Shown one piece after another: positions 1 through 64,000 of a DNA stretch of 64,000 nucleotides (positions within the stretch are counted from its first letter, which is position 1; every line of letters starts with the position of its first letter). The position numbers and the translations under genes were made by a program. The DNA comes from Arthrobacter sp. D5-1. Lineage in GTDB: Bacteria > Actinomycetota > Actinomycetes > Actinomycetales > Micrococcaceae. The stretch is from NCBI RefSeq assembly GCF_017357425.1, contig NZ_CP014571.1:496001-560000 (forward strand). Reading direction: 5' to 3'. The notes beneath the pieces were generated by a model. The model was not told the origin of the DNA, did not search any database, and saw nothing but the letters and a program-made list of their open reading frames with translations.

Positions 1-1232
1 CGCTGAACCGTATTGCCGAAAGCCTCCGCGGGGCCACGCTCCCGTTCCTGGCGGGCAGCGCCCTGGTCATCTTCACTGAGGACTGCACTGGCCGGCCCCA
101 GAAAAAGGCGGGCGATGAGGGCATCGTCAGCCGTGTTTCCATCACAGAATTGGACCGGCTGAGGGCAGCGATGCCGGGGGAGGATCCGTGGCGCACTTCT
201 GCGGTCATCGCGGGTAGGGAGCGGGAGGTTCTCGCCTTGGGCTACGCGCCCAGCCAAGCGCTGTTGGTCCTGACAGACCCCTCCATGACTGCCGGACTGG
301 AAAGGTCGGACGGTTCGGAAGCGGAAGAGGAGGCTCTCCGTCTTCTCACCTACCTATGGCGATTAACCGCCCGACGCATCCATGAAAAAGTGACCGACGC
401 GCCGCCGTCGTACCTTTTGGAATCGCGGGCCGCATCCGCTGAGCGGATCCGAGTGACGGCCGAGTTGGTAGACCAGCACTCCACCACCCTCGAAACCCTG
501 CTCGCTGCCCTGCGGTCGACGTCAATGAACGACGCCGCGGCGCGCGCCTCCGTGACTGACCTCGCCGTCAAAGCCCTGGTGGATCTGCGCACACTCAGCG
601 ACCGCACCAGCGACCTGGTGGAAGAACCGGTAGCGACGGCTTTCGAGCGGCTGCGCGAGGACCTCCGGCCCCTGATGCACTTCAGCAATATCGACATCCA
701 GTTCATCGAGCCACCCGCCAACGGTCGTGCACTCCCTGGCGAAGTGGCCCATGCCGCGCGTGCCGTTGTCCGCGGGCTGGTCCTGGCCATTGCGGAGCAA
801 CCGGACGTCCGGAGGGTCCGCGCGCAGTGGGATTGCGATGGCGGGAACCTGTTGATCAACGTCCGCGACGACGGTCTGGGCGCACTCTCGCCGGATTCGC
901 CCAGCATTGCCCGGCTGCAACAGCGGGTGCAGGCCGTTGACGGGCGGATGTCCCTTGAAGTGATGCAGGGCTGGGGCGCGGACATTTCCGTCGTGCTGCC
1001 GCTGGATCCACCGCCAGCCCCCGGCGGCGATGTAGCCGTCTGGGATCTGGCACCACGCGAGCTGGAGGTCCTGCAGTTGCTAACCTCTGGGCAGCGGAAC
1101 CGGAGCATCGCCGGTGCCCTCCACATCAGTGAAAACACAGTGAAGTTCCACATCCGGAATCTCTTCCGGAAACTCGACGTGCGTTCCAGGGCGGAGGCAA
1201 TTGCCTTGGCGCACTCGGCAGGGCTGCGGTAA
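1..1232 (+). CDS. LuxR-type regulator with histidine-kinase-like core (5' end outside window)
   Basis: The frame is open to the left edge, so the N-terminus is missing. What remains is about 410 codons ending in a LuxR/GerE helix-turn-helix: LAPRELEVLQLLTSG, then SENTVKFHIRNLFRKLDV, the usual C-terminal DNA-binding domain. Before it lies a stretch resembling a NarX-type kinase core. The helix with ERIRVTAELVDQH sits where HisKA_3 has its phospho-acceptor His, but the His of the LHD motif is Val here. A later segment with VRDDGLGALSP, RLQQRVQAVDGRMSLE and GWGADISVVLPL looks like an HATPase domain. I infer a sensor-like ATP-binding module fused to the DNA-binding output, probably without kinase activity. 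Ligand and targets are unknown. Confidence 0.8.
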   Translation, partial: LNRIAESLRGATLPFLAGSALVIFTEDCTGRPQKKAGDEGIVSRVSITELDRLRAAMPGEDPWRTSAVIAGREREVLALGYAPSQALLVLTDPSMTAGLERSDGSEAEEEALRLLTYLWRLTARRIHEKVTDAPPSYLLESRAASAERIRVTAELVDQHSTTLETLLAALRSTSMNDAAARASVTDLAVKALVDLRTLSDRTSDLVEEPVATAFERLREDLRPLMHFSNIDIQFIEPPANGRALPGEVAHAARAVVRGLVLAIAEQPDVRRVRAQWDCDGGNLLINVRDDGLGALSPDSPSIARLQQRVQAVDGRMSLEVMQGWGADISVVLPLDPPPAPGGDVAVWDLAPRELEVLQLLTSGQRNRSIAGALHISENTVKFHIRNLFRKLDVRSRAEAIALAHSAGLR

Positions 1233-1416
1233 TTGAATGTAGTTCGAAAGCGCCGGCGAGCTGGTTGCGTTGTCCGGGAATACCGGCTGATGCGCAAGAT
1301 TTTGCTGCAAGCGCTCGACGGACGGAGGTACCCGCCGTCGACCGTTTCACTTTGGACACCATGCCACTCGGTGACAGCACGTGACGGGAGGCCCAACACT
1401 TCCTACGATTAGGCCT

Positions 1417-2154
1417 ATGGAACCCAACGGGAGTGCCGAACACATCCGAAGCTTGCATGAGTTGGTGGTTGGCAGCTCGGACATCCACGCGATCCTCAAC
1501 GGTGTGACCGGCTTCGCGGCCGATGCGATGAGCAAAGTTGCCGGTGAAAATATCGACTGTGCACTCACGCTGCGCCGCCGCAAGCGCACCGCCACCGTTG
1601 CGGGCAGCAGTGCGAGGGCGGTGCATCTGGACAAGATCGAACAGTCCCTGGGGCAGGGCCCCTGCCTGGAAGCGCTGGACGCGGGCCGTCCGGTGCTGCT
1701 GGCAGACGTTGCCACCGACACCAGTTGGCCGGAGTACAGCCGGGCCTTGGCTGCTGAGGGTATTCACTCCGCCTTGGGCGTACCCATGGACCTGGGCGAA
1801 ACATCCCAGGCGGTCATTAACTTCTTTGCTCCCAACGCCGGTACTTTCACGCAGGCTGTGATCGACGAAGCTGCCGCTTTTACGGAGGTTACCGGCAGTA
1901 CGTTGCGTCTGGCCATCAGGATCGAAACCGTGGAGCAACTCAACGCGGACCTGAAGACAGCAATGTCTTCCAGGACTGTTATCGACCTGGCCTGTGGGGT
2001 CATCATGGCCCAGAGCCGATGCACCCAGGACGAAGCCTTCGAGTTCCTGACCAAAGCTTCCAGCCACAGGAACCAGAAACTGCATGCCGTCGCATCGGAC
2101 ATCATCGCCCACTTGAGTGGCACCACCGAAAACCACCTGCGGTTCGAGGACTAA
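1417..2154 (+). CDS. GAF and ANTAR domain protein (putative RNA-binding antiterminator)
   Basis: The protein has 245 residues from the ATG at 1417; an in-frame GTG at 1381 is an alternative and neither has a convincing ribosome site. Residues about 15-150 form a GAF-like sensor domain (EQSLGQGPCLEALDAGRPV, HSALGVPMDLG). Residues about 170-235 match an ANTAR domain (LKTAMSSRTVIDLACGVIMAQ, then CTQDEAFEFLTKAS), which in known members binds paired stem-loops in mRNA to prevent termination. It follows the LuxR-type gene by about 180 bp on the same strand. The signal it senses and its RNA targets cannot be told from the sequence. Confidence 0.88.
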   Translation: MEPNGSAEHIRSLHELVVGSSDIHAILNGVTGFAADAMSKVAGENIDCALTLRRRKRTATVAGSSARAVHLDKIEQSLGQGPCLEALDAGRPVLLADVATDTSWPEYSRALAAEGIHSALGVPMDLGETSQAVINFFAPNAGTFTQAVIDEAAAFTEVTGSTLRLAIRIETVEQLNADLKTAMSSRTVIDLACGVIMAQSRCTQDEAFEFLTKASSHRNQKLHAVASDIIAHLSGTTENHLRFED

Positions 2155-2191
2155 ACCGTGTTAGGTGAATGAAGCCAGCGGTACAACCCCA

Positions 2192-2476
2192 TCAGCAGAT
2201 CCACAATCTGCTCCCGCTCCCGCCGTCGGGCGTCTTGTCTTGGAAGGGGATGGGGCCAGGCGCAGCAGGCGCAGTGGTACTTTCGAGGATCTTTTTCGTC
2301 CGGGGCCGGGCCACCAGCAACGCGGCGAAAGGTGCCAACAAGAGCAGGAGGGTCACCGCGCCAACCCCGGCCACACCGGCCAGGAACACCAATCCCGCCA
2401 TGAACAAGAGGTGGATATCCGGTGCGTCGGTAAACGCAGGGGAGGCCGTCATGGCCATTCCGTTGGGTGACTTCAC
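2192..2476 (-). CDS. Small membrane protein, unknown function
   Basis: An ORF of 94 residues with a GTG start preceded by AGGAG at suitable spacing. Third-position GC is high, as in neighbouring genes. Residues about 23-55 form one long or two short hydrophobic segments (LLFMAGLVFLAGVAGVG, then LLLLLAPFAALLVA), followed by a basic stretch and a Pro/Gly-rich tail ending in Cys. I do not recognise a family. It is convergent with the GAF-ANTAR gene. Confidence 0.5.
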   Translation of the reverse strand: MKSPNGMAMTASPAFTDAPDIHLLFMAGLVFLAGVAGVGAVTLLLLLAPFAALLVARPRTKKILESTTAPAAPGPIPFQDKTPDGGSGSRLWIC

Positions 2477-2944
2477 ATCATGCTCCTGGGCGCATCCGTT
2501 GGGTGTTTTTCTGTCTACTGATATGTGGGCGGGTCAACGGAAATGTGATGCCGTTCCTGGAAGCGTTGTTGTTCAGTGGTAAGGATCTTCGGGCTGGCGC
2601 TGAATGCGAGGCAGCCCCTGTCAAGAATTTCTCCAAACGCCGCGTCACGTTTCCGCAGGTCAACGCACATATTGAGTGCCCATGTCGTTGAACCGCGGAC
2701 TGCGCCGTTGCCCTTTTCGGCTGCGTTGCGGTTCACCGACGGAGTTGGCAGCGATGGGTGGGGCGGGTTCTGGGGCCCGCCCGGGGCGCCGTCGCTGCGT
2801 AAACCGGGCTAGTGCGGTCGGTCGTCTGAGTCGCGACCGGCCGCACGATCCGGTTATCAGCAGCATTGTGAGCGCCACCGGAAGCCCACCGCCAGCGGGT
2901 CCGGACTATGGTGCATGGTCCTGCAGTGAACCTAGACTGACCGC
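2477..2944. other. 468-bp intergenic region without a convincing gene
   Basis: Only short overlapping frames without ribosome sites or recognisable domains occur here. The notable content is GC-rich dyad symmetry: a 7-bp inverted repeat at 2761-2782 and a 13-bp stem at 2812-2846. It probably holds the promoter of the lipoprotein gene to its right. Confidence 0.5.
2812..2846. other. Strong stem-loop upstream of lipoprotein gene
   Basis: GTGCGG-T-CGGTCG pairs with CGACCG-G-CCGCAC around a 9-nt loop, giving 13 pairs including one G-T. It ends about 100 bp before the lipoprotein start and has no T-tract, so it is not an obvious terminator. Operator, leader structure or chance in GC-rich DNA are all possible. 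Confidence 0.4.
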
Positions 2945-3331
2945 ATGGCGCAGGCCCAGACCCAGACCCGCATTGTCCGCGTTGTTTCCCTGGCATTCTT
3001 GGCTGCTGCTTTCCTGGCGGGCTGCGTGGGAAGCGGCACCAGCCCGTTCGTCGGAGTCTGGGGTGATACCAGTGACGCCAAGCAGCCCTCCCTTGACATG
3101 AAGTCAGACGGAAGTGCCACCGGAACGGATGGTTGCAACAGGCTTGTCGGCTCCTGGAAAGAGGACGGAAAAACCGTATCGTTCGGAGGTTTTTCGTCTA
3201 CTCGGATGGCTTGCCAAGGCGTTGACACATGGCTCTCGAACGCTGCCACCGCCAAGATCCAGGAAGACGGAAAACTGGCTGTTTTCGGCCAAGGCGGGGA
3301 TCAGATCGGCACGCTGGCTGCCGGCAAGTAG
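2945..3331 (+). CDS. META-domain-like secreted lipoprotein
   Basis: The product has 128 residues. The N-terminus is a lipoprotein signal peptide: charged start, hydrophobic VVSLAFLAAAF, lipobox FLAGC with Cys27. The mature part (FVGVWGD, LDMKSDGSATGTDGCNRLVGSW, VSFGGFSSTRMAC) resembles the META/HslJ-like fold, a small beta-barrel with a conserved GCNR-like turn found in envelope proteins. It is probably lipid-anchored on the outer face of the membrane. Its exact role is unknown, and it stands alone between a long intergenic region and a convergent MFS gene. Confidence 0.8.
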   Translation: MAQAQTQTRIVRVVSLAFLAAAFLAGCVGSGTSPFVGVWGDTSDAKQPSLDMKSDGSATGTDGCNRLVGSWKEDGKTVSFGGFSSTRMACQGVDTWLSNAATAKIQEDGKLAVFGQGGDQIGTLAAGK

Positions 3332-3403
3332 CACGGGCTGGGAGCAGGCGCCTGGAGACGGTGTTACCCGGCAGGGCGGTAGAGCAACGTGGTGGTGCCC
3401 ACG

Positions 3404-4708
3404 CTACACAGCGTCTGGCTGGGTGTCTGCAGTCTCAGCATCGGAGCTGCCCGACGTCAAGGGATGCTGGATCTCATCCGTCATCATGCGTGCCACGAAG
3501 AGGGCAACAAAGGCCATGATGGGGCACGCCAAACCACCGACGAAGAAGATCAGCCAGATCGGAACCACTTCCGCCATGGGGCCGGCGAGGGCCATGGAAA
3601 CCGGCATCAGAGCCAGGGAAACAAAGAAGTCCAGGCTGGAAATCCGGCCCAGCAGATGCCGTGGCACGCGACGCTGCAGCAACGTTCCCCAGATGACGGT
3701 GCCGATCCCCTCTGTGACTCCGAAGATCAGCATGGCAGCGCCGAGCATCCAAAAGCTGTTCATGAACCCAATGGCCGCCACGGGCAGGCTGCCGAGGCCC
3801 CACGTCAGCACCATCACTGTGAGGTAGCGGCGGGGCAGACGAAAGGATGCGGTAGCCAGCGCGGCGATGGCGCTTCCTACGCCCATGATGGCCAGCAGGA
3901 ACCCGAACATCCTCGAGTCGCCGCCCAATTGGTCCTGGACAACGAACGGCAGCAGGACCTCGATGGGTCCGATCAGGAACAGCACCGACAGGCAGGCCCA
4001 GATCAGGGTCCACAGCAGCCAAGGGGTGCGGATGGTGTAGCTGAACCCTTCCGCGAGGTCCTTGAAGAGGGACGACTTCGCTGGTGTCCCATCGGTACCA
4101 ACCGCGTCCGTTCCCAAAGTTTGCCGGCTCAGGAAGTTCACGATTCCGAACGCCAGCAAATGACACACAGCAACTCCCGCTACAGCGTGTGCCGGTGACA
4201 GCGCTGCCACCAGGATTCCGGCAAGTGCCGGGCCCGCTGCCTGTTGCAGGACCGGCCGCACGGTGCCCTCCAAGCCATTGGCGGCCAAGAGATCGTCGGC
4301 GGGCAGGATACGCGGCAGGATCGCCGAGTACGCCGGAAAGAAGAACGCCTGCCCCACACCCAGGACAAAGGCGCCGATGGCCAGATGCCACAGCTCAAGC
4401 ACGTCAAGCATGGCCAGCGCCGTGATGGTCGCGATGACTGCCAGGTTGGCGCCTTCTACCGCAATAATCAGGAGCCGTTGAGGGAGCCTGTCGGCCGCAA
4501 TGCCTCCGGCCAGCACGAAACCCACCAGGCCCAGGCTGGCAGCAGTGGCCACCAGTGACAGTTCCAACGGACCGCCGCCGAGGTGAATCACCTCGTAGAC
4601 CATCGCCACTGCCCACATGCCCGATCCAAAAATGGAAATGGACAGCGCGGAAATCAGCACACGGAATTCCCGGTGCGCAAACGGACGCAGCGCTCTTAAC
4701 GCAGCCAT
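3404..4708 (-). CDS. MFS transporter (drug-exporter-like)
   Basis: The protein has 434 residues and about twelve hydrophobic segments. It shows the MFS loop after helix 2 (AGGIAADRLPQRLLI) and a related loop in the second half, as in the MFS_3/enterobactin-exporter and tetracycline-efflux-like groups. The C-terminal tail is polar and acidic. The start is ATG with no alternative needed. Substrate cannot be assigned, and neighbours give no hint beyond a small acidic ORF upstream on the same strand. Confidence 0.85.
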   Translation of the reverse strand: MAALRALRPFAHREFRVLISALSISIFGSGMWAVAMVYEVIHLGGGPLELSLVATAASLGLVGFVLAGGIAADRLPQRLLIIAVEGANLAVIATITALAMLDVLELWHLAIGAFVLGVGQAFFFPAYSAILPRILPADDLLAANGLEGTVRPVLQQAAGPALAGILVAALSPAHAVAGVAVCHLLAFGIVNFLSRQTLGTDAVGTDGTPAKSSLFKDLAEGFSYTIRTPWLLWTLIWACLSVLFLIGPIEVLLPFVVQDQLGGDSRMFGFLLAIMGVGSAIAALATASFRLPRRYLTVMVLTWGLGSLPVAAIGFMNSFWMLGAAMLIFGVTEGIGTVIWGTLLQRRVPRHLLGRISSLDFFVSLALMPVSMALAGPMAEVVPIWLIFFVGGLACPIMAFVALFVARMMTDEIQHPLTSGSSDAETADTQPDAV

Positions 4709-4782
4709 TTCACCAGCCTAGACCTGGGCGTTGGCGCTGTGGAAGGCGCGCCTGCCAATGGCGCGTGCGGTAGGAACCCGGG

Positions 4783-4947
4783 TTATGAAGCGCCCGACGG
4801 CGGCACGTCGTCGTCGATATCCGGGCCTTCCGCCGGATCCTGGCTGTGGATGCCGGTATCGTGCGAAACCCAGCCTTCGGTTTCACCCTCCGCCGGGGCG
4901 TCGGTGTGGTGTCGGATAACGTGTTCGTTCTTTTCCGAGGCGTTCAT
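4783..4947 (-). CDS. Small acidic protein, unknown function
   Basis: This short ORF of 54 residues has an ATG preceded by AGGAAG at about 7-9 nt, better translation signals than most surrounding frames. The product is hydrophilic, His-rich near the start (NEHVIRHHTDAP) and acidic at the end (PDIDDDVPPSG), with no membrane segment or Cys. It may be an intrinsically disordered small protein. I do not recognise the family. Confidence 0.5.
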   Translation of the reverse strand: MNASEKNEHVIRHHTDAPAEGETEGWVSHDTGIHSQDPAEGPDIDDDVPPSGAS

Positions 4948-5145
4948 AACGGATACTTCCTGTCCTGGGTGGACTGCTTCCGTGAGTGCCCCCAGTCTAC
5001 GCCGCGGGAGCTCTGCTGGGACGTCCGCTGTGCGCGGAATAGTATCCACATAGCACCCCGTGGAGGTCTCGCAGGTCAGGGGCGTGGCATAGGCTGAATC
5101 CAGCAGTTCCCAGTATGACGACCCAGCTGCCAAGGAGAGGTGAAG

Positions 5146-5979
5146 ATGCCCAAGCGACCCAACCCGGCGGTGAAAATCGCCCAAGAGACAGCCCATAACG
5201 CAGTCTTTGATCAGGAAGGCAACACCAAGCCCGGCGTCCATAATGTCCTGCTGAAGGCTGTCGAGGTCCAGCGCCCCTTGGTGCTGGCCAACCTGCGCAG
5301 GCTGCAGCGCAGACACCCCCATGACACCCCGGCCCAACTCGCAGCGAAACTGGAGCGCCACTACTTGCTCGCCATCTCCGGTGGAGGTGCAGCGGTGGGT
5401 GCAACGGCCGTCGTTCCCGGCATCGGAACTGCAGCGTCCCTGGGACTTTCCGCGCTCGCCACCGTGGGCTTCCTGGAGACTACCGCCCTCTATGCGTCGT
5501 CCTTGGCGGAGCTCCACGGAATCCGGCTTACTGATCCCGTACGTGCGCAAACCATGGTCATGGCCATCATGCTGGGCGAAGAAGGCACGTCCATGCTCGG
5601 GGCACTGAGTGGCCAATCGCTCGGCCGCGGAAAGGGCGTAACCAACGCTTGGGGCAGGACCCTCACCAAGAAGATTCCGGGAAGCGGCTTTGGCGTCATC
5701 CGCGACTCCATCCAGCGGGCCTTCCTCAAGAACCTTGTGAAGCGCCAGGGGACCGCGTTCCTGGGCCGTGCCCTGCCTTTCGGCGTGGGCGCTGTGGTGG
5801 GTGGTGCCGGCAACCTCATGATGGGCCGCGCCGTGGTCTCCACCGCCAAGGAAGCCTTCGGCCCCCTGCCCGATACCATCCCGGGTGAGTTGCTTCCCAA
5901 TGCACCAAAGAATGGCGTCGCTCCCGAAGCGGCAGAAACCCTCACGCTGGAAGGCGGTAACAGTGGACCTGAACGCTGA
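5146..5979 (+). CDS. Conserved protein of unknown function with central membrane-like segment
   Basis: The protein has 277 residues from the ATG at 5146, chosen because AAGGAGAGG ends 5 nt upstream; the GTG at 5140 lies inside that site. After a basic N-terminal third (LRRLQRRHPHDTPAQLAAKLERHY), residues about 80-120 are glycine/alanine-rich and hydrophobic (AISGGGAAVGATAVVPGIG, then LGLSALATVGFLETTALYAS). A second such stretch follows at about 205-225 (LPFGVGAVVGGAGNLMMG). This suggests membrane association. It overlaps the start of pxpA by 17 bp, so the two are probably co-translated. Function unknown. Confidence 0.75.
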   Translation: MPKRPNPAVKIAQETAHNAVFDQEGNTKPGVHNVLLKAVEVQRPLVLANLRRLQRRHPHDTPAQLAAKLERHYLLAISGGGAAVGATAVVPGIGTAASLGLSALATVGFLETTALYASSLAELHGIRLTDPVRAQTMVMAIMLGEEGTSMLGALSGQSLGRGKGVTNAWGRTLTKKIPGSGFGVIRDSIQRAFLKNLVKRQGTAFLGRALPFGVGAVVGGAGNLMMGRAVVSTAKEAFGPLPDTIPGELLPNAPKNGVAPEAAETLTLEGGNSGPER

Positions 5980-6712
5980 CCTCGGGGAGTCCTTCGGCTC
6001 CTGGACCATGGGTGATGATGCCTCGATGTTCCGCATCGTGAGCAGTGCCAACGTGGCCTGTGGCTTCCACGCCGGTGATCCTCTCACCATGTTGGACAGC
6101 TGCAGGGCGGCGTTTGAACTGGATGTCCGAGTAGGAGCGCACGTGGGCTACCGGGACTTGGCGGGCTTCGGCCGGCGTTCCCTGGACATGACCTTCGACG
6201 AACTCTTCGGCGACGTTTTGTATCAACTCGGCGCCCTCGATGGAATGGCCCACGCTGTGGGAGCGTCGGTGGATTACGTGAAGCCGCATGGCGCGCTCTA
6301 CAACCGGATTGTCCGTGATGCCGAGCAGGCCGAAGCCGTGGTCGCGGCCGTCCACGCTTACGATCCCGGGCTGCCCGTGCTTGGCTTGCCGGGCTCCGAA
6401 TGGCTGAAGCTCGCAGAAGAATCCGGTCATCCAGTATTCCGCGAGGCGTTCGTGGACCGTGCCTATCTTCCGGACGGCACACTTGTACCCCGTAGCCAGG
6501 ACGGCGCAGTGCTGCATGACCCCGCTGCGGTGGTGGCTCAGGCCGTAAGGCTGGCAACGCGCAAGGAAATCCTCGCCATCGACGGAACTGTTGTCCCAGT
6601 AGTGGCTGATTCCTTGTGCATTCACGGAGACACGCCGGGGGCTGTCAATATGGTCGCTGCTGTCCGGGAAGGTCTTGAGCAGGCCGGTGTGCCGATTGAG
6701 GCGTTCGCATAG
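5963..6712 (+). CDS. pxpA: 5-oxoprolinase subunit A (LamB/YcsF family)
   Basis: The product has 249 residues, the usual length for PxpA. The GTG start is chosen because GGAAGGCGG lies 5 nt upstream and the protein then begins VDLNADLGESFGSW, the canonical N-terminus. Other family motifs are NVACGFHAGDP, GAHVGYRDLAGFGRR, VKPHGALYN and DSLCIHGDTPGA. PxpA works with PxpB and PxpC to open 5-oxoproline to glutamate with ATP. Here the next gene is a pxpC-like gene and there is no room for pxpB, so a complete complex cannot be made from this locus alone. Confidence 0.92.
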   Translation: MDLNADLGESFGSWTMGDDASMFRIVSSANVACGFHAGDPLTMLDSCRAAFELDVRVGAHVGYRDLAGFGRRSLDMTFDELFGDVLYQLGALDGMAHAVGASVDYVKPHGALYNRIVRDAEQAEAVVAAVHAYDPGLPVLGLPGSEWLKLAEESGHPVFREAFVDRAYLPDGTLVPRSQDGAVLHDPAAVVAQAVRLATRKEILAIDGTVVPVVADSLCIHGDTPGAVNMVAAVREGLEQAGVPIEAFA

Positions 6713-6766
6713 GGCTGATGCTGTGTAGGCAACGTTCTGCTGGTTCGTGAAGGAGGAGTCTGCCGG

Positions 6767-7579
6767 ATGAGTGCACTGGTGGTGGTCCCCGGAACGCTGA
6801 CGCTTGCCCTCAAGCCCGATCAAGCCCTTGACCGGAGGTCCCTGCACCTGGCGAACGCCTTGCTGGGAAATCCTGAACATGAGGCCGGACTCGAAGTGCT
6901 GGTGGGCGGACTGAGGCTCAGGTTCGTGACGGGATCGGCTGTCGCAGTCACAGGCGCCGAGGGTGTGGTGACGCTCAACGGTTCAGAATTTCCGCTGAAC
7001 AAAGCTGTCAGGGTAGCTCCCGGAGCAGTGTTGGATTTCGGGCCGGCGTTGTTTGGGATCCGTTATTACGTAGGGGTCCAAGGTGGTGTGTCGGCGCCCA
7101 GCCAGGCGCTGTCGGCCGGTGAGTACGTGACGTTCGGAAAGCCACACGGCCAGGGTTTCCCTGAGGCCAACCACCCCGCCCGGCGGGCACTGGACCCCGA
7201 GCGACCGGTAGTTGCCAGGGTTTCGCGTGTGCCAGAGGGGCCGGATGACCCGCAGGCTCCGAATATCGACGCCGGCACGTGGCTTCGATTGACCACGGAA
7301 CCGTGGACTCTCTCGCCGAAATTGGACCGCGTGGGTGCGCGATTGATGGGTCGGCCCCTTGAGGTTGTGCAAACGGCTCCAGCTGCCGAAACCCAAGCAG
7401 CCCATCCTCAACCGTTGGCCTTGGGCGCAGTGGTGCTGCCGCCGTCGGGCCTTCCCGTCATTGCGTTGGCCGGCCGTCCGGCAGCGGCCAAATCGCCGGT
7501 GATTGCTGTGGTGCGCGACGAAGACCTGGACCTGGTGGGCCAAGCACGGCCAGGGCAGATGGTGCACTTGCTCGGCTGA
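6767..7579 (+). CDS. PxpC-like protein (AHS2 family), apparently degenerate
   Basis: The product has 270 residues, somewhat short for the carboxyltransferase-type subunit of 5-oxoprolinase. Alignable parts remain: ALDRRSLHLANALLGNPE, GLRLRFVTGSAVAVTGA, TEPWTLSPKLDRVGARLMG, QPLALGAVVLPPSGLPVI and GQARPGQMVHL. Features I expect are missing. The N-terminal VQDLGR-type motif is absent, the middle region that normally carries a GSRST-like loop is shortened, and the usual DRQTTGGYP stretch reads GRPAAAKSP. The gene follows pxpA by 54 bp with GGAGGAG before its ATG. I infer loss or change of the original activity. Confidence 0.75.
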   Translation: MSALVVVPGTLTLALKPDQALDRRSLHLANALLGNPEHEAGLEVLVGGLRLRFVTGSAVAVTGAEGVVTLNGSEFPLNKAVRVAPGAVLDFGPALFGIRYYVGVQGGVSAPSQALSAGEYVTFGKPHGQGFPEANHPARRALDPERPVVARVSRVPEGPDDPQAPNIDAGTWLRLTTEPWTLSPKLDRVGARLMGRPLEVVQTAPAAETQAAHPQPLALGAVVLPPSGLPVIALAGRPAAAKSPVIAVVRDEDLDLVGQARPGQMVHLLG

Positions 7580-7614
7580 GAAAACGTGGTGTCGATTTTC
7601 TCGAGGCCGGCATT

Positions 7615-8436
7615 TCATGAGAAATCTCTGCCCCGCCGTTTTTCGGCGAGCCGTTGCACCTGCCACCCATGCACGTCGGCCAGCCACTCCAAAGGAGCGG
7701 ACGGGCCAACCCTCGGATCCTCGGGCTCACGGTCATCTTGCAGCGCCTGCACGTAAGCGCGATCCAGGGCAATGCGTTCCCGCAACTGCCCGGCCAGACC
7801 CACCGAACCGTGGCCAGGGACGACGGCAACAACATCGCCGGCCACGGAATCGAAGAGCCGCAGCGCTTCAAGGTAGTCAGTGAGCGGATCCGCTGCCTCG
7901 AGGTCGAGGAACGGCATCAGGATGTCGGACAGCATGTCGCCGCCTACCAGGACGCCGGCCCCCTCGATCAGGAGCGCTGCGTGGCCAGGGGCGTGGGCTT
8001 GATGCTCCAGAATGCGGACGGTGGGTCCGTCCCATGGGACCTTGACAGTGTCAGCGGGCAGTCCGGAAATGAGGCCGAGCAGTTCCATGGGGATCTCATC
8101 GGCATGCTCCGGAGGCAGCCCCTCGGCTACCTGTTCTTTCCAGTCAGCGGCGGCCAGGACCGACTGGATGGAGGCCGCGCAGCGTGCCGTGCCGTAGCGG
8201 GGCGGGTTGCCGAAGTCAGGATGCCAGAGCACATGGTCCCAGTCGGGGTGTGTGGAGAAGCCGGCCAGGACAGGCTGGCCCAACCCGCGGAGGTCGTCCG
8301 CGATGGCGGCCATTTCGTTGACCGTAATGCCGGGATCGATCAGCAGGACACCGTCCCGGCCCTGCACCACCGTGCAGTTGCTCTGGATGAATTCGCTCTC
8401 GTGAACCAAAACGCCCTCGGCGACGTGCTTCAGCAT
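7615..8436 (-). CDS. MBL-fold metallo-hydrolase
   Basis: The protein has 273 residues with a metallo-beta-lactamase fold: VLLIDPGITVNE, the metal motif THPDWDHVLWH, a later HAPGHAALL, GGDMLSD and VVPGHG. The first motif departs from canonical HxHxDH because the second His is Asp (HPDWDH). This may change metal affinity or reflect a subfamily. The substrate is unknown; hydrolysis of an ester, thioester or lactone would be typical. It is convergent with pxpC and is followed on the same strand by a VOC protein. Confidence 0.85.
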   Translation of the reverse strand: MLKHVAEGVLVHESEFIQSNCTVVQGRDGVLLIDPGITVNEMAAIADDLRGLGQPVLAGFSTHPDWDHVLWHPDFGNPPRYGTARCAASIQSVLAAADWKEQVAEGLPPEHADEIPMELLGLISGLPADTVKVPWDGPTVRILEHQAHAPGHAALLIEGAGVLVGGDMLSDILMPFLDLEAADPLTDYLEALRLFDSVAGDVVAVVPGHGSVGLAGQLRERIALDRAYVQALQDDREPEDPRVGPSAPLEWLADVHGWQVQRLAEKRRGRDFS

Positions 8437-8450
8437 GGAAGCGCCTCCCT

Positions 8451-8879
8451 CTAGAGCTTCTGTGCCAGCATGACCAGGATCCCGCTCGGCCCGCGGAGGT
8501 AGGTGAGCTTGTAGGCGTCACCGTACGTGGCAACGCCGCGCAGAGGATGGCATCCGTGCTTGGCAGCGATCTCCAGGGCATGATCGATGTCGTCCACCGA
8601 GAAAGCAACCCGGTGCATGCCGATCTCGTTGGGAAGGGTGGGGTTTGTTTCGATCGCGTCAGGGTGGAGGTACTCAAAAAGCTCCAGTTGGCCGTTGCCA
8701 TCCGGAGTTTGGAGCACCGCTATTTTGGCGTGGTTGCCGTCCAGCCCTACGGCCGTATCGGCCCACTCGCCGCTGACCGTGTCACGGCCCAACACTGTGA
8801 GGCCGAGATCCGTGAAAAAGGCGATGGTTTCTTCAAGATCCCGGACCGCGATACCAACGTTTTCAAGTTTGATCGGCAT
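8451..8879 (-). CDS. VOC family protein, methylmalonyl-CoA epimerase-like
   Basis: The protein has 142 residues, typical of a two-repeat glyoxalase/VOC enzyme. It begins IKLENVGIAVRDLEETIAFF, has GQLELFEYL in the centre, and starts the second half with MHRVAFSVDDIDHALEIA. The metal ligands fit the His/Gln, Glu, His, Glu pattern of methylmalonyl-CoA epimerases, but glyoxalase-like relatives look the same. The start follows the conserved N-terminus; no clear ribosome site precedes it. No mutase genes lie nearby, so the substrate is not fixed by context. Confidence 0.75.
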   Translation of the reverse strand: MPIKLENVGIAVRDLEETIAFFTDLGLTVLGRDTVSGEWADTAVGLDGNHAKIAVLQTPDGNGQLELFEYLHPDAIETNPTLPNEIGMHRVAFSVDDIDHALEIAAKHGCHPLRGVATYGDAYKLTYLRGPSGILVMLAQKL

Positions 8880-8929
8880 GCGTTGAAGGTACCAAGGCCC
8901 ACGGGATAGCTCCAGAGGGCTGTCGTCAA

Positions 8930-10321
8930 CTAGCCGAACAGCAGGTGCGCCACCGTAAAGATCGCGAGCCCGGCCAGGGCGCCCACCACGGTGCCGTTGA
9001 TGCGGATGTACTGGAGGTCCTTGCCCACCTGCAGTTCGATCTTCTGGGACGTTTCCTCGGCATCCCAACGCGCCACGGTGTCAGAGATGACGCCTGCGAT
9101 GTCCGAGCGGTACGTGTTCACCAAGTAGCCCGCCGCGTCTCCGATCCAGGTGTTGACCTTGCCGGCCAGTTCGGCGTCGTTGACCAGCCGGGTACCGAAA
9201 TCACGGACGGCGCCCTTGAAGCGCTGGCTCAGTTCACTGTGCGGATCGTCGACGGCGTTGAGCAACGCAGTCTTTACGGTTCCCCATGTGCGGGACGCCA
9301 GTTCGCGGACCTCGGGGTCGCCGAGGATCTGGGCTTTGATGGACTCTGCGCGCTCGATCATGGCGGGATCATGCTGAAGGTCCTGGGCCAGGTCCTTCAG
9401 GTAGGCATCGATCGACTGGCGCACCTGGTGGTTCTGGTCCGACTGAACAGCGCGGACAAATTTGGAGAGCTCCACGTACACCCTGTCGCCCACCAGGCCG
9501 TCCACGAAGGTGGGCACCCAGAGGGGCGAGCGATCCGATACCAGCCGGTTGACCGTGGCGTGGTTGGCATCCACCCAGTCGGCGGCGCGGTCGACCAACA
9601 AGTCAACCAGGGTGTGGTGATGGCCGTCGGCAAAGATCCGTTCAGCCATTCGGCCCACGGGCGGCCCCCACGGCGGGGTGAGCAGGTGCTTACGGACCAT
9701 TCCCTCGATGACTGCCTGTACGTCGTCGTCGTTCAGGACTGTGAAGGCGCCACGGATGATCGCGCCGCCTTCCTTGGCCACGCGTTCGGCTCCTCCCGGC
9801 GCCGACAACCAGGTGCCGGCCTTGCGGGCAATGTCGATGCTGGCCAACTTGTCCTGCACTACCTCTTGGGAGAGGAAGTTGCTCTCCACGAAGTCACTGA
9901 GTGATTCGCCGATCTGGTCCTTGCGCCGCGGAATGATGGCCGTGTGGGGAATTTTCAGGCCCATGGGGTACTTGAAGAGCGCGGTCACCGCGAACCAGTC
10001 GGCCAACGCGCCCACCATGCCGCCTTCGGCTGCCGCGCGGACGTATTCCAGCCACGGATACTGCTTCTGGAATGCGAAGGCCACCGTGAAGATCACCGCC
10101 ATGGCGATCAGCAGCGCCAGCGCCAACCGTTTCATGCGGAGCAGCGCGGCGGCCTTTTCCATGTCACCTGCTGAAAGGTCGACGGCGGCGCCCCGCCGTG
10201 CGCGAGCGGAACCGGCGCGAGCGGAGCCTGCGCTTGCGGAACCTGCGGAACCCGGCTGATGGGGCAGCGGGTTGGGGTTGGTGACGTCTTCAGTTGGGAT
10301 TTGTTCAGAGTTCACCTGCAT
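8930..10321 (-). CDS. DUF445 family membrane protein
   Basis: The protein has 463 residues. A disordered Ser/Ala/Gly-rich N-terminus of about 55 residues includes short repeats such as SAGSARAGSARA. A hydrophobic helix follows (LALALLIAMAVIFTVAFAF), then the DUF445 signature region EGGMVGALADWFAVTALFKYP and IPHTAIIPRRKDQIGESL. A long helical cytoplasmic or coiled part follows, and a second membrane helix closes the protein (VVGALAGLAIFTVAHLLFG). The molecular role of the family is not established. It is divergent from the GDPD gene with only 50 bp between them. Confidence 0.88.
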   Translation of the reverse strand: MQVNSEQIPTEDVTNPNPLPHQPGSAGSASAGSARAGSARARRGAAVDLSAGDMEKAAALLRMKRLALALLIAMAVIFTVAFAFQKQYPWLEYVRAAAEGGMVGALADWFAVTALFKYPMGLKIPHTAIIPRRKDQIGESLSDFVESNFLSQEVVQDKLASIDIARKAGTWLSAPGGAERVAKEGGAIIRGAFTVLNDDDVQAVIEGMVRKHLLTPPWGPPVGRMAERIFADGHHHTLVDLLVDRAADWVDANHATVNRLVSDRSPLWVPTFVDGLVGDRVYVELSKFVRAVQSDQNHQVRQSIDAYLKDLAQDLQHDPAMIERAESIKAQILGDPEVRELASRTWGTVKTALLNAVDDPHSELSQRFKGAVRDFGTRLVNDAELAGKVNTWIGDAAGYLVNTYRSDIAGVISDTVARWDAEETSQKIELQVGKDLQYIRINGTVVGALAGLAIFTVAHLLFG

Positions 10322-10371
10322 GAGCCCAGCGTAGCCCCCGCAGATGCACGGAGGTGGGCTACCGTGTCTGC

Positions 10372-11259
10372 ATGACTAGCGACGACTTCGCCCCAGGCCG
10401 GCCCAAGGTCTACGCCCATCGCGGCGCGAGTGCAGCCTACGCCGAGCACACCAGGGCAGCCTATCTGCAGGCAATCGCCGACGGCGCCGACGGTGTGGAG
10501 TGCGATGTCCACCTGACGCGGGACCAGCACGTGGTGTTGCTGCACGACGCCAACCTGGACCGGACGTCCACCGGCACGGGTCCGGTTGCGGAGCACACCT
10601 TGGAGGAGCTCCGCTCCCTGGACTTCTCGTCGTGGAAGGGCGCACGCATTCCCGAGGCTTACGGGGGAGTGGCAGACCAGTTCCTGACCTTGCCGGAATT
10701 GCTGGACATCCTGCGCGGAGCCGGTCGCGAGATCGGTTTGGCGATTGAGCTCAAGCATCCCAGTCCATACCGCCTCAAGCTGGAGGACAGGGTGTTGGCC
10801 TTGCTGGAAGAGGAAGGCTGGACGCCGGAGGAATCCCGGCTGGAGAACATCCGGATCTCCTTCATGAGCTTCGATACCGACTCCGTCCAGCGTTTGCTGC
10901 AGAGCGTGCCAAAAGAGCACGTGTGCCAACTGGTGGACGACTTCACGGTGAAGGAGCTTCGGCAGGAACTCGGGCTGGGCTTCCTGACCGGCGGTGCGGT
11001 AGCCAACGTCATGCGTGCCACGCAGTTGGAAGCGGAACGTGTCCTGGACGCAGGCGAAGCATCTATTGCCGGACCGGGTATTGACTACATCAGGGAGCAT
11101 GCGCGCAACGTGCAGCGCTGGTTGGAAGCCGGGCGAATATTCCGCGTGTGGACTGTGGATTCGGAAAAGGACGTGGCACTGTGCCAGGGACTTGGAATCC
11201 ACGAGATCACCACCAACAAGCCGGCACAGGTCCTCAAGCAGTTGATGGTAACAAGCTGA
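10372..11259 (+). CDS. Glycerophosphodiester phosphodiesterase
   Basis: The protein has 295 residues with the GDPD TIM-barrel pattern. Catalytic AHRGASA near the N-terminus, GVECDVHLTRDQHVVLLHD with the metal-binding Glu/Asp and catalytic His, and a C-terminal FRVWTVDSEKD and HEITTNKP are present. It should hydrolyse glycerophosphodiesters to glycerol 3-phosphate plus an alcohol. No export signal is visible, so it is probably cytoplasmic. The usual PENT after the first motif reads AEHT. An upstream in-frame GTG at 10354 is a less likely start. Confidence 0.9.
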   Translation: MTSDDFAPGRPKVYAHRGASAAYAEHTRAAYLQAIADGADGVECDVHLTRDQHVVLLHDANLDRTSTGTGPVAEHTLEELRSLDFSSWKGARIPEAYGGVADQFLTLPELLDILRGAGREIGLAIELKHPSPYRLKLEDRVLALLEEEGWTPEESRLENIRISFMSFDTDSVQRLLQSVPKEHVCQLVDDFTVKELRQELGLGFLTGGAVANVMRATQLEAERVLDAGEASIAGPGIDYIREHARNVQRWLEAGRIFRVWTVDSEKDVALCQGLGIHEITTNKPAQVLKQLMVTS

Positions 11260-11295
11260 CTTTGGCGGCCACCCCGCTTGTGATTGAGTGGTCTC

Positions 11296-11730
11296 ATGTC
11301 ATTTCGCTGGTCAGCACAAGCAACCCGAACCACGTCCGCAGTAGCCTTGAGCGCACTGCTCCTGACCAGCGCCGCAAAGCACTTCCGCACGCCTAAGTTC
11401 TACTACCCGGTGGTGCCGGACTACCTATGCCGCAACGACGAGCCGGCCGGCCGCCCGAATGGACCGCTGGCAGTCATGTCCCGGGAGGAATGGGTTGCCT
11501 CGTCCGGACTGATCGAGGCGGCTGCCGCCGTCGGGCTTCTGATCCCAGCCACGCGAAAGGTTGCCGCGGACGCCACCACGGCGATGTTCGCTGCATTCCT
11601 TGCTGGGCATATAGATGCACTTCGCCGAGCCTATGGTCCCAACGGCACGGCAGCCGAGCGCCGCATCCATACTGTCCGCCTGCCCCTGCAGATTCCGCTG
11701 ATCCTGTGGTCATGGAGCTTGCGGAAATGA
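11296..11730 (+). CDS. DoxX-like small membrane protein
   Basis: The protein has 144 residues from the ATG at 11296; a TTG at 11284 is in frame. It has about four hydrophobic segments (SAVALSALLLTSAAKHF, GLIEAAAAVGLLIP, TTAMFAAFLAGHIDAL, LQIPLILWSWSL), consistent with the DoxX/COG4270 group. Members are often annotated as membrane or redox-related proteins, but a common function is not established. Its stop overlaps the ATG of azlC (ATGA), so it probably belongs to that operon. Confidence 0.7.
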   Translation: MSFRWSAQATRTTSAVALSALLLTSAAKHFRTPKFYYPVVPDYLCRNDEPAGRPNGPLAVMSREEWVASSGLIEAAAAVGLLIPATRKVAADATTAMFAAFLAGHIDALRRAYGPNGTAAERRIHTVRLPLQIPLILWSWSLRK

Positions 11731-12494
11731 GCGGCAGTGCTGCTCCCGTGAAGCTGAGGGAATCGCCGGCTTTCAAGGTCGCTGTGTCCCTGAGTATCGC
11801 CACGGGCCTCTATGGAGTGTCCTTTGGAGCCCTCTCCGTAGCGTCGGGTTTCGATTTCTGGCAGACCATGGTGTTGAGCCTTTTACTGTTCAGCGGCGGA
11901 TCGCAGTTCGCCTTCATTGGTGTTGTGGCAGGCGGAGGCTCCGGGGTGGCGGCCATGACGGCCAGCGCCCTGTTGGGGTTACGCAACGGCATCTACGGCA
12001 TGCAGATCAACGCGATGCTCCGTCCTGGCGGATGGAAACGTTATGCTTCGGCGCACATCACCATCGACGAATCGACGGCGACGGCGTCTGGCCAGTCCGA
12101 TCCCGACGAGCAGCGCCGGGGGTTCTGGACTGCCGGAATCGGTATATTCATACTCTGGAATATCTTCACGGCCATCGGCGCCTTGGCAGGGGACGCAATG
12201 GGCGACCCCAAACAGTGGGGTTTGGACGGGGCCGCGGTCGCTGCTTTCCTGGCCCTCCTGTGGCCGCGGTTGAAAGGCCGTGAGCCCTGGGCCATCGCTG
12301 CTGCCTGCGCACTGGCGACCATCCTGGCCGTGCCCTTCGTTCCCTCGGGTGTTCCCATCCTGGTGGCGGCCGTAGTGGCAGGTGTCATCGGCTGGTTCAG
12401 CCACGCACGACTGGACGAGGGACTGGAGCCGGACGTGGATCCCTATGCGGAGAAACACCGGCACGGGAAGCCTGCGAACGGGGACACGCAGTGA
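11727..12494 (+). CDS. azlC: AzlC family branched-chain amino acid exporter, large subunit
   Basis: The protein has 255 residues from the ATG overlapping the previous stop; the ATG at 11712 is also in frame. It shows the AzlC pattern: GLYGVSFGALSVASGFDFWQ, LLLFSGGSQFAFIGVVAGGG, ALLGLRNGIYGMQINAML and several later membrane helices. With AzlD it forms an inner-membrane exporter for branched-chain amino acids, by analogy with BrnFE/AzlCD. It is followed by azlD with a GTGA overlap, the expected pairing. Confidence 0.9.
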   Translation: MSGSAAPVKLRESPAFKVAVSLSIATGLYGVSFGALSVASGFDFWQTMVLSLLLFSGGSQFAFIGVVAGGGSGVAAMTASALLGLRNGIYGMQINAMLRPGGWKRYASAHITIDESTATASGQSDPDEQRRGFWTAGIGIFILWNIFTAIGALAGDAMGDPKQWGLDGAAVAAFLALLWPRLKGREPWAIAAACALATILAVPFVPSGVPILVAAVVAGVIGWFSHARLDEGLEPDVDPYAEKHRHGKPANGDTQ

Positions 12495-12802
12495 ACCTGT
12501 GGCTATGGATCCTGATCGCCTGTGCGCTGGCCTACCTCACCAAGCTGGTGGGCTACTTCGTCCCGGCCAAGCTGTTGGAGAGCCCCCGCATCATGCACGT
12601 GGCCGGCACCATGACCATTGGCCTGCTGGCCTCCTTGACGGTGGTCAACGCCGTTGCCTCCGGACAGGGACTGGTCCTTGATGCCCGCATCGGCGCCCTG
12701 GCAGCCGCCGCCGTCGCGCTGTGGCTTCGCGCACCGTTCCTGGTGGTGGTGATTTCGGGCGCCGCGGCCGCGGCACTCCTCAGGCTGCTCGGCTGGGGCT
12801 AG
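12491..12802 (+). CDS. azlD: AzlD domain protein, small subunit of branched-chain amino acid exporter
   Basis: The product has 103 residues, the normal size for AzlD. It has four hydrophobic segments beginning LWLWILIACALAYLTKLVGY, plus GTMTIGLLASLTVVNAV and APFLVVVISGAAAAALLRLL. The GTG start overlaps the azlC stop by 4 bp. Its 3' end overlaps the convergent DUF5684 gene by 4 bp. Confidence 0.88.
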   Translation: MNLWLWILIACALAYLTKLVGYFVPAKLLESPRIMHVAGTMTIGLLASLTVVNAVASGQGLVLDARIGALAAAAVALWLRAPFLVVVISGAAAAALLRLLGWG

Positions 12803-13326
12803 CGGTACTGCTGGCCATTGGGCTGCTGGACCGGCGGCTGCGGATAACCCTGCTGGACCGGCGGCTGCGGATAACCCTGCTGGAACGGCGGGGCATAGCC
12901 CTGCGGGTAGGCCACGAATTGCCGCCCGGCCGCCGGACCCAGGTAGGGAGCGGAGCCGTAGGAGAGCATCGGCACGAAGACCACAGGCAACAGGACCAAT
13001 CCAACGGTGTAGCCGGCGTCCTTGCCGAATGACTTGGAGAGGTCGTGGAGGGCCACGATGCTGAAGTAGATTCCTGCGAACGGGATCAAGGTCAGCAAGA
13101 GCCAGTACCAGGGGCGCCCGGCGATTTCCATGAGCTTGATGCTGTTGTAGATCGGGACGAAAGCTGCCCACGCAGGGCGGCCTGCCTTGGTGAACATTCC
13201 CATGTAGAGCACACCAATGATCGCAAAGACCACTGCGAAGTAAATGACCATAAGCAGCATGACCAGGCCGGCTGCCGCGGCGGATTCTGAACCGTTGGAT
13301 GAGTATGAGCTCAGGGGAATATTCAT
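12799..13326 (-). CDS. DUF5684-type membrane protein with Pro/Gln/Tyr repeat tail
   Basis: The protein has 175 residues. After a Ser-rich start it has four membrane segments (LVMLLMVIYFAVVFAIIGVL, then WYWLLLTLIPFAGIYFSIV and GYTVGLVLLPVVFVPMLSYG). The family motif TKAGRPAWAAFVPIYNSIKL and LSKSFGKDAGYTVGL fit DUF5684/DUF805-like proteins. The C-terminal 45 residues are a low-complexity tail containing QQGYPQPPV twice, encoded by a DNA tandem repeat. Such tails may mediate membrane clustering, but no function is established. Confidence 0.8.
   Translation of the reverse strand: MNIPLSSYSSNGSESAAAAGLVMLLMVIYFAVVFAIIGVLYMGMFTKAGRPAWAAFVPIYNSIKLMEIAGRPWYWLLLTLIPFAGIYFSIVALHDLSKSFGKDAGYTVGLVLLPVVFVPMLSYGSAPYLGPAAGRQFVAYPQGYAPPFQQGYPQPPVQQGYPQPPVQQPNGQQYR
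12824..12877. repeat. 27-bp perfect tandem repeat (two copies plus partial third)
   Basis: Two identical 27-bp units (12824-12850 and 12851-12877) begin TGCTGGACCGGCGGCTGCGG. A diverged partial third follows. They lie inside the DUF5684 gene and encode nine-residue QQGYPQPPV units, so copy number can vary without a frameshift. Confidence 0.9.
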
Positions 13327-13409
13327 ACGCCCGAGCCTAGTGCCACGCGGGCTGTCCCGCTATGGGCAGGACTCACCATCAAGCCGGTATGTTGCCGTTG
13401 ACAGCCCGG

Positions 13410-14039
13410 CTAGGGAGCCTCGGTCAGGGTCACGCCTGGGATGCCGGACTGTTCCGGAAGCGGCCGGGACGGGCGCTCGGTCCGGATGGCGTCTTCGATC
13501 AAGGCCACCGGGCGCTTCCACGCCGCAGAGCCCGGTTCCATGGTGTCCACGGCGCCAATCAGCATGGCCACCAACCGGACCATGTCCTCGATGGTGATGT
13601 CGCGCCGCAGGGAACCCTGGCCTTGGCCCCGCTCAAGGAGTGTGGCCATGGAACCGATGATGCCGCGGGTAATGCCTATCAGGAGTCCGCGCCGGCCTGC
13701 GACAGCGTCAAGGAGGTTCGCGTCTTCGCTGGCTACCTGCATCACGGCATCGATGACGTTGATGAGGCCCTCAGCGGCGTCCATGCCGTCCAGCGCCGCC
13801 GCGGCGACGGGGTCTACGTGCTGGCGCAGCTGGCGTGACAGCGCGGCGAGGACCAGTTGCTCTTTGTCCGAGAAGTTGCGGAACAGTGTTGCGGGGCCAA
13901 CTCCGGCGGTGGCGGCAATGGTCTGCAGTGGTACTTCGGGCCCGTGTTCCCGGAAGCATTGCCGGGCGGCGGTGATAATTTTGTCGACATTGCGTGCGGC
14001 GTCTGCCCTGAGGGGCTTGCGTTCAGAGGGCTGTTCCAT
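13410..14039 (-). CDS. TetR family transcriptional regulator
   Basis: The protein has 209 residues from the ATG at 14039; further upstream in-frame codons look non-coding. An N-terminal helix-turn-helix is clear (ITAARQCFREHGPEVPLQTI, then ATAGVGPATLFRNFSDKEQL), followed by an all-helical ligand domain typical of the SCO4008/PsrA-like TetR C-terminal type. It is divergent from the thiamine-binding-protein gene, with inverted repeats between them. Regulation of itself and that neighbour is plausible. The ligand is unknown. Confidence 0.88.
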   Translation of the reverse strand: MEQPSERKPLRADAARNVDKIITAARQCFREHGPEVPLQTIAATAGVGPATLFRNFSDKEQLVLAALSRQLRQHVDPVAAAALDGMDAAEGLINVIDAVMQVASEDANLLDAVAGRRGLLIGITRGIIGSMATLLERGQGQGSLRRDITIEDMVRLVAMLIGAVDTMEPGSAAWKRPVALIEDAIRTERPSRPLPEQSGIPGVTLTEAP

Positions 14040-14074
14040 GCTTGTCAGGGTAGCAACGGAGCGCCCGTGGCCCG

Positions 14075-14126
14075 TTGTTACGCGGGAGTAGCCCGTTATA
14101 TGACAAACCAGTACGTGAAACACTGG
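14075..14126. promoter_or_regulatory. Candidate promoter and TetR operators
   Basis: In the 92-bp divergent gap, TTGTTA (14075) and TATATG (14097) make a possible -35/-10 pair, spacing 16. Between them lies CGGG-AGTAG-CCCG. Downstream, CCAGT (14108-14112) and ACTGG (14122-14126) form a second dyad. Either dyad could bind the adjacent TetR protein. Confidence 0.35.
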
Positions 14127-14131
14127 ATTTT

Positions 14132-14464
14132 ATGTTGCTTGCTTTCTCAGTCGCCCCTTCGGGCCAGCCCGCATCCGCCGCCAACGGCGGACCCACCCCC
14201 GACGCTTCCGTGCACGACGCTGTCGCTGCCGCCGTCAAGATCGTCCGGGAATCCGGACTGCCCAACCAGACAGACTCCATGTTCACCACCATCGAAGGCA
14301 AATGGGACGAGGTCTTCGACGTCGTCAAGCGCGCCACCGAAGCTGTGGGCCGCTACGGCAGCCGCGTCTCCCTGGTGATCAAGGCCGACATCCGGCCCGG
14401 TTACAGCGGCGAACTGACCGGCAAGGTGGAGCGACTCGAAGAGGCGATCTCCGCCAGGGACTAG
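14132..14464 (+). CDS. MTH1187/YkoF-type thiamine-binding protein
   Basis: The product has 110 residues. It matches the ferredoxin-like fold family DUF77 (MTH1187): MLLAFSVAPSG at the start, HDAVAAAVKIVRESGLPNQT, FTTIEGKWDEVFDVVKRATE, then RVSLVIKADIRPG and LTGKVERLEEAI. Known members form tetramers and bind thiamine or related compounds in the cytoplasm. The ATG at 14132 gives the normal family start. It is divergent from a TetR gene that may regulate it. Confidence 0.85.
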   Translation: MLLAFSVAPSGQPASAANGGPTPDASVHDAVAAAVKIVRESGLPNQTDSMFTTIEGKWDEVFDVVKRATEAVGRYGSRVSLVIKADIRPGYSGELTGKVERLEEAISARD

Positions 14465-14503
14465 ATCCTTCCCCAGCGCGGCCACCGGTGCCAGACTGGG
14501 CCC

Positions 14504-15175
14504 ATGATTGAACATGTGGCCGAACCCGGTTGGGTCGACGTCGAGCGTTACCTGACTGACGTCGTCGTGCGACCTGATCCTGCCCACCAGCGGGCCCTGG
14601 CGTCCGCCGTCGAAGCCGGCATGCCGGCGATTGAAGTAGCCCCCAACGCCGGCAAGTTGCTCCGGATGCTGGTTCAGATGTCGGGGGCCAGGCGGGTCCT
14701 TGAGATCGGAACCTTGGCAGGTTTCAGCAGTATGTGGATGGCACAGGGACTGCCCGACGACGGGCGGCTGGTGACGTGCGAATTCCTCCAAAAGCACGCG
14801 GACGTGGCACGCACCAACCTTGATGCTGCCGGGGTGGGGCACAAAGTGGACATCCGGGTGGGTGCTGCCCTGGATACCCTTCCCACCCTGGCGGGGCAGG
14901 AATCGTTCGATTTTGTTTTCATCGACGCGGACAAGGAAAACGACTCCCATTACCTCGATTGGGCTATCCGGCTGGGGCGCCCGGGCACGGTCATCGTGGT
15001 GGACAACGTCATCTGGGACGGTGCCATCCTTGAGCCGGAAAGGGACGAGGTCAACGCGCCTGGCATCGTCAGGATGCTGGAGATGATGGGCCAGGATCCG
15101 CGCCTGGACGCCACTGCCATCCAGACGGTGGGCAGCAAGGGCTGGGACGGTTTCGCGATAGCGCGGGTGCGCTAG
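14504..15175 (+). CDS. Class I O-methyltransferase
   Basis: The protein has 223 residues of the caffeoyl-CoA/catechol O-methyltransferase-like family. The SAM motif ARRVLEIGTLAGFSSMWMAQ, the acidic loop VTCEFLQKHADVARTNLDAA, and the metal-binding/catalytic FDFVFIDADKENDSHYLDWA and VVDNVIWDG are present. It should transfer methyl from SAM to a hydroxylated, probably catechol-like acceptor using a divalent metal. The stop overlaps the GTG of the following GNAT gene by one base, so the two are co-translated. Confidence 0.9.
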   Translation: MIEHVAEPGWVDVERYLTDVVVRPDPAHQRALASAVEAGMPAIEVAPNAGKLLRMLVQMSGARRVLEIGTLAGFSSMWMAQGLPDDGRLVTCEFLQKHADVARTNLDAAGVGHKVDIRVGAALDTLPTLAGQESFDFVFIDADKENDSHYLDWAIRLGRPGTVIVVDNVIWDGAILEPERDEVNAPGIVRMLEMMGQDPRLDATAIQTVGSKGWDGFAIARVR

Positions 15176-15675
15176 TGGATTTCACGCTTCGCCCCGCTCT
15201 GGTGGACGACGCCGAAGCGATGGCGCTCATGCATGTCCAGTCGTGGCGCGAAAGCTACGGGCACCTGTTGCCCCCGGTGTTTTTCGAGAAACAGGAAGCG
15301 GCGCTGCCCGACCGCATCCAGCGCTACCGGGACTACATCGCTGCGGGTCACTCCAGGATGCTGGCCCACGATCCCGACGGTCTCCTGGTAGGCATCGGCG
15401 CCGCAGGGCCGGGCAGGGATGAGGACAGTCCCAGCGGGCGGGAGCTTTTTATGCTCTACACCTTGGAACGCGTTCATGGCCGGGGGGTTGGCCAGGCATT
15501 AGTGGATGCCTTGATTGGCGATGGCCCGGCGTACCTCTGGGTCCTGGACCACAACCCGCGCGCCCAGGCCTTCTATCGGCGAAACGGCTTTGTTCCGGAC
15601 GGCAAACGGCAACTGTGCGATCCCTCCTGGTATTCGCTGCCGGAACATCGCATGGTTCGTCCGGGGCTCTACTAA
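15175..15675 (+). CDS. GNAT family N-acetyltransferase
   Basis: The protein has 166 residues. The opening FTLRPALVDDAEAMALMHVQ, the acetyl-CoA-binding loop ERVHGRGVGQALVDALI and the later WVLDHNPRAQAFYRRNGF are typical of GNAT enzymes. The GTG start shares one base with the preceding methyltransferase stop. The substrate is unknown. Confidence 0.9.
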   Translation: MDFTLRPALVDDAEAMALMHVQSWRESYGHLLPPVFFEKQEAALPDRIQRYRDYIAAGHSRMLAHDPDGLLVGIGAAGPGRDEDSPSGRELFMLYTLERVHGRGVGQALVDALIGDGPAYLWVLDHNPRAQAFYRRNGFVPDGKRQLCDPSWYSLPEHRMVRPGLY

Positions 15676-15775
15676 GTTCCCACCGCGCGAGCTGTTCCCA
15701 CGGCACACTCCTGTGGATATGGTGATCACGGGCGGTATCGATGAAGACCGCCCGGTCCGATTCCCGGGAGGAAGC
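15676..15775. promoter_or_regulatory. Candidate control region of the repeat-peptide/JmjC operon
   Basis: The octamer GTTCCCAC occurs as a direct repeat at 15676-15683 and 15694-15701, 18 bp apart. TATGGT at 15718 could be a -10 element. This precedes the DGGA-repeat gene, whose GGGAGGAAGC ribosome site ends just before its ATG. Direct-repeat spacing suggests an activator or repressor site, but no factor can be named. Confidence 0.25.
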
Positions 15776-16048
15776 ATGTCTATTCCAGAGCAGGATCCAA
15801 GCCAGCAGGAAGGCCCCGCTGACGGTGGCGCGGACGGCGTCCCCGGCACGCACGACGGCGGAGCCGATGGTGGTGCCGACGGCGGCGCAGACGGTGGTGC
15901 GGAAGGCCCCGCTGACGGTGGTGCCGACGGCGGCGCGGACGGTGGTGCGGAAGGCCCCGCTGACGGTGGTGCGGACGGCGTCCCCGGCACGCACGACGGC
16001 GGTGCTGACGGTGGTGCCGACGGCGGCGCCGGACAACAGGGCAGCTAG
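15776..16048 (+). CDS. Asp-Gly-Gly-Ala repeat peptide, candidate hydroxylase substrate
   Basis: The peptide has 90 residues, preceded by GGGAGGAAGC. After a short leader-like start (MSIPEQDPSQQ) almost everything is ADGG tetrads, punctuated by EGPA at residues 12, 43 and 59 and by two ADGVPGTHDGG blocks. A 26-residue unit (12-37) recurs at 59-84, visible in the DNA as a 141-bp-spaced duplication. There is no hydrophobic segment, Cys, Lys, Arg, Tyr or Trp, and net charge is strongly negative. Synonymous codons vary (GGT/GGC, GCG/GCC), arguing for selection on the protein. It is 2 bp from the JmjC gene. I faintly recall similar ORFs labelled BatC, which says nothing of function. Confidence 0.75.
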   Translation: MSIPEQDPSQQEGPADGGADGVPGTHDGGADGGADGGADGGAEGPADGGADGGADGGAEGPADGGADGVPGTHDGGADGGADGGAGQQGS

Positions 16049-16050
16049 GT

Positions 16051-17256
16051 TTGAGCTCTACCAGCACTGATTTCCAGGACCCCGGCGCCGTGAAAGGCGG
16101 CGGGGTCCTGGAAACACGCCTGATCGACATCGGCCAGGAGGAATTTGCCAGTGACGTCTGGGGGCGAACCGCCCTGCTGACCCGTGGTGTCAGCGACTTC
16201 TCCGATGTGTTCTCAGCCGGCGCAGTGGACGAACTGGTTTCACGCCGCGGGCTGCGGACGCCTTTCCTGCGCGTCGCCAAGGGCGGCTCCACGCTTCCCG
16301 AGTCCTCCTACACTTCTCCGGCAGGGGTCGGCGCCACCATCTCCGACCAGCTTGATGACACCGCGCTGTGGCGTAAGTTCGCTGATGGTGCCACCCTCGT
16401 GCTGCAGGCGCTGCACCGCACGTGGGAGCCTGTGTCGGGTTTCAGCTCGCAGTTGAGCAGTGAACTCGGACATCCTGTGCAGGCCAACGCCTACATCACC
16501 CCGCCGCAGAACCGTGGCTTCGATGATCACTACGACGTCCACGACGTCTTCGTGCTGCAGATCGAGGGAACCAAGCGCTGGATCATCCATAAGCCGGTCC
16601 ACGTGGACCCGCTGCGAAGCCAGCCTTGGACTGATCGCCGCTCCGCGGTCGAAGAGGCCGCTCAAGGCGCAGCGTACATCGACACGGTCCTCGAGCCGGG
16701 CGATGTCCTGTACCTGCCACGAGGCTGGCTGCACGCCGCCCAGGCACAGGGGAAAGTCTCCATCCATCTGACCTTGGGAATCCACACCTGGACCCGCCAT
16801 GCGTTGGCCGAACATCTGGCACAGGCCGCACTTGCCGCGCTCTGTGACGATCCAGGGATGCGCCGGTCCTTGCCATTGGGCGTCGACGGACCTGAAGAGG
16901 AGATGGCTGCAGTCCGTGAACGTCTCGCGGCCGCTGTCCTTGAAGCCGATACGACGTCCCTTTTCCACCGTGCCCGAAGGGGGCAAGGGCGCCCGGCTCC
17001 CCTTGGTCCGGTGGCCCAACTCGCGGCCATTGACGGCCTCAGGCCAGAGTCGCTGGTTCGTCTTCGGGGGGCCCTGGAAGCACGGTTTGATGGCTCACGC
17101 CTCACCACCCGCGTCGGTTGGCTCGACTTCCCCGAGGAAGATCTGCCGTCCGTGCGGCGCCTGCTGGAGGGCGGGGAATACCCCGCGGCGGACATCGGCC
17201 TGGCACTCGCCGAGAGGTTGTTGCGCGCAGGAGTTCTTGTCCCCGTCGCACAATGA
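16051..17256 (+). CDS. JmjC/cupin_4 domain oxygenase (ROXA/NO66-like)
   Basis: The protein has 401 residues from a TTG 2 bp after the repeat-peptide stop; the start is uncertain. The double-stranded beta-helix carries the Fe(II) facial triad H160-x-D162 in FDDHYDVHDVFVLQIEG, and H228 in DVLYLPRGWLHAAQ. H239 lies in SIHLTLG. This arrangement matches 2-oxoglutarate-dependent protein hydroxylases of the ROXA (YcfD)/MINA/NO66 group, followed by dimerisation and winged-helix-like C-terminal parts. Known relatives hydroxylate Arg or His in ribosomal proteins. Here the adjacent Asp-rich repeat peptide is the obvious candidate substrate. The stop overlaps the next ATG (ATGA). Confidence 0.88.
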   Translation: MSSTSTDFQDPGAVKGGGVLETRLIDIGQEEFASDVWGRTALLTRGVSDFSDVFSAGAVDELVSRRGLRTPFLRVAKGGSTLPESSYTSPAGVGATISDQLDDTALWRKFADGATLVLQALHRTWEPVSGFSSQLSSELGHPVQANAYITPPQNRGFDDHYDVHDVFVLQIEGTKRWIIHKPVHVDPLRSQPWTDRRSAVEEAAQGAAYIDTVLEPGDVLYLPRGWLHAAQAQGKVSIHLTLGIHTWTRHALAEHLAQAALAALCDDPGMRRSLPLGVDGPEEEMAAVRERLAAAVLEADTTSLFHRARRGQGRPAPLGPVAQLAAIDGLRPESLVRLRGALEARFDGSRLTTRVGWLDFPEEDLPSVRRLLEGGEYPAADIGLALAERLLRAGVLVPVAQ

Positions 17257-18161
17257 CGTCCCCGGCAGCCGCAACGGGACGCTTCTTCTGCGCGGAAACT
17301 GCCCAGGCGCGCGGGGACTCGATGGCAGGCACGGCGTCACCCGGCCTCGTCTGGGTCCTCGTGGAGTACCGGGGCGCGTGGCCGCCCGACGGCTTTGACG
17401 CCCTGGATCTCGAGGCGGGGACCAAGGCGCTCGTCGTCTCTGCGGCGCGGACGGCGAATGCGCGGATTCTCCTGGTGCGGCGGCCCGGCCCTCGCCGCCG
17501 CCCGGGTCCGGGCAGATGGGCCGTTCTTCGCCATGAAAGCTCCGGCGCCTATCGACAGCACTGGGGAACGTGGGAGCGGGATGAGGACCTCGCGGGGATA
17601 GCCTCAGCCCTGGCATCTCCCGGAGAGCACGGTTTCCCGCCGGTCATCATGGTTTGCGCCCACGGTCAGCACGACCCCTGCTGCGCAGTATGGGGCCGCC
17701 CCGTGGGACGTGCACTCAGCGAGCGCTGGCCAGAGTTGGTGTGGGAGTGCTCCCATGTTGGCGGTGACAGGTTTGCGGCCAACGTGGTCATCGCCCCGGA
17801 CGGCGTTTATTACGGAGGACTCGACGCCGGGTCCGCCGTGGCCACCGTTGAGGAGCACCTGGCCGCCCGTATCCACGCAGAGCATCTGCGCGGCTATACG
17901 GATCTCTTGCCGCCCCAGCAAGCCGCGGTGGTGGCAGTGCTGGGGCAGTTCGGTCCTGCCGGCCGGCAGGATTTTGTGGTCACTGAGACCTTGCGGGAGG
18001 GCGAGCACTGGCGCATCCGGATTACTGGCCGGCCGCCCCATCCGGCGAAAATCGAGGTGGAATTGCGGGCCAGCCGCGCACCGCAGAGGCAGCTGACCTG
18101 CCGGGCGCCGGCGGGGGGCTCGGTCATCGTCTATGAAACCCTTTCCATCCGCATAAACTGA
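17253..18161 (+). CDS. Sucrase/ferredoxin-like (Suc_Fer) family protein
   Basis: The protein has 302 residues from the ATG overlapping the JmjC stop; the longer upstream frame is out of context. It matches the sucrase/ferredoxin-like family with a thioredoxin-like ferredoxin region: FFCAET near the start, and a Cys-rich VCAHGQHDPCCAVWGRPVG that may bind a 2Fe-2S cluster or act in thiol chemistry. VWECSHVGGDRFAANVVIAP and YYGGLD follow. The C-terminal part is beta-rich. The tight coupling suggests it works with the JmjC enzyme, perhaps as electron donor or for keeping the iron reduced; this is inference. Confidence 0.82.
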   Translation: MTSPAAATGRFFCAETAQARGDSMAGTASPGLVWVLVEYRGAWPPDGFDALDLEAGTKALVVSAARTANARILLVRRPGPRRRPGPGRWAVLRHESSGAYRQHWGTWERDEDLAGIASALASPGEHGFPPVIMVCAHGQHDPCCAVWGRPVGRALSERWPELVWECSHVGGDRFAANVVIAPDGVYYGGLDAGSAVATVEEHLAARIHAEHLRGYTDLLPPQQAAVVAVLGQFGPAGRQDFVVTETLREGEHWRIRITGRPPHPAKIEVELRASRAPQRQLTCRAPAGGSVIVYETLSIRIN

Positions 18162-18192
18162 CCGTGCGGACCGCAGCCATCAACTGCCAGGG

Positions 18193-18348
18193 CTAGCGCG
18201 GTTCCGAATCGTCGGGCGGATCCATGTCCAGCGGTGAGTCGAGGAGGCCCGGCGGTTTGGGCACGCGGGCCAGCAGCAGGCAGACCACCGTCAACCACGC
18301 GACGGCCACGGTCAACACCTCCGCCCACACCGATGCTCCGAGTTCCAT
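18193..18348 (-). CDS. Small single-pass membrane protein, unknown
   Basis: The ORF has 51 residues: a short polar start, one hydrophobic helix (VLTVAVAWLTVVCLLLARV), then a Pro/Asp-rich cytoplasmic tail (PLDMDPPDDSEPR). Codon use fits the host. No good ribosome site precedes the ATG. It faces the spermidine-synthase-like gene across two inverted repeats. Family not recognised. Confidence 0.4.
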   Translation of the reverse strand: MELGASVWAEVLTVAVAWLTVVCLLLARVPKPPGLLDSPLDMDPPDDSEPR

Positions 18349-18358
18349 GTAGAGATCA

Positions 18359-18397
18359 TATGGCCCCGGAGGCCATAAAGGTAAGTAGCCTTACCTT
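18359..18397. promoter_or_regulatory. Two adjacent perfect inverted repeats, candidate operator
   Basis: TATGGCC-CCGGA-GGCCATA (18359-18377) is followed directly by AAGGTAAG-TAGC-CTTACCTT (18378-18397). The second resembles DtxR/IdeR half-sites (AGGTAAG/CTTACCT), but the halves are 3 bp further apart than in an iron box. It sits between a divergent small membrane ORF and the spermidine-synthase-like gene at the edge of the iron locus. Confidence 0.45.
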
Positions 18398-18466
18398 CGA
18401 TGTGACCGTTCGGAGTAATGTGGCGCTCCACTAGGCTTGGAGCATGACTCAAGCAGGGCTGAAGTA

Positions 18467-19387
18467 GTGACGAAACGCGGTAAACCAAACAGGTCCCAGA
18501 GGTCGACGACGGGAGTCGTCGAGGTGCCTTCCGGCACCCGACCTGATGGTCCGGTCGCGGGCGTTTATTACATCGATACCGGCGACTGCGAGCTCATCCC
18601 GGACCAGGACAACTCCAATGGGTGGCTGCTGAAAATCAACGGTGTGATGAGCTCGCACATTGACCTCGCGGATCCTCTGTTCCTGGATTTTGAGTACATG
18701 CGCTGGATCGCTGCCTTGGTGGAGTCGCGTTGGCCGCCGGAGCAGAAACCGAAGCTGCGGGCCCTGCACCTCGGTGGGGGAGCCTGCTCCATGGCTCGTT
18801 ATTTCCATGCCGCCTATCCGGAAGCCCGGCAGGTGGTGGTGGAACTGGACGGCAAGCTGGCCGACTATGTGCGCGGCTGGTTCGACCTTCCCAAGGCGCC
18901 CTTGTTGAGGCTCCGGGTTGGCGAAGCCCGGGCGGTTACTGAATCACTCACCCCGGACACCCGGGACCTCATCATCCGGGACGTCTTCGCCGGTGCCTTC
19001 ACGCCCCGGGCGTTGACCACCCGCGAATTCACGGCGCATGCCGATGCGGTCCTGGCCCCCGACGGCCTGTACGTGGTCAACTCCGGGGACGCTCCTGACC
19101 TCAAGAATGCCCGGGCTGATGCTGCGACCATCGCGGATACGTTCGAGCACACCATGATCATCGCGGACCCGGCCATGCTCAAAGGGCGCCGATACGGCAA
19201 CATGATCATGGCCGGCAGCCACGCACCCTTCGGTGATGACCCCACGCTGGCCCGCAAACTCCTGGGCGGAGGCGTCCCGGCGCACATCTGGGATGATGCG
19301 AAAGTGCGGTCCTTCGCGGCGGGAACCCCTGTGCGGCATGACCCTGCAGAGGTGCCTGCGAACGAACCCTCAGTTGCGGCTGAGTGA
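18467..19387 (+). CDS. Spermidine synthase-like SAM/aminopropyl transferase
   Basis: The protein has 306 residues from the GTG at 18467; a TTG at 18437 is in frame and possible. The Rossmann fold shows LRALHLGGGACSMARYFHAA, then ARQVVVELDGKLADYVRGWF and DLIIRDVFAGAFTPRALTT. This corresponds to the spermidine-synthase family without the membrane-spanning part seen in some actinobacterial fusions. The exact substrate is not clear. The 3' end overlaps the convergent ABC gene by 18 bp. Dyads upstream suggest regulation, possibly by a metal. Confidence 0.82.
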   Translation: MTKRGKPNRSQRSTTGVVEVPSGTRPDGPVAGVYYIDTGDCELIPDQDNSNGWLLKINGVMSSHIDLADPLFLDFEYMRWIAALVESRWPPEQKPKLRALHLGGGACSMARYFHAAYPEARQVVVELDGKLADYVRGWFDLPKAPLLRLRVGEARAVTESLTPDTRDLIIRDVFAGAFTPRALTTREFTAHADAVLAPDGLYVVNSGDAPDLKNARADAATIADTFEHTMIIADPAMLKGRRYGNMIMAGSHAPFGDDPTLARKLLGGGVPAHIWDDAKVRSFAAGTPVRHDPAEVPANEPSVAAE

Positions 19388-21124
19388 GCTGTTCCACGCC
19401 TCCCACAATGTGGCGTAACGGCCCCCGCCGGCCAGCAGTTCCTGGTGCGGGCCAGATTCGATAATCCGTCCCTGCTCCATCACCACAACGGTGTCCGCCG
19501 ACGCTGCTTGTGATAAACGGTGTGCGATCACCACGGACGTCCGGCCCGCCAACGCGGCTTCGGCAGCCTGGTCCAGCATGGTGGCCGAGCCGGTTCCCGC
19601 CTCAGCAGTTGCTTCATCGAGGACCGCGATGGGCGGATCCTTGAGCATGAGCCGGGCTAGCGCCAGTTGCTGTGCTTGCTCCGGGGTGAGCTGGTGGCCG
19701 CCGGCGCCTACGGATGTTTCCAGTCCGTCGTCGAGCGTTTTCATCCACGTAGCCCCCACGGCGGCGAGGACGCGGGAGAGATCCGCGGGGGAAGCATCCG
19801 GTTTGGCAAGCCTGAGGTCTCCGGCCAGCGTTCCAGAGAAGACGTGAACTTCCTGGCTGACCATCGCGATCCTCGAGTGCAGGTCCGCGGGGGCTGCGGC
19901 GGCTGAGTTGAGCCCACCCACCCAGGCGGTCCCGCTGTCCGGGTGTTCCAGGCCCATGATGACCTTGGCCAGGGTGGTTTTTCCGGCTCCTGAGGTGCCA
20001 ACGACCGCAACCCGCTCGCCTGGTCGTACTGTGAGCGAGACGCCGCGGAGGGCGGCCCGCTGGCCCGGGTAGGCGAAGGTGACGTTGTCCAGGACGATGC
20101 TGGAATCAGTGCCGCCAGAAAGGGCGGTTGGGGAGGTCTTGGCCGTGGACATGGTCAGCCCGAACATGCGCCCCAGGCCGGCAGCCGCTTTCTGGAGTTC
20201 ATCAAACTGCCCCAGGACCAGCCCGATCGGATCGAACAGCCGGTAGAAGTACAGTGCCGCCGCGGTCGCCGCGCCGATAGTCACGATGCCCTCGGCGTGA
20301 AGCCAGAAGCCCACCACCAGCACCGCGGACAGGCCTACCAGTTCCGCAAGGTTGAGGCGGTTGTAGAACCGGGTCAGGTAGCTGACTCCCTTGAGCGCGT
20401 GGCCGATGTTCTCCTGGGAAGCAGCTGCCACCAGCTCCGCATGGCGCGACCCGAGGCCCAACGCCAGGATCGACGGCGAGCCATGGACGGTCTCGATGAT
20501 CTGCTCGGTCCGATTGGCCTCGGTGATGCGGACGGTCCGGTAGATGGGTGCGGTCCGTTTGAGGAACCACCGCAGCGTGAGGACCTGCAGGGGTGCGGCG
20601 ATGAGGGCCGCCACTGCAAAGCGCCAGTCGATGACCCCCAGGCCAAGCAACGTGACGGCGATAGTGAAGGCTGCGCTGGTGAACGCGGGCAGCACTCCGG
20701 AAATGGCTTCGCTGACAGCCTCGACATCGCCGGACACGCGGGCCACCACATCGCCGATGCCCGCCTTTTCGAGCTGTGCCAAGGGCTTCCGGACAGCCGC
20801 CGCAAAGACCTCCTCACGGAGTCCGGCGAGGGCTTCCTCGCAGATCCGGGCCAGCAGGTTCTGGCCGAGGATGCCCAGCAGGGCGCCGCATCCGCCCGCA
20901 ACCAGCAAGCCGATGGCCAGCCACAGCAGGTTCATGACGTCTCCGCCGCCGGCCGCGATGTTGACCATGATGCCCAGGATCGCCGGCGCTGCCAGTCCAC
21001 AGCCGGCCGCCGCCAGCAGAACGAACACGGTCAGGGCGAGCCGGCCGGGACGCTGTGCCAACAGGCGCCACATGGCCCGCCGGGTCTCGCGGGGTGTGGC
21101 GATGGGCAGGATGTCGGTGCTCAT
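19370..21124 (-). CDS. ABC transporter, fused permease and ATPase (siderophore-type half, active Walker A)
   Basis: The protein has 584 residues: six membrane helices (residues about 25-310) and an NBD. Walker A is GTSGAGKTT (about 376-384) and Walker B is PPIAVLDEATAE with the catalytic Glu. The signature motif is degenerate: LTPEQ replaces LSGGQ. Its partner upstream has the reverse pattern, so together they form one canonical and one dead ATP site. The stop of the partner overlaps this ATG by 4 bp. The setting (AraC gene, iron box, siderophore genes) recalls IrtAB/YbtPQ exporter-fold importers. Direction of transport is not certain. Confidence 0.85.
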   Translation of the reverse strand: MSTDILPIATPRETRRAMWRLLAQRPGRLALTVFVLLAAAGCGLAAPAILGIMVNIAAGGGDVMNLLWLAIGLLVAGGCGALLGILGQNLLARICEEALAGLREEVFAAAVRKPLAQLEKAGIGDVVARVSGDVEAVSEAISGVLPAFTSAAFTIAVTLLGLGVIDWRFAVAALIAAPLQVLTLRWFLKRTAPIYRTVRITEANRTEQIIETVHGSPSILALGLGSRHAELVAAASQENIGHALKGVSYLTRFYNRLNLAELVGLSAVLVVGFWLHAEGIVTIGAATAAALYFYRLFDPIGLVLGQFDELQKAAAGLGRMFGLTMSTAKTSPTALSGGTDSSIVLDNVTFAYPGQRAALRGVSLTVRPGERVAVVGTSGAGKTTLAKVIMGLEHPDSGTAWVGGLNSAAAAPADLHSRIAMVSQEVHVFSGTLAGDLRLAKPDASPADLSRVLAAVGATWMKTLDDGLETSVGAGGHQLTPEQAQQLALARLMLKDPPIAVLDEATAEAGTGSATMLDQAAEAALAGRTSVVIAHRLSQAASADTVVVMEQGRIIESGPHQELLAGGGRYATLWEAWNSSLSRN

Positions 21125-22908
21125 GAACCCACCACCTCGCGGTAGCCGGCCGACGTCGCGAGGAGTTCCCGGTGGGTCCCGGTTTCCGATGCGCCATCGG
21201 CACCTCCCACCACCACCCGGTGACAGACGGCCAACAGCGTGGGGCTGGTGGTGACCAGTACCAACGCCTTGTCCGGGAAGTTGCGGAGTCCCTCCGCGAT
21301 CACAGCTTCGGTAGCGGTGTCGACGGCGGTGGTGGGGTCGTGCAGGACCAGCACCGGCTGGTGCTGGTGCAGCGAGCGGCCAAGAACCAACCGCTGCCGC
21401 TGCCCACCGGACAGGCTCTGGCCATGCCCGGTAAGAACGGTTTCGGTGCCTTCCGGCAGTTGGGAAATGAAGTCCTCGACGGCGGCAGCCGCCAGGGCCC
21501 GTTCTTGCAGCGGGGCATCGGCTGCTGCCACATTGTCGCGGACAGTGCCGCGGAAAAGGACACCTTCATGACTGTCGGCGAAGACTTTGGACCGGACATC
21601 CAAGGGGTCCAGGTCGGCGGCGTCGTGGCCGTCGATGGAGACTGCGCCGCGGGGAGCGGGGGTGCGGAAACCAAGCGTGTCCACCAATCGCCTGGCTTGC
21701 GAGCCGTCCGGCAGCACCACACCCACGATCTCCCCAGCGGACGCCGTGAAGGGCGGGAAGGCGCTGTTGTCCGGGCTGTCGCGTAGCTCGAGGAGCGGTG
21801 CCGGTTCCCGCGCAGGGGTGGGCCGTGCTGCTGACCCGGCTGCCGCCGTCGTGCGTTCTGCAGCGGCAAGGCGGTCCCCGTCACCAGGTGCGGGCACTGC
21901 ATCCGGTTCCTCGAGCAGTACTGCGATGCGTGCCGCTGAGGCCCGTTTCCGGGCGAGTTCCACACTGAGGAAGCCCAGTGCGGCCATGGGTCCCTGGACA
22001 TACTGGGCCACGCCGACAACCGCCACCAGCTGACCTACCGAGATGCTGCCTTGGACGGCGAACCACGCTGCAAAGAAGGCGATCCCGGCCAGGAACGCAG
22101 CGGAAAGGGCGGTGCTGGCGCCGTTATAGGCGGACCTGGCCCGGACAGCCCGCAGCCCGGCCAGCAGCGATGTCCGGCTGGCATCCTGGTATCGGGTGAC
22201 GGCTGCTTCCTCTGCGCCGAGACCCTTGAGGGGGCGTGATCCGGTCACGAAGTCCGTGGCCAGCGCGCCGGCGCGGGCCGCTGAGGACTGTTCCACATCA
22301 CTGCGGTCCTCCAACGGCTTGGTGAGGCGCTGCATCACCACCAGCATGACGGGCGTAGCCACCAGGACTGCGATACCCAAGGGGACCGAAATGAGCAGCA
22401 GTGTTACTGCGGAGGTCGCGACACCGGCCGCGGCAGCGAGGCCCCCACCGATGAGCCAGGACAGGCCGGCAACCCTGTCGGCGTCCGAGGAAGCGATCGC
22501 CACAATTTCGCCAGGTGCACGCCGGGCTGCCATGCCGCGTGGGTGAAGGGTGCGTTCCACAGCCAACTGCCGGAGGTCATGCGAACCGTAGAGGAAGGAG
22601 CGGTTGGTGGCCAGGGTGCCGATGCGCCAGGAAAGGGCGAGCACCACGAAGACGACGGCCAGGGCGCCAAGCCACCAGAGGAGGGCGCCGGCGTCGTGCG
22701 GTGCAATTGCCTTGTCAACGGCGGCGCCGATGGTGGCCGGAACCAGGGCCTCGCTGACTTGATGCAGAATAAAGCCGGCGCAACCCACCAGCAGCAACTT
22801 CCAGCGGCCATTGGCCAGCAGGGTGAACTTGAAAAGACGGGAAGCCGTCCACGGTGCTGGCGTGTTACGCCCGGGTGGGCAGGGCGGAATGGCGGAACTG
22901 GAGGGCAT
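21121..22908 (-). CDS. ABC transporter, fused permease and ATPase (partner with degenerate Walker motifs)
   Basis: The protein has 595 residues from the ATG at 22908; a GTG at 22929 is in frame but lies within the iron box. Six membrane helices precede an unusual NBD. Where Walker A should be the sequence is GVVLPDGSQARRLVDTL, lacking the GKS/T. Walker B reads VLVLHDPTTAVD, with Asp to His and catalytic Glu to Asp. The signature LSGGQRQRLVLGRSL is intact. It can therefore complement the partner half as the signature-donating subunit. A possible -10 (TACTAT) close to the start suggests a short or absent leader. Confidence 0.85.
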   Translation of the reverse strand: MPSSSAIPPCPPGRNTPAPWTASRLFKFTLLANGRWKLLLVGCAGFILHQVSEALVPATIGAAVDKAIAPHDAGALLWWLGALAVVFVVLALSWRIGTLATNRSFLYGSHDLRQLAVERTLHPRGMAARRAPGEIVAIASSDADRVAGLSWLIGGGLAAAAGVATSAVTLLLISVPLGIAVLVATPVMLVVMQRLTKPLEDRSDVEQSSAARAGALATDFVTGSRPLKGLGAEEAAVTRYQDASRTSLLAGLRAVRARSAYNGASTALSAAFLAGIAFFAAWFAVQGSISVGQLVAVVGVAQYVQGPMAALGFLSVELARKRASAARIAVLLEEPDAVPAPGDGDRLAAAERTTAAAGSAARPTPAREPAPLLELRDSPDNSAFPPFTASAGEIVGVVLPDGSQARRLVDTLGFRTPAPRGAVSIDGHDAADLDPLDVRSKVFADSHEGVLFRGTVRDNVAAADAPLQERALAAAAVEDFISQLPEGTETVLTGHGQSLSGGQRQRLVLGRSLHQHQPVLVLHDPTTAVDTATEAVIAEGLRNFPDKALVLVTTSPTLLAVCHRVVVGGADGASETGTHRELLATSAGYREVVGS

Positions 22909-22914
22909 GATTAC

Positions 22915-22933
22915 CATAGTAAGGCTCACCTAA
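22915..22933. promoter_or_regulatory. DtxR/IdeR-like iron box between ABC pair and AraC gene
   Basis: The 19-mer contains GTAAGGCTCACCTAA, about 12 of 19 matches to TTAGGTTAGGCTAACCTAA. It lies between the divergent ABC and AraC genes, close to both starts. Iron-loaded IdeR/DmdR would be expected to repress here. Confidence 0.6.
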
Positions 22934-22948
22934 CTTCAAGAAGGCCAG

Positions 22949-23782
22949 ATGACCCGCCAAGCTATATCGCAATCCGGACAGATCGTGCCACAGGCGACGG
23001 CAGGGGTGGAGGCGCAGCAGGTCAATGGCGTCTGCACGCAGTATTTTGAGTGCGCGACGCCCGCAACCTGGACTGAACACGTCCACACTACCCACGAGTT
23101 GCTGTGGGGTGCCCGCGGGGTCCTGACGGTGGAAGCCGACGGCGGCTTCTTCGCGGTACCGGCAACCCTGGGCCTCTGGATCCCTGCGGGTGTGGTCCAT
23201 GCTGTGAAATCCACGCAGGGGACGGGGTTTTACTGCTCGCACATTGACGGCCAGGTAGTGCCCCATCTGGCCAACCGGACCGTGGCGGTGACGGTGCCGG
23301 CCGCAGCGCAGGAGCTGTTGCGCCACATGAGCGCGTTCGATATGGATGACTCCATCCGTGCACGCTCCGAGCAGGTGGTGGTGGGACTCTTGGACGTTGT
23401 GGATGCCCGACCGATGCTGCTGCCGATGCCCACGGACCCCCGGCTGGAGCTCATGGCCCGGGCGCTCCTGGATGATCCCGCCTTGGACCGTTCCTTGGAG
23501 GAGTGGAGCGTGAAGGTTGCCATTAGTGTCCGCAACCTTTCCCGCCTGTTCCACAAGGAAACCGGCATGACGTTTGCACAGTGGCGCATCCATGCCAGGG
23601 TGCGGGTTGCCTTGGGGCTGCTGGCTGCCGGCTACCCCGTTTCTTCGGTCAGTCGACGGGTGGGTTACAACAACCCCAGCGCCTTCGTTCAGGTGTTCCG
23701 AAAGGTGATGGGGCACACCCCGGGCTGGTATGTGGCCTCGCTTAAGGCCGGAAACCATCACTCTTTGGCCGGTTCCGAATAG
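22949..23782 (+). CDS. AraC family regulator with cupin sensor domain
   Basis: The protein has 277 residues. AAGAAGG precedes the ATG. The N-terminal half is an AraC-type cupin (HVHTTHELLWGARGVLTVEA, then LGLWIPAGVVHAV). The C-terminus carries two helix-turn-helix units (EEWSVKVAISVRNLSRLFHK, then LLAAGYPVSSVSRRVGYNNP, SAFVQVFRKVMGHTPG). It is divergent from the ABC pair across an iron box, the same arrangement as ybtA and ybtPQ in Yersinia. I infer activation of siderophore uptake genes in response to the siderophore. Confidence 0.88.
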   Translation: MTRQAISQSGQIVPQATAGVEAQQVNGVCTQYFECATPATWTEHVHTTHELLWGARGVLTVEADGGFFAVPATLGLWIPAGVVHAVKSTQGTGFYCSHIDGQVVPHLANRTVAVTVPAAAQELLRHMSAFDMDDSIRARSEQVVVGLLDVVDARPMLLPMPTDPRLELMARALLDDPALDRSLEEWSVKVAISVRNLSRLFHKETGMTFAQWRIHARVRVALGLLAAGYPVSSVSRRVGYNNPSAFVQVFRKVMGHTPGWYVASLKAGNHHSLAGSE

Positions 23783-23812
23783 ATTCCAGCGGTTTCTCAG
23801 ACCTGCTCATTG

Positions 23813-23831
23813 TTAGGGTAGGTATACCTAA
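23813..23831 (+). promoter_or_regulatory. DtxR/IdeR-like iron box upstream of siderophore uptake operon
   Basis: TTAGGGTAGGTATACCTAA matches the DtxR/IdeR consensus at about 15 of 19 positions. It lies about 90 bp before the substrate-binding lipoprotein gene and should repress the whole uptake operon when iron is plentiful. Confidence 0.75.
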
Positions 23832-23918
23832 CTTAGGCAGCCGCTGCGAGAGCCCCTCAACGGGGCCGCGGCCGCCAACGGGAGCTCTCCGTCTCCCCTG
23901 AGAACCAAGAGGACCGCA

Positions 23919-24872
23919 GTGATTTCACGCTTCAAAACCATGTCTGCCGCCGTTGCGGCCACGGCATCCGCAGCTCTTCTCCTCAGCGGATGTGCCACTA
24001 CCGATGCCAGCGCCAGCGCGAAATCGGAAACCCGCACCGTCACCAGTGAGGTCAAAGAGGTCAGTATTCCCGCGGAGCCCAAGAAGGCTCTGGGCATGTA
24101 CACCACGGACCTCGATATGCTGATCACGCTGGGCATTCCGCTGGCCAGCCAGCAGCCCATCCGCGACAGCGGGTACACAGGCTTCCCGTACTTCTTCGAT
24201 CAGGAAGCACTCAAGGGCATCACGCCCTTCACCAACTACCCGGAGTTCAACTTCGAGGCCATCCTCAAGGCCCAGCCGGACGTCATCCTGAGTGGCCTGG
24301 GCTACGACAAGGAGCTCGACGGCAAGCTCTCCGACATCGCTCCCACCTACACGTTCAACGGCTTCGACGGCAGCGACTGGCGCACCAAGTTCAAGACCGT
24401 AGCCGAGGCCTTCGACAAGACGGAGCAGTACCAGGCGTGGATGGACAAGTACCAGTCAAAGGTGGAGGACATCAAGACGCGTCTGGCCGCCGCAGGCAAG
24501 AGCGACCTGGTGATTGGCCCCGTGGATTACTACGAGGACCAGGTGTCGGTCAGCTGCTACGGAACGCCGTGCCTGGTCATCAAGGACCTGGGCCTGAAAG
24601 TATCCCCGCTCGCCGACGGTGAAGGCTCCAAACTGAGTGCCGAGCAGTTGGAAAAGCTCAACGGCATCGATGCCATCATCACCACCGAGGTTCCCGAGAA
24701 GGACGGCGCCAACCCGGATGCCTTCGCCCCGCTGGCCAACAACAAGCTGTGGACCTCGCTGCCTTTCGTGGCCAACAAGCAGATCCACACATACGGCCTC
24801 GAAATGATCTACGGCTCCCCAAGCGGCCAGTACGCACTGCTGGAGAAGTTCGAAAAGGCCCTCCTGTCATGA
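23919..24872 (+). CDS. Iron-siderophore ABC transporter substrate-binding lipoprotein
   Basis: The protein has 317 residues from a GTG with AGAGGA 5 nt upstream. A lipoprotein signal peptide ends at the lipobox LLLSGC (Cys25). The rest is a FecB/FhuD-like periplasmic-binding fold: KKALGMYTTDLDMLITLGIP, FEAILKAQPDVILSGLGYD and DAIITTEVPEKDG. It should be anchored outside the membrane and pass ferric siderophore to the two permeases encoded downstream. First gene of a five-gene operon behind an IdeR-like box; its stop overlaps the next ATG (ATGA). Confidence 0.92.
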   Translation: MISRFKTMSAAVAATASAALLLSGCATTDASASAKSETRTVTSEVKEVSIPAEPKKALGMYTTDLDMLITLGIPLASQQPIRDSGYTGFPYFFDQEALKGITPFTNYPEFNFEAILKAQPDVILSGLGYDKELDGKLSDIAPTYTFNGFDGSDWRTKFKTVAEAFDKTEQYQAWMDKYQSKVEDIKTRLAAAGKSDLVIGPVDYYEDQVSVSCYGTPCLVIKDLGLKVSPLADGEGSKLSAEQLEKLNGIDAIITTEVPEKDGANPDAFAPLANNKLWTSLPFVANKQIHTYGLEMIYGSPSGQYALLEKFEKALLS

Positions 24873-25750
24873 TGGGCATCTACCGTGCCGAAGTCCTCGC
24901 CACCCGCCGTTTGACGCCTGGAATGGTGCGGATTACCTTCGGCGGCTCCGGCTTGGACGGCTTCGACACCACGGGCGTCGGCGACGAATACCTCCGGGTT
25001 TTCCTTCCCGATCCCGGCACGCACGAGGCCCGGCTGCCCATCTCCACCGGGGACTCCTGGGACTGGGCGCCGGACGTTGAACCGTCCGCGATGCGGACCT
25101 ACACAGTCCGCGCTGTGGACCCGGCCGCCGGAACGGTGGACATTGACTTCGTCGTTCACGACGGCGGATTGGCAGCTTCGTGGGCACAGCGCGCCCAGGT
25201 GGGTGACGTCGTCGGGCTTAATTCGCCTACCGGACTGTACGAACCCCCGGCGGACCTTCAGTGGCAGATCCTGCTGGCCGACGCTACCGGCCTGCCGGCC
25301 GTCGCACGGTTGGTGGAGCAGACGCCGCCGGGTGTTCGCACGCGCGTCCTGATCGAGGTAGAGGAGCCTTCGCATCAACAGGAGCTGAACCTGGGCGCTG
25401 GAACCGAGGTCGCTTGGATCTACGGCGGCAACGGCCACAGCCAGTCCCGGCTGGACGAGGTCCTGCGCTCCATGGAGCTGCCCGGTGGCGTCGGCTACAT
25501 CTGGGTGGCCGGTGAAACCAAGGTGCTGCGCGGGATCCGCAAGTACCTTCGGCATGACAAGAAGCTGACGCCCGAGTCCTACAAGCTGATCGGCTACTGG
25601 ACGGACAAAAGCGAGGCCTGGGAAGAGCGTTGGGAAAACCTTGACGCCGAAACCCGCCGCTGGTTCGACGATCTTTGGTCCAGCGAGAAGCGCGATCGCG
25701 AGGAAATCGTGGACCTACAGGACGCCAAGTTCGAATTGTTGGGCCTCTGA
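24869..25750 (+). CDS. Siderophore-interacting protein (FAD-dependent ferric-siderophore reductase)
   Basis: The protein has 293 residues. The FAD-binding motif RTYTVRAVD, GLAASWAQRAQVGDVVGLNS and the NAD(P)H-domain pieces ILLADATGLPAVARL and YIWVAGETKVLRGIRKYLR match the SIP/ViuB family. It should release iron in the cytoplasm by reducing the ferric siderophore. The ATG overlaps the stop of the binding-protein gene, and the next gene starts directly after its stop. In mycobacterial IrtA the same domain is fused to the ABC importer; here it is separate but in the same locus. Confidence 0.92.
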   Translation: MMGIYRAEVLATRRLTPGMVRITFGGSGLDGFDTTGVGDEYLRVFLPDPGTHEARLPISTGDSWDWAPDVEPSAMRTYTVRAVDPAAGTVDIDFVVHDGGLAASWAQRAQVGDVVGLNSPTGLYEPPADLQWQILLADATGLPAVARLVEQTPPGVRTRVLIEVEEPSHQQELNLGAGTEVAWIYGGNGHSQSRLDEVLRSMELPGGVGYIWVAGETKVLRGIRKYLRHDKKLTPESYKLIGYWTDKSEAWEERWENLDAETRRWFDDLWSSEKRDREEIVDLQDAKFELLGL

Positions 25751-26845
25751 GTGGCGTCCGGAACCATGGCGCCGCGATCTGTTGCAGCTGAAGCGCAGGA
25801 CGTCGCGCCGGTTTCTGCCAAGGGGACCCGCCCAGCGGGCCTGGTGGCGATAAACCGGTACCGGCTGCTGGGACTGCTCGCAGCGATTGGCGCGTTGGTG
25901 CTGGTGCTGTGGCTGAGCCTGGTGGTGGGCTCCAAGGACGTGGACATGGGCAATCTCTGGCCCGCCATCACCGCTTACAACGGCACTCCGGAGCATGTGA
26001 TCATCCACGACCTCCGCCTGCCCCGCACAGTCACCGGTGTGGTGGTGGGCGTGGCCCTCGGCCTGTCCGGGGCGCTGATCCAGGCCTTGCCGCGCAACCC
26101 GTTGGCAGACCCCGGCATCCTGGGTGTCAACGCGGGTGCGGGCTTCTTCGTAGTCCTCGGGGTTGCGCTGTTTGGCGTGACCAGCATCCACGAGTACATC
26201 TGGTTCTCTTTCGCCGGTGCCGTGGTTGCCACCGTAGCTGTGTACTTTATCGGTTCGCGGGGGAGGGGCGGGGCAACACCGCTCCGCCTCACCCTGGCCG
26301 GCGTTGCCCTGGGAGCAGTCCTGGGCGGAATTTCGTCAGGGATCACTCTGTTGCGGCCCGCCGTGTTCGACAGCATGCGCAGTTGGAGCGCCGGGACGTT
26401 GAGCAACCGTACGTGGGAAATCTTCACCACCGTGGCGCCGTTCATCCTGGTCGGGACGCTCATAGCACTCGCCCTTGCGCGGCCCCTCAACGCCGTGGCC
26501 ATGGGCGACGACACAGCCAAGTCCCTCGGCGCCAACATCATCCGCACCAGAGTTTGGACCATCGTTTCGGTCACCCTGCTCTGCGGTGCAGCAACGGCCG
26601 CCGCAGGACCCATCGGCTTCGTGGGTCTCATGATCCCGCATGTTGCCCGGTGGATCGTCGGGCCGGATCAGCGCTGGATTCTGGCCTACACCCTGGTGCT
26701 TTCGCCCGTGCTGCTACTCGTCTCTGACATCGCAGGCAGGCTGGTGCTCCGCCCCGGCGAAATGCAGGTGGGCATCATTACCGCCTTCATTGGTGCACCC
26801 GCCCTCATTTGGCTCATCCGACGCCGGAAAGTGAGCACCCTGTGA
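25751..26845 (+). CDS. FecCD-family iron-siderophore permease 1
   Basis: The protein has 364 residues from the GTG immediately after the SIP stop; an ATG at 25766 is possible. It has the FecCD pattern of about ten helices with LRLPRTVTGVVVGVALGLSG, PLADPGILGVNAGAG, TAAAGPIGFVGLMIPHVARW and DIAGRLVLRPGEMQVGIITA. It should form the membrane channel with permease 2 and be driven by the FecE-like ATPase. Its stop overlaps the next GTG by 4 bp. Confidence 0.93.
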   Translation: MASGTMAPRSVAAEAQDVAPVSAKGTRPAGLVAINRYRLLGLLAAIGALVLVLWLSLVVGSKDVDMGNLWPAITAYNGTPEHVIIHDLRLPRTVTGVVVGVALGLSGALIQALPRNPLADPGILGVNAGAGFFVVLGVALFGVTSIHEYIWFSFAGAVVATVAVYFIGSRGRGGATPLRLTLAGVALGAVLGGISSGITLLRPAVFDSMRSWSAGTLSNRTWEIFTTVAPFILVGTLIALALARPLNAVAMGDDTAKSLGANIIRTRVWTIVSVTLLCGAATAAAGPIGFVGLMIPHVARWIVGPDQRWILAYTLVLSPVLLLVSDIAGRLVLRPGEMQVGIITAFIGAPALIWLIRRRKVSTL

Positions 26846-27948
26846 CGCGCATCGATCCCGCGCCTTGCATCAAGCGGTCCCCTTCCATGAAGCAGGCCCG
26901 TTCCATCGACTTCGGTCGCCGGACCTTTGCTGTCCGCCGCTTCGGCGGGCGGCTTTCACTGCGCGTCGATGCCCGCACTGTGATTGTCACCGCCATCCTG
27001 GTCGCCGCCGCCCTGGCGCTCGCCGTCGTCGCGCTTGGCCTGGGCGGGTTCAGCGTTGCGGTGCCGGACGTGGTATTGGCTCTGCTGGGTCAGTCCAGCG
27101 GAGCCGTGCACATGGTGGTGGTGGAGTGGAGATTGCCCCGCGTCCTCCTGGCCCTGTTATTGGGGGCGGCCATGGGGGTCAGCGGGGCAATTTTCCAGTC
27201 GCTGACGCGCAATGCGCTGGGAAGTCCGGACGTCATCGGCTTCAACACCGGCGCCTACACGGGTGCTCTGGTGGTCATTCTGTTGATGGGTGGCGGCTTC
27301 TTTGCGGTGTCGGCCGGTGCGCTGGTGGGTGGGCTGGCAACTGCGGCACTGGTGTACCTGTTTGCCTACAAGAAAGGTATCCAGGGTTTCCGGCTCATTA
27401 TTGCCGGCATTGCTGTGAGTGCCATGCTGGCGTCCGTCAACACCTGGATGATTCTCAAGGCCTCCTTGGAACAGGCGATGTCCGCTGCCGTCTGGGGTGC
27501 CGGTTCTCTCAACAAGGCCTCGTGGGACCAGGTGCTTCCCGTGGTGGGTGTCTTTGTGCTGCTGCTGGGCGTGTTGGCTTTTTACGGCAAGCGGCTGGGG
27601 CTCTTGGAGATGGGCGACGACGCCGCCAGGGCCTTGGGCGTTCGGCTGGAAGGGTCGCGGCTGGTCCTGGCAGTGGTGGGCGTGGCTTTAACGGCGATGG
27701 TCACCGCTGCGGCCGGACCGATCGCGTTTGTCTCCCTTGCCGCCCCGCAACTGGCACGCCGGTTGACCCGCTCCGTCTCGGTGGGCGTGGTTCCCTCTGC
27801 TGCTATGGGCGCCTTCCTGCTGGTGGCCAGCGACATCGTGGCGCAGAACCTGTTCGCGCCAATCCAATTGCCCGTGGGTGTAGTGACCGTCAGTATCGGC
27901 GGCTGCTACCTCGTATGGCTCCTTGCCCGCGAAGTGAAGCGGCAATGA
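26842..27948 (+). CDS. FecCD-family iron-siderophore permease 2
   Basis: The protein has 368 residues from a GTG that overlaps the previous stop (GTGA). A basic N-terminal tail of about 55 residues precedes the membrane part. Family signatures are LPRVLLALLLGAAMGVSGAI, NALGSPDVIGFNTGAYTGA, TAAAGPIAFVSLAAPQLARR and DIVAQNLFAPIQLPVGVVT. It is the partner of permease 1. Confidence 0.93.
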   Translation: MTRIDPAPCIKRSPSMKQARSIDFGRRTFAVRRFGGRLSLRVDARTVIVTAILVAAALALAVVALGLGGFSVAVPDVVLALLGQSSGAVHMVVVEWRLPRVLLALLLGAAMGVSGAIFQSLTRNALGSPDVIGFNTGAYTGALVVILLMGGGFFAVSAGALVGGLATAALVYLFAYKKGIQGFRLIIAGIAVSAMLASVNTWMILKASLEQAMSAAVWGAGSLNKASWDQVLPVVGVFVLLLGVLAFYGKRLGLLEMGDDAARALGVRLEGSRLVLAVVGVALTAMVTAAAGPIAFVSLAAPQLARRLTRSVSVGVVPSAAMGAFLLVASDIVAQNLFAPIQLPVGVVTVSIGGCYLVWLLAREVKRQ

Positions 27949-27971
27949 GCCAAGTATTGAAGGAGATTGTT

Positions 27972-28802
27972 GTGACTGATGTGTTGGATGTTCCGGCTTC
28001 TGTTGGCTCGCATGTTGTGGGCGCCGTTTCGCGGCTCCACGCTGAGAAGGTGAGCCTCGGATATGCCGGCCGCACGGTGTCTGAGGCGCTTGACGTGCGC
28101 ATTCCAGATGGCGGGTTCACCGTAATTGTCGGGCCCAATGCCTGCGGAAAGTCGACGCTTTTGCGTGCGCTGTCCCGCCTGCTTGAGCCCAGTTCCGGTT
28201 CCGTGTTGTTGGATGGCAAGAGCATCTCCTCCTACGGGTCCAAGGAAGTCGCGCGAAGGTTGGGGCTCTTGCCGCAGACCTCCATCGCCCCCGACGGAAT
28301 CACCGTGGCGGACCTCGTTGCCCGCGGCCGGTACCCACACCAGAAGTTGCTGCGCCAGTGGTCAGAGGCAGACGAAGCGGCCGTGGTTGCTGCCCTGGAA
28401 GCCACGAATGTGGACGGGCTGTCCGGGCGTCTGGTGGACGAGCTCTCCGGCGGGCAGCGGCAACGCGTCTGGGTTGCCATGGTCCTGGCCCAGCAAACCC
28501 CGCTGCTCCTGCTCGACGAGCCCACCACGTTCCTGGATATCGCGCACCAGATTGAGCTCCTGGAGTTGTTCCGGCGGCTTAACCGCGAAGGGAACACCCT
28601 GGTGGCCGTGCTGCACGACCTCAACCACGCCTGCCGCTACGCCACGCACCTTGTGGCCATGAAGGACGGCGCAGTGGTGACCGAGGGACGGCCCGCCGAT
28701 GTTGTGACGGCCGAGCTGGTGGAGCACGTGTTCGGCCTGCCGTGCATCGTGATCGATGACCCCGTGAGCCACACGCCGCTGGTGATCCCGCTGGGGACCT
28801 GA
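27972..28802 (+). CDS. Iron-siderophore ABC transporter ATPase (FecE-like)
   Basis: The protein has 276 residues from the GTG at 27972, chosen because AGGAG lies 6 nt upstream; an ATG at 27945 overlapping the previous stop would add nine residues. Walker A is GPNACGKST, signature LSGGQRQRVWVAMVLAQ, Walker B LLLLDEPTTFLD, and the H-loop VLHDLNHACRYATH, all FecE/FepC-like. It should energise the two FecCD permeases. Last gene of the iron operon. Confidence 0.93.
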   Translation: MTDVLDVPASVGSHVVGAVSRLHAEKVSLGYAGRTVSEALDVRIPDGGFTVIVGPNACGKSTLLRALSRLLEPSSGSVLLDGKSISSYGSKEVARRLGLLPQTSIAPDGITVADLVARGRYPHQKLLRQWSEADEAAVVAALEATNVDGLSGRLVDELSGGQRQRVWVAMVLAQQTPLLLLDEPTTFLDIAHQIELLELFRRLNREGNTLVAVLHDLNHACRYATHLVAMKDGAVVTEGRPADVVTAELVEHVFGLPCIVIDDPVSHTPLVIPLGT

Positions 28803-28817
28803 TGCCACCTCGGCGGG

Positions 28818-29714
28818 CTATTCAGCCCCCAGCAACTCTTCCCGCCGCCGTTCAGTCTCCTCGCGCAAAGCCTGCACGACGGCGGCTACGGCGGGGCGTC
28901 GCATGGAGTCCGGGCGGAGGACCATCCAGTAGGGGAGCAGCTCGGCGAAGTCCGCCGGCAGGAGACGCACCAAATCCGTGTGCCGGTCGGCCATGAAACA
29001 CGGCAGGAAACCAACGCCTGCTCCGGCCCGGGTGGCCTCCACATGGACGAACACGTTGGTGGAACTGAGGCCGTCCCGCATGGTCGGAACCAACCTGCGC
29101 GGAGCATCCAGATCATCGACTTGGAGCATGGAATCCACAAAGTAGACCAGTTGGTGCTGCGTGAGCTCCTCAATACTTGAAGGGGTGCCGTTGTCCTCCA
29201 AGTAGGCGCGCGACGCGTACATCCCCAGCCGGTATTCGCCCAGCCTGATGGCTTCGGCCCGGTGCACTTGCGGCGTCCCCACCACCACTTCGATATCCAG
29301 GCCGGAGCGCTGCTGCAACGCCCTTCGCGTCACCGTCACGATCTCCACGCTCAGCCCAGGGTGCTCCCGCCGCAAGCGCGAGACCGCAGGGGCTGCGATA
29401 TAGGCGCTGAAGCCATCGGTCGCGGTCATGCGTACGACGCCGGTAATGGGGTCGGGTGCGTGGTCGCTGGGTCCCAGCGCGCCCACCGCAGCTTCAATCC
29501 GTTCTGCGACCAGCACGGCTTCCGCGCCCAGCTCCGTTACTTCCCAACCGCCCGCGGCACGCGCCAGGATCCTGCCTCCCAGCGCTTTCTCCAACGCCGC
29601 TATCCTGCGCGAAACGGTGGTGTGGTTGAGCCCCAAGGCTTGGGCCGCCGTCGTAAATTTTCCTGAACGTGAGACGGTCAGGAAAATGAGGAGGTCATCC
29701 GGGTTCGGCTTCAT
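28818..29714 (-). CDS. LysR family regulator
   Basis: The protein has 298 residues from the ATG at 29714; the longer frame upstream is not supported. The N-terminal winged helix is DDLLIFLTVSRSGKFTTAAQ, then ALGLNHTTVSRRIAALEKAL. The rest is the usual periplasmic-binding-like effector domain. It is divergent from the MFS/3-hydroxybutyrate-dehydrogenase operon with 137 bp between starts, which is the normal target arrangement. The effector may be 3-hydroxybutyrate or a related acid; this is inference from context. Confidence 0.9.
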   Translation of the reverse strand: MKPNPDDLLIFLTVSRSGKFTTAAQALGLNHTTVSRRIAALEKALGGRILARAAGGWEVTELGAEAVLVAERIEAAVGALGPSDHAPDPITGVVRMTATDGFSAYIAAPAVSRLRREHPGLSVEIVTVTRRALQQRSGLDIEVVVGTPQVHRAEAIRLGEYRLGMYASRAYLEDNGTPSSIEELTQHQLVYFVDSMLQVDDLDAPRRLVPTMRDGLSSTNVFVHVEATRAGAGVGFLPCFMADRHTDLVRLLPADFAELLPYWMVLRPDSMRRPAVAAVVQALREETERRREELLGAE

Positions 29715-29717
29715 ATC

Positions 29718-29729
29718 TGCAATTTTGCA
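29718..29729. promoter_or_regulatory. Candidate LysR-type operator
   Basis: TGCAA-TT-TTGCA is a perfect dyad with the T-N-A form of LysR-regulator sites, placed four bases in front of the LysR start. This suits autorepression and activation of the divergent operon. Confidence 0.4.
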
Positions 29730-29752
29730 CACACAGGGTGCTGCTTTGGTCA

Positions 29753-29781
29753 TTGAGACACAACAAATCTGCGGCAATACT
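29753..29781 (+). promoter_or_regulatory. Candidate sigma-70-type promoter of the 3-hydroxybutyrate operon
   Basis: TTGAGA (29753-29758) and AATACT (29776-29781) are separated by 17 bp, about 70 bp before the transporter start. The LysR-type dyad lies about 25 bp upstream of the -35, a common activator position. Confidence 0.35.
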
Positions 29782-29851
29782 CAGTGGAGCATTTCGTGTT
29801 GTGGATCACATCACGTTCAAAAGGGTCAAAGAGGACACTGAGGAGATGGAT

Positions 29852-31234
29852 ATGAGCGTAGAGCAGCGCTCCGCATCAAAAGCAGGGAAGGGCGCCGGCG
29901 AAGGCTCCGGACTCAAGAAGATCGTCGCGGCCTCAATGGTGGGCACGGTGGTGGAGTGGTACGAGTTTTTCCTGTACGCCACGGCCGCCACGCTGGTCTT
30001 CGGCAAGTACTTCTTCCCGAGCACCGGCAATGAACTGGACGGCATCATCCAGGCGTTCATCACCTACGCCGTCGGATTCGTTGCCCGCCCTCTCGGTGGC
30101 ATCGTGTTCGGCCAGATCGGCGACAAGCTCGGCCGCAAGCCCACGCTGCAGTTGACCATCGTGATCGTGGGCGTCTCCACGTTCCTGATGGGCTGCCTCC
30201 CGGGCTTCATGGAAATCGGCTACTGGGCACCGGCCATGCTGGTGGCACTCCGCTTCATCCAGGGCTTCGCGCTCGGCGGCGAATGGGGCGGTGCTGTTCT
30301 CCTGGTGGCTGAGCACAGCCCCAACAAGTCGCGTGGTTTCTGGTCATCGTGGCCACAGGCGGCAGTCCCGGTAGGTAACCTCCTGGCTACGGCCGTCCTG
30401 TTCACCATGTCCACGGTCCTCAGCAGCGAAGCCTTCCTCGGCTGGGGCTGGCGCGTAGCGTTCTGGCTCTCCGCCGTGATCGTGTTCGTTGGCTACTACA
30501 TCCGCACCCACGTCACCGAAGCCCCCATTTTCCTCGAAGCCAAGGCGCAGGTGGAGGAGTCCAAGGCCATCAGCTACGGTGTTGGCGAAGTCATCCGCAA
30601 GTACCCCAAGGGCATCCTTCAGGCCATGGGCCTCCGCTTCGCAGAGAACATCATGTACTACCTGGTGGTGAGCTTCGCGATCGTCTACCTCAAGAGCGTC
30701 CACAAGTACGACACTTCCTCGCTCCTGCTGGCACTCCTGATCGCCCACGTCATCCACTTCCTGGTCATCCCGCAGGTGGGACGCCTGGTGGACTCGTGGG
30801 GGCGCAAGCCCGTGTATCTGGTGGGCGCGATCGCCGGCGCGACCTGGCCGTTCTTCGCCTTCCCCATGTTCGATACCAAAAACGCCGTGATCATTGTCCT
30901 CGCCGTGACCATCGGCCTTTGCCTGCACGCCTTCATGTACGCGGGGCAGCCTGCCATCATGTCCGAGCTTTTCCCCACCCGCATGCGCTACTCGGGTGTA
31001 TCCCTGGGCTCGCAGGTCACCTCGATTTTTGCCGGCTCACTCGCGCCGCTGCTGGCAACCCAGTGGCTCAAGGACACCGGATCCTGGGTTCCCACAGCCA
31101 TCTACCTGGTGGTCGCCTGCGCCGTAACGGTCGTCGCCGTTGTTTCACTGAAGGAGACCAAGGGCATCGCGCTCCAGGAAGTGGACGAGGCCGACGCCAT
31201 CCGCCACGGACTCACTACCGCCTCGAAAGGCTGA
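29852..31234 (+). CDS. MHS-family MFS transporter, probable 3-hydroxybutyrate or related acid uptake
   Basis: The protein has 460 residues from the ATG at 29852, with GAGGAG 6 nt upstream. Twelve helices are visible, with metabolite:H+ symporter motifs (GTVVEWYEFFLYATAATLVF, GQIGDKLGRKPTLQ, RFIQGFALGGEWGGAVLLVA, DSWGRKPVYLVGA). Homologues take up small organic acids or osmolytes. The next gene, 4 bp away, encodes a 3-hydroxybutyrate dehydrogenase-like enzyme, which suggests the substrate. Confidence 0.88.
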   Translation: MSVEQRSASKAGKGAGEGSGLKKIVAASMVGTVVEWYEFFLYATAATLVFGKYFFPSTGNELDGIIQAFITYAVGFVARPLGGIVFGQIGDKLGRKPTLQLTIVIVGVSTFLMGCLPGFMEIGYWAPAMLVALRFIQGFALGGEWGGAVLLVAEHSPNKSRGFWSSWPQAAVPVGNLLATAVLFTMSTVLSSEAFLGWGWRVAFWLSAVIVFVGYYIRTHVTEAPIFLEAKAQVEESKAISYGVGEVIRKYPKGILQAMGLRFAENIMYYLVVSFAIVYLKSVHKYDTSSLLLALLIAHVIHFLVIPQVGRLVDSWGRKPVYLVGAIAGATWPFFAFPMFDTKNAVIIVLAVTIGLCLHAFMYAGQPAIMSELFPTRMRYSGVSLGSQVTSIFAGSLAPLLATQWLKDTGSWVPTAIYLVVACAVTVVAVVSLKETKGIALQEVDEADAIRHGLTTASKG

Positions 31235-31238
31235 CTCG

Positions 31239-31988
31239 ATGGACAACTCCTTGAACGGACGCAAAGCCCTGGTGACCGGTGGCGCGAGCGGAATCGGGGC
31301 AGCCTGCGCCCGGGCGCTCGCCGCCCGCGGTGCGAAAGTAGTAGTGGCCGACGTCGATGCCTCCGGAGCTGCGGCGCTCGCCGACGAGCTGGGCGGCACA
31401 GCCTGGACTGTGGATCTCTTGGACGTCGACGCGCTGGCCGCTTTGAGCCTGGACTGCGACATCCTGGTCAACAACGCCGGAATCCAGAAAGTTGCGCCGA
31501 TCGAGGAGTTCGAACCCGCGGAATTCCGGCGGATCCTGGCCCTGATGCTGGAGGCTCCGTTCCTCCTCATCAGGGCCGCACTCCCGCACATGTACGCCAA
31601 CGGGTTCGGACGGATCATCAACATTTCGTCGGTCCATGGGCTCCGGGCCTCGGCCTACAAGAGTGCGTACGTCTCCGCCAAGCACGGTCTGGAGGGACTC
31701 AGCAAGGTCACGGCTTTGGAGGGTGGCGAGCGCGGTGTCACGTCCAACTGCATCAACCCCGGGTACGTCCGAACGCCGCTGGTGGAGAAACAGATCGCCG
31801 ATCAGGCCCGTCTCCACGGCATCCCCGAGGCCGAAGTCCTGGCAAAGGTGATGCTGACGGAGTCCGCGGTGAAGCGCCTGGTGGAGGTGGAAGAAGTTGC
31901 GTCGCTGGCCGCGTGGATGGCCTCCGACGACGCCGGCATGGTCACCGGGGCGAGCTACACCATGGACGGCGGCTGGTCGGCCCGGTAG
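31239..31988 (+). CDS. bdhA: 3-hydroxybutyrate dehydrogenase (SDR family)
   Basis: The protein has 249 residues of the classical short-chain dehydrogenase type. The NAD-binding motif is LVTGGASGIGAACARALAA, followed by DILVNNAGIQ, the catalytic Ser in RIINISSVHGLRAS, YVSAKHGLEGLSK with the Tyr-x-x-x-Lys pair, and GVTSNCINPGYVRTPLVEKQ, close to bacterial D-3-hydroxybutyrate dehydrogenases. It should oxidise (R)-3-hydroxybutyrate to acetoacetate with NAD. It is coupled to the upstream transporter. Other hydroxyacids cannot be excluded. Confidence 0.85.
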   Translation: MDNSLNGRKALVTGGASGIGAACARALAARGAKVVVADVDASGAAALADELGGTAWTVDLLDVDALAALSLDCDILVNNAGIQKVAPIEEFEPAEFRRILALMLEAPFLLIRAALPHMYANGFGRIINISSVHGLRASAYKSAYVSAKHGLEGLSKVTALEGGERGVTSNCINPGYVRTPLVEKQIADQARLHGIPEAEVLAKVMLTESAVKRLVEVEEVASLAAWMASDDAGMVTGASYTMDGGWSAR

Positions 31989-32011
31989 GCCGCGTCCGCT
32001 GGTCAGCCGGG

Positions 32012-32389
32012 TTAACTTTGGCCGCCGATGATTTCCTCGGCATTGTCGTATGCCCAGGTCACCAGGGGGATAAGCAGTGCCGTGAGCTCGCGGCCGCGTT
32101 CAGTCAGGCTGTAATCCACGCGCGGCGGGATGACGGGTTGTGCATCGCGGCGTACAAGTCCGTCCCGTTCGAGCGTTTTCAGGGTTTGGGCCAGCATTTT
32201 TTCGCTGATGCCTTCAGCGCGTCGGCGCAGTTCGCTCCATCGCTGATCTCCCTCGGACAGCGAAAGCAGGACCAGCACTCCCCATTTGCTGGTGATGTGG
32301 TCCAGCACCGTTCGGCTGGGGCAGCCGGCAGGGAAGACACCGTCCGCGACGCCGGCCGGGAGGGGAGTCAAGAGGGTACTTACTTTCAT
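32012..32389 (-). CDS. HxlR family transcriptional regulator
   Basis: The protein has 125 residues of the MarR-like winged-helix group. It has CPSRTVLDHITSKWGVLVLL, then RWSELRRRAEGISEKMLAQT and LKTLERDGLVRRDAQPVIPP, as in HxlR/YodB/QorR. The N-terminal Cys (Cys23 in AGCPSRT) is in the position used by QorR and YodB to sense electrophiles or oxidants. It is divergent from an NmrA/QorB-like oxidoreductase, the typical arrangement for quinone or aldehyde stress. Confidence 0.92.
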   Translation of the reverse strand: MKVSTLLTPLPAGVADGVFPAGCPSRTVLDHITSKWGVLVLLSLSEGDQRWSELRRRAEGISEKMLAQTLKTLERDGLVRRDAQPVIPPRVDYSLTERGRELTALLIPLVTWAYDNAEEIIGGQS

Positions 32390-32417
32390 GTCAGTACCTT
32401 ACCTTAAAGTGCGTACT
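32375..32417. promoter_or_regulatory. Candidate HxlR operator sites
   Basis: GGTACTTACTTT (32375) and AAAGTGCGTACT (ending 32417) form an imperfect dyad. AGTACC (32393-32398) lies between them and also pairs with GGTACT. The GTAC half-sites resemble YodB/HxlR-type binding sites and cover the regulator's own start, so autorepression and repression of the divergent oxidoreductase are likely. Confidence 0.5.
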
Positions 32418-32495
32418 CTCTTTCGGGAAGTTACCTGCGGGAGGGGTGGTTGTGATCGATGACCGACCCATTAACTTCCTTGAAAGGAACCAGTC

Positions 32496-33359
32496 ATGAG
32501 CATCGTCATTACCGGAGCAACAGGCCAGCTGGGCCGCCACGTCATAGAGGCCCTCCTTGAGCGCAATGTCCCCGCTGACAGCATTGTTGCCACAGGGCGC
32601 TCCATCGAAAAGCTGTCCGGCTTTGTTGCCCGCGGCGTTCGCGCGGCTGCAATGGACTACGACGACCCCGCTTCGGTGGCCCAAGCGCTTAAGGGAGCCA
32701 CCAAGGTCCTTCTTATTTCGGGAAGCGCCGTCGGTCAGCGGGTAGAGCAGCACCGCACGGTCATCGAGGCAGCAAAGGCCGAGGGCGTGGAACTTCTGGC
32801 CTACACCAGCATTGCCAACGCAGACACCACCCGCATGAAGCTGGCCGCAGAGCACCAGGCCACGGAATCCATCCTGAAGGAATCAGGCGTCCCCTTCGCC
32901 CTCCTTCGCAACAGCTGGTACATCGAGAACTACACCGACCAGTTGCCGGGAACGCTTGCCCAGGGAGCGCTTGCCGGCAGCGCCGGAAACGGCAAGGTCA
33001 GCGGTGCTTCCCGCGCAGACTATGCGCAGGCCGCAGCCGCGGTCCTGGTCGCGGAGCACCAAGGCGGGAAGATCTACGAATTGGGCGGGGACGAGGCCTT
33101 TACCTTGGACGAGTTGGCCGCCGAAATCAGCGCTGCATCAGGCAAATCAATCGAATACCGGGACCTCCCGGCAGATCAGTACGCCGATCTCCTGACGGGC
33201 GCAGGGGTACCCGAAGGCTTCGCGCAGATCCTGGCGGATACCGATCTGGGCATTGGCCGTGGCGATCTTTTGGTGACCACCGGTGATCTCCGGAAACTGA
33301 TCGGGCGCCCGGCAACTGCCTTGTCCGAGGCCGTGCGCTCCGCAGCTGCTGCCATCTGA
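32496..33359 (+). CDS. NmrA/QorB-like NAD(P)-binding oxidoreductase
   Basis: The protein has 287 residues preceded by GAAAGGA. It is an atypical SDR with VITGATGQLGRHVIEALLER, DYDDPASVAQALKGATKVL and YTSIANADTTRMKLAAEHQA, matching NAD(P)H:quinone oxidoreductase type 2 (QorB/YtfG). It should reduce quinones or similar electrophiles. The divergent HxlR gene is the likely regulator, as in the qorR-qorA/B and yodB systems. Confidence 0.9.
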   Translation: MSIVITGATGQLGRHVIEALLERNVPADSIVATGRSIEKLSGFVARGVRAAAMDYDDPASVAQALKGATKVLLISGSAVGQRVEQHRTVIEAAKAEGVELLAYTSIANADTTRMKLAAEHQATESILKESGVPFALLRNSWYIENYTDQLPGTLAQGALAGSAGNGKVSGASRADYAQAAAAVLVAEHQGGKIYELGGDEAFTLDELAAEISAASGKSIEYRDLPADQYADLLTGAGVPEGFAQILADTDLGIGRGDLLVTTGDLRKLIGRPATALSEAVRSAAAAI

Positions 33360-33379
33360 GCTTGACCCCCTCGCGGGGC

Positions 33380-33424
33380 GACAGTTAATGCCAATGTTCA
33401 GCGTGAACATTGGCATTAACTGTC
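33380..33424. repeat. Perfect long hairpin, copy 1 of a palindromic repeat family
   Basis: Two 21-bp arms (33380-33400 and 33404-33424) are perfectly complementary around the loop GCG. The core is CAATGTTCAGCGTGAACATTG. It lies between two convergent genes and may act as a bidirectional terminator. The core recurs at 48119-48160, so it is a dispersed element rather than an isolated terminator. Confidence 0.85.
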
Positions 33425-33440
33425 GTTTCGGCGCAGTAAA

Positions 33441-34877
33441 TCAGGCGGTTTCGTCCACCAGTTCTGCCCGGCGCAGGCCGCCACCGCGGACCCAGAGTTT
33501 GTAGGCCACGAACAGCAGGACCAACCAGGTACCGCCGACATACAGGGCTACCCGGGTGTCCTCGAAAACGCCGAGGATGATGATGACCATCGCCATGAAG
33601 GCCATGGTCAGGATGGACGCAGCAGGCCACAGCGGAGAACCGAATTCCGACGCCGGCAGCCCCTTGCGCTTGATTTCCCGCTTCATGGCCACGTGCGACG
33701 CCAGGATCATCACCCAGACCCACACAGTGGCAAAGGTGGCGATCGATGCGATGAGCACAAAGACGTCCTCGGGAATCACAGCGTTCAGCACGACGCCAAC
33801 CAGCAGGATGCAGCCCATCATCACCACTGTCATCCACGGAACGCCGTGCCGCGAGATCTTGCTGAAGCTCTTCGGTGCGTGACCCTGTTGAGCGAGGCCG
33901 AACAGGATGCGGCCGGCTCCGAAGATGTCGCTGTTGATAGCGGAGAGCGCGGCGGTAATGACTACGGCGTTGAGGATGTGCGGTGCGGCCGGGATGCCCA
34001 GGCCGTCGAAGATCTGCACGAACGGGCTGCCGCTGCTGCCGATCTCGTTCCACGGGAAGATGCTCATCAGCACACCCAACGTCAGCACGTAGAAGAGCAG
34101 CACGCGGACCGGCACGGTATTAACGGCCTGCGGGATGACTTTCTTGGGGTTGGTGGCTTCGCCCGCGGTAATGCCGATGGTTTCGATCCCGCCAAAGGCA
34201 AACATCACCACGGCGAACGCGGCCAGGAGCCCCTCGAAGCCGTTTGGGAAGAAACCACCGTGGTTCACAAGGTTCCCCAGTCCCGGTGCCACGCCGCCGC
34301 CGTCGCCCGTTTGGAAGCCGAACACCACAATCGCTGCACCGCCGGCGATCATGGCGATGATCGCCACCACCTTGATGAGCGAGAACCAGAACTCAAGTTC
34401 GCCGAACACCTTCACGCTGAGCAGGTTCATGGCGCCAAGGAACAGAATGATCGCGAGCACCCAGATCCATCTGTCCACCTGGGGGAACCAGAACCCCATA
34501 TAGATGCTGAAGGCAGTGACGTCGGCGATGGCCACAATGGCCATCTCGAACACGTACGTCCACCCGGTCACGAATCCCGCGAACGGTCCCAGATACTTCG
34601 ACGCGTACTGGCCGAAGGACCCGGACACGGGGTGTCGGACGGCCATTTCGCCGAGGGCGCGCATCACCATGAACACGGCCGCGCCGCCAATGATGTAGGC
34701 CAGCAGGACGGCCGGACCGGCTTTCTGAATCGCAGAAGCAGAGCCGTAGAAGAGGCCCGTGCCGATTGCGGATCCGAGGGCCATGAAGCGGATATGGCGG
34801 ACGTTCAGGCCTCGGCTGAGCGCCGTACCCGCGGCCTGGAGGACAGAGTTCTCCGCGGCCAGCTTGGTTTGTTGCAT
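33441..34877 (-). CDS. APC-family amino acid permease
   Basis: The protein has 478 residues from the ATG at 34877, with GAAGG 8 nt upstream. Twelve helices start after a short polar tail. [60 protein letters not shown] and [20 protein letters not shown] are typical of the AAT group (AroP, GabP, ProY, HutT). It may import histidine or proline for the nearby catabolic genes, but the substrate cannot be read from sequence. A tandem-repeat array lies upstream. Confidence 0.9.
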
Positions 34878-34991
34878 AGTAAAACCTTCTCGTCTTTGGG
34901 AGGGGATCGCTATCCAGCAGATCACTTTTGGGCCTCTTGTGATCGGACTCACGGGGGTTTGGTGTCTTTGATCGCAGACACTGCTTTGGCG

Positions 34992-35063
34992 GACAGGGCC
35001 GCTGTAACGGACGGGGCTGCTTTAACTGACGGGGCGGTTTTAACTGACGGGGCGGTTTTGGGA
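34992..35063. repeat. 18-bp tandem repeat array (four units)
   Basis: Four consecutive 18-bp units (starts 34992, 35010, 35028, 35046) follow GACGGGGCNGNTTTAACT; the last two differ only at their ends. The array lies between the permease start and the divergent ALF-repeat gene. The period of under two helical turns and location suggest a protein-binding array or a slippage product. Confidence 0.85.
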
Positions 35064-35194
35064 GGGTGGTCAAAGTCATAGTCTCCGTTCGGATATGATG
35101 ACCGCGGACAGCTCATCAATACGGTCAGGCATCCCTCGTTTTCAGCCTCGCCCCCTTGAATTCAGCGCTGCCACCGCATCCTTATGGGGGACTT

Positions 35195-37315
35195 TTGATT
35201 TCTGTACTTCGTCACACTCGACGCCGTTGGGCCGCTGCCGTTGTTGCCGCTGTGACTGGCGCGTCTTTGCTCTTTGCATCCCCAGCGCAGGCGTACGACA
35301 ATCCCGATTTTGAGGTTCCCAGCGCATCGCAGGCTCCTTTGCCGTATGTCCAGCGGGCCACTGACACGGCGGGCGTCCTTGAGTTGTGGAGGACGGGTGG
35401 CCCGGCCGCCCGGGCAGCAGCGGCGTCGGCCCTGGTGGGCGGCGCAGGTGCGGTCCAGGCATTCGTCGACGGCGGACAGGACGCCCCGCTGGCAGCGGAC
35501 CGCAAGCAGTTGGTCACCGAGCTGACGGAGCGGGGGAGCGGGCATGTTCGCTCCGTCGCTCAGAAGATCCTTGCTACCGGTGATCCGGGCAAGATCGATG
35601 CCTTCCTCGCAGAAGGCTGGGCCGGAACATGGCGGGGTGAACTCCGGACCGTGGCCACCTACTTCCTTCACTACGGCAACGTCCACGTTCAACGGGAGGC
35701 GTCCAAAAGCCTCGACGAAGGCGAAAAAGCCGTGGAGCAGTTCGTCCTGACCGGGTGGAGGGACAAGGCAAAGATGGCAGACCGCCAATCGGCATATGGC
35801 CTCATTGCTTCCGGGAATCCTGCCGTTTCTGTTGCTGCCAAGGCAGCGCTGGAAACCGACGACTCTGAGATCGTGGCTGATTTCCTGCGCTATGGGCAGT
35901 TCGTTGCAGGCGACCATCACGCTGAGGCGGCCGCCGTGACTGCGCTGCTCCAGCAGGTCAAGGACGACATCAAGGCCAACCCCGTCGGGGCCGCAGCAGT
36001 AGCTGACCGAGCGAAGACCGCCGTCGAACAGGCCAGGAGCGCCGCTGCGGCTGCACGGAAAGCAGACGCGACACGTCAGAGTGTTGATCGTGATCTCCTC
36101 AGTGCCCAGGCTGTTCCGCGAAATGTCCTGGACAGCGCAAGCCTGGCTTCCGAGAAGCCGTTCAAGGAAGCCTTTGCAAAAGCCGCCAAGGAATTGCCCG
36201 GACTTCTGGTGACCCTCACCGCTCCCGGTGCCAACCTCGACGCACTGATCAATGAGGCCCGGCAGGTCACCCTGAATCTCGCACTGGTCGGCACGCCTGA
36301 AGTGAAGAAGTCCGCCGCGACTGCCTTGTTGGGCGGGGATTCGGCCATCAAGGACTTCGTCACCACGGGCTACGGTGAGGCTGTCAGGTTGGACTCAAGC
36401 GGTGTGTCTGCGTTCGGCGCGGACCGTCAGCGGGTCTATCAACTACTGGCCCAGGGCGGCAGTCACGTCAACAAAGCCGCGGATATTGCCTTGGGCTCTG
36501 CCAACCACGCAGATGTCCGCTATTTCCTTGAGTATGGTTTCGTTGCTGCGCAAGACCTGGACAACCGCATCCTTGCCTACGCCACCCTGGACAAGGGTGC
36601 GGAACGGCGGGCGGCTGCCACTGTGGCGCTGGAGGGCAGCCGGGCTGACCTTCGGGCGTTCGCCGCCGCCGGGCAGTTTGCTGCTGCCAAGCGCGACGAA
36701 GCCACCGCCGCCCACGTTGCCTCGATCGACGCCATGATTGCCGAACTCGCCGGGTTGGCGGATAGGGCAGCGCTCGACGCCGGTACAGCGGCCGCCGCTG
36801 AGAAGGCCGCCGAAGCGGCTCGCCAAGCAGAGGCAGCGAAAGCCGCCGAATCAGCCCGTGCGGCAGAGGCAGCCAGGGCCGCTGAGGCAGCAAGGACCGC
36901 TGCGGCGGCAGAGCAGGCGCGCGGGAAGCTTCCGTTGAACGTACCAAGGGCTGATTCTTCCGAACTGTTCGGAGCAGCTCCCACCGTGGTGCCATGGCCG
37001 CAGGCGCCAGTTCCCGCCGTCGCGCTTCCCGTCACAGGCGAGGCGCCGGACGGCGAGCCTGTTGATGCTGAACGTCCGGACATCACAGATGTCGATGTTC
37101 CGCCGGCTGCGACGTGGCCCAGCGAGTCGGCGTCGGAGGAGTCGTTGTCGCAAGAGGCGGCGGCTCCCTTGGCAGCTTCATCTGCCGGGCTGGGCGGTTG
37201 GACGATCGGCCTGATTGCGGCGCTGGTCCTCGCTGCTGCCGGTGCCATCACCTTCCTGCTCCGCAGGAAAGGTCCAGTGCCGGCGACGGCAACTGCCCCG
37301 GCCCCGAAGCCGTAG
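35195..37315 (+). CDS. ALF-repeat cell-surface protein with C-terminal membrane anchor
   Basis: The protein has 706 residues from the TTG at 35195, chosen for GGGGG 4-5 nt upstream and a clean signal peptide (RRRWAAAVVAAVTGASLLFA, then SPAQA). The body repeats short ALF-type helical units (AVQAFVDGG, KIDAFLAEGWAG, AVEQFVLTGW, EIVADFLRYGQ, AIKDFVTTGYG, DVRYFLEYGF, DLRAFAAAGQF). Residues about 530-580 are an Ala/Glu/Lys coiled coil. LPVTG occurs near residue 610, a Pro/Asp-rich stretch follows, and a membrane helix (WTIGLIAALVLAAAGAITFL) ends in RRKG. It is probably membrane-anchored on the surface; function unknown. Confidence 0.82.
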   Translation: MISVLRHTRRRWAAAVVAAVTGASLLFASPAQAYDNPDFEVPSASQAPLPYVQRATDTAGVLELWRTGGPAARAAAASALVGGAGAVQAFVDGGQDAPLAADRKQLVTELTERGSGHVRSVAQKILATGDPGKIDAFLAEGWAGTWRGELRTVATYFLHYGNVHVQREASKSLDEGEKAVEQFVLTGWRDKAKMADRQSAYGLIASGNPAVSVAAKAALETDDSEIVADFLRYGQFVAGDHHAEAAAVTALLQQVKDDIKANPVGAAAVADRAKTAVEQARSAAAAARKADATRQSVDRDLLSAQAVPRNVLDSASLASEKPFKEAFAKAAKELPGLLVTLTAPGANLDALINEARQVTLNLALVGTPEVKKSAATALLGGDSAIKDFVTTGYGEAVRLDSSGVSAFGADRQRVYQLLAQGGSHVNKAADIALGSANHADVRYFLEYGFVAAQDLDNRILAYATLDKGAERRAAATVALEGSRADLRAFAAAGQFAAAKRDEATAAHVASIDAMIAELAGLADRAALDAGTAAAAEKAAEAARQAEAAKAAESARAAEAARAAEAARTAAAAEQARGKLPLNVPRADSSELFGAAPTVVPWPQAPVPAVALPVTGEAPDGEPVDAERPDITDVDVPPAATWPSESASEESLSQEAAAPLAASSAGLGGWTIGLIAALVLAAAGAITFLLRRKGPVPATATAPAPKP

Positions 37316-37322
37316 CCCGGGT

Positions 37323-37359
37323 CCTGCCCCAGCCCCGGCCAATGGCTGGGGCTAGCAGG
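37323..37359 (+). terminator. Stem-loop after the ALF-repeat gene
   Basis: CCTGC-CCCAGCC pairs with GGCTGGGG-CTAGCAGG around CCGGCCAAT, eight bases after the stop. There is no T-run, so it may be a weak or Rho-assisted terminator. Confidence 0.6.
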
Positions 37360-37363
37360 AACT

Positions 37364-37379
37364 GTCTGGTACTCCAGAC
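37364..37379. promoter_or_regulatory. Candidate IclR operator
   Basis: GTCTGG-TACT-CCAGAC is a perfect 6-4-6 dyad 112 bp before the IclR gene. IclR proteins usually bind short palindromes near their own gene. Confidence 0.3.
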
Positions 37380-37491
37380 ACCGGGCAAGCCTGACGGGTT
37401 GGCTGCGGAGCCCCCCAGGGTGCACGCTTGAGTACGGGATACCGGACAGTCGCATGTTCCGCTGGTCCCGAACCCTGAGCAGTGAGGAACC

Positions 37492-38298
37492 ATGACAACG
37501 TCGCCAGTGGCACCAGGCAAGGCCACTTCCAAAGTCCCTGCCGCCGAGAATACCCTGCGGATCCTGAAGCTGCTGGCCTCGCGACGAGGCCCAATGGCGG
37601 CGTCAAACATCGCCACGGCACTGGGCTTGCCACGATCCAGCGTCTACCACCTGTTGGGTGTGATGGAGGCCAACGGCTTCGTCCTGCACCTCCACGAAGA
37701 GCAGCGATACGGGCTCGGCATCAGCGCCTTCGAACTCAGCTCGGCATACTCACGCCAGGAGCCTTTGTCCCGGCTTGGCCGGCCCATGCTCGCGTCACTG
37801 GTTGATGTGATCGGCGAAAGCGCGCACCTCGCGGTGCTTCATGGCCGCGACGTCCTCTACATCGTGGAGGAACGCGCCAAGAACCGCCCCAGCCTGGTGA
37901 CCGACGTCGGGGTCCGCCTGCCCAGCCACCTCACTGCGTCAGGCCGCGCCATCCTGGCCGCACTGCCAAAGTCGCAGGTCCGCGCGCTGTATCCAAACGC
38001 CGCCGCCTTCACTTCGCGGCACGAGGTGGAGTTCCCCATCATGAAATACTCCGCGTTGTCGTCTCACCTCGATCAAGTGCGGCAGCGTGGCTACGCCACG
38101 GAAAACGGCGAAATTACGCCGGGATTCGGCTCCATCGCCGCCGCAGTGACGGACCACGTGGGCTGGCCGACGGCGGCAGTCGCCGTTACCTTCTTGGAGG
38201 ACAAAGTGCCGGCTGAGCAATGGCCGGTGTTGGCTTCACGTATCCGGAAGGCGGCAGACGAACTGTCGGTCCGGATCCACGGCCGCCCTGCGGGCTAG
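37492..38298 (+). CDS. IclR family regulator, probable hut regulator
   Basis: The protein has 268 residues. The winged helix (NTLRILKLLASRRGPMAASN, then IATALGLPRSSVYHLLGVME) is followed by the IclR effector domain (SLVTDVGVRLPSHLTASGRA, then GEITPGFGSIAAAVTDHVGW). The nearest catabolic operon is hutUH about 600 bp downstream on the same strand. I infer control of histidine use, with urocanate or a similar compound as effector. The 3' end overlaps the convergent SRPBCC gene by 4 bp. Confidence 0.9.
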   Translation: MTTSPVAPGKATSKVPAAENTLRILKLLASRRGPMAASNIATALGLPRSSVYHLLGVMEANGFVLHLHEEQRYGLGISAFELSSAYSRQEPLSRLGRPMLASLVDVIGESAHLAVLHGRDVLYIVEERAKNRPSLVTDVGVRLPSHLTASGRAILAALPKSQVRALYPNAAAFTSRHEVEFPIMKYSALSSHLDQVRQRGYATENGEITPGFGSIAAAVTDHVGWPTAAVAVTFLEDKVPAEQWPVLASRIRKAADELSVRIHGRPAG

Positions 38299-38732
38299 CC
38301 CGGCCCCATGGCATCGCGCTCGACGAGTTTTCGGAAAGTATCCAGTTCACCCTGGAAGCTGCCGCGGTAGGAGCCCAAAGCGAACAGCCGCCCGAAGATT
38401 CCGGCGATAAATCCCCGGGTGACGAACACCTGGTTGATGCGCGTACCGTGGCCCTCGGCAGTGAACGTTACATCTGACTCGCCCTTCAGGATGGCATTGC
38501 CGAAGCGGGTGCGGATGTGCCAAGGCCGCTCAACCTCAAGGATTTCGGTGGGGCTGGCCATCCGCCCGAACCACAGGGTGTAGCGGCTGCCGGGCACATC
38601 GATCGAACCAACCAGATCGCCCGCCCGGGTGACTCCGCCAATCCACTCAGGGTACCGGTCAAGATCCGTCCACGTCGCGAAAACGCGTTCGGGTGGTGCT
38701 GCGACAAGGGTCGAAACGCGGAACGTTGCCAT
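38295..38732 (-). CDS. SRPBCC family protein (polyketide cyclase/START-like)
   Basis: The protein has 145 residues and the START-like helix-grip pattern: FRVSTLVAAPPERVFATWTD, then LDRYPEWIGGVTRAGDL, a central strand set (RYTLWFGRMASPTEILEVER) and a C-terminal helix (SFQGELDTFRKLVE). Such proteins bind small hydrophobic molecules. It is convergent with the IclR gene and divergent from hutU. Substrate unknown. Confidence 0.85.
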   Translation of the reverse strand: MATFRVSTLVAAPPERVFATWTDLDRYPEWIGGVTRAGDLVGSIDVPGSRYTLWFGRMASPTEILEVERPWHIRTRFGNAILKGESDVTFTAEGHGTRINQVFVTRGFIAGIFGRLFALGSYRGSFQGELDTFRKLVERDAMGPG

Positions 38733-38892
38733 GGGTCCAGCATGCGCTCATTGCCGCCGGAATGCGAGGGGGTTAACGGTCTGTAATCCCGGACAGCACC
38801 CCTTCAAAAGCCGTTCCCGCCGCTTGATAAAGGGGCTTTAGTAGAAGCAGAAGATCTTTCCAGCACACACTTTCCAAGACGAAGGAGCCACC

Positions 38893-40620
38893 ATGGCACC
38901 CGCCGATTTCACTACAGGAGCCCGCCCGGTCAAGGCTGCCCGGGGTACGGAGCTGACTGCCAAGTCCTGGCAGACGGAAGCGCCGCTGCGCATGTTGATG
39001 AATAATCTGGATCCTGAGGTCGCTGAGCGTCCTGATGATTTGGTGGTTTACGGTGGCACGGGCCGTGCGGCGCGTTCCTGGGCTGCGTTTGATGCGATTA
39101 CCCGGACGCTGGAGACCATGGAGAAGGACGAGACGCTGCTGGTGCAGTCGGGGAAGCCGGTGGGTGTTTTCCGCACGAATGAGTGGGCGCCGCGGGTGCT
39201 GCTGGCGAACTCGAACCTGGTGGGGGATTGGGCGACGTGGCCTGAGTTCCGCCGGCTCGAGGCTGAGGGTTTGATGATGTATGGCCAGATGACTGCTGGG
39301 TCATGGATTTACATCGGCACCCAGGGCATCCTGCAGGGCACCTATGAAACGTTCGCTGCTGTCGGAAATAAGCTCGCCGCGGAGGGCCGCCACCCGGCGC
39401 CGGCGGCGGAAGGTTCCACGGAGGGGCCGCTGGCAGGGACCCTGACGTTGACTGGTGGTTGTGGTGGCATGGGCGGGGCGCAGCCGTTGGCGGTGACGCT
39501 CAATGATGGTGCGTGCTTGATTGTTGATGTGGACGAGTCCCGGCTGCGTCGGCGTGTGGGTAAGCGGTACCTGGACGAGGTCGAAACCGATTTGGATGCT
39601 GCGATCGCCAAAGTCCAGGCCGCGAAGGACGAGCGCCGCGGCTGGTCCGTCGGTTATGTGGGCAACGCCGCTGAGGTCTTCCCCGAATTGCTGCGCCGCC
39701 ACAAGGCCGGCGAAGTCACGTTTGACGTGGTCACGGACCAGACCTCCGCTCATGACCCGTTGTCCTACCTGCCGGAGGGCATCACGGTGGCCGAGTGGCA
39801 CACCGAAGCCGAAGCTGATCCGGAAGGGTTCACCAAGAAGGCCCAGGCGTCAATGGCCCGCCAGGTGCAGGCGATGGTGGAGTTCCAGGACGCCGGAGCT
39901 GAGGTCTTTGATTACGGCAACTCGATCCGTGACGAGGCCCGCAAGGGTGGGTATGACCGTGCGTTTGAATTCCCTGGCTTCGTCCCGGCGTACATTCGTC
40001 CGTTGTTCTGCGAGGGTCTGGGCCCGTTCCGCTGGGTCGCGCTCTCGGGCGATCCGGAAGACATTGCGGTGACGGACAAGGCCATCAAGGAGTTGTTCCC
40101 GGAGAACAAGCACCTCCACAAGTGGATTGACGCTGCGGCCGAACGGGTTGAATTCGAAGGCCTGCCGGCCCGTATTTGCTGGCTTGGGTACGGCGAACGC
40201 CATAAGGCTGGTCTGCTGTTCAACCGGCTCGTCGCCGAGGGCAAGGTCAAGGCTCCGATCGTGATCGGCCGTGACCACCTGGATTCGGGTTCCGTGGCGT
40301 CCCCTTACCGGGAGACCGAGTCGATGAAGGATGGCTCGGACGCGGTTGCTGACTGGCCGTTGCTGAACGCGCTGACTGCTGCATCCTCGGGCGCTACGTG
40401 GGTGTCCATCCACCACGGTGGTGGTGTTGGTATTGGCCGGTCCATCCACACTGGCCAGGTTTCCGTCGCTGACGGCACGGAACTGGCAGCCCAGAAACTG
40501 GAACGGCTCCTGACCAACGATCCCGGTATGGGCGTCATCCGCCACGTCGACGCCGGCTACGACCGCGCCATCGACGTCGCCAACGAACGCGGCGTCCGCA
40601 TCCCCATGAACGAGAAGTAG
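38893..40620 (+). CDS. hutU: Urocanate hydratase
   Basis: The protein has 575 residues, close to the normal length, with AAGGAG 6 nt before the ATG. Signatures include [30 protein letters not shown] (NAD-binding Gly-rich loop), [27 protein letters not shown] and [20 protein letters not shown], which holds the active-site Cys. It converts urocanate to imidazolonepropionate using tightly bound NAD, step two of histidine breakdown. hutH follows 9 bp later, so they form an operon. Confidence 0.97.
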
Positions 40621-40629
40621 GCAGCAACA

Positions 40630-42222
40630 GTGACTATTACGACCCACGAACCATTGACCGTCACCCTCGGCTCCAGCGGCGTCACGCCCGAAGACGTGGT
40701 CGCCGTCGCACGCCACGACGCCAAGGTGACCATTTCCCAGGATGCCCTGGACAACGTCGCCAAGGTCCGTGCGCACATTGACGATCTCGCTACCAGCGAT
40801 GTCCCGGCGTACGGGATTTCGACGGGCTTTGGTGCCCTTGCCAACCGCCACATCCCCAACGACCTCCGCACCCAGCTGCAGAAGTCACTCATCCGCAGCC
40901 ACGCCGCCGGAATGGGTCCGGCCGTGGAACGCGAAGTGGTCCGTGGCATTATGTTCCTCCGCGCCAAGACCCTCGCTTCCGGCCGCACAGGCGTCCGCCC
41001 TGTGGTTCTCCAGACCATGGTGGACGTCCTCAACGCCGGCATCACCCCGCTTGTCCGCGAGTTCGGTTCGCTGGGCTGCTCCGGCGACCTCGCACCGCTG
41101 TCCCACTGCGCGCTGGTCCTCATGGGCGAAGGCGAAGCAACGGGCCCCGACGGCGAACTCTACGGAACCGCTGGCAAGCCGCCTGTTGCTGAGCTGCTCG
41201 CACAGCACGGCATCGAGCCGGTCACCCTCGCTGAGAAGGAGGGCCTGGCCCTCGTCAACGGCACCGAAGGCATGCTCGGCATGCTCCTGATGGCCATCGC
41301 CGACATCCGCTTGTTGCTCGCGACGGCGGACGTCACCGCGGCGCTGAGCGTCGAGGCGCTGCTGGGCACCGACCAGGTGTTCCTGCCGGAGCTCCACGCC
41401 GCACTGAGGCCGCACCCCGGCCAGGCAGCCAGCGCCGACAACATGCTCCGGGTGCTGTCCAACTCGCCAATCGTTGCTTCGCACCGGATCAACGACACCA
41501 AGGTGCAGGATGCTTACTCACTGCGATGTGCCCCTCAGGTTGCGGGCGCAGTGCGCGACACCGTGGACCACGCCGCACTTGTGGCTTCCCGCGAACTCGC
41601 CGCTGCGATCGACAACCCGGTGGTCCTCCCGGACGGCCGCGTTACGTCCAATGGAAACTTCCATGGCGCTCCCGTGGCCTATGTCCTGGACTTCCTGGCC
41701 ATTGCAGTGGCGGACCTCAGCTCCATCGCCGAGCGACGCACGGACCGCATGCTGGACCCTGCCCGCTCGCACGGACTGCCGGCCTTCCTCGCTGGAGATC
41801 CCGGCGTTGACTCCGGCCTGATGATCGCCCAGTACACGCAGGCTGGCCTGGTCTCGGACAACAAGCGCCTGGCCGTGCCCGCATCGGTGGACTCCATCCC
41901 GAGTTCGGCCATGCAGGAAGACCACGTGTCCATGGGCTGGCACGCTGCCCGGAAGCTGCGCAAGGCCGTGGAGAACCTTCGGCGCGTGCTCGCCGTCGAG
42001 CTTGTCACCAGCGCCCGCGCCATTGACATGCGGACGCAAATGTCCGACGGCGAACTCACCCCGGGTCCTGCCGGCACGGCAGTGCTTGAGGTGCTTCGCG
42101 AAGTAGTCCAGGGGCCGGGCACAGACCGGTTCCTGTCGCCGGAACTGGAAGCGGCTGACCGTTTGGTTGGTTCCGGGGCGGTCCGTGCGGCCGCCGAATC
42201 CGCCGTCGGGATTTTGGCCTGA
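40630..42222 (+). CDS. hutH: Histidine ammonia-lyase
   Basis: The protein has 530 residues from a GTG 9 bp after hutU. The MIO prosthetic group forms from three residues that read Cys150-Ser151-Gly152 here, in GSLGCSGDLAPLSHCALVLM; Ala is commoner at the first position, but Cys is allowed in the family pattern. Catalytic and substrate regions include YGISTGFGALANRHI and QAGLVSDNKRLAVPASVDSI. It deaminates histidine to urocanate, step one of the pathway. Confidence 0.96.
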   Translation: MTITTHEPLTVTLGSSGVTPEDVVAVARHDAKVTISQDALDNVAKVRAHIDDLATSDVPAYGISTGFGALANRHIPNDLRTQLQKSLIRSHAAGMGPAVEREVVRGIMFLRAKTLASGRTGVRPVVLQTMVDVLNAGITPLVREFGSLGCSGDLAPLSHCALVLMGEGEATGPDGELYGTAGKPPVAELLAQHGIEPVTLAEKEGLALVNGTEGMLGMLLMAIADIRLLLATADVTAALSVEALLGTDQVFLPELHAALRPHPGQAASADNMLRVLSNSPIVASHRINDTKVQDAYSLRCAPQVAGAVRDTVDHAALVASRELAAAIDNPVVLPDGRVTSNGNFHGAPVAYVLDFLAIAVADLSSIAERRTDRMLDPARSHGLPAFLAGDPGVDSGLMIAQYTQAGLVSDNKRLAVPASVDSIPSSAMQEDHVSMGWHAARKLRKAVENLRRVLAVELVTSARAIDMRTQMSDGELTPGPAGTAVLEVLREVVQGPGTDRFLSPELEAADRLVGSGAVRAAAESAVGILA

Positions 42223-42258
42223 CGTCGAATAAAACGCTCATCTGATGGGCATCTTTGT

Positions 42259-42299
42259 CACGCCCCGGTCTTTGTTCGCAACGCAAGCGCCGGGGCGTG
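42259..42299 (+). terminator. Terminator-like hairpin after hutUH
   Basis: CACGCCCCGG and CCGGGGCGTG pair perfectly around a 21-nt loop about 37 bp past the hutH stop. A poor T-tract follows, so termination strength is uncertain. Confidence 0.6.
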
Positions 42300-42421
42300 G
42301 CAAATGTAGTAGAACTTATGGTGTACGTCACGTCCACAACAACGGTGTTGTGGGCTTGACGGTCAACCGTTCACACAACTCAATACACAACAGAGAACAT
42401 CCACAAAGGGGTAGAAGTTCA

Positions 42422-42670
42422 ATGAAGGCACGCGGAGCAGTCCTGTCCAGGCGAAACGCTCACTCGGCTACGGTTTCCGATTGGAAGACGCTGAAGGTTG
42501 GCGAGAGGGTGGAAGTGGTCAAGTACGCCCACGTGATCGCCGCCGGTCTGATCGAGGAAATTTCCAGCAGCGGAAACGTGGTGTGGCTTGAGCATTCGGG
42601 CCCGGGCGTTACCGAAGAGGGCAAGGAACTGTTCATGAAATCCGACGGCGTGACTCTCCGACGGGCATAG
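42422..42670 (+). CDS. Small basic protein, unknown function
   Basis: The protein has 82 residues from the ATG at 42422, with AAAGGGG about 10 nt upstream. The basic N-terminus (KARGAVLSRRNAHSATVSDW) is followed by a beta-rich segment (VGERVEVVKYAHVIAAGLIE, then NVVWLEHSGPGVTEEGKELF) resembling a small SH3-like barrel. The next feature is a strong terminator, so this is a complete transcription unit. I do not recognise the family; it may bind nucleic acid. Confidence 0.7.
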   Translation: MKARGAVLSRRNAHSATVSDWKTLKVGERVEVVKYAHVIAAGLIEEISSSGNVVWLEHSGPGVTEEGKELFMKSDGVTLRRA

Positions 42671-42680
42671 CTTAAACAGA

Positions 42681-42740
42681 AACCGGGGCTCGTTCCCTTC
42701 CGCGGGTAGTAGATGCGGAAAGGAACGGGCCCCGGTTTTT
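42681..42740. terminator. Strong intrinsic terminator, probably bidirectional
   Basis: A long stem pairs AACCGGGGC...GTTCC..TTCCGC with GCGGAA..GGAACG..GCCCCGGTT and ends in TTTTT. It lies between the convergent 82-residue and 73-residue genes and could serve both. Confidence 0.9.
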
Positions 42741-42768
42741 GCGTCGCTGCCGGGAATGCGTTGGGGTA

Positions 42769-42990
42769 TCAGGCAGCGAGTACTTCGCGGGTCTGGCCGA
42801 AGGGAACGGATTCGTCCAGAGCCACGGTGTAGGTGCCGGGCTCGTGGCGCGTCACCAGAATTCCGCAGGCAGCGTCTGCTGCTGCGTTTTCGATCAAGGC
42901 ATCCACGGCGCGGTCGAGTCCGTCGTGGATCTCGTCTGCCTTCGAAAAGGACAGGCGAATTTCGCGTTCTGCAGTCATTGCAGGGGTCAT
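42769..42990 (-). CDS. Small protein of unknown function
   Basis: The protein has 73 residues from an ATG with AGGAGG about 8 nt upstream, a strong ribosome site. It reads as a compact alpha/beta protein (EIRLSFSKADEIHDGLDRAV, then DALIENAAADAACGILVTRH, EPGTYTVALDESVPFGQT). No domain recognised. It is co-directional with, and downstream of, the glutamate dehydrogenase gene but separated by about 100 bp. Confidence 0.75.
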   Translation of the reverse strand: MTPAMTAEREIRLSFSKADEIHDGLDRAVDALIENAAADAACGILVTRHEPGTYTVALDESVPFGQTREVLAA

Positions 42991-43093
42991 TGGGGGGGCC
43001 TCCTATTACGTGCCGCATGCGAGGGCGACCCATCAATCATAGGCGGTGAGCTCCAAGATATGTAAGATGACTGGCAGTCAGGTGACGTGGGTC

Positions 43094-46000
43094 TCATGTC
43101 CGAACCATGGCGCGGAGGAGTTTGACAGCTACTGAAAGAGCAGCGATATCCACCGGACCTGGCTTGATGGCCTCCCGGATGGTCTCTTGGACCCGCACCA
43201 GTTGCTCGATGTTTCCGTGCTCCCAATCCACGATCCGTTCCACAGGATCGGCCGCCACCCTGGACCGCGGAGTATGCCGGACCACCGCTTTGGTCATGTC
43301 GGCGAGGACCAGGTACATGTCATCCCTGAGCGCAGCCCGGGCCAGGGACTCCCAATGGGTGTCCCGCGGAAGCATGGTGATGTGTTCCAGCAGCGGGATG
43401 GCGGAAATCCGTTCGAAGACGGCGAAGTAGACCTCCGCCACGGCGTCTGCCGGCTCCTGGAGTTCCTCTGCGATGGCCGAGATGTCCAGCAGCCCGTAAC
43501 TGACCAGCAGCTCAGATGCGCGGATTCCCAAACTGTGGGGCAGGCCGACGGCATCGGTATGGGCGAGCCGCTTCTGGGAGTGTGCCAAATTGATGCCGTG
43601 CAGGAAACCAGTGAAGTTGGCCCGCATGAGGGACATCGGTTGCTCCAGCCGGGCCAAAGCATCGGACAGGGGCTTATCGCGGAAGTCATGGGTAACGTAC
43701 CAGCGCACCGACCGGTCCAGCAGGCGTCGCATGTCCAAAGCCACTGCGGCACCGTGCTCGCTGGGCGTAGTTGCCGGCAGTTGGGCGATTGCCTGGGTCA
43801 CGGAGTCCAGATCCCAGACCTTACGCATCACCACGAACCCGCGTGCCACGGCGGCTGCTGACACCGTGGTTTCTTCCATGGCCCTGAAAGCGAACGCGAT
43901 TCCGCCCATGTTGATCATGTCGTTGGCTACCACGGTGGCAACGATGTGCCGGCGGAGCGGATGCGTTGATAGATGTTCGCCGAACCGCTCCGCGACCTGC
44001 CTGGGGAAGTACTCGCGCAGTGTTTGCGAGAACCACGGATCATCAGCGAGTCCGCCTTCCGTGAGCTCCCGGGCGAGCTCGATCTTGGCATAAGCGGCCA
44101 GCACCGCGAGCTCGGGAGTGGTCAGGCCCTTGCCCGTGAGGACCCGCGCCTGCAGTTCACCGTTACTGGGGAGGGACTCCAGTTCCCTGTCCAGATCCGT
44201 TACGGATTCCAACCAGTCCATGGTCCTTTCGAAGCTGGGGCTCCATTCCACGGCCAGTTGCTTGTCATTGAGGAGCAGGACGTTCTGGTCATCGTTGGTT
44301 TTGAGCACCAGCCGGCCTACTTCCGCCTGCAATGACTGCAGGAACGCTGTCCGTTCCGATGCGGTCATCCTGCCTGCCGAAATCATGCGGTCCAGGAAGA
44401 TCTTGATGTTCACCTCGTGGTCCGAGCAATCCACGCCCGCCGAATTGTCGATCGCATCGGTGTTCACCAGGATGCCCGCCAGCGCAGCCTCGATCCTGCC
44501 GCGTTGCGTGACACCCAGGTTGCCGCCTTCAGCGATGATGTGGGTGCGGAGCCGGTTGGCATCGACGCGGATGGCGTCGTTTGCTTTATCCCCGACGTCG
44601 GCGTGGGACTCCGTGGACGCCTTGACGTAGGTGCCAATGCCGCCGTTGTACACAAGGTCCACCGGCGCCATGAGGATCGCCCTGAGAAGTTCGGGCGGGC
44701 TCATTGCCAGCTGACCCGTAGCCTCTGCACCTTCAGCCAGACCGAGCGCGAGCCTGACCTCCTCGGTGATCATGATGGATTTGTCCGTCCGCGCGAAAAC
44801 ACCGCCTCCCGGGCTCAGCTTGGCGGGATCGTAGTCGGCCCAGCTGGATCGGGGGAGCCTGAAGAGCCGCTCCCGCTCCGCGTAGGACTCAGCAGGGTCC
44901 GGCGTGGGATCCAGGAAGATGTGCCGATGGTCGAAGGCGGCGACCAATTTGATGTGGTTGGACAGGAGCATGCCGTTGCCGAAAACGTCACCGCTCATGT
45001 CGCCGATGCCCACCACAGTGAAGTCTTGGGCCCTGGAATCGATCATGAGCTCACTGAAGTGGTGCCGGACGGACACCCATGCACCCCGGGCGGTGATGCC
45101 CATCTGCTTGTGGTCGTAGCCCACCGAACCGCCCGATGCGAAAGCGTCCCCGAGCCAGAAACCGTACTCCGCCGCAGCGGCATTGGCGATGTCAGAGAAG
45201 GCAGCCGTCCCCTTGTCTGCCGCGACCACCAGGTAGTAGTCGTCGCCGTCGTGCCGCACCACCCGCGGTGGCGTGACGACGCGACCGTTGCTGCCGCCGT
45301 CGGGATCCGGTACCAGATTGTCCGTGACGTCCAGCAGCCCGCGGATGAACGTCCGGTAGTTTTCCTGGCCCTCCGTGAGCCAGGCAGCGCGGTCCTCCGC
45401 CGGGTCGGGGAGTCGCTTGGGAAAGAAGCCACCTTTGGCCCCGGTAGGAACAATCACGGCATTCTTGACCGTTTGCGCCTTTACCAACCCCAGGATTTCG
45501 GTTCGGAAATCTTCGCGCCTGTCCGACCATCGGAGGCCACCGCGGGCGATCGGACCGAAACGCAAATGGACCCCTTCAACCCGTGGTGAGTAAACCCAAA
45601 TCTCGAACTGTGGCCGCGGCGGTGGGGCCACCCGGAGGCCGGAGGGATCGAGTTTGATGCTGATGTACGGCTTGTCCTGGTAGAAGTTGGTGCGCAAGGT
45701 CGCTTCCACCAAGCTGGCGAGCGTCCGGAGGAGACGGTCGGCGTCAAGGACCGGGATGGCGTCGATGGCTTCGGTCAGGGCAGCCCTGGCGGTATGGATT
45801 GCCTGCGTCCGGTGACTTAGCCCGCTGGTGCCCTCCTCGAAAACGTCGCCGTGGGACGTGACACCGGAACGGTTGTTGAGCTCAGGATCAAACAGGTCCG
45901 GTGCGTAACGGTCCGGGTTGAACTTCGCTTCGAAGAGTTCCAGCAGCGCATGTGTTGCCCGGGGGTTGGACCAGAGCGTGTCTGTAATGAAGCCGTACGA

Positions 46001-48031
46001 GTTGGTGCTTCCCAACTGCCGTAAGTACTTGGCGTAAGCGCGCAAAATGGATACTTTCCGCCAGCCGATGCCCTCTTGGATGACCAATGCATCGAAGGCG
46101 TCGGACTCCGCGTCGCCCCGCATGGCGGCGCAGAACGCGCCCGCCAGCAATCCGCCCGTCGCCAGGGGATCCACGCCACGCGGGTACTTGAGCCCGAGGT
46201 CGTACAGGAAGAACTGCCTGCCGTCTCCACGCTGCATGTCGAAAGGCCTCTGGTCCAGGACTTTCAAGCCGAGATTGTGGAAGAACGGGAGGATCTGGGT
46301 GAGGCTCCTGGGGCGGGTCAGATACAGCCGGATCCGGGCGTCCTCGGTCAGCACGGCGGTGCCGGGCCGTGTATAAACGGTAAGCAGGGGATCGGGCTCC
46401 ACGTCGTCGCCGGCCGGGAAGCTCTCGAACGCCGAGATGTCCTCAACAGCGTCCTCCACCTCAAAGTCGGCCTTGTAACTTGCCGGGAACGCGGCGGCCC
46501 ACTCACGGGAGAGCCGCGCCGCCTCTTCCGAGGGATAGCGCGCCTGCAGCGCCTCAGCCAGGCCCTGTGCCCAGGTCCTGGTAGCGGCGATGATCCGAGG
46601 CTCCAGGATTGCGGCATCCACGACGCCGGGCGTCCCGCCGAGAGTCGAAGCCGCCTGCGGCAACAGCACCCGGAAGAACACCCGGGCCATGGCGGACTCG
46701 CCCAAACGAAGCTCAAATTCGATGGCGTCCGAACCGAAGGCTTCCCGAAGTTCACGTTCAATGCTGAGCCGCACGGCCGTGCTGTACCGGTGGCGCGGCA
46801 GGAACACGAGCGCTGTCATGAACCGCCCATAGGAGTCCGGCCGGAGGAAAAGCCTGGTGCTGTGACGTTCCTGGAGGCGCAGGATCTCGCGGGCATGGTC
46901 GGCCAGTTGCCCGGAGTCGATGTGGAACAGCTCATCACGGGGATACCCCTCGATCACAGCCAGAAGTTCCTTGCCGTGATGCGAGCCGGGCGGATAGCCG
47001 AACGCCCGGATCACTTCCTTTACCGTGTCACGGATGACGGGAATATGCAGGGCTGAATGTGACGTGGAACTGGGGGAGAAGAGCCCCACAAAGCTGTGCA
47101 TGGCGGTGTTTTGCCCGCCAGTACCCAGTTCGGTTGTCCCGGCTGTTTGCACGGTAATTTCATCCAGGTAGGCGCGGCGCAGGACCGTGGAGCGTTGGGT
47201 GGACTTGGTGAGGGTGAGCAGCCGGGGTTTCCCGGAGGGAAAACCTCCGGGTGACTCTTCCCGGTCCATATAGTCCACCTGGTCCATGTGGTCCGCCCGA
47301 TCCCGCAGCACGCCCAGCCCCCGGCGCCCGCGATATCCGAGGAACACGAAGTTCCCTTCACCCAGCCATTGCAGCAGCTCACGGGCCTCCATGGCCTCCC
47401 GGGCTTCAGCACCCGGGCCTCCCACCTCATCCAAGGCCTCCACCTCGCGGGCCAGTTCCTCATGGATTGCAGCATGGTCCTCGGCGGCCGCCCGCACGTC
47501 GAGCAGGACCCTCCGAAGCCGGCCCACCAAGCGGTCGGCAGTCGCATCGTCCGGGAGCCGGGGGATTTCGATTGCCATCCACGCTTCGGCGAGCGGTCCG
47601 CCGTCGTGCCCATCATGTGGGGTGGCCAGCTGCGGACTGATGACGGCAGCTGAATTTTCGACGCCGGTGGGCAGCCCGATACGTTGCGGCGCGCTGTGGA
47701 TGGTGGTCAGGCGGTGGGTGGCTGGGTCCCGGGTGACGGTGAAGGTTGGGTGGACGAGGAGCCGGATGGCTGCGGTGTCCCTGGCGATTTCGGCGGTGAC
47801 TGATGGGAGCAGATAGGGCATGTCATCGCTGACTATCGAGACCACGCTGGCGTCGGGCTCATGCAGGACCCCGATCACGGCCTGCCCGGGCTCACGCCGC
47901 TCAGCCAAAGACCGATGGTAGCGGGCCCGTTCCAGCAACGTTTCAGGGGTGTAGCTGCGGACATCGTCCTCTGCCACGTGCTGGTAGTAGTCGGTCAGGA
48001 ATCCGTCCGCCGGCTCAGTGCTGGGTGACAT
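43094..48031 (-). CDS. gdh: NAD-specific glutamate dehydrogenase, large (180-kDa) type
   Basis: The protein has 1645 residues, the size of the GDH-180/GDH2 class. Long N-terminal regulatory regions (ACT-like) precede the catalytic domain, where KNAVIVPTGAKGGFFPKRLP near residue 860 holds the active-site Lys region. GIGDMSGDVFGNGMLLSNHI, KANDAIRVDANRLRTHIIAE and GGNLGVTQRGRIEAALAG follow, then a long helical C-terminus. It oxidises glutamate to 2-oxoglutarate and ammonium with NAD, the outlet for glutamate made by histidine breakdown. It is transcribed alone, towards hutH. Confidence 0.97.
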   Translation of the reverse strand: MSPSTEPADGFLTDYYQHVAEDDVRSYTPETLLERARYHRSLAERREPGQAVIGVLHEPDASVVSIVSDDMPYLLPSVTAEIARDTAAIRLLVHPTFTVTRDPATHRLTTIHSAPQRIGLPTGVENSAAVISPQLATPHDGHDGGPLAEAWMAIEIPRLPDDATADRLVGRLRRVLLDVRAAAEDHAAIHEELAREVEALDEVGGPGAEAREAMEARELLQWLGEGNFVFLGYRGRRGLGVLRDRADHMDQVDYMDREESPGGFPSGKPRLLTLTKSTQRSTVLRRAYLDEITVQTAGTTELGTGGQNTAMHSFVGLFSPSSTSHSALHIPVIRDTVKEVIRAFGYPPGSHHGKELLAVIEGYPRDELFHIDSGQLADHAREILRLQERHSTRLFLRPDSYGRFMTALVFLPRHRYSTAVRLSIERELREAFGSDAIEFELRLGESAMARVFFRVLLPQAASTLGGTPGVVDAAILEPRIIAATRTWAQGLAEALQARYPSEEAARLSREWAAAFPASYKADFEVEDAVEDISAFESFPAGDDVEPDPLLTVYTRPGTAVLTEDARIRLYLTRPRSLTQILPFFHNLGLKVLDQRPFDMQRGDGRQFFLYDLGLKYPRGVDPLATGGLLAGAFCAAMRGDAESDAFDALVIQEGIGWRKVSILRAYAKYLRQLGSTNSYGFITDTLWSNPRATHALLELFEAKFNPDRYAPDLFDPELNNRSGVTSHGDVFEEGTSGLSHRTQAIHTARAALTEAIDAIPVLDADRLLRTLASLVEATLRTNFYQDKPYISIKLDPSGLRVAPPPRPQFEIWVYSPRVEGVHLRFGPIARGGLRWSDRREDFRTEILGLVKAQTVKNAVIVPTGAKGGFFPKRLPDPAEDRAAWLTEGQENYRTFIRGLLDVTDNLVPDPDGGSNGRVVTPPRVVRHDGDDYYLVVAADKGTAAFSDIANAAAAEYGFWLGDAFASGGSVGYDHKQMGITARGAWVSVRHHFSELMIDSRAQDFTVVGIGDMSGDVFGNGMLLSNHIKLVAAFDHRHIFLDPTPDPAESYAERERLFRLPRSSWADYDPAKLSPGGGVFARTDKSIMITEEVRLALGLAEGAEATGQLAMSPPELLRAILMAPVDLVYNGGIGTYVKASTESHADVGDKANDAIRVDANRLRTHIIAEGGNLGVTQRGRIEAALAGILVNTDAIDNSAGVDCSDHEVNIKIFLDRMISAGRMTASERTAFLQSLQAEVGRLVLKTNDDQNVLLLNDKQLAVEWSPSFERTMDWLESVTDLDRELESLPSNGELQARVLTGKGLTTPELAVLAAYAKIELARELTEGGLADDPWFSQTLREYFPRQVAERFGEHLSTHPLRRHIVATVVANDMINMGGIAFAFRAMEETTVSAAAVARGFVVMRKVWDLDSVTQAIAQLPATTPSEHGAAVALDMRRLLDRSVRWYVTHDFRDKPLSDALARLEQPMSLMRANFTGFLHGINLAHSQKRLAHTDAVGLPHSLGIRASELLVSYGLLDISAIAEELQEPADAVAEVYFAVFERISAIPLLEHITMLPRDTHWESLARAALRDDMYLVLADMTKAVVRHTPRSRVAADPVERIVDWEHGNIEQLVRVQETIREAIKPGPVDIAALSVAVKLLRAMVRT

Positions 48032-48118
48032 GGTGCTGCGCCTCCGCTGCGCAAAGGAGCGGCCGTGTTGTTGCGGTCGGCAAAGTCCCTGCGCCTCACC
48101 TCATGCTCCCGCGAGGTG

Positions 48119-48160
48119 GCATTTGATGGCAATGTTGGAGCGAACATTGCCCTCAAATGC
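48119..48160. repeat. Long hairpin, copy 2 of a palindromic repeat family
   Basis: An 18-bp arm (48119-48136) pairs with 48143-48160 at 17 of 18 positions around GGAGCG. The core CAATGTTGGAGCGAACATTG closely matches the core at 33380-33424. It lies upstream of the glutamate dehydrogenase gene, between it and tRNA-Cys, a place where it could end tRNA transcription. Confidence 0.85.
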
Positions 48161-48196
48161 GACGCCGGGAGGGGCTCCGGTCTCGGGGCCACTCAG

Positions 48197-48267
48197 ACGT
48201 GGTGGCGGGATTCGAACCCGCGTGCGCTGCTTTGCAGGCAGCTCCCTGGCCTCTCGGGTACACCACG
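48197..48267 (-). tRNA. tRNA-Cys (GCA)
   Basis: A 71-nt cloverleaf is present. Acceptor CGTGGTG/CACCACG, anticodon stem GCTGC/GCAGC with loop CTGCAAA giving GCA, T-arm GCGGG-TTCGAAT-CCCGC, discriminator U as required for Cys. CCA is not encoded. Confidence 0.95.
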
Positions 48268-48351
48268 TGCCAACGACACTAGGCGCCTGGCGGCGGCCGG
48301 ATCAAAGTTCATGTCGCAGGCTTTCGCAGCGCTACGCAGGTAGTCGCCGGG

Positions 48352-48846
48352 CTACTCAACGTTGCGCAAGGTTGCTGCCCGTTGAGCTGTGGACGCCTTG
48401 GCGCGACTCACTGCGAACGACACTCCCGCAGCCACCAGCAGCGTGAGGATCGCAGCTGCCATGTGGGTGTAGAGGAGGAGGTGTCTGTCGCCGCCACCGG
48501 ACGCGGCCCCGGTTGGCACATCCCCGGTTGGCACATCCCCCAAGACCGGGCCGCCGTGCAAGTGGTCCAGTAATCCGCTGCCGGGAAAGTACCCTCCGAA
48601 AGCCTCGAAACCGAAGTGCAGCAGCTGCTGTGCCAAGCCGGAAAGGAGGAGCAGCAGCAGCGGTCCGTGCACCCAACGGGAAATAAGTTGGGCGGCGAGC
48701 GCACACAACGCGGCGAATGCCAGGAGGACGGGTAGGGCAGGAGCGCTGCCGCCCGCCACCATGTGCGCTGCGAGTCCCAGAGCCACAGCTATCGGCCCTG
48801 CCACCCAAGCCCACTTGTCCTGCACAGGAGTTCCGCGCATCGCCAT
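48352..48846 (-). CDS. Membrane protein of unknown function
   Basis: The protein has 164 residues and about four helices (VAGPIAVALGLAAHMVAGG, LPVLLAFAALCALAAQLIS, GPLLLLLLSGLAQQLLHFGF, LYTHMAAAILTLLVAAGVSF). An outer loop is His/Gly-rich (LLDHLHGGPVLG) and carries a GDVPT duplication, encoded by a perfect 15-bp repeat at 48511-48540. The His-rich loop hints at metal binding, but nothing firm can be said. Confidence 0.7.
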   Translation of the reverse strand: MAMRGTPVQDKWAWVAGPIAVALGLAAHMVAGGSAPALPVLLAFAALCALAAQLISRWVHGPLLLLLLSGLAQQLLHFGFEAFGGYFPGSGLLDHLHGGPVLGDVPTGDVPTGAASGGGDRHLLLYTHMAAAILTLLVAAGVSFAVSRAKASTAQRAATLRNVE

Positions 48847-48896
48847 CCTTCCCTCCCCACAGAGTAGGCGGAGGAAGGCGGCTGGAAAAGGGAACG

Positions 48897-49847
48897 CTAG
48901 GCGAGCAGGGCGTTCACCAGTCGCGCGGCCACTTTCGCGGTGCGGTGATCGATATCAAACTCCGGGTTCAGCTCCGCTATGTCCAGGTGCAGGAGCTTCC
49001 CGCTCGCAGCAACCTGCCGGCAGACCGCGTTGATCACTGGCAAAGGCACGCCATAGGCTGCGGGTGCGCTGACCCCGGGCGCCACGGATGCAGGCATCAC
49101 GTCCAGGTCAATGGTCAGGTACAGCACGTCCACGCCGGCCAGGAAATCGGCAACAAAAATCTCTACTGCCTCCGGCGTGCACAGCTCATCGAGCAGGTAC
49201 TTCACTCCCAGGCGATCGGCGGTGTCGAAGAGGGTGCGCGTGTTGTTCGGCTCCGAAATTCCGACGACGGCGTACTGCAGTTCGCGGCCGGCGGCGGCTT
49301 CTGCGTGGGCCATCTGCAGGAACGGCGTACCCGAGCTCGGTGTGGGTTCGTCGCGAAGGTCAAAATGGGCATCCAGGTTCAGGACACCAAGCCGTTTGCC
49401 GCGGACCGTGTCCGAACCGGCCACGCCAAGATAACTGGCGAACGCGGTTTCGTGGCCGCCGCCCAGCACCACGGTGAGGTTTCCGGCGTCGAGCAGTTCC
49501 GTAATGGCGCGTCCGGCGCGCTCTTGGCCGGCTTCCAGTGAGTCCTCCTCCACCACCACGTCACCGGCGTCGAACACGTCCCGGTCAAGATGGAACGCCA
49601 GCGGACCCAGCGCCGTGCGGATGGCAGCGGGAGCCGCAGCAGCACCGACCCGGCCCTGGTTGCGGCGCACTCCGGCATCGCTGCAAAAACCAAGCACGAC
49701 GGCGGGACGCGAGGCAGTTGCGGGTGCGGGCGACGTCAGGGGTGCTACTGCCTGCCACCAGCGGCGGTGTTCAGTGCCGTCTCCGTCAAAGCGGCCCTTC
49801 CACGGCCCAGGGTTGACGTCTACGGCGAGGGTGATGCTGGTTTCCAT
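48897..49847 (-). CDS. hutG: Formimidoylglutamase (ureohydrolase family)
   Basis: The protein has 316 residues, normal for HutG. Binuclear-Mn motifs are VVLGGGHETAFASYLGVAG, LGVLNLDAHFDLRDEPTPSS and LYLTIDLDVMPASVAPGVSA. GNNT-type and PNNTRTLF segments fit formimidoylglutamate hydrolases better than arginase. It converts N-formimidoylglutamate to glutamate plus formamide, the last step of this hut route. It stands 6.7 kb from hutUH on the opposite strand. Confidence 0.92.
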   Translation of the reverse strand: METSITLAVDVNPGPWKGRFDGDGTEHRRWWQAVAPLTSPAPATASRPAVVLGFCSDAGVRRNQGRVGAAAAPAAIRTALGPLAFHLDRDVFDAGDVVVEEDSLEAGQERAGRAITELLDAGNLTVVLGGGHETAFASYLGVAGSDTVRGKRLGVLNLDAHFDLRDEPTPSSGTPFLQMAHAEAAAGRELQYAVVGISEPNNTRTLFDTADRLGVKYLLDELCTPEAVEIFVADFLAGVDVLYLTIDLDVMPASVAPGVSAPAAYGVPLPVINAVCRQVAASGKLLHLDIAELNPEFDIDHRTAKVAARLVNALLA

Positions 49848-49934
49848 GCTTCAAGCACACCCGAACGGGCACACGAAAACCAGCTGTCCCAGCAGGCGGG
49901 TGTCTGAAACTCCGGACTTAGGTCCGCAGGAGAC

Positions 49935-51377
49935 CTACTTGACGCCCAGCAGCTCCTCCACGGTTCCAATGCCGAAGAACAGCAGGAACGCAGCGGCCAC
50001 GGCCCACATGAGCGGGTGGACTTCGCGGGCGCGGCCCTGGAAGGTGCGGATCAGGACGTAGGAGATGAAGCCGGCACCGAGGCCGTTGGCGATCGAGTAC
50101 GTGAACGGCATGAGGGAGATGGTCAGGAACGCAGGGATGCCGACACCCCAGTCCTGCCAATCGATCTTGCCCACCTGGGAGACCATCATGAAGCCCACAA
50201 CCACCAGTGCCGGGGCCACGGCTTCGAAGGGTACAAGGTTGATGAGGGGCGTGAAGAACATCGCCACCAGGAACAGCACGCCCGTGACGATCGAGGCGAG
50301 GCCGGTGCGGGCACCTTCGCCGATGCCGGCGCCGGACTCAACAAAGATCTGGTTGGACGAAACGGACGCGCCACCACCCACGATCGCGCCGAGGGCGTCC
50401 ACCTGCAGGACACGGTCGACGTTGGGGATGTTGCCGTCTTTGTCCACGGTTCCGGCCTCGTTGGCCAGTCCCACCATGGTGCCCATGGCGTCGAAGAAGA
50501 TGCTGAGGAGGATCACAAACGCCAACAGTGCTGCAGCGATGAAACCGAGGTGCTGGAACGCGCCGAACGGGTTGGCCTTGCCGATGAGGGACAGGTCCGG
50601 GGCGCCCCACTCCGAGAGGGTGGGAGCCACGAGGGACCAGCCGCGCGGGTTGACGTTCTTGCCGTCGAAGCTGGGGCCGATGTGGAGGGTGAACTCGAGG
50701 ATGGCTGCCAGTGCCGTGGAGACCACGATGCCGATGAGGATGGCGCCGCGGACCTTGCGGACCACCAGGGCGATGGTGAGGATGAGGCCCACTGCGAACA
50801 CCAAGGTAGGCCAGCCCATGAGCTTGCCATCCACGCCCAGGCCCAAGGGAACCGTGGTGCCGGCGGCGTCGGGAATCCGGCGCACAAAGCCTGCGTTGAC
50901 CAGGCCGATCAGTGCAATGAAGAGGCCGATGCCCACCACGATCGCCGTTTTCAGCGCTTCCGGCACGGCTTTGAACACGGCAGTACGGAAACCGGTCAGC
51001 ACCAGGATGAGCATGGTGATGCCGGAGAGGACCACGAGGCCCATCATGTCCGGCCAGGTGAGTTCCGGGTGCGAGGCGACCGTGACGGCAACGAAGGCGT
51101 TGACGCCCAGCCCGGTTGCTACGGCGAATGGGTGCTTGGCCCACGCGCCCATGAGGATGGTCAGGATGCCCGCCACGAAGGCCGTCGTGGCTGCGACGGC
51201 TGTGAAGCCGAGGGATGCCCCACTGGAATCCGCCCCGGACAGAATCAGCGGGTTCAACACCACGATGTAGCTCATGGCGAAGAACGTTGCGAAGCCGCCA
51301 CGAATTTCCCGCGAGTACGTGGATCCACGTTCAGTAATTTTGAAGTAGCGGTCTACTGCAGAACCTTGCTTAAGCAT
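49935..51377 (-). CDS. NCS2 family purine permease (AzgA/PbuG type)
   Basis: The protein has 480 residues from the ATG at 51377, with GGAG 8 nt upstream. It matches the AzgA-like group: STYSREIRGGFATFFAMSYI, then VVLNPLILSG, ATGLGVNAFVAVTVA, FFDAMGTMVGLANEAG and SVSSNQIFVESGAGIGEGAR. It should import hypoxanthine, adenine or guanine with protons. It is divergent from the CopC-like gene. Confidence 0.92.
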   Translation of the reverse strand: MLKQGSAVDRYFKITERGSTYSREIRGGFATFFAMSYIVVLNPLILSGADSSGASLGFTAVAATTAFVAGILTILMGAWAKHPFAVATGLGVNAFVAVTVASHPELTWPDMMGLVVLSGITMLILVLTGFRTAVFKAVPEALKTAIVVGIGLFIALIGLVNAGFVRRIPDAAGTTVPLGLGVDGKLMGWPTLVFAVGLILTIALVVRKVRGAILIGIVVSTALAAILEFTLHIGPSFDGKNVNPRGWSLVAPTLSEWGAPDLSLIGKANPFGAFQHLGFIAAALLAFVILLSIFFDAMGTMVGLANEAGTVDKDGNIPNVDRVLQVDALGAIVGGGASVSSNQIFVESGAGIGEGARTGLASIVTGVLFLVAMFFTPLINLVPFEAVAPALVVVGFMMVSQVGKIDWQDWGVGIPAFLTISLMPFTYSIANGLGAGFISYVLIRTFQGRAREVHPLMWAVAAAFLLFFGIGTVEELLGVK

Positions 51378-51491
51378 GAAAGACTCCGGGGATCGGGGGG
51401 AGTGTGCCCTCAAATCCTATGCGGTCCGGTGCGGGCGCTCCGGACGATTCGCCTAGTCTGTAAGGAAGCCAACACTAGGAGAAACCGCCCC

Positions 51492-52154
51492 ATGCGTACC
51501 ATCCGCCCGCTTCTGGCCGCCGTCGTCGCTGCTCTTGCCTTCGCGTCCGCCCTGCTGTTTACTGCGGCGCCGGCGTCTGCCCACGACGTCGCTGAATCCA
51601 CGACGCCGGCCAGTGGCACCAGCGTCACGGACGTCCCGGCGTCGGTTTCCATCACGTTCAACAACCGGCCGCTCGCCATCGGTTCGGGCGTCACGGTCAC
51701 TGCGGGCGGCGAAAACTGGGCCGACGGCCCGGTGGAAATCATCGACAACCAGGCGGTCCAGAAGTTGCGCGAAGGCGCTCCGGCCGGCGAATACACGGTG
51801 GTTTGGCGCGTCGTCAGCAGCGATTCGCACCCCATCGAGGGCACCTTTACCTTCACGGCCACCGCAGGAAGCACGACGACGGCCAGCGGCCCGGCGGCAG
51901 CCTCTCCGTCCGCATCGGCTCCGTCCGCTTCGACACCTTCAGCGGCGGTGCCGACGGCGGGAACCGCGGCCCCGGGCACTGCGGCGTCGGGAACCGGCAA
52001 CAGCGAGCCCGCGGCCGACGCCTCCCAGCCCTTCCCATGGAGCATCGTGGGCCTGGCGGTTGTTGCTGTTGGTCTCGTTATTTTTCTGGCTGTTACCGCC
52101 CGCAGGAAACTGGCTGCTTCGAACGACCCTGAGGGCCCTTCTCCCGCGGAATAA
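51492..52154 (+). CDS. copC: CopC domain copper-binding protein with membrane anchor
   Basis: The protein has 220 residues with AGGAGA upstream. A signal peptide ends at APASA, leaving His31 as the mature N-terminus (HDVAESTTPASG), the Cu(II) ligand of CopC. The other ligands, D111 and H113, lie in SSDSHPIEGTFTF. A Ser/Ala/Pro/Thr linker (residues about 128-178) and one membrane helix (WSIVGLAVVAVGLVIFLAV) follow. It should bind copper at the outer face of the membrane, perhaps with a CopD partner elsewhere. Confidence 0.9.
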   Translation: MRTIRPLLAAVVAALAFASALLFTAAPASAHDVAESTTPASGTSVTDVPASVSITFNNRPLAIGSGVTVTAGGENWADGPVEIIDNQAVQKLREGAPAGEYTVVWRVVSSDSHPIEGTFTFTATAGSTTTASGPAAASPSASAPSASTPSAAVPTAGTAAPGTAASGTGNSEPAADASQPFPWSIVGLAVVAVGLVIFLAVTARRKLAASNDPEGPSPAE

Positions 52155-52301
52155 CGGGGTTTTCTACGTAGCTGCGAAGATCTCGAAACGGTGACTGCGA
52201 CACGCCAGAAGCGTACTTCTCGTTACTTAAATGTGACTTCCGCGTGATCATCGCGTACGGTGGTACCTGTGCCTGTTCCACGTAGCGGGCACTTCCGGTC
52301 T

Positions 52302-52487
52302 GATTGCCTAGCTCTGCCGCAGTCCGGAATCCGTTCGCAGACAAACCTTACGGCAGAGACGGGGAACCCATTTTGGGCCGCTTTCGAGCGTGCCTTGGGG
52401 TGAAGTCACGATGCTTCCGCTGAACAGCGGGAGATAGTGGCCGGGTGACTCCCATCCGAATCCGACAGCTAACCTCGCAGGCATCGG
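52302..52487 (+). ncRNA. c-di-AMP riboswitch (ydaO-yuaA class)
   Basis: The leader shows the conserved pieces in order: GCCTAGCTCTGCCGCAG, CGGGGAACCCA, TTGGGGTGAAGTC, then GGGTGACTCCCATCCGAATC and CAGCTAACCTCGCAGGC. P1 pairs GATTGCCT with AGGCATC. The downstream gene is a secreted NlpC/P60 protein, a common target in actinobacteria. In known members c-di-AMP binding turns expression off. The ribosome site GGAGAGG lies directly after the aptamer. Confidence 0.92.
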
Positions 52488-52500
52488 GAGAGGCTCTTTC

Positions 52501-53289
52501 ATGTCTTCACGCATTCTTCGCGGCCGTCGTAAGGCGGACAGCGTACGTCCTAATCCGTTCATCTCCATCTCCAAGGCAGTTGCCAGCAACGCTTCCGGCG
52601 CTGGCCGCCAGGCAGCTGTTATCGCAGCAGCCTCGGGCCTTGTGTTGACCGGCTCCATTGCAGCTCACGCTGCTGAAGCTCCGGTTCAGCGGGATTCCAG
52701 CCCGGCCACGGTCGCTGAGACCGTTTCGGCCGACGCTCCCACCCAGGTTGTTACCGCCCTGGCTACGGCTACGGTCAACTTCGAGCGCCCCGCTGTTGCT
52801 TCCGTTGCAGCTCCGGTTATCGAAAAGCCTGCACCGGTTGCTCCGGCTCCTGTCGCCAAGAAGGCAGCAGTCACCACTGCCGCCGCCAAGGCTCCTGTTG
52901 CCAAGGCTGCTGCAGCCGCTCCGGCCGCTGCTGCTCCCGCTCCTGCGGCTGCTGCTGCTCCGGCTGTTGGTGGCGTCAATGCCGCCATGGTTGCCTCGGC
53001 TTACGCCCAGATCGGCATCATGCAGGACTGCACCGCCATGGTGGAGCGCGCACTCGGCTCCGCAGGCATCCCCGTTGGCGACCTCGGTCCCATGCAGTTC
53101 ATGAACTACGGCAAGGTTGTCAGCTCACCCCAGCCCGGTGACATGATCGTCCAGTCCGGCCACGTCGCCATCTACATCGGCAACGGCCAGGCCATCAGCG
53201 GTGGCATCAACGGCAACCAGACGGGTATCCACCCGATCAGCTGGTTGACCGCAACGGGTCCCCTGACCTACGTACGCGCTGGCGCATAA
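52501..53289 (+). CDS. Secreted NlpC/P60-type cell-wall hydrolase
   Basis: The protein has 262 residues. A long N-terminal signal region (AAVIAAASGLVLTGSIAAHA) precedes a Pro/Ala/Lys-rich linker (residues about 55-160) and a short C-terminal NlpC/P60 domain. Catalytic Cys177 is in IMQDCTAMVERALGS and His221 in SGHVAIYIGNG. The domain lacks the YVWGG stretch usual before the Cys. It should cut peptidoglycan stem peptides outside the cell. Expression is probably controlled by the c-di-AMP riboswitch just upstream; a terminator follows. Confidence 0.9.
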   Translation: MSSRILRGRRKADSVRPNPFISISKAVASNASGAGRQAAVIAAASGLVLTGSIAAHAAEAPVQRDSSPATVAETVSADAPTQVVTALATATVNFERPAVASVAAPVIEKPAPVAPAPVAKKAAVTTAAAKAPVAKAAAAAPAAAAPAPAAAAAPAVGGVNAAMVASAYAQIGIMQDCTAMVERALGSAGIPVGDLGPMQFMNYGKVVSSPQPGDMIVQSGHVAIYIGNGQAISGGINGNQTGIHPISWLTATGPLTYVRAGA

Positions 53290-53306
53290 GCCTCACGCTT
53301 CAGTTC

Positions 53307-53353
53307 AAAGGCCGGTGTCTTCGAAGAGTTCATCTTCGAGGGCACCGGCCTTT
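53307..53353 (+). terminator. Intrinsic terminator after NlpC/P60 gene
   Basis: AAAGGCCGGTG...TCTTCGAAGA pairs with TCTTCGAGGG.CACCGGCCTTT. The stem is long and ends in TTT; it could also serve the convergent flavoprotein gene. Confidence 0.85.
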
Positions 53354-53398
53354 GGCGTTAAGTTATGTGCGGAATAGTTCGCAGCCAGGTTTGATCTG

Positions 53399-54091
53399 CT
53401 AAGCGGTGGCGATGCCCGGCCCTGCAGGGAGGGCCACCTTGGACGATATCGCCTGGCCTACAGCCTTTGCCTGCCGAAGTACTTCCTTCGGTGTGGGCGT
53501 AATGAGCTCGCCGACTCCTACAAGGTGCATCCCGACGGCCCGCATTGCGGCCACCAGGTTTTGGCCGATCGCTATGCCGAGTTCCGCCAGCATTCGGCGC
53601 AATTGGCTCTGTGCGCAGCGCGTGACCACAATATGGTCGGCCAGAAGAACACCGTTGGCAGTGTGGACGGCCCACTGGCGGCGGGTGGACTCGAGGGGGC
53701 CGGAGGCGTGGAGCCCCGTCCTGAGCCCGGCAGTGGTCATGCTGGCGGCCAGTCCATAGCCGATCTGTTGGGAAGGGTCGGAGCCAAGGAAATCGAGGCG
53801 GACAGCCCGTGTGGTGCTGCGGACATCCAGGTGATGGCTTGCGGCGTAGTTCCGCAGGTGGCGGAGGATCTCGTTGCGCTCCTGCATGGCTGCGGGATCG
53901 GCTGCATCGCAGCGTTGAAGCATTCCGGTGTGGACTGACGGACCCGTTGCGGACAACGTGCCGAACCCGTCCACCACAATGGAGCCCACGCCGTAGCGGC
54001 TGAGCTCACTGGCAACTGCCAAGCCGGACAAGCCGGCTCCGATGACCACGGTGGTGGTGCGTTCCGTGGCGGAATCAGGCGTGAGTGACAC
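53399..54091 (-). CDS. Small NAD(P)/FAD-binding flavoprotein (CzcO-like fragment)
   Basis: The protein has 230 residues from a GTG with GGAGG 9 nt upstream; the longer upstream frame lacks coding character. A dinucleotide-binding motif (TTVVIGAGLSGLAVASELSR) and a middle part like CzcO/flavin monooxygenases (MQERNEILRHLRNYAASHHL, then DVRSTTRAVRLDFLG) are present. Full-length relatives have 350 residues or more; the second dinucleotide domain and the C-terminal FAD motif are missing here. It may be a reduced paralogue or a decayed gene. It is convergent with the NlpC/P60 gene. Confidence 0.6.
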   Translation of the reverse strand: MSLTPDSATERTTTVVIGAGLSGLAVASELSRYGVGSIVVDGFGTLSATGPSVHTGMLQRCDAADPAAMQERNEILRHLRNYAASHHLDVRSTTRAVRLDFLGSDPSQQIGYGLAASMTTAGLRTGLHASGPLESTRRQWAVHTANGVLLADHIVVTRCAQSQLRRMLAELGIAIGQNLVAAMRAVGMHLVGVGELITPTPKEVLRQAKAVGQAISSKVALPAGPGIATA

Positions 54092-54506
54092 TGCTTGGTT
54101 CCTCCTTGACGTGTGTGCCATTAGGCATCGCATGGGGTCGCGTCCGAGTTCCCCAAGCGGCCGCAATAAATGGCCGGAGTGTGCTGTGGAACACGGTTGC
54201 CGGCCATTCGGTGACTCGAACACTACCGAACTTTTTCTGCCATGGATAGCCTCCTGGGTCCGCGTGTTCGCGTTGTTCATCCCCAGCGCAAAATGAGCAC
54301 CCTGGAACCGAGCCCGGACCGTTATACACATAGCCCAAAGTCACCTTGATTCGGCGTTGCCGACCGAGAATAGTTGGCATTGGGAGAAGGAATTTCCAGG
54401 TTTCTTCTGCCCGGGCCATTGACATTGACGCCAGGAGGGAATCCGAGCCGGAGAACCTCTGGCAGAATGGCCGGAACATCAAGCAGCAGGTGGAGAGGCG
54501 GGCCCC
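54092..54506. other. 415-bp intergenic region without a convincing gene
   Basis: This divergent region lies between the flavoprotein and the universal stress protein. I see only weak dyads (for example TGCCGAC...GTTGGCA near 54355-54376) and no clear promoter, RNA or ORF. Confidence 0.4.
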
Positions 54507-55544
54507 ATGGACCAGCACAGCAGGCACAATGAAGAGCCACAGGACGGCCAGGACCACGCAGTGGCGCCAGGAGGCATTGTCGTTGGAGTTGACGGTTCAG
54601 AGCACGGGCAGTGTGCATTGGTGTGGGCGGCACGTGAAGCCGAACGCCGTCAGCTGCCCTTGCACATCGTGACGGCCTACTCCGTACCTATCTTTGCCGC
54701 ATCAGGCCTGGACGGCGGTTATGCAACTGTGGATGATTCGGTGATCCGCGAGGGCGCGGACGCGATCGTGAAACAGGCTATGGACAAGATCTCCGGGTAC
54801 GCCATCGAGGTTGACGCTTCAGTGGAGAACGGCGACGCTGCCGGTGTCCTCCTTGATCTCTCGGCAGATGCCGCACTCCTCGTTTTTGGCAGCCGGGGCC
54901 GCGGGGGCTTCGTTGGTCGCCTTTTGGGATCTGTCAGCAGCGCATTGCCTGCCCACGCCAAATGCCCCACCGTCACGGTCCCGCTGTACTGCGCCGACCG
55001 TCTCGGCGAAAACACGGAAGACAAGCACATCAAAGCCGAGCACGCCAAAGCTGGCCCCCGCGCGGTGGAAAACGTAGTCGCAGTGGGCGTCGACGGCTCC
55101 GAGCAAGCCCGGGTGGCAGTGCTCGAAGCGGCCGAGCAAGCGCAGCGCATGGGAGCCAAGCTCCGAGTCATCTGCGCTGTTCCGCAGTACAGCGGTTCCC
55201 TGGCTTGGGTGCCGGCTCCGTTGGACCGCGATGCCCTCTTTGCGGATATCAGGGTGCAGCTTGACGCCGGTGTTGCGTGGCTCAGGAGCCACTTCCCGCA
55301 GCTTCCCATTGAGACGGACCTCCGGGACGGCTCACCGGTGGACGTGCTGGTGGAAATCAGCCGCAGCGTCGAACTGGTGGTTCTGGGAACACGCGGCCGC
55401 GGCGGCTTCGCGGGCATGCTGCTCGGTTCCACCTCGGACGGCGTCCTCCACCATGCCAAGGGTCCTGTGCTGGTTGTTCCGGATCGTGAAGATCCCCGGC
55501 TGGCCGACCGTCACAAGTTTGGGCCAATGCTCGGCGCAGCTTAG
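54507..55544 (+). CDS. Tandem universal stress protein
   Basis: The protein has 345 residues made of two UspA domains (about 20-155 and 190-325). Each has the ATP-binding form: VVGVDGSEHGQCALVWA with VFGSRGRGGFVGRLLGSVSS, and VAVGVDGSEQARVAVLEA with VLGTRGRGGFAGMLLGSTSD. Actinobacterial relatives bind ATP and are induced in stress or dormancy. The rifampin-phosphotransferase-like gene starts 20 bp after its stop, so they may be co-transcribed. Confidence 0.93.
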   Translation: MDQHSRHNEEPQDGQDHAVAPGGIVVGVDGSEHGQCALVWAAREAERRQLPLHIVTAYSVPIFAASGLDGGYATVDDSVIREGADAIVKQAMDKISGYAIEVDASVENGDAAGVLLDLSADAALLVFGSRGRGGFVGRLLGSVSSALPAHAKCPTVTVPLYCADRLGENTEDKHIKAEHAKAGPRAVENVVAVGVDGSEQARVAVLEAAEQAQRMGAKLRVICAVPQYSGSLAWVPAPLDRDALFADIRVQLDAGVAWLRSHFPQLPIETDLRDGSPVDVLVEISRSVELVVLGTRGRGGFAGMLLGSTSDGVLHHAKGPVLVVPDREDPRLADRHKFGPMLGAA

Positions 55545-55564
55545 GCCGCGGGAACCACTGCGCC

Positions 55565-58309
55565 ATGGATGTCCAACAGCCCAGCGGGGAATTTATTCTG
55601 GACATCGCTGGCATCAGTGGGGCCATGCTTCCGGAGGTGGGGGGAAAGGCAGCCAACCTGGGCGAGCTTGCCCGTGCCGGACTGCCCGTACCACCCGGAT
55701 TCTGCCTGACCACCGCCGCCTACCGGCATTCCCTTTCGGCCATTGGCCTGGACGAGGTCCTTGCGGCACTGAAGGAGGCGGACGCTTCCCAGTTGGACCA
55801 GTTGGACCAGCTGAACGGGCTTGCCGCCCGCGCGCGGTCCTTGGTGCTCGACGCCGGCATTCCCTACCGTATCGCCGAAGCGGTGCGGTCCGCCTACCAG
55901 CAGCTGGGGGAGGACGTCCCGGTTGCCGTCAGGTCCTCAGCTACCGCGGAGGACCTGGCTTTCGCGAGTTTCGCCGGTCAGCAGGACACCTTCCTGAACG
56001 TGGTGGGCGCTGACTCTGTCCTGGAGGCTGTGAGCCGCTGCTGGGCGTCGCTGTGGACAGACCGTGCCGTGACTTACAGGACCGTCAACGGGATCGATCA
56101 CGCATCGGTCACCTTGGCTGTAGTCGCGCAGGAGATGGTGGACTCAGCTGTCGCCGGAGTCATGTTCACTGCCAACCCGGTGACGGGAAACCGGCACGAG
56201 ACAGTGATTGACGCCAGCCCGGGCTTGGGAGAGGCTGTCGTTTCCGGAGCCGTGAATCCGGATCAGTACGTGGTGGATGTTCGTCGCGGTGCCATAGTGA
56301 AAAGGACCGTGGGGGACAGGAAAGTGGAGATCACGGCGATCCCTGGCGGTGGCACGGAACGCATTGAACGCAGCACCGGGTCCTCCCCGGACCAACCCGG
56401 CGATGCATATCCTCAGCCCTGCCTCAGTGATCACCAGGTGTTGGAACTCGTGGACTTGGGACGCGAGGTCCAGTCGCACTACGGAGCCCCGCAGGACACC
56501 GAGTGGGCCATGGACCATGAGGGAAAATTGTGGCTCACCCAAGCACGGCCCGTCACTACCCTGTACCCGCAAACCACGCGCGTGCCTTCCGTTCCGGGCG
56601 AGCACGCCTTCCTGAACTTCAGCCTCGCCCAGGGCCTCACCCGACCATTGACCCCCATGGGTTTGGCCGCGATCCGGCTCATCGCTTCCTCCGTCGCCAG
56701 GACCGCGGCATTCGATGTTCCGGATCCCCGGTCCGGCCCGTCGCCTTACTACGAGGCGGGGCAGCGCATCTTCTTCGACCTCACAGCGGTGGTGCGGAGC
56801 AGGGTCGGCCGGGCGATCGTGCCCCGGGTTTTCGACCTCATGGAGGCCCGCTCGGCCGTTCTGATACGTGGCCTCTTTGACGATCCACGTTTCACAGTGA
56901 CCACCAGGACTCCTTTGAAACTGATTCGCCACGTTGCTCCGGTTGCGGCCAAGTACCGGGTTCCTGAGTCGCTGTTCCGTGGCCTGTTCCGCCCGGCATC
57001 GGCATTGAAACGCGTGGAGAAACTCCGCTCCGATCTGCGCAGCACCTTGGCCGTCCCGCAGCAAGCAACAGCCCATCAGCGGATCGGCCACGTCCAGCGA
57101 ATCCTCGGGGAAGAAGTTTTTGCCACCGTCCCACAGGTGCTGCCCCTTCCCGCGCTGGGCTTCGCCATGCTGGCGCTGACCAAGAAGCTCCTGGGGGATC
57201 AAGCTTCGTACAGCGAACTCCAAACGGTGATCCGTGGCCTTCCCAACAACGTCACTACCGAGATGGACCTGGCCCTGTGGCAGCTTGCGGCGCAGATGAG
57301 GAAAGACCCCGACGCCGTTGCCTCCATGACCGGTCGAACGGCGGACGAACTGACGGAACTGTATCGGGACGAAAAGCTCCCCGCCGTTGCCCAAGCAGGA
57401 TTGAGCTCGTTCCTGGGCACCTTCGGGCACCGGGCCGTCGCCGAGATCGACCTGGGCATGCCGCGCTGGTCAGACGATCCCACCCACATTCTTGGCGTCG
57501 TCACCAACTATTTGAGGCTCGCGGACGGCTCAGAGACGCCGGACCAGCAGTTCACGCGGGCAGCCCGCGACGCCGATGAACAGGTAGCCCGTTTCGTAGC
57601 GCGGGCCAGGACAAAGAGCCCGTTGCACGCGGCGGTGGTTGGCATGGCGTTGGATCGCACACGGAGGTTCGCTGGACTGCGCGAGTTGCCCAAGTACAAC
57701 CTGGTCCTGGGTCTATCCGTTGCGCGGAAGCAGTTGCTTCTCATCGGCAATGAGCTTGCCGCAGCGCACCGGATCGAACGCCCCGAGGACATCTTTTTCC
57801 TGGACCTCGACGAAGCCGAGACCGCACTGGCCGGAGATGACCTGCAGGAATTGGTTGCTGAGCGACGCGCCGCCTATGGGCAGGAACTGCTGCGGAGGCG
57901 CATACCGAGGGTGCTGATGTCAGATGGCACCGAACCGGAAGCCGCACCCGGGATCAGCGGGCCCCAGCGCCCGGGCACCTTGTCTGGCAGTCCGGCGTCG
58001 ACGGGACAGGTCACAGCTCCTGCGAGAGTCATCATGGACCCCGTTGGCGCGCACTTGGCTCCCGGAGAAATCCTCGTAGCACCGTCAACGGACCCCGGCT
58101 GGACGCCGTTGTTCCTCACGGCCGGAGGGTTGGTCATGGAGATGGGTGGGCCCAACTCCCACGGCGCGGTGGTGGCCCGTGAGTACGGCATCCCCGCCGT
58201 CGTGGGGGTTCCGGACGCCACATCGCGAATCAGCACGGGTCAACGCGTTACCGTGGACGGCGCCGCAGGGACGGTGGCGGTTGAGGGCGCGGGTGGTGGG
58301 ACCAGCTAG
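55565..58309 (+). CDS. rph: Rifampin phosphotransferase-like PEP-synthase family enzyme
   Basis: The protein has 914 residues. The N-terminal ATP-grasp part (VGGKAANLGELARAGLPVPP, then VRSSATAEDLAFASFAGQQD) is PPDK/PEP-synthase-like. A long central domain (about 330-780) has no PEP-synthase features and corresponds to the rifamycin-binding part of Rph. The C-terminal swivelling domain carries the phosphohistidine H866 in GGPNSHGAVVAREYGIPAVV, very like Rph. Rph inactivates rifamycins by phosphorylation using ATP. Many environmental actinobacteria have such genes; another natural substrate is possible. Its stop overlaps the convergent CDF gene by 4 bp. Confidence 0.75.
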   Translation: MDVQQPSGEFILDIAGISGAMLPEVGGKAANLGELARAGLPVPPGFCLTTAAYRHSLSAIGLDEVLAALKEADASQLDQLDQLNGLAARARSLVLDAGIPYRIAEAVRSAYQQLGEDVPVAVRSSATAEDLAFASFAGQQDTFLNVVGADSVLEAVSRCWASLWTDRAVTYRTVNGIDHASVTLAVVAQEMVDSAVAGVMFTANPVTGNRHETVIDASPGLGEAVVSGAVNPDQYVVDVRRGAIVKRTVGDRKVEITAIPGGGTERIERSTGSSPDQPGDAYPQPCLSDHQVLELVDLGREVQSHYGAPQDTEWAMDHEGKLWLTQARPVTTLYPQTTRVPSVPGEHAFLNFSLAQGLTRPLTPMGLAAIRLIASSVARTAAFDVPDPRSGPSPYYEAGQRIFFDLTAVVRSRVGRAIVPRVFDLMEARSAVLIRGLFDDPRFTVTTRTPLKLIRHVAPVAAKYRVPESLFRGLFRPASALKRVEKLRSDLRSTLAVPQQATAHQRIGHVQRILGEEVFATVPQVLPLPALGFAMLALTKKLLGDQASYSELQTVIRGLPNNVTTEMDLALWQLAAQMRKDPDAVASMTGRTADELTELYRDEKLPAVAQAGLSSFLGTFGHRAVAEIDLGMPRWSDDPTHILGVVTNYLRLADGSETPDQQFTRAARDADEQVARFVARARTKSPLHAAVVGMALDRTRRFAGLRELPKYNLVLGLSVARKQLLLIGNELAAAHRIERPEDIFFLDLDEAETALAGDDLQELVAERRAAYGQELLRRRIPRVLMSDGTEPEAAPGISGPQRPGTLSGSPASTGQVTAPARVIMDPVGAHLAPGEILVAPSTDPGWTPLFLTAGGLVMEMGGPNSHGAVVAREYGIPAVVGVPDATSRISTGQRVTVDGAAGTVAVEGAGGGTS

Positions 58310-59226
58310 GCGTGCTGGTGCGACTCGTGTTCCGAGTGGCTCACCGGCTCCAGCTGGAAGGTGCAATGCTCGGTGTCGAAGTGACGGCCGAGGCAGGACC
58401 CCAACTGGTCAAGGATGCTGTCCGCCCCACTGGCGTTGAGGACTTCGTCTTCCACCACAACGTGGGCTGAGAACACGGGGACGCCGGAAGTGATGGTCCA
58501 GATGTGGATGTCGTGGGCTTCCACCACACCATCCACGGCAATGATGTGCTCGCGGATCATGTTCACGTCCACGCCCTTCGGCGTGGCCTCCAAGAGGACG
58601 TCCACCACGTCGCGAAGCAGATGCCAGGCGCGGGGGATGATCATCACTGCGATCAACACCGATGCTATGGGGTCGGCAGCGCTGAAGCCTGTGGTCATGA
58701 TGACGATGGCCGCCACAATGACCGCAATGGAGCCCAGAAGGTCACCGAGGACCTCAAGGTAGGCACCACGTACATTGAGGCTTTCCTTCTGCGCGCCCTG
58801 CAGGATCAGGAGCGAGACAAGATTGGCCACGGCACCCAAAATAGCGGCCCACAGCATGACGTCCGTATGGATCTCCGGGGATTCCCCGAAGCGGCGGATG
58901 GCTTCGATCATGATCACCACCGCGATCACGATGAGGATCAACGCGTTCGCCAGGGCAGCCAGTACTTCGGCCCGCTGGTACCCGTACGTCCGCTGGTCAC
59001 TGGCTGGACGGGTGGCAATCCAAGCCGCCATCAGCGCGATGAAGACGCCCGCGGCATCAGAGAGCATGTGGCCGGCATCAGCCAGCAAAGCCAAGGATCC
59101 AGACACGACGGCGCCAACCACCTGGATGCCCACCACGCCTAGGGTGATGGCCAGGACGGCGATGAGCCGCTTCCGATGCTTGCCGGTTGCTGTGATTCCG
59201 TGTGAGTGGTTGTGGTCGTGCCCCAT
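58306..59226 (-). CDS. Cation diffusion facilitator (CzcD/ZitB-like)
   Basis: The protein has 306 residues from the ATG at 59226. The N-terminus is His-rich (GHDHNHSHG), six helices follow, the metal site in helix 2 is ADAGHMLSDAAGVFIALMAA and in helix 5 LEVLGDLLGS. A cytoplasmic ferredoxin-like domain ends in a second His-rich tail (HSEHESHQHA). It should export Zn(II) or a similar divalent metal with protons. Confidence 0.93.
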   Translation of the reverse strand: MGHDHNHSHGITATGKHRKRLIAVLAITLGVVGIQVVGAVVSGSLALLADAGHMLSDAAGVFIALMAAWIATRPASDQRTYGYQRAEVLAALANALILIVIAVVIMIEAIRRFGESPEIHTDVMLWAAILGAVANLVSLLILQGAQKESLNVRGAYLEVLGDLLGSIAVIVAAIVIMTTGFSAADPIASVLIAVMIIPRAWHLLRDVVDVLLEATPKGVDVNMIREHIIAVDGVVEAHDIHIWTITSGVPVFSAHVVVEDEVLNASGADSILDQLGSCLGRHFDTEHCTFQLEPVSHSEHESHQHA

Positions 59227-59236
59227 GTCTATAAGG

Positions 59237-59737
59237 CTAGCCCCAGCCGAGTTCGTGCAGACGGTCGTCGTCGATCCCGAAGTGGTGCGCGATCTCGTGG
59301 ACCACCGTGATGGCGACTTCATCGATGACTTCTTCGCGCGTGCTGCAGATGTCCAGGATCGGCTGCCTGAAGATGGTGATCCGGTCCGGCAGTGAACCGG
59401 CTTCCCACCAGGAATCGCGTTCAGTCAAGGGGACGCCCTCGTAGAGTCCCAACAGCACAGTGTCCTGATCTTCGCCCGGTTGCGGCGTGTAGTCGTCTTC
59501 GATGAAGATGGCCACGTTGTCCATGGCACTGGCCGCTTTGGGTGGGATCAATTGGAGGGCGTCGCTGACGGCCTCTTCAAATTCTTCGGGAGACATCTCG
59601 AAAGGCGCGGCACTGTGGGCTTCGTCCGCGGCGGTGTGCTCAACAGGACTGTGCACCGCATTCCGTTCCCGGAGCGGCGATGAAGGGCGCTCGCCGTCCG
59701 GAACTATGGGCAAGCCGGGTGGAAGATTCGCGGGCAT
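59237..59737 (-). CDS. Minimal zincin metallopeptidase family protein
   Basis: The protein has 166 residues. It carries the active-site motif VVHEIAHHFGIDDDRLHELG near the C-terminus, with the HExxH zinc site and the third His/Asp ligands of the minimal gluzincin-like family (DUF1025). About 45 residues at the N-terminus are polar and disordered. It is co-directional with the CDF gene 10 bp away. Targets are unknown. Confidence 0.87.
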   Translation of the reverse strand: MPANLPPGLPIVPDGERPSSPLRERNAVHSPVEHTAADEAHSAAPFEMSPEEFEEAVSDALQLIPPKAASAMDNVAIFIEDDYTPQPGEDQDTVLLGLYEGVPLTERDSWWEAGSLPDRITIFRQPILDICSTREEVIDEVAITVVHEIAHHFGIDDDRLHELGWG

Positions 59738-59827
59738 GATCTGACTTTAGTCCGCTCAGGCAGCATCGGCGCGGTGTGTGATGAGAGATACTAAAAGTCA
59801 ATCCTCTTCGACAGACACAGGAACCGC

Positions 59828-60751
59828 ATGACCGGCACCTCTTCCCTCGCGCCTGAACCCCTCGACGTCGTAGTTGTCGGTGAGGCGTTGATCGACATCG
59901 TGCAGTCTGCCGATGGGCAGGTGGAGTATCCCGGCGGCTCGCCGGCCAATGTCGCCTTCGGTCTGGGCCGATTGGACGTCAAGACCGGACTGCTGACAGC
60001 GATTGGCCGCGATGCCAGGGGTGACGCCATCGCTTCGCATCTGCACAGTGCGGGCGTGGTGCTGTTGCCCGGTTCCATGTCTGCGGGCAAGACCGCGACG
60101 GCGACAGCCCGGATAGCTGCGGACGGTTCAGCTGACTACACCTTCGACATTGACTGGGCCTTGGCGCCTCTTGCCCTCCCTTACGCTCCGAGGATCCTGC
60201 ACACGGGATCCATCGCCACGTTCCTGGAGCCCGGCGCAAGCGTGGTGCGGAGCTTGCTGGAGCAGGCGCAGGGTGGGTGCATGGTGACGTACGACCCGAA
60301 CATCCGCGCCGACCTCCTCGGAAGCCACCAGGAGGCCCTGGCGCTCTTCGAGGAAATAGTCCCGCTGACCGACGTCGTGAAGCTCAGCGGCACCGATGCC
60401 CGCTGGCTGTACCCGGGCAAGGCGCTTGAGGAGACTGCGAACCACCTCCTTTCACTGGGCACCGGGTTGGTTGTAGTGACACAGGGAGTCAAGGGCTCAC
60501 TCATGGCTACGCGGCACATACAGCTCAACGTACCGGCCGTCCCGGCCACAGTGGCGGACACTATTGGCGCGGGCGATTCCTATATGGCAGCGCTGATCAT
60601 GGGGCTGCTCCTGCGGGGAAGCGACGGACTGGCGCCCACCGTCATGGAGCGGATCGGCACCATTGCCTCCATGGCGGCCTCCATCGCCGTCGGCCGCCCT
60701 GGTGCCAATCCGCCCACACACCGCGAACTTTTGGTGGGAATGGCCCGCTAA
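59828..60751 (+). CDS. PfkB family carbohydrate kinase (fructokinase-like)
   Basis: The protein has 307 residues with AGGA upstream. It shows PfkB motifs: VVGEALIDIV, YPGGSPANVAFGLGRLDVKT, AIGRDARGDAIASHL and the C-terminal catalytic ATVADTIGAGDSYMAALIMG. It should phosphorylate a sugar or nucleoside with ATP; fructokinase is the closest guess. No sugar transporter lies nearby. The stop overlaps the convergent DMT gene by 4 bp. Confidence 0.9.
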   Translation: MTGTSSLAPEPLDVVVVGEALIDIVQSADGQVEYPGGSPANVAFGLGRLDVKTGLLTAIGRDARGDAIASHLHSAGVVLLPGSMSAGKTATATARIAADGSADYTFDIDWALAPLALPYAPRILHTGSIATFLEPGASVVRSLLEQAQGGCMVTYDPNIRADLLGSHQEALALFEEIVPLTDVVKLSGTDARWLYPGKALEETANHLLSLGTGLVVVTQGVKGSLMATRHIQLNVPAVPATVADTIGAGDSYMAALIMGLLLRGSDGLAPTVMERIGTIASMAASIAVGRPGANPPTHRELLVGMAR

Positions 60752-61701
60752 CGGAGCGGCTGGCGCGTCCGGCGCCGGGTCAGGCCCACGCCGATCAGGC
60801 ACACCACGCCACCGATCAGCCCCCAGATGGTGGGGACTTCCTGTAGCACTGCCCACGAAATCACAATGGTGGTACCCGGAACCAGGTACGTGGTGGCGGC
60901 GAGCTTTCCGGCCGAGATGAGGGACAAAGCGTACGCCCAGGTGGTGAAAGCGATGGCCGTCGGAAAGATCCCCAAGTAGACCAGGCCGAGCGTTGCCGGG
61001 AGCGGCGCCGCCTGGACTTCGGAAATCAGCTGCCCGGTCCACGGCAGGCAGCAGATGGCGCCCACCATGATGCCGAACCACGTTGCCTGCCCTGCGGTGA
61101 ACTTACGGAGCACGGGTTTCTGGAGGATCGCGCTCACCGAGGCGAGCACAGCGGCAAGCAAGCACAACAGCACGCCGGCGACGTCCGCCGTCGAGCGTTG
61201 TCCGGAACCCAGCGCGATCATCGCAACGCCACAGAACGCCACCCCGCTGCCGATCAGCAGCCAGCGGGGAAAGCCCTCCTTGAGGAAGATCCCGGCAAGG
61301 ATCGCGATCAGGATCGGGGAGACGTTGATCAGCATGGCGCTGGTGCCGGCATCGAGCATGTGTTCCGCCGCGTTCAGGGCCACGTTGTAACCACCGAACC
61401 ACATCACTCCGTAGGCCACGATCGGCAACCACTCCCGGCCGCTCGGCCACACCTTCAGCGTCGGCAGCACCACGATTCCAAGCACGACGGCGGCAACTGC
61501 CAAACGTCCCAGCGTCAAGGATCCGGGGGAGAAGCTGGGGCCGACGGCGCGGATGCCCACGAACGCCGAAGCCCAAAGGATCACGGTGACGATCACGGCG
61601 GCGATGCCGAGCTTGCTCATGGCTGCTCCGGGCGCAGGGGTGGTGCGCTGGGGCAGGTCCGGGGAAGGCTGGCTGGGTTCGGCCGGGGAAGTGGTTGTCA
61701 T
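60748..61701 (-). CDS. DMT superfamily (EamA) transporter
   Basis: The protein has 317 residues from the ATG at 61701; an ATG at 61722 is also in frame. Ten helices form two EamA repeats (VIVTVILWASAFVGIRAVGP, then GVMWFGGYNVALNAAEHM; and GVLLCLLAAVLASVSAILQK, then TTIVISWAVLQEVPTIWGLI). It probably exports a metabolite or amino acid. Substrate unknown. Confidence 0.9.
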   Translation of the reverse strand: MTTTSPAEPSQPSPDLPQRTTPAPGAAMSKLGIAAVIVTVILWASAFVGIRAVGPSFSPGSLTLGRLAVAAVVLGIVVLPTLKVWPSGREWLPIVAYGVMWFGGYNVALNAAEHMLDAGTSAMLINVSPILIAILAGIFLKEGFPRWLLIGSGVAFCGVAMIALGSGQRSTADVAGVLLCLLAAVLASVSAILQKPVLRKFTAGQATWFGIMVGAICCLPWTGQLISEVQAAPLPATLGLVYLGIFPTAIAFTTWAYALSLISAGKLAATTYLVPGTTIVISWAVLQEVPTIWGLIGGVVCLIGVGLTRRRTRQPLR

Positions 61702-62077
61702 AGAGCCAAATCTATCCGCCATGCTCCGGGCGCGGCTGGCGGTTTTCGGACGCGTCAGGGCAAGATCCTGCCAATGTTTGCGGACCACCTCCGGAGAGCG
61801 GGTGCGGTTGATGTGGTGCGCGTTGCCGAGGGGTGAGCTTTCGACTCTTTGGGTGCGTTGCCGAGGGCTGAGCTTTCGACTCTTTGGGTGCGCTTTTAGA
61901 GGTGAGATCACGCCCCTCGACGGAACCCAAGCTGGTAGCCCTGGACGGCCAGCAGACCTCGATTTGGGAATATCGCCATCTATGCTCTAAAGTTTTAGAG
62001 TCCAGTTCGGACGAGCGAGACACGGAAAGAACGCGTAAAGCGTCGCTTTTCTTTTGCGAAATCCGAATTGAGTTCAG
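61702..62077. other. 376-bp intergenic region before the tRNA cluster
   Basis: This divergent region contains a 35-bp tandem duplication (61820-61889) and the dyad CTCTAAA-GTT-TTAGAG near 61985-62001. The tRNA-Glu promoter should lie in its right part. I see no ORF with coding character. Confidence 0.5.
61820..61889. repeat. 35-bp tandem direct repeat
   Basis: Two adjacent 35-bp units (61820-61854 and 61855-61889) start GCGTTGCCGAGGG and contain GAGCTTTCGACTCTTTGGGT. They differ at one position. A short fragment of a third may follow. Confidence 0.9.
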
Positions 62078-62150
62078 GCCCCCATCGTCTAGCGGCCTAG
62101 GACACCGCCCTTTCACGGCGGCGGCACGGGTTCGAATCCCGTTGGGGGTA
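62078..62150 (+). tRNA. tRNA-Glu (TTC)
   Basis: A 73-nt cloverleaf. Acceptor GCCCCCA/TGGGGGT (G-T at the end), anticodon stem CCGCC/GGCGG with loop CTTTCAC giving TTC, T-arm with TTCGAAT. Discriminator A; CCA is not encoded. Confidence 0.96.
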
Positions 62151-62163
62151 CGCAAGGAAGTGG

Positions 62164-62192
62164 TAAACCGGATGAAAAAAGTCTGGTAAGCT
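62164..62192 (+). promoter_or_regulatory. Possible promoter for tRNA-Asp and tRNA-Phe
   Basis: TAAGCT at 62187, preceded by TGG (extended -10), with TAAACC 17 bp upstream. It lies 43 bp before tRNA-Asp. Confidence 0.25.
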
Positions 62193-62234
62193 AGAAGCCT
62201 TGAAAAAAACGCGGTAGAGATACTGCAAACGCAA

Positions 62235-62308
62235 GGCCCTGTAGCGCAGTTGGTTAGCGCGCCGCCCTGTCACGGCGGAGGTCGCGGGTTCAAGTCCCGT
62301 CAGGGTCG
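62235..62308 (+). tRNA. tRNA-Asp (GTC)
   Basis: A 74-nt cloverleaf. Acceptor GGCCCTG/CAGGGTC, anticodon stem CCGCC/GGCGG with loop CTGTCAC giving GTC, T-arm GCGGG-TTCAAGT-CCCGT, discriminator G. CCA is not encoded. Confidence 0.96.
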
Positions 62309-62354
62309 CTCTGAGCGCCGGAGAAATTCGGTTCTCAAGGTGACATGTCACCTA

Positions 62355-62430
62355 GGCTCTGTAGCTCAGTTGGTAGAGCGTTCGACTGAAAATCGAAAGG
62401 TCACCGGATCGACGCCGGTCGGAGCCACCA
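62355..62430 (+). tRNA. tRNA-Phe (GAA), CCA encoded
   Basis: A 76-nt cloverleaf including CCA. Acceptor GGCTCTG/CGGAGCC, anticodon stem TTCGA/TCGAA with loop CTGAAAA giving GAA. The T-loop reads ATCGACG, so position 54 is A rather than the nearly universal T. It is 46 bp after tRNA-Asp and probably co-transcribed. Confidence 0.95.
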
Positions 62431-62435
62431 CTGGG

Positions 62436-62470
62436 AAGCATCAGTTCTTTGGAACTGGTGCTTTTCTTCT
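62436..62470 (+). terminator. Intrinsic terminator of the tRNA cluster
   Basis: AAGCATCAGTTC-TTTG-GAACTGGTGCTT followed by TTCTTCTTT, five bases after tRNA-Phe. Confidence 0.9.
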
Positions 62471-62648
62471 TTAACCCGATGAGCGAGTGCGTGTACCGGT
62501 GCCACCCACTTTGATTCGCCTTGATTCGTCGCAGAAGCCGACGCACCGTAATTCTCAGCGTGTCAAAGGTCATAGCCGCTCAAAGTAAGTCGAGACGGCA
62601 CGAAGACTGCCCTCTACCTCCGCCCACGCGCTTCGCACACTCACTTTA

Positions 62649-64000
<1,352 letters not shown>

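Follow-up and report, generated by a model that had tools for sequence, protein, structure and literature searches.

Gene organization of the locus

Three genes lie tightly packed on the forward strand of the window, which is the whole 64,000-nucleotide stretch of Arthrobacter sp. D5-1 DNA that was analysed. They encode a small Asp-repeat peptide, a JmjC-domain oxygenase and a Suc_Fer-like protein. The features of the unit and its 5′ region are as follows.

15718..15723, + strand: -10-like hexamer TATGGT with GATCAC directly after it; a conserved arrangement with a presumed promoter role
15729..15754, + strand: predicted stem-loop CGGGCGGT...ACCGCCCG, probably in the mRNA 5′ leader
15766..15774, + strand: ribosome-binding site GGGAGGAAG before the peptide gene, recognized by its sequence and similar in relatives
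15776..16048, + strand: gene for the putative Asp-repeat precursor peptide, 90 aa, ADGG tetrads
16051..17256, + strand: JmjC_2 Fe(II)/2OG oxygenase gene, 401 aa, TTG start
16456..16800, + strand: JmjC_2 catalytic domain, residues 136-250, with H160, D162, K175 and H228
16984..17253, + strand: predicted C-terminal winged-helix, RRE-like domain of JmjC, residues 312-401
17253..18161, + strand: Suc_Fer-like (thioredoxin-like ferredoxin) gene, 302 aa
17655..17768, + strand: putative [2Fe-2S] ligand region of Suc_Fer, C135-X8-C144-X23-H168-x-G-G-D172, by spacing against the Apd1/Aim32 motif as excerpted from PMC11138216

The peptide and JmjC genes are 2 bp apart, and the JmjC gene overlaps the Suc_Fer gene by 4 bp (ATGA). 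Coordinates, order, gap and overlap are all as the first-pass annotation gave them. The three-gene unit is neither an artefact nor a piece of ordinary annotation.

Upstream of the peptide gene, the order TANNNT, GATCAC and hairpin is found in 12 of 13 Micrococcaceae rows (as GATCTC in L020), and L022 is the one row without it. This combination of TANNNT, GATCAC and a GC stem-loop points to a transcription start just ahead of the peptide. It suggests that transcription of the three-gene unit would begin immediately before the peptide gene. The 54-nt stem-loop stretch is no stabler than its own shuffles (z -0.87; 34 of 200 shuffles equally good). An Rfam search of the 5′ region returned nothing near any gathering score and thus no known RNA.

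Neighbouring genes were compared at 30 diverse loci, with flanks of up to 5 kb. Clustering recovered JmjC at all 30 and, as the next same-strand cluster in the unit, Suc_Fer (judged by position) at 26. Outside the unit, the best cluster was present at just 6 of the 30 loci, in varying positions, and the others at 5 or fewer, so a conserved transporter, peptidase or regulator was rejected as a unit member. No dedicated protease or exporter recurred in these flanks. The clusters outside the unit come mostly from Intrasporangiaceae-type loci (L063, L065, L077, L083 and L085). An O-methyltransferase gene and an acetyltransferase gene lie upstream of the unit in the window (14504-15675); they do not recur beside it at the 30 loci and were also rejected as members.

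An Asp-repeat ORF accompanies one group of JmjC genes

A JmjC profile built from 12 genomes gave at least 497 confirmed matches, and the best 80 of these make up the named loci. In a survey of 396 Actinomycetota genomes across the phylum, the profile matched in 67, and 54 of these hold the window JmjC group. The family is common, and its gene pair is found in many soil bacteria. Membership of this group was set at 200 bits or more, a cut-off chosen after viewing the data. Altogether 150 loci were scored, 80 named and 70 from the survey, with the four weakest survey matches left out. The loci are partly redundant: of 148 JmjC rows, counting that of the window, 126 are left at 90% identity. Each upstream ORF was scored as Asp content multiplied by periodicity, and the null came from 4224 positions picked at random within these loci.

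An Asp-repeat ORF scoring above the 99% null level lies directly upstream of JmjC at 127 of 135 group loci, and at 112 the score is beyond the null maximum. Three of the eight misses sit at contig ends (L041, L143) or near one (L079, showing DGHAGPGGDGGADGPAE). L113 and L114 are short true repeats, L068 has a broken frame, and in L078 and L089 (Arsenicicoccus) the upstream ORF is Asp-rich without a clear repeat. Beside the more distant JmjC genes (below 200 bits), neither an Asp-repeat ORF nor, within the stretch fetched, a Suc_Fer match was found at any of 15 loci. The pairing of repeat ORF and JmjC gene that the first-pass annotation expected in relatives is therefore what we observe.

The converse search covered 196 genomes of the class. 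The ADGGADGGA pattern occurs in 39 of them and a backwards control pattern in 3. Two or more matches were present in 16 genomes, and in 15 these lie directly upstream of a group JmjC; in the exception, G237, the repeated matches are inside a 456-aa ORF. The 23 genomes with one match include 2 in which it is upstream of a group JmjC.

Distribution of the gene is patchy. JmjC is present in 6 of 37 same-genus genomes, which indicates that the system is dispensable. A tblastn search of phages gave no match. The plasmid search returned 117 records, all below 60% identity, and the 12 listed are at 28-36%.

The repeat peptide and its conservation

The window peptide has a leader-like beginning (residues 1-12), followed by EGPADGGA, GTHDGGADGGA and ADGG units. 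Of its 15 Asp, 14 belong to the repeats; there are also 2 His and 4 Glu, while Lys and Arg are absent. An earlier count of about 18 repeated Asp was too high. TRF detects a 12/24-bp array in the gene. Across the 5.1-Mb genome, the ADGGADGGA coding pattern has five forward matches, all within the peptide gene, and its backwards control has none.

Of the 135 precursors, 130 allowed a start codon to be called (128 are distinct), and 122 were kept for core composition, the core being everything after residue 18. Precursors with an uncertain start or broken frame were dropped (L068, L092, L137, L140, L142 and L159). The lowest share in any of the 122 cores is 11.6% for Asp, the highest such minimum of all residues, 6.4% for Ala and 2.4% for Gly. 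Other residues can be missing altogether: His from 30 cores, Glu from 20, Asn from 89 and Lys from 113.

Precursors were divided into a DGGA group (95 precursors, JmjC at 400 bits or more) and a deeper group (JmjC at 200-400 bits). Within the DGGA group, Asp occupies the X position of A-X-[GS][GS]-A in all but 3 of 819 cases (816). The Asp to Glu ratio is 1263:283 in this group and 561:29 in 28 precursors of the deeper one. Much of the Glu in the DGGA group is due to a regular AEGP spacer; the 276 units flanked by ADGG on both sides include 137 ADGG, 42 ADSG and 91 AEGP. Its highest minimum share in cores and its near-complete retention in the DGGA context make Asp the best-fitting target for hydroxylation. 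Ala or Gly would be less likely targets on the same sequences.

Codons were compared in 315 DGGA-group units that follow ADGG and precede Ala (1306 pairs), with the AEGP spacer excluded. The Asp position shows 411 synonymous and 44 non-synonymous differences, and the Ala position of the tetrads 685 and 6. Positions three and four are looser (489/253 and 617/133). By these counts, selection on the peptide repeats works at the protein level. A chance ORF as the peptide gene is ruled out by the codon differences and by conservation across loci.

The repeat unit itself varies by lineage: ADGG with EGPADGGAAGTPGVHDGGADGGA modules, DGDATDAADGDA, DADGTDADGT, SSDGDATD or STDADAD, and further units are GPRDAG/SADGTDQGV (L129) and a GPTEDDENLDAPGEHSQDTGDE-like type (L155, L159). 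It is also seen as DGGA, DGDAT and DADGT, and Asp-richness is kept throughout the lineages. One Amycolatopsis repeat peptide is annotated as a BatC protein.

An N-terminal motif such as LTDADIET is common to 27 of 31 precursors of the 200-400-bit group, against 0.23% for shuffled N-termini. The other four are near-variants (L129, L134) or have a start that was called wrongly (L142, L159). In the DGGA group, the LTDADIET-like motif is present in 12 of 95; N-termini are mostly shorter, and many others start in a PEQDPNQQEGPADGG-like manner, as the window precursor does.

The JmjC enzyme

The JmjC protein matches JmjC_2 (PF08007, E 4.1e-29) and is the single JmjC_2 match in its genome. H160, D162 and H228, together with K175, which we take to be the lysine for 2OG, do not vary among aligned relatives wherever these positions are covered (133 rows, not all complete). 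The triad aligns with the HYD...H motif of NO66, and the Lys has its counterpart there too. The Fe(II) triad described as intact from the first reading is thus invariant. R339 is kept in 98% of the window JmjC group, and 9% of the distant JmjC rows have it. It stands with Q119, R123, D99 and G94 as a group residue in a comparison with 14 distant JmjC rows, NO66 itself lying outside the comparison.

The nearest structures are NO66, MINA53 and YcfD, at no more than 27% identity in structural alignments, and NO66 has the closest fold. The C-terminal domain, in its predicted fold, resembles NO66 (its own family) first and then mostly RiPP precursor-recognition proteins, with moderate scores. Among the best 120 of 7043 homologues, the names are cupin/JmjC-domain, NO66-like, L16 hydroxylase or hypothetical, and some read NO66 or L16 Arg81 hydroxylase. 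The best PHROGs match (2e-23) is annotated as unknown function.

In a JmjC tree built by a quick method, the DGGA-type enzymes form an 84-row group with 100% support, in which 77 rows are labelled DGGA and 7 otherwise; long outgroup branches blur the deeper joins, and for the deep group the automatic labelling of repeats is noisy. Two distant JmjC rows, L147 and L162, are placed with rows that bear repeats, and long-branch attraction may account for this.

The Suc_Fer gene

The third protein matches the Suc_Fer-like family (PF06999, E 1.8e-16), again as the single match in the genome. Its gene is directly downstream of JmjC at 70 of the 80 named loci, which are the best of at least 497. Among the 55 survey loci whose JmjC scores 200 bits or more, 45 have it within the stretch fetched, L134 on the opposite strand. 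Among 59 relatives, all 12 JmjC-bearing genomes have Suc_Fer directly downstream, and 6 of the 47 without JmjC have some Suc_Fer match (best E 6e-23). Suc_Fer is away from JmjC in Terrabacter, Microlunatus, Motilibacter and Arsenicicoccus loci, and four of five tested genomes without an adjacent copy have the gene elsewhere. The anticipated co-occurrence with JmjC is therefore upheld for most loci, but some lineages have no adjacent copy.

C13, C135, C143, C144, H168 and C283 are invariant in Suc_Fer. The motif reads C-X8-C-X23-H-x-G-G-D, with the final Asp in 98% of 128 covering rows. For Apd1/Aim32, the excerpts of PMC11138216 give C-X8-C-X24-75-H-X-G-G-H. The window Suc_Fer departs from this Apd1-type bis-histidinyl [2Fe-2S] motif and, having Asp instead of His at the fourth position, is not callable as a bis-histidinyl ferredoxin. 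A PDB sequence search with Suc_Fer gave no match at E <= 1.

Proposed pathway and alternatives

The unit is probably a compact RiPP-like system, judging from its sequences, in which JmjC would act on a dedicated repeat peptide and hydroxylate many of its Asp. Gene one would supply the precursor, with a short N-terminal recognition part and many Asp-bearing repeats. JmjC would bind it, probably via the C-terminal RRE-like winged helix, a predicted fold; the case for leader binding by this domain is evenly balanced. The enzyme would then proceed along the repeats and hydroxylate the beta-carbon of many Asp, using Fe(II), O2 and 2-oxoglutarate. FIH acts on Asp of ankyrin repeats. This precedent, the intact triad and the standing of Asp as the most constant residue favour Asp beta-hydroxylation as the likely JmjC reaction. 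In the weakest step of the scheme, Suc_Fer would most plausibly hold the JmjC iron ferrous over many turnovers, and a role as reductant of the iron centre is possible rather than probable. With neither a transporter nor a protease gene conserved close by, the product would probably remain in the cytoplasm, where it might be an acidic polymer that binds metal or responds to redox state or oxygen. Metal binding or cytoplasmic storage or sensing as its use is speculative and somewhat doubtful.

On the linkage data, the peptide is very likely the substrate of JmjC. The first reading had made it a dedicated partner, and near-universal adjacency in relatives sustains that part of the claim. Asp fits best as the target, yet the product chemistry is something we infer. 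JmjC could instead be a ribosomal-protein hydroxylase of the NO66/YcfD type, with the repeat peptide an independent acidic protein that shares the operon, as the kinship to NO66, MINA53 and YcfD and the homologues named NO66 or L16 Arg81 hydroxylase would allow. This is improbable, because it leaves unexplained a linkage that holds at 127 of 135 loci over many families and at none of the 15 with distant JmjC. The repeat sequence shifts, yet an Asp-rich ORF persists, and a gene found in 6 of 37 same-genus genomes is a poor fit with a universal ribosomal substrate. JmjC could also act on the peptide but hydroxylate the His of GxHDGG, as NO66 does in its own substrate. NO66 has the closest fold and recognises NHXH according to the excerpts of PMC4556315, and H stands directly before DGGADG 214 times. 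Gln, however, occupies the same place 31 times, and His is 0.6% of the 200-400-bit group cores. The 30 of 122 cores that are His-free (e.g. Nocardioides L067) rule out His as a universal target, and this version is quite improbable.

Action on Asp, or on nearby Gly, Ala or Thr, might lead to an end product beyond beta-hydroxy-Asp, namely aminomalonate, dehydro-residues or cross-links, with Suc_Fer joining the chemistry. SmaO hydroxylates Asp and SmaX takes it to aminomalonic acid, as reported in the excerpts of PMC13097080, and the redox partner is retained in most loci. We consider such an extension unlikely, as no second oxygenase recurs near the unit at the 30 loci and several lineages have no adjacent Suc_Fer, though four of five such genomes have a copy elsewhere. 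Finally, the array is low-complexity and its other frames are open as well, as would be expected if the ORF were a GC-rich DNA/RNA repeat for JmjC expression and no protein gene. The excess of synonymous differences at Ala (685/6) and Asp (411/44) positions makes this extremely improbable. A ribosome-binding site and start codon also precede the ORF in the listed relatives, and dissimilar DNA repeats in other lineages still code for Asp-rich peptides.

Relation to known systems

The NO66, MINA53 and YcfD enzymes (JmjC_2, PF08007) share their fold with the window JmjC at 27% identity or less; the window gene differs in adjoining a variable Asp-repeat peptide gene. With FIH, a JmjC Asn/Asp hydroxylase whose substrates are folded and eukaryotic, the catalytic core alone aligns (about 195 residues).

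BipG, BpmG and PbsQ of biphenomycin-type RiPP clusters are described in excerpts of PMC12707348 and PMC12257519 as JmjC ornithine hydroxylases, the ornithine being made by arginase. The ribosomal precursor in those clusters has a residue hydroxylated by a JmjC/cupin oxygenase, which is also what we infer for the window unit. Those clusters, as excerpted, carry MNIO, rSAM and protease genes, none of which recurs beside the window unit, whose core is a long Asp repeat. PesHI hydroxylates Asp21 of PesA2 (PMC13060819, in excerpt). PesHI and SmaO (the latter as reported in PMC13097080) are alike in the Asp beta-hydroxylation of ribosomal precursors; their clusters differ from the window unit, and the excerpts mention no tandem Asp repeats. 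Apd1/Aim32 (excerpts of PMC11138216 and PMC8482512) share the Suc_Fer family and the C-X8-C...H-x-G-G spacing, whereas the window Suc_Fer has Asp (98%) for His and additional invariant Cys at 13, 143 and 283. The excerpted text of PMC12710340 places bacterial JmjC proteins homologous to eukaryotic RRE-JmjC fusions in RiPP-like contexts; it names no precursor, and the proteins meant may include relatives of the window JmjC group.

No description of an Asp-repeat peptide-JmjC pair was found in the open-access literature searched, part of it in excerpt, and the strings DGGADGG, ADGGADGG and GGADGGAD are absent from it. The pair looks like an undescribed RiPP-like family. A precursor paired with an oxygenase that carries an RRE-like domain is a known principle, while no all-Asp repeat substrate and no three-gene architecture of this kind turned up in the literature searched. 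Tentatively, such units may represent a new ribosomal peptide class that is widespread in Actinomycetota. Its members would be poly-(beta-hydroxyaspartyl) repeat polymers of the cytoplasm, serving as genetically encoded metal (iron/calcium)-binding or oxygen/iron-responsive molecules. A single JmjC with its own leader-binding domain would make them, and a partner ferredoxin would keep this enzyme reduced. If the proposed pathway is true, a large orphan group of oxygenases would gain a substrate, and Asp would be hydroxylated at multiple sites by a single-enzyme system. The pathway would also connect leader recognition in RiPP systems with the winged helix found in ribosomal oxygenases.

Flanking elements and neighbouring genes

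Two features precede the precursor peptide gene:

14504-15675, + strand (that of the unit): genes for an O-methyltransferase (PF01596) and a GNAT acetyltransferase, immediately before the unit
15718-15754, + strand: promoter-like hexamer and GC stem-loop, kept in Micrococcaceae upstream regions

A comparison of upstream regions found the hexamer and stem-loop in 12 of the 13 Micrococcaceae regions listed, and hairpins resembling the stem-loop in a few Streptomyces. This segment is probably the 5' end of the mRNA, and hexamer and stem-loop together could have a role in regulation or stability. The O-methyltransferase and GNAT acetyltransferase did not recur next to the unit in other families when the neighbours of 30 diverse loci were compared.

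The Suc_Fer-like protein

17655-17768, + strand: putative [2Fe-2S] ligand region of Suc_Fer, from comparison with Apd1/Aim32

The Suc_Fer proteins of the unit differ from these thioredoxin-like ferredoxins in having Asp in place of the second His ligand and additional invariant Cys residues. Judged from sequence, their [2Fe-2S] ligation may be unusual. Nine loci (L066, L070, L073, L075, L076, L078, L080, L082, and L089) have precursor and JmjC without an adjoining Suc_Fer gene; in four of five genomes tested that lack Suc_Fer beside JmjC, the gene lies elsewhere.

Annotation and atypical precursors

Public annotation labels some JmjC homologues as L16 Arg81 hydroxylase or as NO66, and calls one repeat peptide BatC protein; these names appear unsupported for the group.

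Unusual precursors also adjoin JmjC genes. Those of L155 and L159 have an unusually built, long repeat unit, GPTEDDENLDAPGEHSQDTGDE-like, and so does that of L129 (SADGTDQGV..GTYGPRDAG). At L078, L089, and L103 the precursors, beside JmjC of the group, are still Asp-rich but scarcely repetitive, and share similar C-termini ending GPT.EPGA. These three are natural test cases for the requirements of the JmjC enzyme.
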